From NCBI GenBank assembly GCA_022511505.1, contig JAFLTK010000344.1:1-36730 (forward strand): 36,730 bases of DNA, written 5' to 3'. This document shows, piece after piece, positions 1 through 36,730 of the stretch. How positions within the stretch are numbered: position 1 is the stretch's first letter; every line of letters begins with the position of its first letter. A program made the position numbers and the translations under genes. This DNA comes from Muribaculaceae bacterium (GTDB lineage: Bacteria > Bacteroidota > Bacteroidia > Bacteroidales > Muribaculaceae). The notes beneath the pieces are model-generated. The model searched no databases. It worked only from the letters and a program-made list of their open reading frames with translations, and was not told the origin of the DNA.

Positions 1-730
1 CAAGAAGAAATTTTGTAATATTCTTAAGCAAAGTCTCCTTTAGCTCTCTTTCTTGATACGGCTCTGTCAGATTCGTAAAATCAAAGATATATGGGTCTTT
101 GGTTATCTCTTGTGCAAGGTCGCTTGTCACGTCTGGCAGTTGAGACTTAAAATTGGTTATTGCCGCTCCTTGACGAAGATGTAGTTTCGTGTCAAGCATG
201 TGGTCCAAAATCGAGCGCGACCAACCATGCTTTATCGTTTCTCGCACATAAAACAATGCTGTTTCGGGCTCGTTGAAATACTTGTCGATTAATAATTTAT
301 GATGACCCCAGGGCATTTGAAATAAATCTTCACCAACTTGATGCCGAATTGAGTTTTCTGAAATTCCCATAACATGTGGGAAATTGGCCTCAACTTGGGG
401 CCAATTTTGTGTTTTCAATTTGGCCTCAACTTGGGGCCAAATTGAAGAGTACATTAAGTAAAATCGCTTAATATATTTCAAATTCCTGACTGAAAAGCCT
501 TTAGCCTCAGGAATGGCCTCTTTCAAGTCGCGGCTTAAGGTCTCGAAAAATTTGCTGCCATACTTATTTTCTGATTGCATGGTAACTATGTCGCGCCCCA
601 GTTCCCAATAAAACCGAAGCATTTCAGTGTTCACCGCTATTGATGCTTTAATCTGAGCGGTGCGGTATCGGTTGGAGAGTTGCCCTATCCAATTCGTATA
701 GTCTTTATCGCGTATTACTCGATTTGTCAT
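1..730 (-). CDS. DUF1016/YhcG-like PDDEXK nuclease family protein, 3' end outside the window
   Basis: Not in ORF track. Reverse strand from ATG at 730 reads MTNRVIRDKDYTNWIGQLSNRYRTAQIKASIAVNTEMLRFYWELGRDIV...FFETLSRDLKEAIPEAKGFSVRNLKYIKRFYLMY...MPWGHHKLLIDK...ALFYVRETIKHGWSRSILDHML, the characteristic DUF1016 N-terminal and nuclease-domain signature. Open to window edge. Confidence 0.88.
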   Translation of the reverse strand, partial: MTNRVIRDKDYTNWIGQLSNRYRTAQIKASIAVNTEMLRFYWELGRDIVTMQSENKYGSKFFETLSRDLKEAIPEAKGFSVRNLKYIKRFYLMYSSIWPQVEAKLKTQNWPQVEANFPHVMGISENSIRHQVGEDLFQMPWGHHKLLIDKYFNEPETALFYVRETIKHGWSRSILDHMLDTKLHLRQGAAITNFKSQLPDVTSDLAQEITKDPYIFDFTNLTEPYQERELKETLLKNITKFLL

Positions 731-737
731 GGTGTTG

Positions 738-3700
738 TCAGATGAAAGTTTCTGAGATTATGATTGATGGAGTGCCGGCGTCGACTTTTGACGAGTCGGT
801 GGCCGAGTCGTGGTGGTATTCCTCGACGAGGTCGCCGATGCGATGGGCGAGGATGCGCGCGTGGGCCTTAATCTTGGCGCGGTCGTTTTTGTATTCCTGG
901 GAGATGGTTTTGAGCGCACGGGGCAGCCGGGCGTAGGTTCCCTCCTTGATGTAACCGCGCAGGATGCCGCAGTCGCGCTTTAGCGCCTCGTCTTCACAGT
1001 TTTGCTCGATGGTGCGCAAGAACTTGTCGGCGGTTTGGGCTGTCTTGTCGAGGTTGGCGTTTTTGATAGAATCAACATCGGTCTGGGCCTGAAGGTCACG
1101 GTTAAACAGGTTGACGGCGCGGTTTACCTGAGAATAGTGCTCGTCGGCGTTGTTGAACGGGATGGCCTCCTCGTCGGGCTTGGCTTTCAGATAGCCCACA
1201 GCCGAGAGGAAGTCCATGGCGAGCGGGTCGCGGTCGCCGTTGACAAGATAGAACTCGGTTTTGAGTTTTGATGAAACGAAAACGACGGTCGAGCCTGAAT
1301 GTTTACCGGTATCACGCATGACGCGGCTTTTGAGCGGCAGGTTCTTTATGCGATGATACCACTCACGGTTGGTGTTGTAGAGGTGACGCAACTCGCGCAG
1401 CAGAGCAATCTTCTTGTCGACAATATCCTTGACGTTGCTGTCAAAGAGGTTGAAATCCTTGACAATCTCCTCGCGCGAATAGATCTGAGCATCCTCGCCA
1501 AATGCCGAGTGGAACCCTTGCAACTTGATAAGCGCATTTTTATAGAGTTGAATCTGCTTGTCGCCGTCGGGCGAGGGATAGAACATGTAGTTGTAAATAT
1601 TGTCGGCTACCGAGCCGATGCGGTTCACTCGGCCAATGCGTTGCATCAGTCGTGAAGCGTTCCACGGCGAGTCATAGTTGATGATGACGTTGGAGCGGTG
1701 GAGGTTGACACCCTCGGCAAGCACGTCGCTCGTGATTATGATAGAATAGCGGTTTTGTTGCTTGTCGGCGGGGACATTGGCGTCAAAGTTGGCTTTGACA
1801 GTGTCAAAGAGGGAGTTGCGGTTGGCAGCCGTGATTTTGAGAACGTCGGTGCGACCTCGCTTTTTGGTCAGGAAGTCATAGAGATAGTTGACGGTGTCGA
1901 CGCTCTCTGAGAAGATGACGAGTTTGCCCGTGGGATTGATTTGGGTAGATACAAACTCGGGAATTGACGCGGTGAAGCGGTCGAGTTTGGGGTCATCGGT
2001 GATGCCGTCCCATTCGGCATTTAGACGCTCGAGGACGTCGCGGTCGTTATGCAACATCTTGATAAATTTCTCGTCAAAGTCCTCGGCCTTGTAAAGGAAA
2101 TCGTTTTTGGAGTAACCTTTGTTCAGGATGTAATCGGTAATCTCGTCGAGGTCCATCCCCTTGAACATCATGTCTTTGATGTTGAGCTCAGGGGCGATTA
2201 TTACCTTGTCTTCCTCAAACATGCGAATCATGTCGTTGGTAATCCTGAGCAACGTTTTCAGAGACTTCTTGAAGGCGAAGAAACTGCTCTCGAGTCGCTT
2301 GACCATGTGAACGCGGTATATACCGGCGAGACTCTGACCAATAACGACGGCGTTCTTGTATTTCTCGCGATGGGGCGACTTGAGAAACTCGACGGCGCGA
2401 TAGCGGGCGTAGGTGATATGCTCGGGGGCGCGCTCGTCGGTCAGCGCGGTCAAGGTGTTGGTAAAGCTCTTGCTGAGTGAAAGAGTGAGGCCATACTCCA
2501 GCTCCTTGGGCGGAAGGATGTTGGGGAAGACGATGCCTTGGCGCTTGAGGTCAACCTTATAGTCGGGGTCGTTGAGAATGTTTCTCCTTGTGCGGCGAAT
2601 GGTTACTTTGTCGATGACCTTGTCGCGAATATCTTCATAGATGCGATCAACGTCGCGGCTTACGTCTCGCCTGTCGCGTTCGCGCATCAGTTTCTTGTAG
2701 TTGGCTATATGGGGCGCAAAGAATTGCTTGAGGTTGGTGATTCCGTCGATTGTCGACCGCTGGGTGTCCTGGAAAAGTTGCAATTGGTTGAGAAGGTCCT
2801 CGGGGCGGTTGTTGAGCGGAGTTGCCGAGAGAAGCATCACCTTCTTGCGGTACGACTTCAGCAGGCCGGGATTGGTGCAAGGCGACTTGCAGATTTTCTG
2901 CAACTCGTCATAGCGGTTTGACGTGTCGGTTCTGAACTGGTGGGCCTCATCGACGATGATGAGATCAAAGTTCTCTTTGTCATGGTAGTTGCCTTTGCCT
3001 TCAAGAACTTTGGATAGGCTGCCATTGGTGATGAATTGAGCCTTGCGAGTGATGGCAAAAAGTTCAAACGTTGACTTCCAGTTGTCCTCAAGAGCGGGCG
3101 GATAAACAACGAGAATACGGGTATTCTTGCCGTTGGCCTCTATGAAGCGCTTGGCAATCATTGTGGCAATCATCGTCTTACCGAGACCTACGACGTCCGA
3201 CAGGAACAAGCCGTTGTGTTGCAACAGCATTTGATAGCCCTGAACCACGGCGTCCTTCTGATACTTCAATTCCATCACGCCTTTGGGCAACTGGATGTTG
3301 AAGTCTTCTTCAACCTGGTCGCCGAAGGCCTCGATGAGCACCTTGATATAAATCTCGTAGGGCGACGGCTGATAATCACCAAGATAGGTGCCTTCCATCG
3401 GGCCCTTTAACTCGTCGAGAGTCAGGGGCACGCTCTCGTTCCACAAAGTCTCAAATTCCTCATGACAGAAATGGACGTCGTCATAATCCTTCATTGCCAC
3501 ATTCAGTTCATATCGAGGGGCTTTTGTAAGACCCAACCCTGCGTCTGAAATGTTAGAAGACCCCATAATCACCCAACCGTCGGAATGTTCGGTGTGATTT
3601 TCAGGGAGGCAGAGGTAGAATTTGGCGTGCAGATTCTTGGTAGGGTGCAGTCGCAATTGAAGCCGGCCATCGGCAAGGTCTTGACAGAATTGCAAAATTC

Positions 3701-4025
3701 CTTCCTCGACCTCCTTGCTATAATTGGAATCGACAATATCTTGCTTGAAATGGTCGTTGAACAATTCCTTGGCGCGCTCGGGGGCTTCGAGCATTTCCCA
3801 TCCGAGATTATGTTTGCGGAAGATGCTGTCGGCATTAATACCAACGAGAATACGTATTTCAGAGATATTCCCAAGTTCGCGGCGCAACTTGAAATAACCC
3901 GACGAGCGAAAGTAACCAACCACGGCAAGAAACCGCTTGAAGTTTTCGCCCATACCTTCAGAGATCCCCTTGAATTTGTCAAACAGGGTATTAGATGGAG
4001 TATTATTAAAAAATTTGGTGTTCAT
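738..4025 (-). CDS. PLD-like nuclease domain + SNF2-family DEAH helicase
   Basis: 1095 aa; PLD HxK motif (NLHAKFYL...VIMGSSNISDAGL), Walker A-like DVVGLGKT, IIVDEAH box, C-terminal helicase VLAEGVNLHRSNVIINYDSPWNASRLMQRIGRVNRIGS. Confidence 0.9.
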   Translation of the reverse strand: MNTKFFNNTPSNTLFDKFKGISEGMGENFKRFLAVVGYFRSSGYFKLRRELGNISEIRILVGINADSIFRKHNLGWEMLEAPERAKELFNDHFKQDIVDSNYSKEVEEGILQFCQDLADGRLQLRLHPTKNLHAKFYLCLPENHTEHSDGWVIMGSSNISDAGLGLTKAPRYELNVAMKDYDDVHFCHEEFETLWNESVPLTLDELKGPMEGTYLGDYQPSPYEIYIKVLIEAFGDQVEEDFNIQLPKGVMELKYQKDAVVQGYQMLLQHNGLFLSDVVGLGKTMIATMIAKRFIEANGKNTRILVVYPPALEDNWKSTFELFAITRKAQFITNGSLSKVLEGKGNYHDKENFDLIIVDEAHQFRTDTSNRYDELQKICKSPCTNPGLLKSYRKKVMLLSATPLNNRPEDLLNQLQLFQDTQRSTIDGITNLKQFFAPHIANYKKLMRERDRRDVSRDVDRIYEDIRDKVIDKVTIRRTRRNILNDPDYKVDLKRQGIVFPNILPPKELEYGLTLSLSKSFTNTLTALTDERAPEHITYARYRAVEFLKSPHREKYKNAVVIGQSLAGIYRVHMVKRLESSFFAFKKSLKTLLRITNDMIRMFEEDKVIIAPELNIKDMMFKGMDLDEITDYILNKGYSKNDFLYKAEDFDEKFIKMLHNDRDVLERLNAEWDGITDDPKLDRFTASIPEFVSTQINPTGKLVIFSESVDTVNYLYDFLTKKRGRTDVLKITAANRNSLFDTVKANFDANVPADKQQNRYSIIITSDVLAEGVNLHRSNVIINYDSPWNASRLMQRIGRVNRIGSVADNIYNYMFYPSPDGDKQIQLYKNALIKLQGFHSAFGEDAQIYSREEIVKDFNLFDSNVKDIVDKKIALLRELRHLYNTNREWYHRIKNLPLKSRVMRDTGKHSGSTVVFVSSKLKTEFYLVNGDRDPLAMDFLSAVGYLKAKPDEEAIPFNNADEHYSQVNRAVNLFNRDLQAQTDVDSIKNANLDKTAQTADKFLRTIEQNCEDEALKRDCGILRGYIKEGTYARLPRALKTISQEYKNDRAKIKAHARILAHRIGDLVEEYHHDSATDSSKVDAGTPSIIISETFI

Positions 4026-4042
4026 ATATCAAATCTTGTGGG

Positions 4043-4074
4043 CAAAGATAGTGAATTTTGGGGTTGGGTGCAAA
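4043..4074 (-). promoter_or_regulatory. Bacteroidetes-type promoter of the helicase-DUF1016 operon
   Basis: Reverse strand TTTG (4074-4071), 20-nt spacer, TATCTTTG (4050-4043), 18 nt upstream of the helicase ATG; fits the TTTG/TAnnTTTG consensus. Confidence 0.6.
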
Positions 4075-4218
4075 TATAATAATGCCGATGTGCAACAATG
4101 GATGTCACTAATGTTAAAATATATTAATAATATGCGCGATACTCATCGAAGAAGGCTCGGGGAGAGCCAGGGGCAATGCTTGGAGTGAATCGTTGTAAGG
4201 GGAGGATGTAAAATAAGA

Positions 4219-4242
4219 GCGTCCTGTTTCACAACAGGGCGC
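4219..4242 (-). terminator. Stem-loop, probable intrinsic terminator
   Basis: gcgtcctgtt-tcac-aacagggcgc: 10-bp stem with one G-U; on the minus strand followed by TCTTATTTTA. Confidence 0.5.
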
Positions 4243-4323
4243 CTTAAGTTGTAAGTGTATACAGGGATGTGATTACACTAATTTATATCTTTGGTCTTTA
4301 ACTTGGTTGTCTTTTTTACGTCG

Positions 4324-4331
4324 CAAATTTA
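4324..4331 (-). promoter_or_regulatory. Orphan TAnnTTTG -7 box
   Basis: caaattta on + strand = TAAATTTG on minus; no CDS starts immediately downstream. Confidence 0.4.
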
Positions 4332-4457
4332 CAGTGAAATTTTTAAACAAACAAGAAAATTGCCCAAAAAAATCTGTTTTGTGCCAAAAATAACGCACAA
4401 AAATTCACAAATATGGCGAAAAAGCGCATTTTTGAAACAGATTTTGACATTTATGGG

Positions 4458-5177
4458 CTATTTGAATGCTATGATGACGAGGCAGACGGCGGCGATGACC
4501 AGAGCGACGGTTGAGATGATGGAAAGTATCGATGGGCGCGCGGGCGCGGGCTTTGCGGCTGTGGTTGCGTCGGTGAGCGCCTGACGGATGGAGCGGTTGA
4601 CATTGACCATGGCGGCGGTCTGTGACTCGGTGACGGCCTGAATTAAGGTGTCGAGTCTCGCGGGTATGTCGGCGAGTTGTTGAAGTTGCTCGGCAAGGTG
4701 GGGCATGCGGTCGAGGCTTTGGTTGAAGCGTGCGGCGATTTGGTCGTTAATTGCTTCAAACGAGCGGCGTTCTTCGTCGAGGACGCGCTTGAACCGGTCG
4801 CTTTGCTCGACGAGAAGGTGGCTGAGGTTGTCGACATTGGCGGCGGTGGAATCTTTCAGTCGGGCGAGAGCGTCGCGCATGGTTGCATCGGTGACGGCGG
4901 CAGCGCGAGTCAACTCGTTGAGGTATGTATCGACGAGCGTGTTGATTTTCTGCAATGTAACGGCTTGGAGTTCAGCCATCTTGGCGAACTCGGCTTCTGA
5001 TAGGGCAGGCGATGCCGGGCCGGCTCCCGATTGGCCGAGACGGTCGATTGAGTCGCCAAGTCGACGAGAATTTTCGGCAAACGAGGCGTTGAAGCGGTTG
5101 AGGTTGATGACGAGCATCGAGATGGCGTCGGCCGTAGAGTCGGTTGTGACCGGGGTGTTGTCGGGGGTCTTGTTCAT
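4458..5177 (-). CDS. Coiled-coil protein with single C-terminal TM segment (tail-anchored topology)
   Basis: 239 aa; heptad-like middle, C-terminal ILSIISTVALVIAAVCLVIIAFK; ATGA overlap with upstream gene. Confidence 0.75.
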   Translation of the reverse strand: MNKTPDNTPVTTDSTADAISMLVINLNRFNASFAENSRRLGDSIDRLGQSGAGPASPALSEAEFAKMAELQAVTLQKINTLVDTYLNELTRAAAVTDATMRDALARLKDSTAANVDNLSHLLVEQSDRFKRVLDEERRSFEAINDQIAARFNQSLDRMPHLAEQLQQLADIPARLDTLIQAVTESQTAAMVNVNRSIRQALTDATTAAKPAPARPSILSIISTVALVIAAVCLVIIAFK

Positions 5178-5773
5178 CAGTTAAAAGAGACTTTACAAGT
5201 TCGTTCAATAATCCAGCGGTTGCCGGCGAGAGTTGCGATGCCGGGCTGCTCGACGACCATGGCGACGGCGCTGACGGGGGGGACGTCGCCAACGATGGTG
5301 ACGGCTTTGTCGAGGCCGTCGTTGGTCTGCAACGTCTTGAGATTCACCGGTTCAAAGAGCATAGATGCCGAGGGATTGGCGGGATTGGCTCGGGCGATGA
5401 ATTTGACGGTATAGTCAGGGGCGTCGAGAATTGCGCGGAAATAGCCTTGGCCGCTGTTGATGACGTTGGCAAAATAGCGTGTGCCCGAAGTATCGGGGGC
5501 GGTGGCTTCCTTTGAGGGTTCATCAGCCGTTTTTGCGGGCGCGGGCGCGGCGGCTTTGGCCGTGATGGAGAGCAACTCGCGCGATAAACGCTGGCTGTCG
5601 GCTTGGAGCGCAGTCAGTTGGAACTCGAGGGCGTCGACGCGGTTTTGCAAGTTGTTGCGGTCGGTGGCGAGATTGGCGACGGTCTCTTTGAGCTTCTTTA
5701 TCTCAGCGGCGTGTTTGCCAAAGAGGTAGACAACCGCGCATGCGATGAATATTATTAATAGAATTGCAACCAT
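5177..5773 (-). CDS. N-terminally membrane-anchored coiled-coil protein of unknown function
   Basis: 198 aa; MVAILLIIFIACAVVYLFGK TM segment, coiled coil (KLKETVANLATDRNNLQNRVDALEFQLTALQAD), Ala/Pro linker, small C-terminal domain. Confidence 0.75.
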   Translation of the reverse strand: MVAILLIIFIACAVVYLFGKHAAEIKKLKETVANLATDRNNLQNRVDALEFQLTALQADSQRLSRELLSITAKAAAPAPAKTADEPSKEATAPDTSGTRYFANVINSGQGYFRAILDAPDYTVKFIARANPANPSASMLFEPVNLKTLQTNDGLDKAVTIVGDVPPVSAVAMVVEQPGIATLAGNRWIIERTCKVSFN

Positions 5774-5789
5774 TTTTATTTAATTAGAG

Positions 5790-5870
5790 CACACTCAAAT
5801 TAAAGTTTAAAGTTTTGAGTTTAAAGTTTAGAGTCGTCTTTAACTTGAGAGTGAAGTTTAAAGTTTAACG
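5790..5870. repeat. Intergenic AAGTTTAAAGTT-type repeat cluster
   Basis: attaaagtttaaagttttgagtttaaagtttagag...agtgaagtttaaagttta; related motif recurs at 24409-24508. Confidence 0.5.
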
Positions 5871-5911
5871 ATGGCAAAACTTTATTCTTTAACGAGAGTT
5901 AATGCGCTGAT

Positions 5912-8900
5912 TTATTTAGAGTTTAAAGGTGAGTTGCCAATTTCGGCCGAGATGGCGTTCATCGAGCCGAGGATTGGATAGAAGAACGGCGACTCCTCGA
6001 TGGGGTCGTCAATTTCAGATTCAGTCAGGCGGCGCTTGATGCCCTTGGCAAGGAAAGTGTCGAGGTCGAGGCGACCAACTTGGCGAGCAATGGCGAGCGC
6101 GCGCTTGCCGACGCCGAAATTGTCGTCAAAATTCATCTGCTCGTTGACGCGGTCGAGGAAGTCATAGAAGTCGAGCACCTCGGCTTTGATTTGGGCGAGT
6201 GCATCGGGCGAGAGGGTGGCGTAGGTGTCGGTCGACGAGGCGACGCCGCGCTTGTCGCCTATGATGACTACTCGCCGGGCGTCGGAGGTATCGGTGTCCT
6301 CAGAGGTGGCGAGGATGCCGCCCTTGCAGGTCGATTCTTTGGGCGATGCTCCCTCTTGCAGACCGAGAATTTCGAGGCGACGGTCGCCGTAGGCCAAGCC
6401 CGACGACATTTCAAGCATGAGGCGTGTCAGGCGTGTCAGCAAGGCAACGTCAGGCGAGATTATTTTCAGCACACGGCTGCCGTTGCCGCTGAACGACAGG
6501 TGTCGCGGCAACTCGAGGTTGCAGGCGGCTATCAGTTTGCCAACGTGATAGATAATGGCGGCATAGAAGATGATGAAGACAATCTTGAAGTCCTCATCCT
6601 CCTGTAGGCGGAAGTTGAAGTCGAGAGCCGACGACTTGACGCCGGCACCGGCCGCAATCGAGTTGTCGCGCAGACCGAAGAGGAATGACGCCATGTTGGC
6701 CGGACGTCGGTTGGCGGGGCTATTAAAAATGTGTACAAGTTCGGTCAGGTTCATTTGACGCAGGATGTCAAGGAACGCGGCCTTATGGGTGTCGACGATG
6801 GCGTTGGCGGTGTCAATGTCGCTTAATGAGTTTTCGAACAGCGAGTTGGCGCCCATGCGGAACGAGGTGAACACCTTGACGCGCCCCTCGGCCGAGTAGG
6901 CGACGTCGGTCGTGCCGCCGCCGATGTCGATGTTGACCATTGTGGTAGCCGTGGCGACCGAGCGGTAGAAGTAACCGGCGGGTGCCTGTGACTCGGAGAT
7001 GGCTATGGTCGAGCCCGAGGGGTTGAAATAGCGACGGAAAGCGTCGTCCCACACACGGCGCAGGCGTAGCAGTCGCTTTGGGGGCATGCTGGCGGGGTAG
7101 AACCACGTCAGTCGCGTCAGTCGCGGGTCGCTGCCGTCGACGAGCGCCTTGTTGCGCATCAGCAGCATCAGCGTGTTGACGTAGGCCTCCATGATGTCGA
7201 GGGCGTCGCCGGTGCCCCATTTGATGTCGGTGTGGAAGGCGTTGTAGGGGAGGGCGCGGCGCTTGTCGTAGGTGAACGGGAGGTTGAAAAGCATCAGCGG
7301 CGCGACGCCGTTTTTCCAACTCATGGTGCGTGCGGCCGACAGGACGGTGCGTGTCGGGAAGGCAAAATCGCCGTTGCCAAGCGACAGCGGTATGAGGTCT
7401 TTCTCGATGAGGGCGAGTTCGTCCTGAAGGTCGAGCATGGCGCCGGTCTCGTCGCGCGAGGGGTTGAAAAACATGGCCGCCGGGGCGGTTGCCGTATCAA
7501 AGGCGAAAGGCGACGAAACGGCCTCGCCCTCGCGACGTGTCTCGATGTGGGTATTTGAGGTTCCGAGGTCCACGGCAAAATCGACGCGTGAGGCGGCCGG
7601 CACTTTTTTCCAACGGGGGACGAGTAGCGACGTTGCCGCCGAGGCGGTGTCGCCGGCGGTAACGCTGATATAGTCCCAATCGTGGCCTTGGAGCAAGTAG
7701 TTGACAGCCTTGATGTTATGCTCGCCGGCGGTGTCGCGGCGTTCGATGGCCGAGGGGTTGACGGCGGTATCGCCGGTATAGAATCTAAGCGACGTGGAGG
7801 CGCCGAGAGCGTCGATGCAGGTGACGTTGTAGATGCTCTCGATACCGGCCGGAGTCTTGACCGGGGGCATCAGCACGCCCGTGAATGGGTGGGCGACGAT
7901 TGAGCCCTCGTTCTTGGTCGGATTGGCGGCGCGGCCGGGGTAGTATATGCGGGAATATTCTACCGTGTTTACGCGGTTGTTTCCGCGTATAGGCACGCGC
8001 AAGGTTGCCTTGACGGCGTTGCCTGCGAGCGGCTCGAGCGATAGCATAGGTTGGCGCCCCGGGACGGTCGTAATGAGGTCGTCGATAGTGAAGTAGCGCA
8101 ATAACAGCGGTTTAACGGGGAGAAGGTAGGCGAGTTCGTCGCCGATGCCGGTGATATTGCCGTCAAAGAAAGCGGCAGTGTTGAGAGCATGGGGCACGGC
8201 GATGATAGCCGGTTCGAGGAGGTCGCTAACCGTCAGCCACGGGTATTGGGCGCCGTCAAAAGGTAGGAAACGGCTGTCGAGGTCGGTTTCGGCCTCAAAA
8301 GCTGGAGCGGCGTTGGCGGTTCCCCATGGCGCCGACGCATATTGCAACGTGCTGTAACGGTTGCCGTTTTCAATGGGGAGGACCATCGGGGGACGCTTGA
8401 CCGCGCGCGTGGCGGCGACGGTCATCTCGCTCTTGTCGAGGGCTTGGGCGCCTTTCTTTTTAAGGATGTCATATCCAAGAACTTCCACGCGGTTGCTCTC
8501 GCCGTTGTCGATAACCTCGATGGGCGAGTAAAGCGACTCGGCGTCGGCAGGAGTCAGGGCGCGTATGCGGTCCTTGAGGACGTCGTCGGTCAACGTGCGA
8601 TAGGTCAGCGACAGGTAGGCGTCGAGTTCGGGGAACAATCCGGCAAAGCCTGGAATCGATGCCCTTAATGCCATCATGTAGAGAATCATCTCCGGGTCAC
8701 GTCGGTGGAGCGGCGTGAAGTTGTTGCGGTCAAAGGGTCGGCGTTGCCCGAGGAAAATGTCGGTGACATAACTGTTGTCATTGGCGTTGCTGAAAAAGAG
8801 CGTTGCCGGCGACGTGGCGCCGATGATGTTAAGTTCGTCGGGCCCGGTGGGGTAATTAATAAGGTATATACCCTGAAGACGGTCAAAATTATAGGTGGCG

Positions 8901-9331
8901 GCGTCGGCTGTCAGGAATTTGTTCATGGCGTCGGCCATGTAGCGGTGTCCCTCGCTTGGGGCAGCGGCCATGCGCTGCTGCATGCCGGCTGGAGTCCACT
9001 TTATAATCTCAATCTTGGGGCCAATCTTGTCGCGGTTGAAAAAAATCTCGGCAACGTCGAGCGTGTCAGAAACCATCTTATGGTGGATGGTCGAGCCCTC
9101 AAGGGGAGTCGGGTCGCCGGCACTGCGACGCACGACCTCGGCAAACGCTGTCTTTATCAGGTCGATGCGCGCCAGAGGTGACGGGATTGAGGTAATCTCG
9201 TGGGATGCCGAGGCGCCGTCGGGGTCGGCGATGGTGTCGCGGGCCGTAGAGTTGTAGGGATAGGCCGGAGTTGCCTGCCATCCTTGCAAGGTTGTGGAAC
9301 CGTCTTTATATAGTCTGAAAACCTTTGACAT
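5912..9331 (-). CDS. Large Hsp70/actin-fold ATPase-like protein
   Basis: 1139 aa; phosphate-1 motif VDFAVDLGTSNTHIETR, phosphate-2 motif MVNIDIGGGTTDVAY, adenosine-type motif LSFSGNGSRVL in the C-terminal half; ~560-aa N-terminal region without recognised domain. Confidence 0.8.
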   Translation of the reverse strand: MSKVFRLYKDGSTTLQGWQATPAYPYNSTARDTIADPDGASASHEITSIPSPLARIDLIKTAFAEVVRRSAGDPTPLEGSTIHHKMVSDTLDVAEIFFNRDKIGPKIEIIKWTPAGMQQRMAAAPSEGHRYMADAMNKFLTADAATYNFDRLQGIYLINYPTGPDELNIIGATSPATLFFSNANDNSYVTDIFLGQRRPFDRNNFTPLHRRDPEMILYMMALRASIPGFAGLFPELDAYLSLTYRTLTDDVLKDRIRALTPADAESLYSPIEVIDNGESNRVEVLGYDILKKKGAQALDKSEMTVAATRAVKRPPMVLPIENGNRYSTLQYASAPWGTANAAPAFEAETDLDSRFLPFDGAQYPWLTVSDLLEPAIIAVPHALNTAAFFDGNITGIGDELAYLLPVKPLLLRYFTIDDLITTVPGRQPMLSLEPLAGNAVKATLRVPIRGNNRVNTVEYSRIYYPGRAANPTKNEGSIVAHPFTGVLMPPVKTPAGIESIYNVTCIDALGASTSLRFYTGDTAVNPSAIERRDTAGEHNIKAVNYLLQGHDWDYISVTAGDTASAATSLLVPRWKKVPAASRVDFAVDLGTSNTHIETRREGEAVSSPFAFDTATAPAAMFFNPSRDETGAMLDLQDELALIEKDLIPLSLGNGDFAFPTRTVLSAARTMSWKNGVAPLMLFNLPFTYDKRRALPYNAFHTDIKWGTGDALDIMEAYVNTLMLLMRNKALVDGSDPRLTRLTWFYPASMPPKRLLRLRRVWDDAFRRYFNPSGSTIAISESQAPAGYFYRSVATATTMVNIDIGGGTTDVAYSAEGRVKVFTSFRMGANSLFENSLSDIDTANAIVDTHKAAFLDILRQMNLTELVHIFNSPANRRPANMASFLFGLRDNSIAAGAGVKSSALDFNFRLQEDEDFKIVFIIFYAAIIYHVGKLIAACNLELPRHLSFSGNGSRVLKIISPDVALLTRLTRLMLEMSSGLAYGDRRLEILGLQEGASPKESTCKGGILATSEDTDTSDARRVVIIGDKRGVASSTDTYATLSPDALAQIKAEVLDFYDFLDRVNEQMNFDDNFGVGKRALAIARQVGRLDLDTFLAKGIKRRLTESEIDDPIEESPFFYPILGSMNAISAEIGNSPLNSK

Positions 9332-9367
9332 AGGGGAGTAGTTGGAGGTGTGGGAGTAGTGGGGCAG

Positions 9368-10768
9368 TTAGAGTTTTTCGGCGACGAGCCGCTCGGTAGC
9401 ACGCCACCACATTTCGAGCCATCGGGCCTCGGGCGCGCGTGAGGCGGTTTTGCCGACGGCGGTGTTGAGGCGCGAGGCAATGAGCGGATAGTCAGACGCG
9501 AGCGTCATCACGCGGCGCGGGGCGACCCCGTTGACCAAATCAAACGGGTGGCTGCCGGGCTCGGGGTTAAAGAGGTCGAGCGAGCGGCGGTTGCCGCGTA
9601 TTTCGAGTATCCACTGGCGATATTGGGAGGCAATCTCTTTGAGGGCGCTCATAAAGCGGCTGCTGTATAGGCTCGAGAAATTGCCTTTCTTGGCGTTGTT
9701 GGCGTCAAAAGTGTCGCTGCTGAAATAATTGAAGTTATCGAGCAGGGCGTTGGCAAGCAGGCTGAACTGCACCATCGGACCGTAGAGTTCGCGTCGCATC
9801 TCGTCATAAAACGAGTCAAAGGAGACATCGTCCTTCAGGTCGCGCAATCCGAGCTCTTTGCTGACGCGGCTGTCGGCGCCGACGGTGTTGACAAAGTCGA
9901 CGATGGCCGTCGCGCCGAGGAACTCAATCAGGTGGGCGTCATTGCGCTGGGCGGCTCCGCCCTCGTGGTTGTCATATACGCGAGACATCTCGTCGCCCAG
10001 AAAGTAGAGCGCGTTAATCGAGCCGCTACGGGCAATGTTGTTCTCGTAGTAGGCAAGCGCCGAGCGAGTTTTGGATATAAATGTTGCCGAGTCAATCTCG
10101 CTGTTGCTGTCGCGGAACACGGTGAAATAGGGCAACACGGTCAGCGCGCCGATGGTGGCGTTGTTGATGATGCCAAAGTTGGGGAATGCCGTTGTTGAGC
10201 GTAATGTCTTGAGCAACAATGGAAAACCGCTGGCACCCGTGCCGCCAAAGATTGAACTGATGATGAAAATCTTGTCGCCGGCCTCAAATCGCGACATAAG
10301 CGTGGCAAAGTCGGGCGACGTTGCAATCTGGTTGAGGACCACGCTGCCGATGTTGGGGTTGCCTTTGAACCCCACTTCCATCGAGGCCGCGAGGTTCTTG
10401 TCGCTGAAAAGCATGCGGGTGATGGCCTTGTCGGCGCGTGACATCGAGGCATAGTCAATGAAACGGCCAAAGGAGCGGTCGTCGGTGTCGCGCACCCTCA
10501 ATGTGAACGACGGCAACGCCTCGACCACGCCCGTGCGGAAAAACCGCGACGGGTTCCCCTCGGGGAAGGTCTGCGTCCCGGCAACCGAGGCATAATTCTG
10601 CAACAGGGTGATGGTGCGTGTCAGGTCGGCATTGGATGCGTCGGGGTCGATGACCACGGGCACAATCTCGTCAACATCCATTTTGACTCCCGAGGCCATG
10701 AGCCACGTCAACGACCGCAACACTCGCGAGCCGGTCCCTCCGATAGCAAACAGGAAAAGTTTTGACAT
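9368..10768 (-). CDS. Tubulin/FtsZ-like protein
   Basis: 466 aa; N-terminal KLFLFAIGGTGSRVLRSL and glycine-rich signature FIISSIFGGTGASGFPLLLKTLR, comparable to the tubulin GGGTGSG loop. Confidence 0.75.
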   Translation of the reverse strand: MSKLFLFAIGGTGSRVLRSLTWLMASGVKMDVDEIVPVVIDPDASNADLTRTITLLQNYASVAGTQTFPEGNPSRFFRTGVVEALPSFTLRVRDTDDRSFGRFIDYASMSRADKAITRMLFSDKNLAASMEVGFKGNPNIGSVVLNQIATSPDFATLMSRFEAGDKIFIISSIFGGTGASGFPLLLKTLRSTTAFPNFGIINNATIGALTVLPYFTVFRDSNSEIDSATFISKTRSALAYYENNIARSGSINALYFLGDEMSRVYDNHEGGAAQRNDAHLIEFLGATAIVDFVNTVGADSRVSKELGLRDLKDDVSFDSFYDEMRRELYGPMVQFSLLANALLDNFNYFSSDTFDANNAKKGNFSSLYSSRFMSALKEIASQYRQWILEIRGNRRSLDLFNPEPGSHPFDLVNGVAPRRVMTLASDYPLIASRLNTAVGKTASRAPEARWLEMWWRATERLVAEKL

Positions 10769-10786
10769 AGGATAACTTAATGAAAA

Positions 10787-11239
10787 TCAAAATGGAGCGC
10801 GCGAGCAGTTGCTGCTGAACCACTTAACGCAATAGGAAAGGATGACAAACAAGACTATTGACAGGATGGCGTTGGCCACGCCAAACATTATCAGGTCGTT
10901 TTCATAGATGGGTAACGGCGTGTGCAGCCCCGTTGCCGGGTCGACGCTGACCATCTTGCCGTCAGCCATGTGTCCGGCAAGCCACTGCCAACCGACGACA
11001 AAGTTTATCGCCGCGTTTATGGCCAGAAAGATGAACCAACTGCCAAAGTTATTGAAATTGGGGTAGTTGATAATAAAGTAGAAGAGCACCACTATCAGTG
11101 CAGTGATGCCAAGGACGCTCAACAACATCGGCCAGGTCATGTCGCCGGGCTGAAGCGCCGAGGCTGTTCCGAGCAGATAGGAGTCGAGCGTGCCGCCAAA
11201 GAGGCCGCTGAACAGACTGTAAATTCCTGTCAATATCAT
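10787..11239 (-). CDS. Small polytopic membrane protein of unknown function
   Basis: 150 aa with at least three hydrophobic spans (MLLSVLGITALIVVLFYFII, WFIFLAINAAINFVVGW, IMFGVANAILSIVLFVILSYCV); start abuts the stop of the upstream gene. Confidence 0.75.
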   Translation of the reverse strand: MILTGIYSLFSGLFGGTLDSYLLGTASALQPGDMTWPMLLSVLGITALIVVLFYFIINYPNFNNFGSWFIFLAINAAINFVVGWQWLAGHMADGKMVSVDPATGLHTPLPIYENDLIMFGVANAILSIVLFVILSYCVKWFSSNCSRAPF

Positions 11240-12466
11240 TTATTTGCGTTTTAATTCAAAAGTGAAATCGGTCAATTCATTCTTGTTGTTGAAGCCCTCG
11301 ACAACGCCCTGAAGCAGAGCGCCGATGCCGACGGTGCGGTCAAGTCGTCCCTCGACATCGCTGATGCCGCTGTCGTCGGTCTGCTCGACCCACTCGGGGA
11401 GCGCCGGCGGGGTGAACAGGATTTTCTCCTGGTCGATGCGCGAATTTCGGTCGATGGCCACCTCGAGGAAAACGCTGTAAGGCGAGTCGGGGTTGGTGAC
11501 TTGGCCGATGCGCTTAATCGACATGCCGGGAACGAGGCCCGTGCCGCGGTAGCAGGCCGTGTCAAGTTGGGTGGCCTCGGGTTGGAGGGTGGGGCGCATG
11601 TCGGCGCTGATGTAGAGGGTGTATTGGTTGCCGATGGCGGTGACGGTGTTGCCGTTCATCGCCTGATTGGTGACGCGATAGTTGACCGCAACGGGTCGGG
11701 TGAAACCGGCCATTTCGCGGAAACCGTGGCCCACGATATTCTCGGCCGGAACGTCGCGCAACAGCGTGGCGAGATAGTCGCGTCGACCGGCGAGCCAGAT
11801 GTAGTAGGGGCGTGGTGCGCCGTCAAGAGTTGTCGTGCGGCCGTCGGGGTAGAAATAACGGCCCGAAAACGGCGACTCCATTTTCAAGACAACGATGCCG
11901 AGCGAGGGGACACGCTTGATGGTCGCGCTGACGGCGTTGGAGATGGCGATGCGGCGGTTGTTGAGTTGTGACGCGGTCGACGCGCCGCCGGTAGTGTTAA
12001 GGTCTAAGATGCAGTCACTGACAAAGATAGAGGTAGTCGTGTCGCTGACCGAGTCGAGAAAGCGGCCAATCATGGCGGCCATGTCAGAGTTGGAGCGGTT
12101 GCCCCCGGCAGCCGCAAAAGCCTCGGGAGTCAAATCGCCGATGAAATTGGACAGGCTGCCGCCGTAGGGGATGACGGTCGAGTTAATGTAGTAGAGGCGC
12201 GTAGTGTCGGCATGCTCGCCAAGGCGGCTGACGTAACTGTAGACAGCATCGGTCAGCGACGCGTCGGGAGCCATGTAACCGTCCATGCTGCCCGAATTTT
12301 CGACAAAAACATTCAGCGCCTGCGCCGGGATAGAGTCGGTCACCTCGCTGTCGGGCGAAATGACCTCAATCTGCGACCCGCCGCAACTTGCAACGGCAAA
12401 AGCAACTACCGCGGCAATCGCCGATTTATAGCAAAAGTCCTTGATTGACAAATGAAACTGTTTCAC
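11240..12466 (-). CDS. vWA-like lipoprotein
   Basis: Lipobox AFAVASCGG; MIDAS-like LNVFVENSGSMDGYM; IFVSDCILDL further on. Track ORF begins at TTG 12514, but a TATCTTTG -7 box lies at 12499-12492 and a GTG at 12466 gives VKQFHLSIKDFCYKSAIAAVVAFAVASC, so the start is revised. Confidence 0.75.
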   Translation of the reverse strand: MKQFHLSIKDFCYKSAIAAVVAFAVASCGGSQIEVISPDSEVTDSIPAQALNVFVENSGSMDGYMAPDASLTDAVYSYVSRLGEHADTTRLYYINSTVIPYGGSLSNFIGDLTPEAFAAAGGNRSNSDMAAMIGRFLDSVSDTTTSIFVSDCILDLNTTGGASTASQLNNRRIAISNAVSATIKRVPSLGIVVLKMESPFSGRYFYPDGRTTTLDGAPRPYYIWLAGRRDYLATLLRDVPAENIVGHGFREMAGFTRPVAVNYRVTNQAMNGNTVTAIGNQYTLYISADMRPTLQPEATQLDTACYRGTGLVPGMSIKRIGQVTNPDSPYSVFLEVAIDRNSRIDQEKILFTPPALPEWVEQTDDSGISDVEGRLDRTVGIGALLQGVVEGFNNKNELTDFTFELKRK

Positions 12467-12491
12467 AATTGGTTGGTGTTTTTTCAAAGCA

Positions 12492-12499
12492 CAAAGATA
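12492..12499 (-). promoter_or_regulatory. -7 box upstream of vWA/tubulin/Hsp70-like operon
   Basis: caaagata on + strand = TATCTTTG on minus, 25 nt before the GTG at 12466. Confidence 0.5.
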
Positions 12500-12539
12500 A
12501 ACATTTTTTGTCAATCTAAAAAGTCTTATTTAAAAAGTG

Positions 12540-13382
12540 TTAATGGGTGGAATGGTAGTTGATGAGGCCGGGGAGGGTGGAGGGGACAACCTTGCGGATG
12601 GTCATGCCAAAGTCGCGGGCTACGCGGTGGAGGATTGGCTCAAAGGTGGTTGCGATTGACCCGACGAAGCAGAGGTTGTCGCCGTTGTAGCGATAGGAGG
12701 CGATGTTGCGCACAAAGAACTGCATGAAGCTGTCATAGATTAACTGGATGACATATTCGTTGTCGAGAGCTTCGGCGAGAAAGAAGGAGTATTGGGATAG
12801 GGTTTTGTTGGGGAGGGAGTTGGTGTAGACGCCGTCCATGATTTCGTCGACAGTCAGTTGGTGCCGTTCATAGAAGGCTTCGCGCAGAGGGGCGGGGGCA
12901 ATCTCTTTGAGGCAGTCGGCGACAAATCGCTTGCCGAGGAAAGCGCCGGAGCCTTCGTCGCCGAGGATGTATCCCAGTGGTCGAACGTTTTGAACGATTT
13001 GCTCGCCGTCATAGAGGCATGAGTTGGAGCCTGTCCCGAGGATGCACGCCATGCCGGGCTCATCGCCCAGGAGGCCGCGGGCGGCGGCGAGGAGGTTGCT
13101 TTCGACAAAGACGCGTGTCTTGAACTGGGCGGTCAGCGACTGCTCCATAATCTTGATTTTCTCGGGGTTGGCACATCCGGCGCCATAGAAATAGACCGGT
13201 CCCCAACGGCGGCGGAAAAAGCTGGGGGGCAACTCGAGGCGGATGCTGTGGGAAATCTCGCGACGGGTTTGAAAATAGGGGTTTAGACCCGCGGTCAAGG
13301 CCGATTCCACGGGTTGTTGATTGTTGTCGTCAATGAGGGCCCACTGGGTGCGTGTGGAGGAACTATCGGCGATAACTTTCAT
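12540..13382 (-). CDS. BadF/BadG/BcrA/BcrD-family ATPase, N-acetylglucosamine kinase-like
   Basis: MKVIADSSSTRTQWALID...GAGC...ACILGTGSNSCLYDG...LGYILGDEGSGAFLGK; start trimmed from track (13451) to internal ATG at 13382. Confidence 0.85.
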   Translation of the reverse strand: MKVIADSSSTRTQWALIDDNNQQPVESALTAGLNPYFQTRREISHSIRLELPPSFFRRRWGPVYFYGAGCANPEKIKIMEQSLTAQFKTRVFVESNLLAAARGLLGDEPGMACILGTGSNSCLYDGEQIVQNVRPLGYILGDEGSGAFLGKRFVADCLKEIAPAPLREAFYERHQLTVDEIMDGVYTNSLPNKTLSQYSFFLAEALDNEYVIQLIYDSFMQFFVRNIASYRYNGDNLCFVGSIATTFEPILHRVARDFGMTIRKVVPSTLPGLINYHSTH

Positions 13383-13547
13383 TGTTGGATGTTGGTTAAA
13401 ACGTGTTAAATGGTTGGTTGACAGATGGTGAGAGAAAATGCAACGCGACAAGAAACAGCATTGTAGGAGTCATTGCCGGCATCATGGCAATCGTTGCCTT
13501 GAAGATGAACAAACATGAACGACAAGATGTTTCTATAGAGTAGCGCG

Positions 13548-13555
13548 CAAAGGTA
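13548..13555 (-). promoter_or_regulatory. -7 box for the BadF-like gene
   Basis: caaaggta on + strand = TACCTTTG on minus; implies ~160-nt leader. Confidence 0.45.
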
Positions 13556-13602
13556 GTAATAAATTTCAAAAAATGCAACTTGCTGAAATGATGAATAATT
13601 GC

Positions 13603-13610
13603 TAAATTTG
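13603..13610 (+). promoter_or_regulatory. -7 box for the patatin gene
   Basis: TAAATTTG, ~25 nt upstream of ATG 13635. Confidence 0.5.
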
Positions 13611-13634
13611 CGCCAACCCTCTAAAAGTGTACCC

Positions 13635-14474
13635 ATGCAGATAACACTCCCCAACCTCCCGGGTCGCAAACCCTTCAAGACCGGCGTTGCCCTAAGCGGT
13701 GGCGGCGCGCGTGGCTTTGCCCATGCCGGGGCGTTGCAAGCGCTTGAGGATATGGGCGTTAAGCCCGATTTGCTTGCGGGAGTCAGCGCCGGCTCGGTGG
13801 TTTGTGTGCTGTATGCGGCCGGTATGACGCCGATGGATATCGTCAAAGTGTTTTCTGAGGCAACTTTTAGCGATTTTGCTCGCCCGACGGTGCCGCGCGA
13901 CGGTTTGTTTAAGCTTGACGGCTTTCAGGCGTTCCTCAAGCGCCATCTGGGCGATTACAAGCGTCTCGAGGAGTTGCCAATCAAGACCGTTGTCGGTGTG
14001 ACCGACTTGAACCGCTGTGAGGCGGCGATGTTTGAAACGGGCGAAATCACCGAGCGCGTTATCGCCTCGTGCTCGATACCGCTCGTGTTCAAGCCCCGCG
14101 AGATTGACGGCGTCACCTACGTCGACGGGGGTGTGTTACACAATCTGCCGGCGTGGACCATCCGCGACCGCTGCCGATACCTCGTTGGCATCAACTGTAG
14201 CCCTATGGCCCGCGAGGAGTATCAGCCGTCGTTGCTCGAGGTGGCCCATCGCACCTATAATATGATGGCCAAGCACAATGTCACGGCCGACCTTGCGCTC
14301 TGTGACCTCGCAATCGAGGTGCTCGACATTGCAAACTATCAGGTGTTTAACCTAAAGGAGATTAAGCGCGTCTATCGAGCGGGCTATGAGGCCGCCGTCA
14401 AGGCGCTGACCGACGCCGGCTTTAAATCGGGCGCCGACTCGAGGCCGCGACAACGTTTCCGCTTCAAATTTTAA
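13635..14474 (+). CDS. Patatin-like phospholipase family protein
   Basis: TGVALSGGGARGFAHAGALQAL (oxyanion loop), GVSAGSVV (GxSxG), DGGVLHN (DGG). Start at ATG 13635, as the track's TTG 13599 lies upstream of the -7 box. Confidence 0.9.
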   Translation: MQITLPNLPGRKPFKTGVALSGGGARGFAHAGALQALEDMGVKPDLLAGVSAGSVVCVLYAAGMTPMDIVKVFSEATFSDFARPTVPRDGLFKLDGFQAFLKRHLGDYKRLEELPIKTVVGVTDLNRCEAAMFETGEITERVIASCSIPLVFKPREIDGVTYVDGGVLHNLPAWTIRDRCRYLVGINCSPMAREEYQPSLLEVAHRTYNMMAKHNVTADLALCDLAIEVLDIANYQVFNLKEIKRVYRAGYEAAVKALTDAGFKSGADSRPRQRFRFKF

Positions 14475-14491
14475 TCGAACAACAATCTGCC

Positions 14492-16183
14492 ATGAATACA
14501 AAACCAATCATTTATCAAGTATTACCGCGACTTTTCACCAACTATAACGCCGACCTCACGCCCGGCGGAACCCTCGAGCAAAACGGCTCGGGAAAGTTGA
14601 ATCAGATAACCGCCCGTGTGCTCGACGGAATTAAAGAACTCGGTGTCACCCACGTGTGGTACACCGGCATCATCGAGCATGCCACGGCGACCGACTTCTC
14701 GGCCGCCGGTATTGCGCCCGATAACCCCAAGGTAGTCAAAGGGGTTGCCGGCTCGCCCTACGCCATCAAAGACTACTATGACGTCAACCCGTTTCTGGCC
14801 GAGGAGGTCGACAACCGAATGGCCGAGTTTGAGGCCCTCGTTGAGCGGACCCACAAGGCCGGCATGAAGGTGCTCATCGACTTTGTGCCCAACCACACCG
14901 CCCGCCAGTATCACAGCGACAGCGCCCCGGCCGGGATTGAGGACTTTGGCGCTCGTGACAATAGCGCCGCCGAGTTTTTGCCCTCCAACAACTATTACTA
15001 TATATCGCGCCAGCAGTTTGTGCCGTCGATAGACCTCGGCGAGGGCGACGAGGCATATATCGAGTTTCCAGCCAAGGCGACGGGCAACGACTGTTTCACG
15101 GCCTTTCCCGGCCGCGACGACTGGTATGAAACGGTTAAACTCAATTATGGCCAAAACTATGCCGACGGCTCAAAACATTTTCAACCGATTCCCGACACGT
15201 GGTTCAAGATGCTGCACATCCTCAGGTTCTGGTGTGGCAAGGGTGTCGACGGTTTCCGGTGTGACATGGCCTTCATGGTGCCGACCGAGTTCTGGCAATG
15301 GGCCATCCCCAACGTCAAGGAGCATTATCCCGACGTCATTTTTATCGCCGAAATCTATGACACCGGGCTCTATCGCGAGTTTATCGACGTGGCCGGCTTT
15401 GACTACCTATATGACAAGGTGAATCTCTATGACACGCTGCGCGGCATCGAGTGCAACCACATCTCGGCGGCCCAACTGACCCGCTGCTGGCAGACGGTCA
15501 ACGGCCTCGAGCCTCATTTGCTCAACTTCCTCGAAAACCATGACGAGCAGCGCTTTGCATCGCGCTTCTATGCCGGCGATGCGGCCCGAGTGTTGCCATC
15601 GCTCGCCGTCAGCGCCTTTATCGGCACCGGCGCCATGATGATTTATGCCGGTCAGGAACTGGGCGAGAAAGGGGAGGACGCCGAGGGGTTCAGCGGATTT
15701 GACGGCCGCACCACCATCTTTGACTATTGGAGCGTCGACACCACACGCCGCTGGCTCGACGATGGAAACGTCACCGACCGACTTCTGACCGACGACGAGC
15801 GACGCCTGCGCCGGCTCTATGCCCGCGTGCTGAACATCTGCAACACCGAGCGCGCCATCCGCGCCGGTCGCTTCTTTGACCTGATGTATGTCAACTATGA
15901 CAATCCCGACGTCGACCCCCATCGCCAGTATGTCTTCTTGCGCTGTTATGCCGGCGAGACAATCCTCGTCGCCGTCAACTTTGCCGACCATCCCGTTGAT
16001 ATGAAAATCAACATCCCCGGCCACGCCTTTGAAGTGCTCGACCTCGTCGAGCAGAGCCTCCTCGCCACCGAACTCATCAGCGGCGAGACCGCCGTCAAGC
16101 ACTTCACGCGCGAGCGTCCCTTCGAGACCCGCGTCGACGCCGCCGGCGCCGTCGTCTGGCGCATGCGTGCCGCCACCCGCTGA
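14492..16183 (+). CDS. GH13 alpha-amylase family glycoside hydrolase, cytoplasmic
   Basis: 563 aa; VLIDFVPNH, GVDGFRCDMAF, DVIFIAEIYD, FLENHDEQR; no signal peptide. Confidence 0.92.
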   Translation: MNTKPIIYQVLPRLFTNYNADLTPGGTLEQNGSGKLNQITARVLDGIKELGVTHVWYTGIIEHATATDFSAAGIAPDNPKVVKGVAGSPYAIKDYYDVNPFLAEEVDNRMAEFEALVERTHKAGMKVLIDFVPNHTARQYHSDSAPAGIEDFGARDNSAAEFLPSNNYYYISRQQFVPSIDLGEGDEAYIEFPAKATGNDCFTAFPGRDDWYETVKLNYGQNYADGSKHFQPIPDTWFKMLHILRFWCGKGVDGFRCDMAFMVPTEFWQWAIPNVKEHYPDVIFIAEIYDTGLYREFIDVAGFDYLYDKVNLYDTLRGIECNHISAAQLTRCWQTVNGLEPHLLNFLENHDEQRFASRFYAGDAARVLPSLAVSAFIGTGAMMIYAGQELGEKGEDAEGFSGFDGRTTIFDYWSVDTTRRWLDDGNVTDRLLTDDERRLRRLYARVLNICNTERAIRAGRFFDLMYVNYDNPDVDPHRQYVFLRCYAGETILVAVNFADHPVDMKINIPGHAFEVLDLVEQSLLATELISGETAVKHFTRERPFETRVDAAGAVVWRMRAATR

Positions 16184-16357
16184 AAAAACCGGCATTAGCC
16201 TCTCGTCGCCTTTACCCCTTCCTCTTTCCCTCCCTTCCCAGCCTTTTTAGCTTATAAAGCCTTTCATATATAAATACCGGAAAAGCAGGAACGGCTTATA
16301 AAGGCTGATGCAAGGCTTAAAAAGAGGCAAAAAGTGCCTCCCTTTCCCACCAAAAAA

Positions 16358-16388
16358 CACGCCTCGGGGCACGGAGCCTCGAGGCGTG
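16358..16388. terminator. Bidirectional stem-loop between convergent genes
   Basis: cacgcctcg (16358-16366) pairs with cgaggcgtg (16380-16388), preceded by AAAAAA on the plus strand. Confidence 0.6.
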
Positions 16389-16428
16389 TCGATAATATCA
16401 AATGTCGATTATATTAAGTATCAATTCA

Positions 16429-18240
16429 TTAGCGAATGATGACCTTGCTTGTCTTGCTACCCTGACGCACGATGTAGAGGCCCGGGGCAAGGTTGGTAGC
16501 GTCGGCCTTCACGCCCTGAATAGTGTAATATTCAGCAGCGTCGGCAGCCTCCTCAACGACAACGTTCTCAAGGCCGGTGGCTTTGCCTTCGGTGATGGTG
16601 AATGTGCTCGGGGTTACCTCATCGGCAATAGCGGCAGCATCGGTTGCGCCCTCGCCGCGGTAGACAAACTTAGCGCCGGTGATGTTCAGATCTGCCTTTT
16701 TGTCGTTGTTGGCATCATGATGGGTCGATAGGTTGTTTTCAGAGCCGAGAGTCAAGTTGTAGGTCTTGCCTACAAGGAGCAGCGGATGTTTATAGTCTTC
16801 AACCTCGGTACCACCAAAGTTGATGGTAGCCTCATCGAGATTAGAGTTGTTGGCGATGCGGTAGTAGCCGTTGAGCAACAGGTTTGAGAGAGAATACTCG
16901 TCGCCATCATCGGTAGTTTTGTCAAATGTAAACTGCTGAACATCGGTCGATTTTTTGAATGCGGTTTCATAATTCTCATTTCCTGCCAAATACAGCGGGC
17001 TATCAGCAACGCGAACCAAGTAGAAATTCTCAGGGGTACGCTCCTCAGGGTCAGGGTATGGATCATCCTTACGTTCTAAAGTTACTTTCATTATACCCGT
17101 TTCACTTTTTGCTCCAAAATTAAAAGTATAAGTTCCATTTTTCGCGTTGCTAGAGAACACAAAATAATACCATCCGTCATTTTCGTCAAGCACTATTTGA
17201 CCTCCTGTTATACTCGTAGGAGCACTATTCGGATAACTTACAGCATCTTTAGGATATAGTTTGACTCTTTCCACATTCGCTCCAACATTTCGAGTATGAT
17301 TATTTGAGTAGCCAGATTTACCACTAGAGTATGTTCCAAGATTTTTATAATTTTGTCCTTTATAGATTACCCCATTTCTATCACCTCCATTAAGAGGATA
17401 AATAAAAGTCAATTCATTACGATCAAAAATAAATGCTGTAACCCTAGTATTCTCAGGTAAAATGAGGTCTTTTAATTTATTATTAGAGACATTGATGGAC
17501 ATAGTCAATGAATTATGTTCGGCTGTAATACCTGACATATCCAAGTGCCTAATAACATTTTTCCTTACATTAAATTGACTAATATATGGCTGATAGCCTA
17601 TTTTCAAAGATAGTAGATTTGGACAACGCTCAATTGTCAATGTACCTCCTGAATTTATATTTCCAAAGGTATTATTACTTATATCTAATGATGTTAATCC
17701 AGTTCCATTAACATGTAGTTTTGTAATAGAACTAACACCACTAATATCCAATTCCGTAAGGCTTTCCCAATATTGTACTCTAATTTCATCCAGAGAAGTA
17801 CATCCGGACGCATTAACAGATTGTAAAAGCCCACCTTTATAAGAGCTTGAGTTGTTAGTATATTGGCTATCATCCCAACTTCCACTGTAATCTTTAGATG
17901 CGTTCGTTAACGTCTTCAACGAAGTCATTCCCGAAATATCTAAGGTAGTAAACTTAGGCTTTGCGGGAAGTGTGAGAGTAATCAATTTTGTGAAATTCTT
18001 TATGCCGGTAAGATCAAGAATTTTATCTCCAGATCCCACAGAAAGTTTGAGTTCAGTGATCTTATCCGTATCTATTTGGCTTTTGTCAGAAGATAGTGAT
18101 GTAGAATAATAAGTTTTAAGGAACGAAATAAAATTCTCATCTGGGAAATTTTCCTCACTGAGGTCAATGTAGTTCACTGCCTTGGCGAGGGAGGGGATTA
18201 TGAGGGCCAGGGTCAGTAGGATTAGTTTGAATTTTTTCAT
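16429..18240 (-). CDS. Secreted leucine-rich-repeat-like protein with T9SS/Por-type C-terminal sorting-domain-like tail
   Basis: 603 aa; signal peptide MKKFKLILLTLALIIPSLAKA; LRR-like pattern (LTELDISGVSSITKLHVNGTGLTSLDISNN); C-terminus YYTIQGVKADATNLAPGLYIVRQGSKTSKVIIR. Confidence 0.8.
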   Translation of the reverse strand: MKKFKLILLTLALIIPSLAKAVNYIDLSEENFPDENFISFLKTYYSTSLSSDKSQIDTDKITELKLSVGSGDKILDLTGIKNFTKLITLTLPAKPKFTTLDISGMTSLKTLTNASKDYSGSWDDSQYTNNSSSYKGGLLQSVNASGCTSLDEIRVQYWESLTELDISGVSSITKLHVNGTGLTSLDISNNTFGNINSGGTLTIERCPNLLSLKIGYQPYISQFNVRKNVIRHLDMSGITAEHNSLTMSINVSNNKLKDLILPENTRVTAFIFDRNELTFIYPLNGGDRNGVIYKGQNYKNLGTYSSGKSGYSNNHTRNVGANVERVKLYPKDAVSYPNSAPTSITGGQIVLDENDGWYYFVFSSNAKNGTYTFNFGAKSETGIMKVTLERKDDPYPDPEERTPENFYLVRVADSPLYLAGNENYETAFKKSTDVQQFTFDKTTDDGDEYSLSNLLLNGYYRIANNSNLDEATINFGGTEVEDYKHPLLLVGKTYNLTLGSENNLSTHHDANNDKKADLNITGAKFVYRGEGATDAAAIADEVTPSTFTITEGKATGLENVVVEEAADAAEYYTIQGVKADATNLAPGLYIVRQGSKTSKVIIR

Positions 18241-18397
18241 TTTGTATGTATTAATCGTTTAGTAATTAGTGGATTATGGTTGTTTGGTAGGTGTGTGTAA
18301 AAAATGCGGAGCAAAATTAATCAAAATAGGACCATTTTGCTGTTAAGAAATCGTTAAATTTAGTTAATAAATAATATGTCGAGGTAGCCGTTGCCTA

Positions 18398-18471
18398 CGT
18401 GACGAGGAGGTCCACCTCCTCGACTTAATCGCCCTGCATACTATAACGTGGAGCAGGAGCTCCTCGTCACG
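18398..18471. repeat. 12-bp perfect inverted repeat with nested hairpin
   Basis: cgtgacgaggag (18398-18409) / ctcctcgtcacg (18460-18471); internal cgaggaggt-cc-acctcctcg (18403-18422). Confidence 0.75.
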
Positions 18472-18572
18472 GAGTTGGCGTCGCGTTCGTGCGGGCTCTA
18501 CTTTTTTTATGCATTTGGGGCGGGAAGTGTATATTGATAAGGTGAAAGGTTGGGTATTTGAAAAAAAAGCAG

Positions 18573-18580
18573 TAAATTTG
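18573..18580 (+). promoter_or_regulatory. -7 box upstream of exopolysaccharide export operon
   Basis: TAAATTTG, ~170 nt before the Wza-like ATG. Confidence 0.45.
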
Positions 18581-18749
18581 CGGCTCGATATAATAATGCG
18601 TTGATAAGTGCGTTATTCTGTTAGAATTATTGTGTGCTTGCCGGCAGTATGTAGCCGCTGAGGCTTGTCGGGGAAAGCATACTATGTGCAATGTTTAATG
18701 AGGGAATGTAGATTGACCATCAAACAATTCCCGTTATAATAGAACGGAT

Positions 18750-19553
18750 ATGAAGAAAGCAGTCCTGATTTTGTGTGGTTTGGCAGTTTTAATTGCCACC
18801 TCATGTTCTACGCCTAAACCGTCGATGGGTCTGTTTAAGGACACTCGCGGGCAGATTGAGGGAACCTTGCCATTGTCAGACTATAACATAAAGATTCGTC
18901 CCGACGATGAGTTGCTGATTACGGTTACGTCGACCGAGCCGTTGGCCACTGCGGCATATAACTTGCCGCTCAGCAACCCGGCGACACGCGACGCGCTGAT
19001 GATTAACTCTCAGCCGCGCCAACAGACTTATATCGTTGACAAAGAGGGCGATATCAATTTTCCGGTGCTCGGCAAACTGCACGTTGCGGGCATGACGACG
19101 ATGCAGTTGACCGATGACTTGGTGAACCGCATCTCGGTCGATGTCAAGGACCCGATTGTCAGAGTTTCGCTTGTCAACTTTGCCGTCAACGTTATCGGCG
19201 AGGTCACCAAGCCGGGCCGCTTGACGGTTGACCGCGAGCGCTACACGGTTATCGATGCCCTTGCTGCCGCCGGCTCGCTGAATGAATATGGCGACCGCAC
19301 CAACATCCTGGTTGTCAGAGAAAACGACGGTCAAGCCGAGTATCATTATATCGACTTGACAAGCAGCGACTTGACGTCGTCGCCGGTCTATTACCTGCAG
19401 CAGAACGACGTTATAATGGTGTCGCCGACCGCCACTCGCGAGTCAAATTCGCGCTATGACACCAACAACAGTTACCGCATTCAGGTGGTGTCGACAATAG
19501 TCAGCGCCGCCTCGGTTATCGCTTCGCTGATCATTGCGCTTGCCGTTAAATAA
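18750..19553 (+). CDS. Polysaccharide biosynthesis/export lipoprotein (Wza-like)
   Basis: Lipobox LIATSCST; YNIKIRPDDELLITV, VDKEGDINFPVLGKLHVAGMT, NVIGEVTKPGRLTV; C-terminal TM. Confidence 0.92.
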   Translation: MKKAVLILCGLAVLIATSCSTPKPSMGLFKDTRGQIEGTLPLSDYNIKIRPDDELLITVTSTEPLATAAYNLPLSNPATRDALMINSQPRQQTYIVDKEGDINFPVLGKLHVAGMTTMQLTDDLVNRISVDVKDPIVRVSLVNFAVNVIGEVTKPGRLTVDRERYTVIDALAAAGSLNEYGDRTNILVVRENDGQAEYHYIDLTSSDLTSSPVYYLQQNDVIMVSPTATRESNSRYDTNNSYRIQVVSTIVSAASVIASLIIALAVK

Positions 19554-19604
19554 CACAAAATCATTCATCCAATCCTCGAAACCGCTTACCCCCACATTAT
19601 ATTC

Positions 19605-21905
19605 ATGGAAGATAACAAGAAGCAGAAAGGTGATGCGATAGATGTCGCCGGAATGTTGCGACAATATGTATCCAAGTGGTATATTTTTGCCATCTGTATT
19701 GTTGTGTGTGTAGGGCTCGCATTCCTATACACCCAGATTTCCAATCCCAAATATATGGTCAAGGCCAACGTGCTTGTGGCCCAGAGCGATGACCCCATCA
19801 GCGACATGGCCGGCGGTTTAGGAAGCCTGCTGACCGGCTCAAGCGGATATGTCGAGGACGAGGTCTTTGTCGTGTCGTCACACACGGTTTTGCGCGAGGT
19901 TGTTCGTCGTCTCGAGCTTAACCGCATGCATATTGTCTCCAATGGTCTGCGTAAAACGTTTACCTACAAGGATTTCCCGGTCGATGTCTATTGTGACCCG
20001 TCGATTCCCGACACCCTTCGCGTAGGGCTTCGTTTCAAGGTTAAGGTGGACAAAGAAGGCAAGGCCACGATTAAGGCTTATCAGCGTCGCAGGGTTGTCG
20101 GCGAGGTTGAGGATGCTGAATTTCCTGCAACGGTCAACACCCCCTACGGCAAGTTTATATTCAACAAAACCAATTATTTGCCTATCGGCGAGAGCGTCAA
20201 GACCAATATCTATTTCTATAGTTATGACGACGCTGCCGAGAATCTTGCCAGAGACCTGACAATAGATATCGCCTCGCGCAAGTCAAATGTAATCACGCTC
20301 GATATTCAATCGACCGATATCCCATACGCCAAGGATGTTTTGAACGCTATTATCGCCGAGTATAACAACCGAGGTATCATTGACAAGAACCTGCGCAACA
20401 CCAAGACACTCGAGTTTATCGACTCGCGTCTCAACCTGCTCAGCGGTGACCTCAGCGAGAGCGAGGTATCGATTGAAAACTACAAGAAATCAAACGGTAT
20501 CACCGACATTATCGCCGAGACCAACTACCAGATTACCAAGAAAGGGAAACTCGAGGAGGAACTGATTGCAACCGAGACAAAACTGAAGGTAATTCAGATT
20601 ATTCGCGATTTCCTGGCCGATCCCAAGCATAAGTATGACCTGGTGCCGGCGTCGCTGAACGACCCCGATAACCAGGGCCCGCTGACGGCATATAACGAGC
20701 TGCTGCTCAAACGCATCGAGTTGATTCAGAACGCTCGCCAGGGTAATGCCGGCCTGACCGCTCTCGACGAGCAGATTGACGCGATGAGAAACAATGTGCA
20801 GTCGACGATTGACCGCACATACGAGGGAACCTACGTGCAACTCAAGGAGTTGCAAAACGAGATGAACCTTGCCGACGCTCGCCTTGGCGGCATCCCGACC
20901 CAGGAGCGCGAGTTCCGCGACATCCTGCGTCAGCAGCAAATCAAGGAACAACTCTATATCTTCCTGCTCGAGCGCCGTGAGGAGACCTCGATGTTGCTTG
21001 CCAACAGTCAGCCCAAGGGTCAAATTGTCGACGAGGCCTACGCGCTCAACGAGCCGCTTGGCCTGTCAAAGTCCATGATTCTGATTGCCGGTTTCTTGGT
21101 TGGCATCATGCTTGCGATTGCCATCATCTATATGCGCCGAGTGCTCCGCAACAAGTTTGACAGCCGCGAGGAACTCGAGGAATTGACCAGTATACCTATC
21201 CTTGGCGAGGTCTGCACATCACGCCGCGGCGAGGCTTTGGTAGTCAGGGAGGGAGGCTCGACATCGTCGGCCGAGTTGTTCCGCCTGATAAGAACCAACC
21301 TGCAGTTTGTGCTCAACGGCAAGGACAACAAGGTTATCTTGGTAACGTCAACCATCTCGGGCGAGGGCAAGTCGTTTATCTCCATCAACTTGGCGTCGTC
21401 GCTCGCGTTGCTGGGCAAGAGAGTGCTCTTGGTTGGTGTCGATATTCGCAATCCCAAGCTCGTCGAGTATCTCAACCTGCCCGAAGGTCCCGGCTTTACC
21501 GACTATCTGGCCAACCCGGATATAACTATCGACGACATCTTGCGCCGCGAGCCGCTGATGCCCAACATGGACATCATCACGGCCGGTCCGGTTCCGCCCA
21601 ATCCGTCAGAATTGTTAACCGAAAACCGTGTCGACGAGCTAATGGAGCGTCTTCGCGGCATGTATGACTACATTCTGCTCGACTCGGCCCCCGTCGGTAT
21701 GGTCAGCGACACGTTCTCGCTTGTTCGTATCAGCGACGCGACTGTTTACGTTTGCCGCGCCAACTACTCGACAATGCGCGAGGTCAAGTATGTCAACCGC
21801 CTCTATCACGAGGGCCGCTTGAAGAAACTGACACTCGTCATCAACGGCACCACCGCCCGTCAGGGCTATGGTTACGGTTACGGCCAGAAAGGCACCGTGT
21901 CTTAA
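19605..21905 (+). CDS. Polysaccharide co-polymerase / BY-kinase (Wzc-like)
   Basis: 766 aa; N-terminal Wzz-like region, LVTSTISGEGKSFISINLASSLA Walker A, LVGVDIRNPKL, LLDSAPVG, Tyr-rich tail GYGYGYGQ. Confidence 0.93.
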   Translation: MEDNKKQKGDAIDVAGMLRQYVSKWYIFAICIVVCVGLAFLYTQISNPKYMVKANVLVAQSDDPISDMAGGLGSLLTGSSGYVEDEVFVVSSHTVLREVVRRLELNRMHIVSNGLRKTFTYKDFPVDVYCDPSIPDTLRVGLRFKVKVDKEGKATIKAYQRRRVVGEVEDAEFPATVNTPYGKFIFNKTNYLPIGESVKTNIYFYSYDDAAENLARDLTIDIASRKSNVITLDIQSTDIPYAKDVLNAIIAEYNNRGIIDKNLRNTKTLEFIDSRLNLLSGDLSESEVSIENYKKSNGITDIIAETNYQITKKGKLEEELIATETKLKVIQIIRDFLADPKHKYDLVPASLNDPDNQGPLTAYNELLLKRIELIQNARQGNAGLTALDEQIDAMRNNVQSTIDRTYEGTYVQLKELQNEMNLADARLGGIPTQEREFRDILRQQQIKEQLYIFLLERREETSMLLANSQPKGQIVDEAYALNEPLGLSKSMILIAGFLVGIMLAIAIIYMRRVLRNKFDSREELEELTSIPILGEVCTSRRGEALVVREGGSTSSAELFRLIRTNLQFVLNGKDNKVILVTSTISGEGKSFISINLASSLALLGKRVLLVGVDIRNPKLVEYLNLPEGPGFTDYLANPDITIDDILRREPLMPNMDIITAGPVPPNPSELLTENRVDELMERLRGMYDYILLDSAPVGMVSDTFSLVRISDATVYVCRANYSTMREVKYVNRLYHEGRLKKLTLVINGTTARQGYGYGYGQKGTVS

Positions 21906-21974
21906 CACGTCGGTAAATCAGTGACGTTCAAGCGCGCCATGGCATTTGAAGAAAAACAGTAAACCCCGAGGGCG

Positions 21975-23306
21975 ATGATAAGTCGGTATAAACTTTACCT
22001 CTACCCGTTTGTGACAGTCTTTTGGATAATGTCATGCCTCGGGTTTGTGGATCAGCAATTAATACCGCCGTTAGAAAAACTTCACAATGCTATTCTTGCC
22101 GCCTGTGACCTCGTGATTATCGTCCTTGGTCTGCTGACGTTGAAACAGCGAGGCGACATGGTGGTTTTTTGGTCATATCTCATTATCGGAGCCATCTCGA
22201 CACTTTTCCTCAACCACATCGGCATCTTCAACCTTTTCAACGGCACGCGAGATTTCCTGGGGCTTATTTTCGCCGTCCCTATCTTGCGCTGGTTTATGAC
22301 CTGTGAATATCGCGAGGAGTTTAAACGGTTGATGGACAAGACGTTGACGGCGTGGTTGTGGCTACAGGCTTTTACCATCACTTGGCAGTTTATCAAATAT
22401 GGTGCCGGCGACTGGGGTGGCGGAACGATGGGCCACGGTGCTTCGGGCATGATGTCAATGTCAATCTATTTGATTTCTTTCTTTTTAATTGTAAGGCGAT
22501 GGGATAGCAGCCAATACTTCAGCAGTCTGTGGAAGAACCGCATGTACATCTTTTTGCTCTATCCTTCGTTTCTCAACGAGACCAAGGTTAGTTTTATCCT
22601 CTTGGCGGCCTATTTCATCTTGCTCATTAAGTTTGACAGACATTTCTTAGTAAAAATACTCTATGTATTGCCGGTTGGCGTTGCCGTTTTTATAGGTCTC
22701 GGCAGTTTATATTTCAGTGTGACCAAACAGGACCCCGACGAGGTCTTAAGCGTTGAATTTTTTGAGGATTATCTGTATGGTCAAGATCTCGACAATATAA
22801 TAGAAGTGTCCATGATGATTCAAGATGGAACGATGGACGTTGACCCCCGTGAATGGTGGACTGTAGATATTCCTCGAATTGCCAAACTGGTCTTGATAGC
22901 GCCCGAGTTAAGAGACACAGAAGGAGGCTTGCTTTTTGGTGCAGGTTTAGGACAGTTTAAGGGTGGCACAATGTCAGATGTGCCACGCTTTGCACGCATA
23001 AACGAGTGGCTGCTAAACGGCTCCCGCCCGTGGATTTTCTTTATCATTGTCCAACTTGGATGGATTGGATATGTTTGGTTTGTCTGCCTGATGGTTCGCA
23101 ATCTTTGGATTAGGAGGTCTAATTATCCGTTAGCCCACAAAGTCGTCACGCTATTGGCTCTCGCTTTCTTAATCATACAATTTTATGATGCTTCGCTCCG
23201 CTCCTTCAATTTCGACGTCTTGCTGTTCTATATGACCCTTTGCATGCAACTTGACAGCGGCACGAAACAAGAGGCTGCAACCGATGCCCAGGCCTATTTG
23301 ACGTGA
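21975..23306 (+). CDS. O-antigen polymerase (Wzy)-like polytopic membrane protein
   Basis: 443 aa, many TM spans, directly downstream of wza/wzc-like genes. Confidence 0.65.
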   Translation: MISRYKLYLYPFVTVFWIMSCLGFVDQQLIPPLEKLHNAILAACDLVIIVLGLLTLKQRGDMVVFWSYLIIGAISTLFLNHIGIFNLFNGTRDFLGLIFAVPILRWFMTCEYREEFKRLMDKTLTAWLWLQAFTITWQFIKYGAGDWGGGTMGHGASGMMSMSIYLISFFLIVRRWDSSQYFSSLWKNRMYIFLLYPSFLNETKVSFILLAAYFILLIKFDRHFLVKILYVLPVGVAVFIGLGSLYFSVTKQDPDEVLSVEFFEDYLYGQDLDNIIEVSMMIQDGTMDVDPREWWTVDIPRIAKLVLIAPELRDTEGGLLFGAGLGQFKGGTMSDVPRFARINEWLLNGSRPWIFFIIVQLGWIGYVWFVCLMVRNLWIRRSNYPLAHKVVTLLALAFLIIQFYDASLRSFNFDVLLFYMTLCMQLDSGTKQEAATDAQAYLT

Positions 23307-23331
23307 TGATTGCGTCATGAGGTGTGCCCCT

Positions 23332-23470
23332 TTAAAAAAGTCATAATTATGCGGAACCGTTTGCCTCTGACAGCACGCTCTTCTATGATAATGTACACAT
23401 CAACGTCAATGGCACCCAAATCTATACCGAGCAGGCTATAAACCGACTGAAATATCCACTAAGCAAATGA
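23332..23470 (+). pseudogene. C-terminal remnant of an SGNH-like gene
   Basis: In-frame KSHNYAEPFASDSTLFYDNVHINVNGTQIYTEQAINRLKYPLSK*, no start or N-terminal part; resembles the C-terminal DxxHxN block of SGNH proteins; its TGA overlaps the next ATG. Confidence 0.6.
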
Positions 23471-24051
23471 AACACAGTAAGTTAATCCTTTTTCTCTCCA
23501 TTTTCATAATGCTGTTCACATCATGTAGCGAGCGCGACAAGGATGTAACAATCCTTGCGATAGGTGACTCAAATATAGCGAGGTGGCCACTGGACGCGAC
23601 GCTCCCGTCCCAGTTGGTCTATAATTATGGGCTCTCGGGCTCGGGCATTGATTATATCGAGAAGTTGTCGATTTATACTGATACAAACGATGTTGCCATG
23701 GTAATGATTGGCACCAACGACAAGAAATATTACCTCAATGAGCCGGTCGATGAGTATGTAGAGCGCTATCTGTCGGCGATTTCGCGCATAGATTGCAACA
23801 AGATTTATCTCTACTCAATACTCCCGCGCCGTTTTGCTACCGATCCGGCCGATATCAATAAAAAAATCGCAAACCTCAACGCCAAGATACAGGAGGCACT
23901 CCCTGTCTATCCCAAGATCGAGTATATCGATGTTTTTGACTTCTTTATGGACGGCGATGACATTAATTATCAGTATTATACCGACGGGTTACACCTCAAC
24001 GACTATGGTTATGAAATCCTGTCGTCGGCTCTGTTAAAACGCTTAAACTAA
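23467..24051 (+). CDS. SGNH/GDSL-family hydrolase lipoprotein
   Basis: Lipobox MLFTSCSE; block I ILAIGDSNIARW, MIGTNDKK, YTDGLHLNDYGYEIL. Confidence 0.85.
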   Translation: MKHSKLILFLSIFIMLFTSCSERDKDVTILAIGDSNIARWPLDATLPSQLVYNYGLSGSGIDYIEKLSIYTDTNDVAMVMIGTNDKKYYLNEPVDEYVERYLSAISRIDCNKIYLYSILPRRFATDPADINKKIANLNAKIQEALPVYPKIEYIDVFDFFMDGDDINYQYYTDGLHLNDYGYEILSSALLKRLN

Positions 24052-24056
24052 GTACC

Positions 24057-24386
24057 ATGGCAAGATATAAAGTTATATTGGCTATATTGACGGCAGTTGT
24101 CCTGTCGGTCCCCGCGGCATCGGCCCAAGTGTAGGTTGGTATCGAAAACACGCGTCTCGTTTATGGTAAATATACCTATAAAGACCATTATTCAGCCAAG
24201 TTGAACGTCAGTGTGTATTCTGAGAAGATACAGTTTCAGTATCTCAGAGGTACGCTTGGCTATGACACACAAGTGAAAAACTGTCATCTGGGCGCCGAGG
24301 TGTTTTTTGGTAGTCCGCGTTGTCTTTGGCTTCGGCTACCAATTCTAAAGCCCGGGGGTGAACATTCTTGGTTTTCGGATTGTTAA
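24057..24386 (+). pseudogene. Degraded outer-membrane/beta-barrel-like protein gene
   Basis: MARYKVILAILTAVVLSVPAASAQV, then TAG at 24132, then same-frame VGIENTRLVYGKYTYKDHYSAKLNVSVYSEKIQFQYLRGTLGYDTQVKNCHLGAEVFFGS; +1 frame gives VFGFGYQF* ending at 24348. Confidence 0.7.
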
Positions 24387-24408
24387 AGATATATAATTAT
24401 TCAACTTT

Positions 24409-24508
24409 CGCTGCGCTCAAGTTGAAGTTTAAAGTTGAGAGTTTAAAGATAAAACTACAACCAAAAACTTTAGCTATGCTCAAGTTGAAGTTTAAAGTTG
24501 AAGTTTAG
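24409..24508. repeat. Imperfect tandem intergenic repeat
   Basis: aactttcgctgcgctcaagttgaagtttaaagttga and aactttagctatgctcaagttgaagtttaaagttga. Confidence 0.75.
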
Positions 24509-24548
24509 AAATTAAGAACAATTATAAATAATCCATCTTTAGCAAGAT

Positions 24549-25502
24549 ATGAAAAAAGTAGCCGATAATATCACCGAACTGATTGGCCGGACACCGCTTT
24601 TGCGACTCCACAACTATGGCAAGGCGCTGAAACTTGATGCGTTGATAAGTGCAAAACTCGAGTCGTTCAATCCGGGCGGCAGTGTGAAAGACCGCGTGGC
24701 GTTGTCGATGATTGAGGATGCCGAGTCGCGCGGAGTCATCAAGCCGGGTTCGGTAATCATCGAGCCGACGAGCGGAAACACCGGCATCGGGCTTGCTCTT
24801 GTTGCCGCTGCCAAAGGCTATGAGGTTATTCTGACGATGCCCGAGACGATGAGCATCGAGCGCCGCCGCCTGCTGCAAGCCTACGGCGCGAAACTGATTT
24901 TGACACCGGGCGCCGCCGGCATGAAAGGTGCCATCGAGATGGCCGAGCGGGTGTGTCGCGACACTCGCCACGGGGTTATCCTCGGCCAGTTTGTCAACCC
25001 GGCCAATCCGGCGGTCCATGAGCGAACAACCGGTCCCGAACTGTGGCAACAGACCAACGGCGAGATAGACTATTTCGTGGCCGGCGTCGGAACGGGCGGC
25101 ACTATCACCGGTGTGGGTCATTATCTGAAGAAATGCAACCCCGAGATTAAGATAATTGCCGTCGAGCCTGCCGACTCGCCCGTGTTGAGCGGCGGCAACG
25201 CCGGGCCCCACCGCCTGCAAGGCATCGGTGCCGGCTTTGTGCCCGAGATTTATGACCCGAAGACCGTCGACGAGATTATCAAGATTGCGACGCCCGAGGC
25301 CATTAACGCCGCGCGCATGGTTGCAGTCACCGAGGGTGTCCTCTCGGGATTCTCGGCCGGCGCGGCACTGTTTGCAGCCACCCGGGTTGCACGCCGTCCC
25401 GAGGCCAAGGGCAAGAACATAGTTGTCTTGCTCCCCGACACCGGCGACCGCTACCTATCTACCGACCTTTTTGCTGAGGCCGACCATCCGGCCAAGTCAT
25501 AG
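24549..25502 (+). CDS. cysK: Cysteine synthase
   Basis: 317 aa; ELIGRTPLLRL, ESFNPGGSVKDRVAL (PLP Lys), EPTSGNTGIGLA, VAGVGTGGTITGVG. Confidence 0.96.
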   Translation: MKKVADNITELIGRTPLLRLHNYGKALKLDALISAKLESFNPGGSVKDRVALSMIEDAESRGVIKPGSVIIEPTSGNTGIGLALVAAAKGYEVILTMPETMSIERRRLLQAYGAKLILTPGAAGMKGAIEMAERVCRDTRHGVILGQFVNPANPAVHERTTGPELWQQTNGEIDYFVAGVGTGGTITGVGHYLKKCNPEIKIIAVEPADSPVLSGGNAGPHRLQGIGAGFVPEIYDPKTVDEIIKIATPEAINAARMVAVTEGVLSGFSAGAALFAATRVARRPEAKGKNIVVLLPDTGDRYLSTDLFAEADHPAKS

Positions 25503-26786
25503 CGTGTAGAACGCGGCAAAGGCGTGGGTTATCATATCGTGGTCGGCGGCCGAAGCGGTCTCGCGACACGAATGCATAGCCCACATTGCTGCGCCCATAT
25601 CGACGCCGCGCAAGTCAATTTGTGAGGTCAAAATGTTGCCGAGCGTCGAGCCGCCGGCAATGTCGCTGCGGTTGACAAAATACTGAACCGGGACGCCGGC
25701 GTCGCTACACACTCTCGCGAAAACGGCAGCCGAGTCGGCGTCGGTCATATACTTGCAGTTGGCGTTGATTTTGATGACGGGTCCGCCGCCGAGAACCGGA
25801 TGATTTGTCGGGTCTTGCTTCTCGACATAGTTGGGGTGAACGGCGTGGGCGTTGTCGGCCGAGACCATGAACGACGACGCGATTGCGCGATAGTAGGCCT
25901 GACGACGCGAGGGTGCAAGCAGGTCGACAACGCGGCGCATGATGCCGTCGAGCACCGGCGATGCCGCGCCTTGTTTAGTGCCGCTGCCGGTCTCCTCGTT
26001 GTCAAAGATGGCCATGACTCGCGTGGCGCGACAGGGCTTGTCGGCCTCGGCAAGCAGAGCGGTCATTGCGGCGTGGACCATCGAGAGGTCGTCGATGCGC
26101 CCCGAGGAAATGAATTCATCGTTAGCGCCAACGGTCATCGCCGGCGTGGTGTCATAGAGGCCCAGTTCCATGCCGATTATCTCGGCCGGGTCGAGGTCAA
26201 GCGCCTCCATCAGTAGATTGTCGGCTTCAAGACGGTCCTTGACAATGCCGAGCACCGGGAGCATGTCTTTTTGCTTTGATATCGGATTGCCCTCGTTGAC
26301 CTGACGGTTGAAGTGGATGGCAAGATGGGGAATGGTCAGCAGCGGGCGGTCGACCTTAACGAGCCGGGTCACAGGGTGTAACGCGTCGGCCCCACGGGTC
26401 ATCACACGTCCGGCAACCGATAGCGGGTGGTCAAACCATGTGTAGAGAATCGGGCCGCCATAGACCTCGGTGTTCAGTTTCACCACGTTGCCGGGCGCGA
26501 GCATGGCAGCGTGGGGCTTGATGCGGAAACCCGGCGAGTCACTGTGGGCCGAGATGATGCGAAAACCGTCGACTGCCGGGTCGCCCTCGCCCGCAATAAA
26601 GGCAAAAATTGCCGAGTCGTTTTTGATGACGTAATAGCGGCCGCCGGGTTCAATCACCCATTCGTCGGCCGGGTCGAGCCGAGTGAAACCGGCTTCTGAG
26701 AGCGTCGCAGCAACGGTAGCCACCGCCTGAAACGACATCGGTGAGTTATCGAGAAACTTAAGCAGGGATTTAACGTTGGAGGTCAT
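25497..26786 (-). CDS. M18 family aminopeptidase
   Basis: 429 aa; ISAHSDSPGFRIKP, IFDNEETGSGTKQGA, SADNAHAVHPNY. Confidence 0.94.
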   Translation of the reverse strand: MTSNVKSLLKFLDNSPMSFQAVATVAATLSEAGFTRLDPADEWVIEPGGRYYVIKNDSAIFAFIAGEGDPAVDGFRIISAHSDSPGFRIKPHAAMLAPGNVVKLNTEVYGGPILYTWFDHPLSVAGRVMTRGADALHPVTRLVKVDRPLLTIPHLAIHFNRQVNEGNPISKQKDMLPVLGIVKDRLEADNLLMEALDLDPAEIIGMELGLYDTTPAMTVGANDEFISSGRIDDLSMVHAAMTALLAEADKPCRATRVMAIFDNEETGSGTKQGAASPVLDGIMRRVVDLLAPSRRQAYYRAIASSFMVSADNAHAVHPNYVEKQDPTNHPVLGGGPVIKINANCKYMTDADSAAVFARVCSDAGVPVQYFVNRSDIAGGSTLGNILTSQIDLRGVDMGAAMWAMHSCRETASAADHDMITHAFAAFYTL

Positions 26787-26809
26787 GGTAGTATAGTTTT
26801 TAGTTGTTG

Positions 26810-26817
26810 CAAATTTA
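26810..26817 (-). promoter_or_regulatory. -7 box for the M18 peptidase gene, overlapping the upstream SGNH stop codon
   Basis: caaattta on + strand = TAAATTTG on minus, 24 nt from the M18 ATG. Confidence 0.5.
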
Positions 26818-27729
26818 AGGAATATTTGCTCCGTGGAGTATCCCTTTTAGGATATGAGCAAATTTTTGAGAAAAGAGGTCGGCGCCGGTCGAGTTAAGGT
26901 GGGAGGCATCTGCAAAATAATTTGGATTGGAGGAAAGAACCGAGTCGGCATACATATCAATCACCGGAAGCCGATATTCATTGCACAGGGATACAAAGTT
27001 GTCAAACCGGGCTGAATTAACCGCTTTATACCACGGCGAGAAAGAAATAATCACCGCGATGCCGTTTCTCTGACATTCTTCTATGAATCTATGGAAGTAT
27101 TTTAGTTTCAATTCATCCCACTCAGCAGGCAGTTCATCCTTAGGCGAGACGTCATAGTTTATGACCTCATCGATTGGCTTATAACCGTGGTAAGAAACGG
27201 CCTGCTTGGGTTTTACATTGTCAGAAAGCATCTGAATAATCGATGTGTTATATTTATAAAGGTTTGAAATCATTTTATAGCGTTCGGTCCAATCGACGTC
27301 GTTAAATACCTCTCTGACCTCGGGGACGTCATCATACAATCTTTTTTGCCATTGAAGATATTTTGTATAATCATCGTGACTCATATCAAACTCGGGCATG
27401 ATGTCATATATAATAACCCGTGGCTTATATCTTCTCAGGATTGACATGAGTCTTCCATAATTATAAATAATGCCGTTCCCATCCAATCCACAATTGTAGA
27501 CCGTCATTCCTAACGAGTCTTCGAGTATCTTAGGGTTGAAATGGTGAATGGCCCTCGACGAACCGAATATAAGAACCGAGTCGGTCATCTCGCCGGCTAT
27601 GTAGTAATGATTTTTTGTATCACCACCCTTGGCGTGGGAATTTAGATAGCGCGCCAGATAACCTATCGATATATCGATGACTGCAATAAAGCAAAAGAAT
27701 ATCAAAATATATGTAATGAATCTTTTCAT
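26815..27729 (-). CDS. SGNH-like protein, probable O-acyltransferase partner of MBOAT
   Basis: 304 aa; N-terminal TM, VLIFGSSRAIHHFNP, C-terminal FADASHLNSTGADLFSQ; 3 nt downstream of the MBOAT gene. Confidence 0.8.
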   Translation of the reverse strand: MKRFITYILIFFCFIAVIDISIGYLARYLNSHAKGGDTKNHYYIAGEMTDSVLIFGSSRAIHHFNPKILEDSLGMTVYNCGLDGNGIIYNYGRLMSILRRYKPRVIIYDIMPEFDMSHDDYTKYLQWQKRLYDDVPEVREVFNDVDWTERYKMISNLYKYNTSIIQMLSDNVKPKQAVSYHGYKPIDEVINYDVSPKDELPAEWDELKLKYFHRFIEECQRNGIAVIISFSPWYKAVNSARFDNFVSLCNEYRLPVIDMYADSVLSSNPNYFADASHLNSTGADLFSQKFAHILKGILHGANIP

Positions 27730-27732
27730 TCG

Positions 27733-29190
27733 CTAAAAGTTTACATAAATGAAAGAACCGGCATCAAGGACACCAAACACGATTATAATTGCAAACAAAG
27801 CAACATATATAAGCCATCTGGCCCATGAACTATCCAGCCACTTGGTTTTTTCTTTAAGATATTCAGCCCTTAGTTCGGCAATGAATACAAGCAGGATGGC
27901 AAAGAAGGTCAATAACTTGTCGCTATTGGTCGCTTTATACATTATCTCTTGGGCTGAGTGATCTGTGAATATGCGAATGATAAAATTCCAAGCGTCAGAG
28001 ATTGTTGGCATCCTAAAGAAAACCCAAGCCACCGTGACCAAAATGAAAGTTAAAATAATTCTCAACGGTTTAACTCTCAAAAGCCACTTGTTATTGGCAT
28101 GTTTCCCTTTAGGGTCTATCCCAAGGCTTTTTTCAGCAATTTGGGCAACGCCATGTAGACCGCCCCAGAAAATAAATGTATAATTAGCACCGTGCCAGAG
28201 ACCTGATACCAAAAATGTTGCCATGATATTGGCATATTGTCGAGGTTTTGAGCAGCGACTTCCGCCAAGTGGAATGTAAACATGCTTGGTCAGCCATCTT
28301 GTCAAGGATATGTGCCATTTTCTCCAAAAATTTGTGACGCTATCTGCAAAATAAGGCCTGTCAAAGTTGTTGACAAGATGAAACCCAAGAGTTTTGGCTA
28401 TACCAATGGCCATCAATGAATATCCGGCAAAATCGCCATATATTTGTAATGTGAAGAATATCGCGGCGATTGCACAATTAAGACCTGAAAAATGCTCATA
28501 ATTGTTCATAACCGTGTTGACATAGAGCCCTAAACGGTCGGCGAATACACATTTCAACACCAGGCCCCACAGCACATATTTTAGACCCTCGACACCATGA
28601 CTGAAAACAAACTTTTTTTCGCTTTTTATTTGTGGAAGCAATTCAGAGGCCGTTGAGATGGGGCCACTTGCTGTCTGAGGAAAGAAAGAGCAAAATAATA
28701 TATAATCAGAAAGACATTTCTCGGCTGTCTCCTTTCGTCGGTAAACGTCAAAATAGTATCCGAGAGCCTGAAATGTAAAAAATGAGATGCCAACCGGTAT
28801 CGCCCAGTTCAATCCCGGTGAATCAAAATAAAGCCCAAAATGGTCTAAAGTGCTGAAAACTATTTGATTAATAAAATTGTAATATTTAAAGGTCAGCAAA
28901 GGGAGCAATGCGAGCACGGCAAACCCAATGCCATAGACTTTTCGTTTAGTGTGGTTGGAGTCAGAAGTCTGAGAGTCATCAAATTTATTGATGACTAACG
29001 CGCCCAGATAGGTTATCATCGTTACGCCGAACAAAACGATGGCAAACGATGGCTGAAAATTCATGTATAGCGCGTAACTGACGATTATCAGATACCATTT
29101 TCTCGCTTTTCTATATTTACTCGGGATGAGCCAATACAGAGCAAATATAAGAATGAATAACAGCCAAAACTTAAAACTATTAAAAAGCAT
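27733..29190 (-). CDS. MBOAT-family O-acyltransferase (AlgI/DltB-like)
   Basis: 485 aa polytopic; PYFADSVTNFWRKWHISLTRWLTKHVYIPLGGSR and LVSGLWHGANYTFIFWGGLHG. Confidence 0.94.
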   Translation of the reverse strand: MLFNSFKFWLLFILIFALYWLIPSKYRKARKWYLIIVSYALYMNFQPSFAIVLFGVTMITYLGALVINKFDDSQTSDSNHTKRKVYGIGFAVLALLPLLTFKYYNFINQIVFSTLDHFGLYFDSPGLNWAIPVGISFFTFQALGYYFDVYRRKETAEKCLSDYILFCSFFPQTASGPISTASELLPQIKSEKKFVFSHGVEGLKYVLWGLVLKCVFADRLGLYVNTVMNNYEHFSGLNCAIAAIFFTLQIYGDFAGYSLMAIGIAKTLGFHLVNNFDRPYFADSVTNFWRKWHISLTRWLTKHVYIPLGGSRCSKPRQYANIMATFLVSGLWHGANYTFIFWGGLHGVAQIAEKSLGIDPKGKHANNKWLLRVKPLRIILTFILVTVAWVFFRMPTISDAWNFIIRIFTDHSAQEIMYKATNSDKLLTFFAILLVFIAELRAEYLKEKTKWLDSSWARWLIYVALFAIIIVFGVLDAGSFIYVNF

Positions 29191-29223
29191 ATTTATGGAG
29201 GTGGTCGAGTGCTATTTATTTTG

Positions 29224-29231
29224 CAAATTTA
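29224..29231 (-). promoter_or_regulatory. -7 box for the MBOAT/SGNH operon
   Basis: caaattta on + strand = TAAATTTG on minus. Confidence 0.5.
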
Positions 29232-29368
29232 AGCATTCTACCTCTAATGACCTATAATTGCCGCACTAAAACAGTGCCACCGCATCAAAAATTACAGAGT
29301 AAAAGGCGATTCCCCGATTTCTACTTCTCCCTTCTCATTACCCCACTCAACATTCTCCGCTGAGCGAG

Positions 29369-30076
29369 TTAGAGTTCGTCGGGGTGCTTGCGGTAGTATT
29401 CCTCGAGGAGGTTATGGATGTTGAAGTAGAAGCCGCCGGCGGGACGTCCCTGAGGGTCTTTTACTTTAATGTATTCATAATAGGGGTCATAAAATACTTG
29501 GTCGGCAACGATGTAGTTCATCATGTTGAGGAGAACATATTCATGCTGTGGCTCGATGACAAACCATGCGTTTTCTTCGTCAAGGCCGGTGCCTGTCGAG
29601 ACGATTGCCATCAGCAGGTAGTTGAGTTTGTATTGCCAGATGGAGGCGAGATTTACTTTCCCTTTCTCGCGGTAGGCGCTGATGAGGAGCATCATTTGCT
29701 GAAGGTCAAAGGGGTTGTCGCCCAGTGCCTCAAGGGCGTAGGTGATTACCTCGTCACACTCGCTGCGGGTCAGTTTGCCATTGGCGAGGGTGCGGGCGTA
29801 GGTCAGCGGGTGTTCTGCCGACCGATAGGGTGTATAGTCTTCCTGAAAGACATAGCCGAGGTACAGGTGGCGATATTTGTCGATTTTCATGGCCGTGTCG
29901 TTGCGCTGATACTCCTCCATCAGTCGCGGGTAGTAGTAGCGCGACGAGGGGTCGGTCACTTCGCGTTTTATTTGGTCCATGTCCGGTTTTTCACGCTTGA
30001 GTTGGGGTAGAATCGATTGGGCCGAGGCTGAGAATGTGATAACGAAAGCGGTCAGTAGAGAGACGATATATTTCAT
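29369..30076 (-). CDS. DUF4919-like secreted protein
   Basis: Signal peptide MKYIVSLLTAFVITFSASAQ; YYYPRLMEEYQRNDTAMKIDKYRHLYLGYVFQEDYTPYR; start trimmed to ATG 30076. Confidence 0.7.
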   Translation of the reverse strand: MKYIVSLLTAFVITFSASAQSILPQLKREKPDMDQIKREVTDPSSRYYYPRLMEEYQRNDTAMKIDKYRHLYLGYVFQEDYTPYRSAEHPLTYARTLANGKLTRSECDEVITYALEALGDNPFDLQQMMLLISAYREKGKVNLASIWQYKLNYLLMAIVSTGTGLDEENAWFVIEPQHEYVLLNMMNYIVADQVFYDPYYEYIKVKDPQGRPAGGFYFNIHNLLEEYYRKHPDEL

Positions 30077-30582
30077 GGGTTGAGGGTTGAAAGGAGGGTG
30101 TATTGGGTGACTATGAGGCCGAGGGCGATGCCGACGATGCAAAGGGTGACAACGGCGGGTAATCCCTTGGCGGCAAGGTAGTTGAAGAAACGGCGCGATG
30201 GGAACTCGAGGTCGGCGCCGGCGGGAGTACGCATATAGGCGATAGCACCGAATGTCGCGCCGACAACGCTCCCTACAATCAGCATTGCACCTGACGCAAT
30301 CATGCCGACAAACGCGCCAACCAACGCGCCACCGGCGATATATGGCACTCCGCGACGGCTCTTAACCACCGCGACGGGTAGCAAATAGTTGATGCCCAGC
30401 ACAATCGCTGCTGCTACGGCCCAGAATATAACTTGCCCGGTTGACAGCATCAGATGCCCCGACAGGCGCGCGAGCAACAGACCGAGCCACGCCAGCGGCG
30501 CGCTCCACGATTGGGGTATAAATGCCATCACCACGGCGGCCGTCAGCATCACGCCGGCAACTATCAGCAGAAAAGTATTCAT
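30073..30582 (-). CDS. DUF456-like membrane protein
   Basis: 169 aa, polytopic, glycine-rich (GGALVGAFVGMIASGAMLIVGSVVGATFGAI); ATGA overlap with next gene. Confidence 0.7.
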   Translation of the reverse strand: MNTFLLIVAGVMLTAAVVMAFIPQSWSAPLAWLGLLLARLSGHLMLSTGQVIFWAVAAAIVLGINYLLPVAVVKSRRGVPYIAGGALVGAFVGMIASGAMLIVGSVVGATFGAIAYMRTPAGADLEFPSRRFFNYLAAKGLPAVVTLCIVGIALGLIVTQYTLLSTLNP

Positions 30583-30715
30583 CTTTTTGTGTTGTTGATG
30601 TTAATGTCGTTAATGTCGTTGCTGTTGTTAGTGTTGTTATTGTTTTTGGCAATAATTTTTTGCAATAGTTCCAGCAATAACACTTTATTATATTAACGTC
30701 GCCGGACGGGCGGTT

Positions 30716-30733
30716 GTTCGGTCAGGACCGAAC
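30716..30733 (-). terminator. Stem-loop downstream of the PgpH-like gene
   Basis: gttcggtc-ag-gaccgaac perfect 8-bp arms, 10 nt past the stop codon; no clear U tract. Confidence 0.4.
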
Positions 30734-30742
30734 GAACAAACA

Positions 30743-32812
30743 TTACTTCCCGGCCGGTTTCTTGAGGTCGGGGTAGGAGATGCGGGTGTGGTACATCGTT
30801 TTGAGGCGGTCGGCAAATACCTCTTTGATGATTTTGATGTCGTGGAACGAGATTGGCGAGTCGTTGTGTAGACCGTCGGCAATCTGGCCGTCAATTATTT
30901 TGTTGACAAGCGATTGGATAGCCTCGGGCGAGTAGTTGCTCAGCGAGCGAGAGGCGGCCTCGACGGCGTCGGCCATCATAAGGAGCGACGTTTCGCGGCT
31001 ACGCGGGTTTACACCTGCGTATGTGAACGGCGTCGGGTCGACATCCTCGTCGGGGTGGGCATTGCAATAGGTGTTATAGAAATATTTTGCACGTCCGGCA
31101 CCGTGATGCTCGCGGATAAACTTCTTGATAGCCTCGGGTAACTGAGCTTTTTCGGCCATCTCGAGTCCGTCGGTAACGTGGCTGGTGATAATGCGCGCGC
31201 TGACTTGCGGGTCGAGTCCGTTGTGGGGGCTGACGCCATACTGGTTTTCGGTGAAGAAGCCCGGGTTCTTGATTTTGCCAATGTCGTGGTAGAGGGCTCC
31301 GGCGCGGATAAGCAACTCATTGCCGCCAATCTTTTGGGCGGCAGCGGCGGCAAGGTTGGCAACGGCCATCGAGTGGTTGAATGTCCCGGGACACTGCTCG
31401 CTGAGTTCGCGCAGGAGTTTGTTGTTGGTGTCACTAAGTTCGACAAGGGTCACTCGCGAGGTGAAGCCAAATAGTTTCTCGATGAGAAACACCAGAATGT
31501 AGGCAAACGAGATCAGGACGCTGTTGATGGCAAAGTAGCCTATGAGGCGTGTCGACAGGCGCTCGATTGTGCCGGTCTGCATGACCTCGATGGCGACGTA
31601 GGCCACAGTATATGCGATAAATACATAAAGGGCGGTTTTGACCAACTGACTGCGGCGCGAGAGTTCCTTGATAGAGTTGATGCCAACCGAGCCGGCAATT
31701 ACCTGTAGGTAGATGAACTCGAGCGGGAAGTTGGCAACCATGGTGCAGAGGAGTGTGACGGTCAAGTGGGTGAACAGGGCCGTTCTCGTGTCGAGGAAAA
31801 TAACCGTCATCACCGGGACCATGACCAGCGGGATGATGTAGAGAGCGCTGAAACTCTCCTTGACCACGATAAACGACACGACGGTAAACGCCACAATCAT
31901 CATCATCAGAAACAACAGCGAGCGCGAGTCGTTGTAATAGTCGGGGCGAAAAAAATATAAGTAGGAGTATAAAGCGCCTATAATCAGAATGATATATAAC
32001 AACTGGCCGGCGAGCGGATAGTAACTTGTCGAGATATTGTCGCCGCCGCGCTCGGTCGCAATTTCCTCGTAGGTATCGAGAACGGTAGCGAGGCGAAGGG
32101 TGACGATGTCGCCGCGGTCGATGATGCGTTCACCTTGTTGGATGACGCCGATGGGGGCTGTTGCGCGCTGATACATTTCCTGAAGCATGCGGTTGTTTTC
32201 GAGCGTGTCGAGTTCGACATTGGGCGTGAGGAGGTCGGCAAGGTGGGTGGCCATAATCGTGCGGTGATAGCGGTCGTCGTTGCCAAAGAGGCTGTCGAGC
32301 ATCGCGTAGGCCATGCGTGGCGACAGGAACTCGGTCGTCGGGACTGAGACGGCCGTGTTGTCTTCAATATAGCGAACCGACGGTAACTCGCCGTTTTTAA
32401 TCTGGGAGAATGTGGCTTGGTCGACGATGCCGTTGCTGTAGAGGCGGGAAATCTCGGTAGTCAGATTGTTTTTCTCGATGGCGTTGAGGGGTACGTCGGG
32501 CGTCGAGGCGAGTCGCTCGTTAAGCTTGGCGATGTTTGCCTTAACGAGTGCATTATCAACCTTGTAGATAGGCTCGAAGACGCTGTTGATGCTGTCGATA
32601 GCGTGACGCTTGCTGATGGAGTCGAGGTGAACGGGGATGTCAAACGGGGCCGTCAGCAGCGAGTAGGTCCACGGGCGGTTGACCTCGTAGGTATAATGGT
32701 TGCGGTCCTCGGTCGGCACAAAATAGACGATGACTACCACTGTCACGAGCATCAACACCCAGCGCAGGAGGCCGGTTGTGCTCGGTTTCTTTATGGAGAA
32801 TTTCTTTTTCAT
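30743..32812 (-). CDS. pgpH: 7TM-HD family phosphohydrolase, PgpH-like c-di-AMP phosphodiesterase
   Basis: 689 aa; N-terminal extracytoplasmic region, multi-TM core, HD domain HSMAVANLAAAAAQKIGGNELLIRAGALYHDIGKI. Confidence 0.88.
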   Translation of the reverse strand: MKKKFSIKKPSTTGLLRWVLMLVTVVVIVYFVPTEDRNHYTYEVNRPWTYSLLTAPFDIPVHLDSISKRHAIDSINSVFEPIYKVDNALVKANIAKLNERLASTPDVPLNAIEKNNLTTEISRLYSNGIVDQATFSQIKNGELPSVRYIEDNTAVSVPTTEFLSPRMAYAMLDSLFGNDDRYHRTIMATHLADLLTPNVELDTLENNRMLQEMYQRATAPIGVIQQGERIIDRGDIVTLRLATVLDTYEEIATERGGDNISTSYYPLAGQLLYIILIIGALYSYLYFFRPDYYNDSRSLLFLMMMIVAFTVVSFIVVKESFSALYIIPLVMVPVMTVIFLDTRTALFTHLTVTLLCTMVANFPLEFIYLQVIAGSVGINSIKELSRRSQLVKTALYVFIAYTVAYVAIEVMQTGTIERLSTRLIGYFAINSVLISFAYILVFLIEKLFGFTSRVTLVELSDTNNKLLRELSEQCPGTFNHSMAVANLAAAAAQKIGGNELLIRAGALYHDIGKIKNPGFFTENQYGVSPHNGLDPQVSARIITSHVTDGLEMAEKAQLPEAIKKFIREHHGAGRAKYFYNTYCNAHPDEDVDPTPFTYAGVNPRSRETSLLMMADAVEAASRSLSNYSPEAIQSLVNKIIDGQIADGLHNDSPISFHDIKIIKEVFADRLKTMYHTRISYPDLKKPAGK

Positions 32813-35061
32813 ACGCGTTCAGCAATTTTTACGCCATTGATTTTCTTTACTTTATCACAGAGGTCGGCAACGACGCGGCGATTGTCGACCATGACGCTGA
32901 GATCACAGGAGAAAACCTCGTCGTGGGCGCTGATGTTGAGGTTACGGATGTCGAAATTGAGGCTATGGGAAATCAGCGCAGTCAGTTCCTGGAGGATACC
33001 GTGGCGGTCGATTCCCTCGATGTGGATGCCGGCGAGGAACTTGACATTGTCGGTAGCCCACTCGGTGGCGACTATGCGCGGGCCGTAGGATGCCTTGAGC
33101 ACCTGGGCGCGCGGGCATGTCAGCGCGTGGACCTCGACGTGGTTGTCGGGGCGCACATAGCCCATGACGTCGTCGCCCGGAATGGGGCTACAGCAGTCCA
33201 TCAGTTCAAAGTTGGGCTTATCGTCGACATAGCGCAGGACATAACGCTCTTTCATGTTGACGGGCGGAAGCACTTCGGTTGCCTCGGCCTGTTCAGGCGT
33301 CTCAACCGGCTTTGAGCGGCGGCGCTTGCCGGGCATGCGGAACAGTTTGGTGAAAAACGAACTGCGGGCCTTGTCGCTGCCGTGGGATATATATTGGTCA
33401 ATGTTTATCTCCTCGTTTCCAAGACGATAGAAAAGATCGTCGCGGTTGCCTACGTGGAAGGTGCCGAGGATTTTGGTCATGACATCGTTGTTGAGCTCGA
33501 TGGAGTTTTCGGCAACAAAGGCCTCAAAAATTTCACGGCCTTTCTCGATGAGGGGCTGGCGCTCGCGTCGCAAGGCTTGTCGCAATCGCGTTTTGCCCTT
33601 GGCGGTGGCAAGGTTGTTAATCCACTCGGCCTTAGGTGTTTGGCTCTTGGAAGTCAAGACCTCGACCTGGTCGCCGCTCTTGAGGCGGTGGCTGAGGGGG
33701 ACGAGTTTGTGGTTGACTTTGCCGGCGATACAGTGAGTACCGAGTTCAGAGTGCAGGGCAAACGCCAGGTCGAGCACACTGGCGCCGTTGGGTAGCGTCA
33801 GCAGTTCGCCTTTGGGTGTAAATACCACAATCTCAGAGGCAAATAGGTTGAGTTTCAGTGTGTCGAGGAAGTCGATGGCGTTTGGGTTCGGGTCGTCGAG
33901 GATGTCCTTGATAGTCTTGAGCCACACGTTGAGTTCGCTCTCCTCGTCGCCCTCGCCAATCTTGTATTTCCAATGGGCGGCAAATCCTTTTTCGGCAATT
34001 TCGTCCATGCGGCGAGAGCGGATTTGAACCTCAATCCAGTTGCCGTCGGGGCCCATAACAGTCAGGTGCAGAGCCTGATAGCCGTTGGCTTTCGGTATGT
34101 TAATCCAGTCGCGGGTGCGGTCGGGATGCAGTCGGTAGAGGTCGGTGATGGCCGAGTAGATGTTCCAGCAGATAACCTTCTCGTCGGCGGCGTTGTCACA
34201 GTCAAAGATGATGCGCATCGCATAGAGGTCATATACCTCCTCAAACGGCACCTGCTTGGCCTGCATTTTGCGCCAGATAGAGTAAACCGACTTCAATCGC
34301 GCCTTGGCGTCAAATTTGAGGCCCATCGCGTGGAGTCGCTCCTTGATGGGTAGCGAGAAATCGTTGTAGACGGTGGTGCGTCGTGCCTCTGACTGCTTGA
34401 TTAGGCGGTCAATGCGCTCATATTCGGCCGGATGCTCGTATTTGAAACTGAGGTCCTCGAGTTCGGTCTTGATAAGGAAAAGCCCGAGGCGATGGGCCAA
34501 CGGCGCATAGATGTAGAGCGTCTCGCCGGCGATTTTATACTGTTTGTTAGGCGCCATCGAGCCGAGAGTGCGCATGTTGTGAAGGCGGTCGGCCATCTTG
34601 ATGAGGACCACGCGGATATCCTCGCTCATTGTCAGCAAGAGTTTGCGGAAGTTCTCGGCCTGTGCCGACGCTTGGTCGCCAAAAATACCTCCCGAAATCT
34701 TTGTCAACCCCTCGACAAGTTGAGCGATTTTCTTGCCAAACTGTTGCTCGATGTCCTCGACGGTGTAGTCGGTATCTTCGACGACGTCGTGGAGCAGCGC
34801 GGCGCAAATCGACGTCGAGCCAAGCCCTATCTCCTGGCTCGCAATCTTGGCCACGGCGATAGGGTGGAGTATGTAAGGTTCGCCCGAGCGGCGGCGGATG
34901 CCCTTGTGGGCCTCTTTGGCAAAGCGGAACGCGCGCTCGATTATTTCCACCTTCTTGCGGTGGTTGCTTGCCAGATAGCCGTTGAGGACATCGCGAAACT
35001 CGGCTTCGACGAGGCGGTCCTCCTCTTGGGGGGTGAGAGAATATTCTTTGGGGGTACTCAT
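32809..35061 (-). CDS. RelA/SpoT family (p)ppGpp synthetase/hydrolase
   Basis: HD-type AALLHDVVEDTDYT, synthetase, TGS (VFTPKGELLTLPNGASVLDLAFALHSELG) and ACT domains. Start trimmed to ATG 35061 because TACCTTTG -7 box sits at 35085-35078. Confidence 0.95.
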   Translation of the reverse strand: MSTPKEYSLTPQEEDRLVEAEFRDVLNGYLASNHRKKVEIIERAFRFAKEAHKGIRRRSGEPYILHPIAVAKIASQEIGLGSTSICAALLHDVVEDTDYTVEDIEQQFGKKIAQLVEGLTKISGGIFGDQASAQAENFRKLLLTMSEDIRVVLIKMADRLHNMRTLGSMAPNKQYKIAGETLYIYAPLAHRLGLFLIKTELEDLSFKYEHPAEYERIDRLIKQSEARRTTVYNDFSLPIKERLHAMGLKFDAKARLKSVYSIWRKMQAKQVPFEEVYDLYAMRIIFDCDNAADEKVICWNIYSAITDLYRLHPDRTRDWINIPKANGYQALHLTVMGPDGNWIEVQIRSRRMDEIAEKGFAAHWKYKIGEGDEESELNVWLKTIKDILDDPNPNAIDFLDTLKLNLFASEIVVFTPKGELLTLPNGASVLDLAFALHSELGTHCIAGKVNHKLVPLSHRLKSGDQVEVLTSKSQTPKAEWINNLATAKGKTRLRQALRRERQPLIEKGREIFEAFVAENSIELNNDVMTKILGTFHVGNRDDLFYRLGNEEINIDQYISHGSDKARSSFFTKLFRMPGKRRRSKPVETPEQAEATEVLPPVNMKERYVLRYVDDKPNFELMDCCSPIPGDDVMGYVRPDNHVEVHALTCPRAQVLKASYGPRIVATEWATDNVKFLAGIHIEGIDRHGILQELTALISHSLNFDIRNLNISAHDEVFSCDLSVMVDNRRVVADLCDKVKKINGVKIAERV

Positions 35062-35077
35062 TGCTATATTTAATTCA

Positions 35078-35085
35078 CAAAGGTA
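35078..35085 (-). promoter_or_regulatory. -7 box for relA/spoT-pgpH operon
   Basis: caaaggta on + strand = TACCTTTG on minus. Confidence 0.5.
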
Positions 35086-35150
35086 CAAAATATTTTTAAA
35101 TCCCGCGCGTGAAATTCAGTGCAGTTGCCGGCGCCCGCTCTAAAATCGAG

Positions 35151-35654
35151 TTACTTTAGGGTGGCGAGGAGGGCGAGGGGTGTTTTGTGGAGGAAGGGGT
35201 GGCGCCAGGTAGGGTCGATTTGTGCCATGGGGCGGAGGACGAAGTCGCGCAAGTGCATGCGGGGGTGGGGGAGGGTGAGGGTTGGTGTGTCTATTACGCG
35301 GCCGCCAAGGTCGATGATGTCGATGTCGATAGTGCGGTCGATGTATTGGCCGTCGGCGTCGCGATGGGGCGCGGGGTCGATGGCTTTTTCGACTGACTGG
35401 AGAAGATGAAGTAAATCGTGGGGCGAAAGGGGGCACGGGAAGGCGATGCCGATGTTAAGATATTGATTTGGCGAGTCATAGCCCCACGGAACGGAGGTGT
35501 AGACGTCGGAACGCACAACCCGGCCTCCGGGTGCAACGGCCGCCCCTGATGCTATAAGGGCGACCGCCCGGTCGATGTTACCGGAGCGGTCGCCTTTATT
35601 GGAACCGATGTTGACGTGGGCAACGGGCCACGACTTGACCATCGTATCAGTCAA
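35151..35654 (-). CDS. folK: 2-amino-4-hydroxy-6-hydroxymethyldihydropteridine diphosphokinase
   Basis: 167 aa; HVNIGSNKGDRSGNI, DRTIDIDIIDLGG, LPHPRMHLRDFVLRPM. Confidence 0.93.
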   Translation of the reverse strand: MTDTMVKSWPVAHVNIGSNKGDRSGNIDRAVALIASGAAVAPGGRVVRSDVYTSVPWGYDSPNQYLNIGIAFPCPLSPHDLLHLLQSVEKAIDPAPHRDADGQYIDRTIDIDIIDLGGRVIDTPTLTLPHPRMHLRDFVLRPMAQIDPTWRHPFLHKTPLALLATLK

Positions 35655-35681
35655 TGTTTACAGAATTTGAGCGCGCTCAAA

Positions 35682-36730
35682 TTAGAGGGATTTCTTGACC
35701 TCGACTTCTTCAAATGCCTCGATGAGGTCGTGCTCGTGGAGGTCGTTGTAGCCGGCGATGCTCATACCGCAATCATAACCTGAGGTGACTTCCTTGACGT
35801 CGTCCTTGAGGCGCTTGAGTGAACCGAGTTCACCGGTGTAGCGAACGATACCGTCGCGAATGAGGCGCACCTTGCAGCCGCGCTTGATTTTGCCTTCACG
35901 CACGATACAACCGGCGATGGTGCCGACCTTGGAGATATGGAACGTCTGGAGTATCTCGGCCGTACCGATAACTTCCTCCTTGATTTCGGGAGCAAGCATG
36001 CCCTCCATAGCGTCCTTAACCTCCTCGATTGCCTGGTAGATAACCGAGTAGAGGCGGATTTCGACGCCGTCGCGCTCGGCGGCACGTCGTGCGGCAAGCG
36101 AAGGACGCACCTGGAAACCGATGATGATGGCGTCGGAGGCGGCGGCGAGAGTGACGTCGCTTTCAGAAATTTCACCGACGGCCTTGTGGATGACGTTAAC
36201 CTGGATTTCCTCGGTCGAGAGTTTGATGAGCGAGTCGCTGAGAGCCTCGATAGAGCCGTCGACGTCGCCCTTGACAATGATGTTGAGTTCCTGGAAGTTG
36301 CCGATTGCGCGGCGGCGACCGATATCCTCGAGGGTGAGGATTTTCTTGGTGCGGAGGCCGAGTTCGCGCTGGAGTTGCTCGCGCTTGTTGGCAATCTCGC
36401 GTGCTTCCTGTTCCGAGTCCATGACGTTGAACGTGTCGCCGGCGGTGGGCGCGCCGTTCAGGCCGAGGATGAGGGCGGGCTCGGCGGGACCGGCCGAGGT
36501 GATGCGCTGGTTGCGCTCGTTGAACATGGCGCGAATTTTACCGTGGTGGGTACCGGCAAGAATGATGTCGCCGACGCGCAGGGTGCCGTTCTGGACAAGC
36601 ACGGTGGCAACATAGCCGCGACCCTTGTCGAGCGACGACTCGATGATTGAGCCGGTTGCCTTACGGTTGGGGTTGGCTTTCAGTTCAAGCATTTCGGCCT
36701 CGAGGAGCACTTTCTCCATGAGTTCGTCAA
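35682..36730 (-). CDS. infB: Translation initiation factor IF-2, C-terminal part; 5' end outside the window
   Basis: [37 protein letters not shown]...[19 protein letters not shown]...[25 protein letters not shown]; frame open to window edge. Confidence 0.97.

What the first reader, a model, noticed from the sequence alone, without database searches (positions are those of the whole stretch)
4458..12466. Six-gene operon combining tubulin-like, Hsp70/actin-like and vWA-like proteins with membrane/coiled-coil partners
Seen: co-directional, tightly packed genes: vWA-like lipoprotein (ExSxS-like VENSGSMDGYM), small multi-TM protein, tubulin/FtsZ-like protein (IFGGTGASG), 1139-aa Hsp70/actin-fold protein (DLGTSNTH, DIGGGTTDV), N-anchored coiled-coil protein, tail-anchored coiled-coil protein. 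Established: tubulin-like families outside canonical FtsZ have been found in predicted membrane-remodelling operons with vWA and membrane proteins (Makarova and Koonin, FtsZl families). Inference: this combination, with both tubulin-type and actin-type nucleotide-binding folds plus a surface-facing lipoprotein, could be an envelope-spanning remodelling, secretion or conflict machine. The exact composition is not one I recognise.
Basis: partly seen in the sequence, partly recalled or inferred. Interest (0 to 1): 0.85.

Follow-up and report, generated by a model that had tools for sequence, protein, structure and literature searches.

The report
Tubulin–Hsp70 envelope machine without motor
This is a cut-down copy of an apparently undescribed, patchily spread gene set of gut and environmental Bacteroidota that pairs a tubulin-like protein with a giant Hsp70/MreB-like ATPase and, in most relatives, adds an ion-driven membrane motor like that of the Zorya phage-defence system plus a protease, so it could be a new type of cell-envelope guarding machine.

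Summary
The six minus-strand genes are real, and both nucleotide-binding folds hold up. The AlphaFold model of the tubulin-like protein matches CetZ/tubulin, and that of the 1139-aa protein matches MreB/DnaK/actin. The set is a conserved system, not a chance cluster. In 300 Bacteroidota genomes, strong hits of the two proteins fall in the same six genomes. In 64 loci with enough downstream sequence, vWA–3TM–tubulin–Hsp70-like–CC is syntenic in nearly all, and a diverged copy lies on a cyanobacterial plasmid.

42 of 64 loci add a MotA/ZorA-like channel fused to the 'tail-anchored' protein, plus a ZorB/MotB-like stator protein; many then add a trypsin-like or retropepsin-like protease. The window carries a reduced form: its tail protein keeps only the cytoplasmic rod and anchor, its coiled-coil protein has lost its exported N-terminal part, and stator and protease are gone. 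The tree nests it among motor-bearing relatives. A phage-type integrase precedes the operon in nine relatives.

Best reading: a horizontally spread, membrane-anchored, NTP-switched sensing machine, perhaps a conflict/defence system powered by a Zorya-like motor, here motorless. Biochemical role and defence function are inferred, not shown.

The parts
11240..12466 (-). VWA: vWA/MIDAS-like lipoprotein, 408 aa, GTG start, lipobox VASC, ENSGSM at residues 56-61
   Evidence: MIDAS pattern [E/D]xSxS 69/69, S/T 68/69, D 69/69 and hhalign to BatA/B vWA P 1.4e-4, prob 52% over 134 columns; no Pfam hit
10787..11239 (-). TM: 150-aa membrane protein, three predicted TM helices
   Evidence: syntenic in 58 of 64 loci
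9368..10768 (-). TUB: tubulin/FtsZ-superfamily GTPase-like protein, 466 aa; GGTGxR loop near the N-terminus and GGTGASG T4-type loop
   Evidence: PF00091 1.2e-3; AlphaFold pLDDT 84.9, pTM 0.87; Foldseek CetZ/tubulin prob 1.0, E 1.4e-4; loops in 60/60 and 59/60 members
5912..9331 (-). HSP: 1139-aa protein; actin/Hsp70/MreB-type ATPase domain in the C-terminal half (DLGTSNT at 588, DIGGGTTD at 802); N-terminal ~570 aa of unknown fold with an IPSPxAR signature near residue 50
   Evidence: AlphaFold pLDDT 86.5; Foldseek MreB/DnaK/actin E to 1.6e-9; conserved motifs; signature in 52/53 core members against 2/376 background proteins
5177..5773 (-). CC: N-terminal TM helix, coiled coil and conserved C-terminal domain, 198 aa; truncated: relatives carry a further lipobox/signal and ~80-100 residues before the TM helix
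   Evidence: Alignment; predicted TM 1-19; CC family in 56 of 64 loci
4458..5177 (-). TAIL: 239-aa helical rod with C-terminal membrane anchor; equals the cytoplasmic tail of the relatives' MotA/ZorA-like protein without its channel part
   Evidence: Alignment A4; relatives match ZorA; predicted TM 220-238
12492..12499 (-). TATCTTTG, a match to the Bacteroidetes -7 box TAnnTTTG, 25 bp before the VWA start: possible operon promoter
   Evidence: Sequence; consensus from own knowledge; no matching -33 box at the usual spacing; inference only

Best explanation
The locus is a reduced member of a conserved, horizontally spread membrane machine. Core (shown by homology): a periplasm-facing vWA lipoprotein, a 3-TM protein, a tubulin-like GTPase, a giant Hsp70/MreB-like ATPase and a membrane coiled-coil protein. 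Motor module (present in most relatives, shown by homology): a ZorA/MotA-like channel with a long cytoplasmic tail plus a ZorB/MotB-like protein with an OmpA-type peptidoglycan-binding domain. Output module (many relatives): a lipoprotein trypsin-like or retropepsin-like protease, sometimes a staphylococcal-nuclease-like or DNase-I-like protein. Proposed mechanism (inferred): envelope disturbance is sensed by the vWA lipoprotein and the periplasmic parts of CC and the ZorB-like protein; ion flow moves the ZorA-like tail in the cytoplasm; the tail and the 3-TM protein set assembly or disassembly of a GTP- and ATP-regulated tubulin/Hsp70-like complex at the inner membrane, which gates a protective or lethal output. 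The role is probably biological conflict (phage or contact attack), as in Zorya. In the window's genus the machine has lost the channel, the stator and the exported part of CC, so the remaining tail and coiled coil would act as membrane-tethered scaffolds for the tubulin/Hsp70 pair, with only the vWA lipoprotein and the 3-TM protein left facing the periplasm.
For: Synteny of the core in nearly all of 64 loci and a diverged copy on a Synechococcus plasmid; reciprocal co-occurrence 6/6 in 300 genomes; folds; ZorA- and ZorB-like parts; ZorB-like family found only in genomes with the operon; protease/nuclease exchange; integrase just upstream in nine loci, patchy presence, a degraded copy L023, tree mixing families; truncations of TAIL and CC in window; window pair nested in the motor-bearing clade. 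Zorya's motor and its tail are needed for phage defence (PMC11890865).
Against: No experiment. Flanking genes are mostly housekeeping, with few defence genes. No phage-derived trigger is known. Coupling between motor and NTPases rests on gene order only. 19 of 64 loci lack the motor, so it is not required for the core. GTP/ATP turnover and filament formation are untested.
Confidence: 0.5

Rival explanations
1. It is an envelope maintenance or stress machine, not a conflict system: the motor and vWA/CC lipoproteins monitor or remodel the envelope, with the tubulin/Hsp70 pair as a chaperone-like assembly device and the protease as quality control, in the way of Tol-Pal or DegS.
For: Trypsin-like and retropepsin-like lipoproteins fit quality control; OmpA-type peptidoglycan binding; TerD stress genes beside distant members; weak defence-gene surroundings.
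Against: Patchy presence, absent from a congener, integrase linkage, decay in L023, two copies in some genomes and swapping of output enzymes are unusual for a housekeeping device.
Confidence: 0.3
2. It is simply a Bacteroidota member of the FtsZl1/vWA/OmpA membrane-remodelling systems of Makarova and Koonin (2010).
For: Same kinds of parts: FtsZ-like, vWA and OmpA-domain proteins; Tubulin_2 is the best or second Pfam hit of several members.
Against: All tested members stay below the Tubulin_2 cut-off; the protein is 461-594 aa instead of about 1000-1200; the clear Tubulin_2 protein in the phylum has no Hsp70-like neighbour and no hit of any family profile of this system around it; the paper names no Hsp70, MotA or MotB.
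Confidence: 0.12
3. In this genome the operon is a decaying remnant: motor, stator, protease and the exported half of CC are gone and nothing useful remains.
For: Truncated CC and TAIL, missing ZorB-like and protease genes; long branch of 0.44 leading to the window pair; pseudogenised copy in another member, L023.
Against: All six frames are open, junctions coupled, nucleotide-binding motifs intact; the same reduced layout is kept at 83% (TUB) and 72% (HSP) identity in a related species of the same genus.
Confidence: 0.08

Closest known systems
Zorya anti-phage system, ZorAB motor (PMC11890865)
   Same: MotA-like channel with long cytoplasmic helical tail and MotB-like partner with peptidoglycan-binding domain; the ZorB-like protein matches ZorB structures best of all PDB entries
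   Different: No ZorC/ZorD/ZorE-type effector; instead vWA, 3-TM, tubulin-like, Hsp70-like, CC and lipoprotein protease. The window form lacks the channel and ZorB-like parts altogether
FtsZl1/vWA/OmpA predicted membrane-remodelling operons (Makarova & Koonin 2010, PMC2875224)
   Same: FtsZ-superfamily protein with vWA and OmpA-domain partners, membrane association, patchy distribution
   Different: No Hsp70-like or MotA/MotB component mentioned in the main text; FtsZl1 proteins are mostly long with a coiled coil; the tubulins here stay below the Tubulin_2 cut-off
GAP1-N2 DO-GTPase conflict systems with tubulin/vWA or HSP70/GrpE themes (Kaur et al. 2020, PMC7159879)
   Same: Use tubulin, vWA and HSP70 parts near the membrane; proposed conflict role
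   Different: There tubulin and HSP70 are described as non-overlapping themes, mainly in Firmicutes and Actinobacteria, with DO-GTPase, GAP1 and FNIII proteins; here tubulin and Hsp70-like form an obligate pair and none of those was detected in the operon genes scanned
MreB / Hsp70 (DnaK) / actin superfamily
   Same: Fold and phosphate-binding motifs of the C-terminal half of HSP
   Different: Long N-terminal region of unknown fold with its own invariant signature; no detectable Hsp70 substrate-binding domain; always beside the tubulin-like gene

Membership tests
Tubulin/FtsZ superfamily | Tubulin-type GTPase fold with glycine-rich T4 loop | tested here: met
   Foldseek prob 1.0 to CetZ and tubulins; GGTGAxG in 59/60; TM-scores are low (0.2-0.3) because the C-terminal half differs
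Tubulin/FtsZ superfamily | GTP hydrolysis and filament formation | not testable with these tools
   needs biochemistry
FtsZl1 (taken as Pfam Tubulin_2, PF13809) | Match above the family cut-off of 27 bits | tested here: not met
   16 bits for the window protein; 21.7-25.7 bits for relatives
FtsZl1 (taken as Pfam Tubulin_2, PF13809) | N-terminal FtsZ-like domain followed by a long coiled coil and helical C-terminal domain | tested here: inconclusive
   Model has a helical C-terminal part but is only 466 aa, without a long coiled coil in the secondary structure
Hsp70/actin/MreB superfamily | Actin-type ATPase fold with phosphate-1 and phosphate-2 motifs | tested here: met
   Foldseek E to 1.6e-9; motifs in 55/60 and 52/60 entries, some of them fragments
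Hsp70 chaperone proper | Canonical substrate-binding domain after the ATPase domain | tested here: not met
   No Hsp70 (PF00012) family hit in Pfam; matches in structure end with the ATPase part
vWA domain | MIDAS: DxSxS, Thr/Ser, Asp in a Rossmann-like domain | tested here: met
   [E/D]xSxS 69/69 (Glu in 64), S/T 68/69, D 69/69; profile P 1.4e-4 but probability only 52%; fold not modelled
Zorya | ZorA- and ZorB-like motor pair | tested here: not met
   Met in 42 of 64 relatives but not in the window: channel part and ZorB-like gene absent
Zorya | ZorC/ZorD, ZorE or type III effectors | tested here: not met
   No such hit among the operon proteins scanned
GAP1-N2 DO-GTPase systems | DO-GTPase and GAP1 proteins in the operon | tested here: not met
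   No TRAFAC GTPase or GAP1 hit among operon proteins in Pfam scans; flanks only partly listed
SrfB family | Match to Pfam SrfB | tested here: not met
   Not among hits of the 1139-aa protein up to E 1

The most novel reading that the evidence does not exclude
An undescribed class of prokaryotic machine in which an ion-driven 5:2 membrane motor is coupled to an obligate tubulin-like GTPase / Hsp70-MreB-like ATPase pair to sense envelope attack and fire exchangeable periplasmic proteases or nucleases; the window shows that the NTPase core can be kept without the motor.
Probability: 0.4. Interest if true: 0.88.

Novelty: new variant of a known kind. Interest (0 to 1): 0.72.

Why it matters
Tubulin-type and actin/Hsp70-type folds are not known to me to work as an obligate pair with an ion motor in bacteria. 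The set gives a compact, genetically testable unit in culturable Bacteroidota (Flavobacterium, Chitinophaga, Maribacter, Parabacteroides, Bacteroides) to ask whether motors of the Mot/Tol/Zor type signal through cytoskeletal NTPases. Motor-bearing, motorless and truncated natural variants serve as ready-made controls. It would also widen the reach of Zorya-like motors and supply a role for part of the long-orphan FtsZ-like proteins.

Tried and rejected
SrfB relation of the 1139-aa protein: no SrfB hit in the Pfam scan and literature leads irrelevant. FtsZl1 membership: below model cut-off, different length and neighbours. Phage or plasmid residence: no phage match, two plasmid records. Defence-island location: PADLOC on 162 proteins (flanking genes of relatives plus the window's own neighbour) gave only a handful of hits (methyltransferase, mad2/mad3, Cas9, PDC candidates), so not decisive; no control set of flanks was run. 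tRNA insertion sites beside the integrase-bearing loci: one tRNA in nine loci, not informative. vWA profile comparison with 17 sequences was not significant; with 69 sequences it was. The search for the ZorB-like family in the own genome was empty, but that genome is 89.9% complete. Promoter/terminator scan uninformative, with terminator-like sites at the chance rate. Early single-linkage gene calls missed some stator genes (e.g. L034); counts were redone with profiles on all ORFs.
Full report
OBSERVATION. Single-sequence searches give only weak hits: Tubulin 1.2e-3 and Tubulin_2 7e-3 for the 466-aa protein, and Ppx/GppA, EutA and MreB around residue 790–860 of the 1139-aa protein. The small proteins have no usable hit; their coiled-coil matches are non-specific.

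CONSERVATION. A scan of genome contigs with the tubulin-like protein returned 59 loci. Blast and clustering of their ORFs show the same gene order vWA–TM–TUB–HSP–CC–TAIL across Muribaculaceae, Bacteroides, Prevotella, Rikenellaceae, Tannerellaceae, Flavobacteriaceae, Chitinophagaceae and Leptospiraceae. The TUB–HSP gap has a median of 5 bp in 57 loci. The test was also run from the other partner: in 300 genomes drawn from the phylum, strong TUB hits (E below 1e-100) occur in six and HSP hits in the same six, adjacent. Two further genomes had weak TUB hits (about 1e-18 to 1e-20) and no HSP call at the threshold used; an iterated profile shows that the neighbours there, of 1166 and 1301 aa, are HSP homologues too.

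DEPTH OF THE PAIR. Loci with very diverged tubulins (L093–L096, L101, L102) and a Synechococcus plasmid (L105) all carry a 1093–1325-aa protein beside the tubulin. Iterated HMM search makes each a clear HSP homologue (for example L101 2.3e-76 and L094 4.4e-44 before inclusion), and all share the N-terminal signature [ILM]P[ST]x[FW][AS] near residue 50. That signature, with a final R, is in 52 of 53 core members; the looser form without it occurs in 2 of 376 other proteins. The Synechococcus locus even keeps vWA–small membrane protein–TUB–HSP–CC order. L095, L101 and L102 have TerD-like genes next to them; the one tested, in L101, matches TerD at 1.4e-70.

FOLDS. AlphaFold2 on family alignments gave TUB pLDDT 84.9 and pTM 0.87, and HSP pLDDT 86.5 and pTM 0.75. 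The best PDB matches for TUB are CetZ and tubulins (prob 1.0, E 1.4e-4; TM-scores only about 0.2–0.3 because the C-terminal half differs). For HSP they are MreB, DnaK, Hsp70 and actin-type proteins (E down to 1.6e-9). The actin-type ATPase lies in the C-terminal half; the N-terminal ~570 residues matched nothing I could identify. The nucleotide-binding motifs are near-invariant. The vWA call rests on a family-wide MIDAS pattern: [E/D]xSxS (64 Glu, 5 Asp), Ser/Thr143 in 68 of 69, Asp167 in 69 of 69, and a 134-column profile alignment to BatA/BatB vWA at P 1.4e-4, probability 52% (numbering there from the TTG start at 12514). Pfam itself does not detect it. Glu for Asp at the first MIDAS position is a family trait.

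THE MISSING PARTS. In relatives the operon goes on. TAIL is mostly about 430–580 aa with an N-terminal MotA/TolQ/ExbB-type channel part (PF01618 7e-3; PADLOC ZorA 1.2e-8; PDB ZorA 8vvn and 8vvi about 2e-5) followed by the helical tail. The next gene (F6) has an invariant TM Asp in FWxSYxDLMTSLFF and an OmpA-type domain (PADLOC ZorB 6.2e-15; PDB 8vvn ZorB 6.7e-14); 8VVN and 8VVI are type I and type II ZorAB. The next (F7) is a predicted lipoprotein protease, Trypsin_2 (2.1e-23) or retropepsin-like (1.1e-12); some loci add SNase (1.3e-18) or Exo_endo_phos (3.5e-10) proteins. Of 64 loci with at least 4.5 kb downstream of HSP, 45 have the channel part and 42 the ZorB-like gene; ZorB-like is never without the channel (a few of the 64 are duplicate views of one genome, such as L017/L103 and L022/L104). 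The ZorB-like family was found in 2 of 300 phylum genomes, both carrying the operon.

WHAT THE WINDOW HAS LOST. The window TAIL (239 aa) aligns only to the part after residue ~215 of full-length TAIL plus the C-terminal anchor. CC starts at the TM helix that follows a lipobox/signal region and ~80–100 exported residues in relatives. No ZorB-like or protease gene follows, and no ZorB-like gene was found in the own genome, 89.9% complete. The closest relative L017, same genus, has the same layout. The tubulin tree puts the two together (100/100) inside a clade of motor-bearing loci, on a long branch. The simplest history is loss of motor, stator, protease and the exported half of CC. Topology of CC (cytoplasmic C-terminus) is inferred from the positive-inside rule.

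MOBILITY AND CONTEXT. Presence is patchy: about 8 of 60 relatives have strong hits and one congener lacks it. A tyrosine recombinase (Phage_integrase, SAM-like and Arm domains) sits just upstream of VWA in nine loci, in eight of them in the same orientation, mostly at 258–333 bp. One copy is degraded (L023), and some genomes have two copies. The tubulin tree mixes families. Flanks are mostly housekeeping with a few defence genes. In the window the downstream neighbour (738–4025) is an HKD/SNF2-type helicase resembling anti-phage proteins (8.6e-46). No phage and only two plasmid records match.

COMPARISON. Makarova and Koonin's FtsZl1 operons share the FtsZ-like/vWA/OmpA ingredients, but their main text mentions no Hsp70, MotA or MotB. 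The tubulins here miss the Tubulin_2 cut-off, and the clear Tubulin_2 protein in the phylum has a different layout. Kaur et al. describe DO-GTPase systems with tubulin or HSP70 themes, stated as non-overlapping. Zorya supplies the motor parallel, but its effectors are absent. No searched paper describes the tubulin plus Hsp70-like pair with vWA in Bacteroidota; only open-licence papers were searchable, so a description elsewhere is possible.

MECHANISM AND CERTAINTY. Shown by homology: identities of parts, conserved order, obligate TUB–HSP pairing, motor in most relatives, loss in the window's genus. Inferred: periplasmic sensing, coupling of motor tail to the NTPase pair, protective output, conflict role. 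I hold the overall picture at about 0.5, the homeostasis alternative at 0.3, FtsZl1 membership at 0.12 and pure decay at 0.08.

Noticed in passing
window 738-4025 (-): 1095-aa HKD/phospholipase-D plus SNF2-type helicase just downstream of the operon, same strand; best PADLOC match C3a139 (HKD+Snf2) 8.6e-46, also DISARM DrmD-like and DpdE-like. Possibly a separate anti-phage gene; not beside the operon in the sister genome.
   Followed up: partly
window 5774-5911 (-): 138-bp AT-rich spacer of repeated ACTTTAAAC-like words between HSP and CC, where relatives have almost no gap; may mark where the operon was rearranged when CC was truncated.
   Followed up: no
L101 2355-3562, L095 2219-2827, L102 7877-8455: TerD-domain genes (L101: PF02342 1.4e-70) beside the most diverged tubulin/Hsp70-like pairs: a second subtype apparently tied to Ter stress-response proteins instead of a motor.
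   Followed up: partly
L050 19017-20822, L052 19034-20854, L054 12259-13749, L038 12830-14254, L056 14460-16004: A further ~470-606-aa membrane protein beside or in place of the ZorB-like gene, with motifs such as FIDNTGS and ISDFI that look like a second, membrane-anchored vWA-like domain.
   Followed up: no
L020 6830-8032 and eight other loci: Tyrosine recombinase next to the vWA gene, mostly 258-333 bp upstream in the same orientation, as if integrase and operon travel as one unit. No attachment site looked for.
   Followed up: partly
L023 9223-12507: Broken copy of the system in a Muribaculaceae isolate: short vWA remnant (103 aa), HSP cut to 368 aa, reversed integrase beside it.
   Followed up: no
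L087 and L088 (one genome), L089 and L090 (another): Two diverged copies of the core in a single genome, none with a motor.
   Followed up: no
L131 5890-14990: A true Tubulin_2 (FtsZl1-type) protein of ~1210 aa with a neighbour carrying IQNSGWM, which resembles the ENSGSM motif of the vWA lipoprotein here, and no Hsp70-like gene.
   Followed up: no
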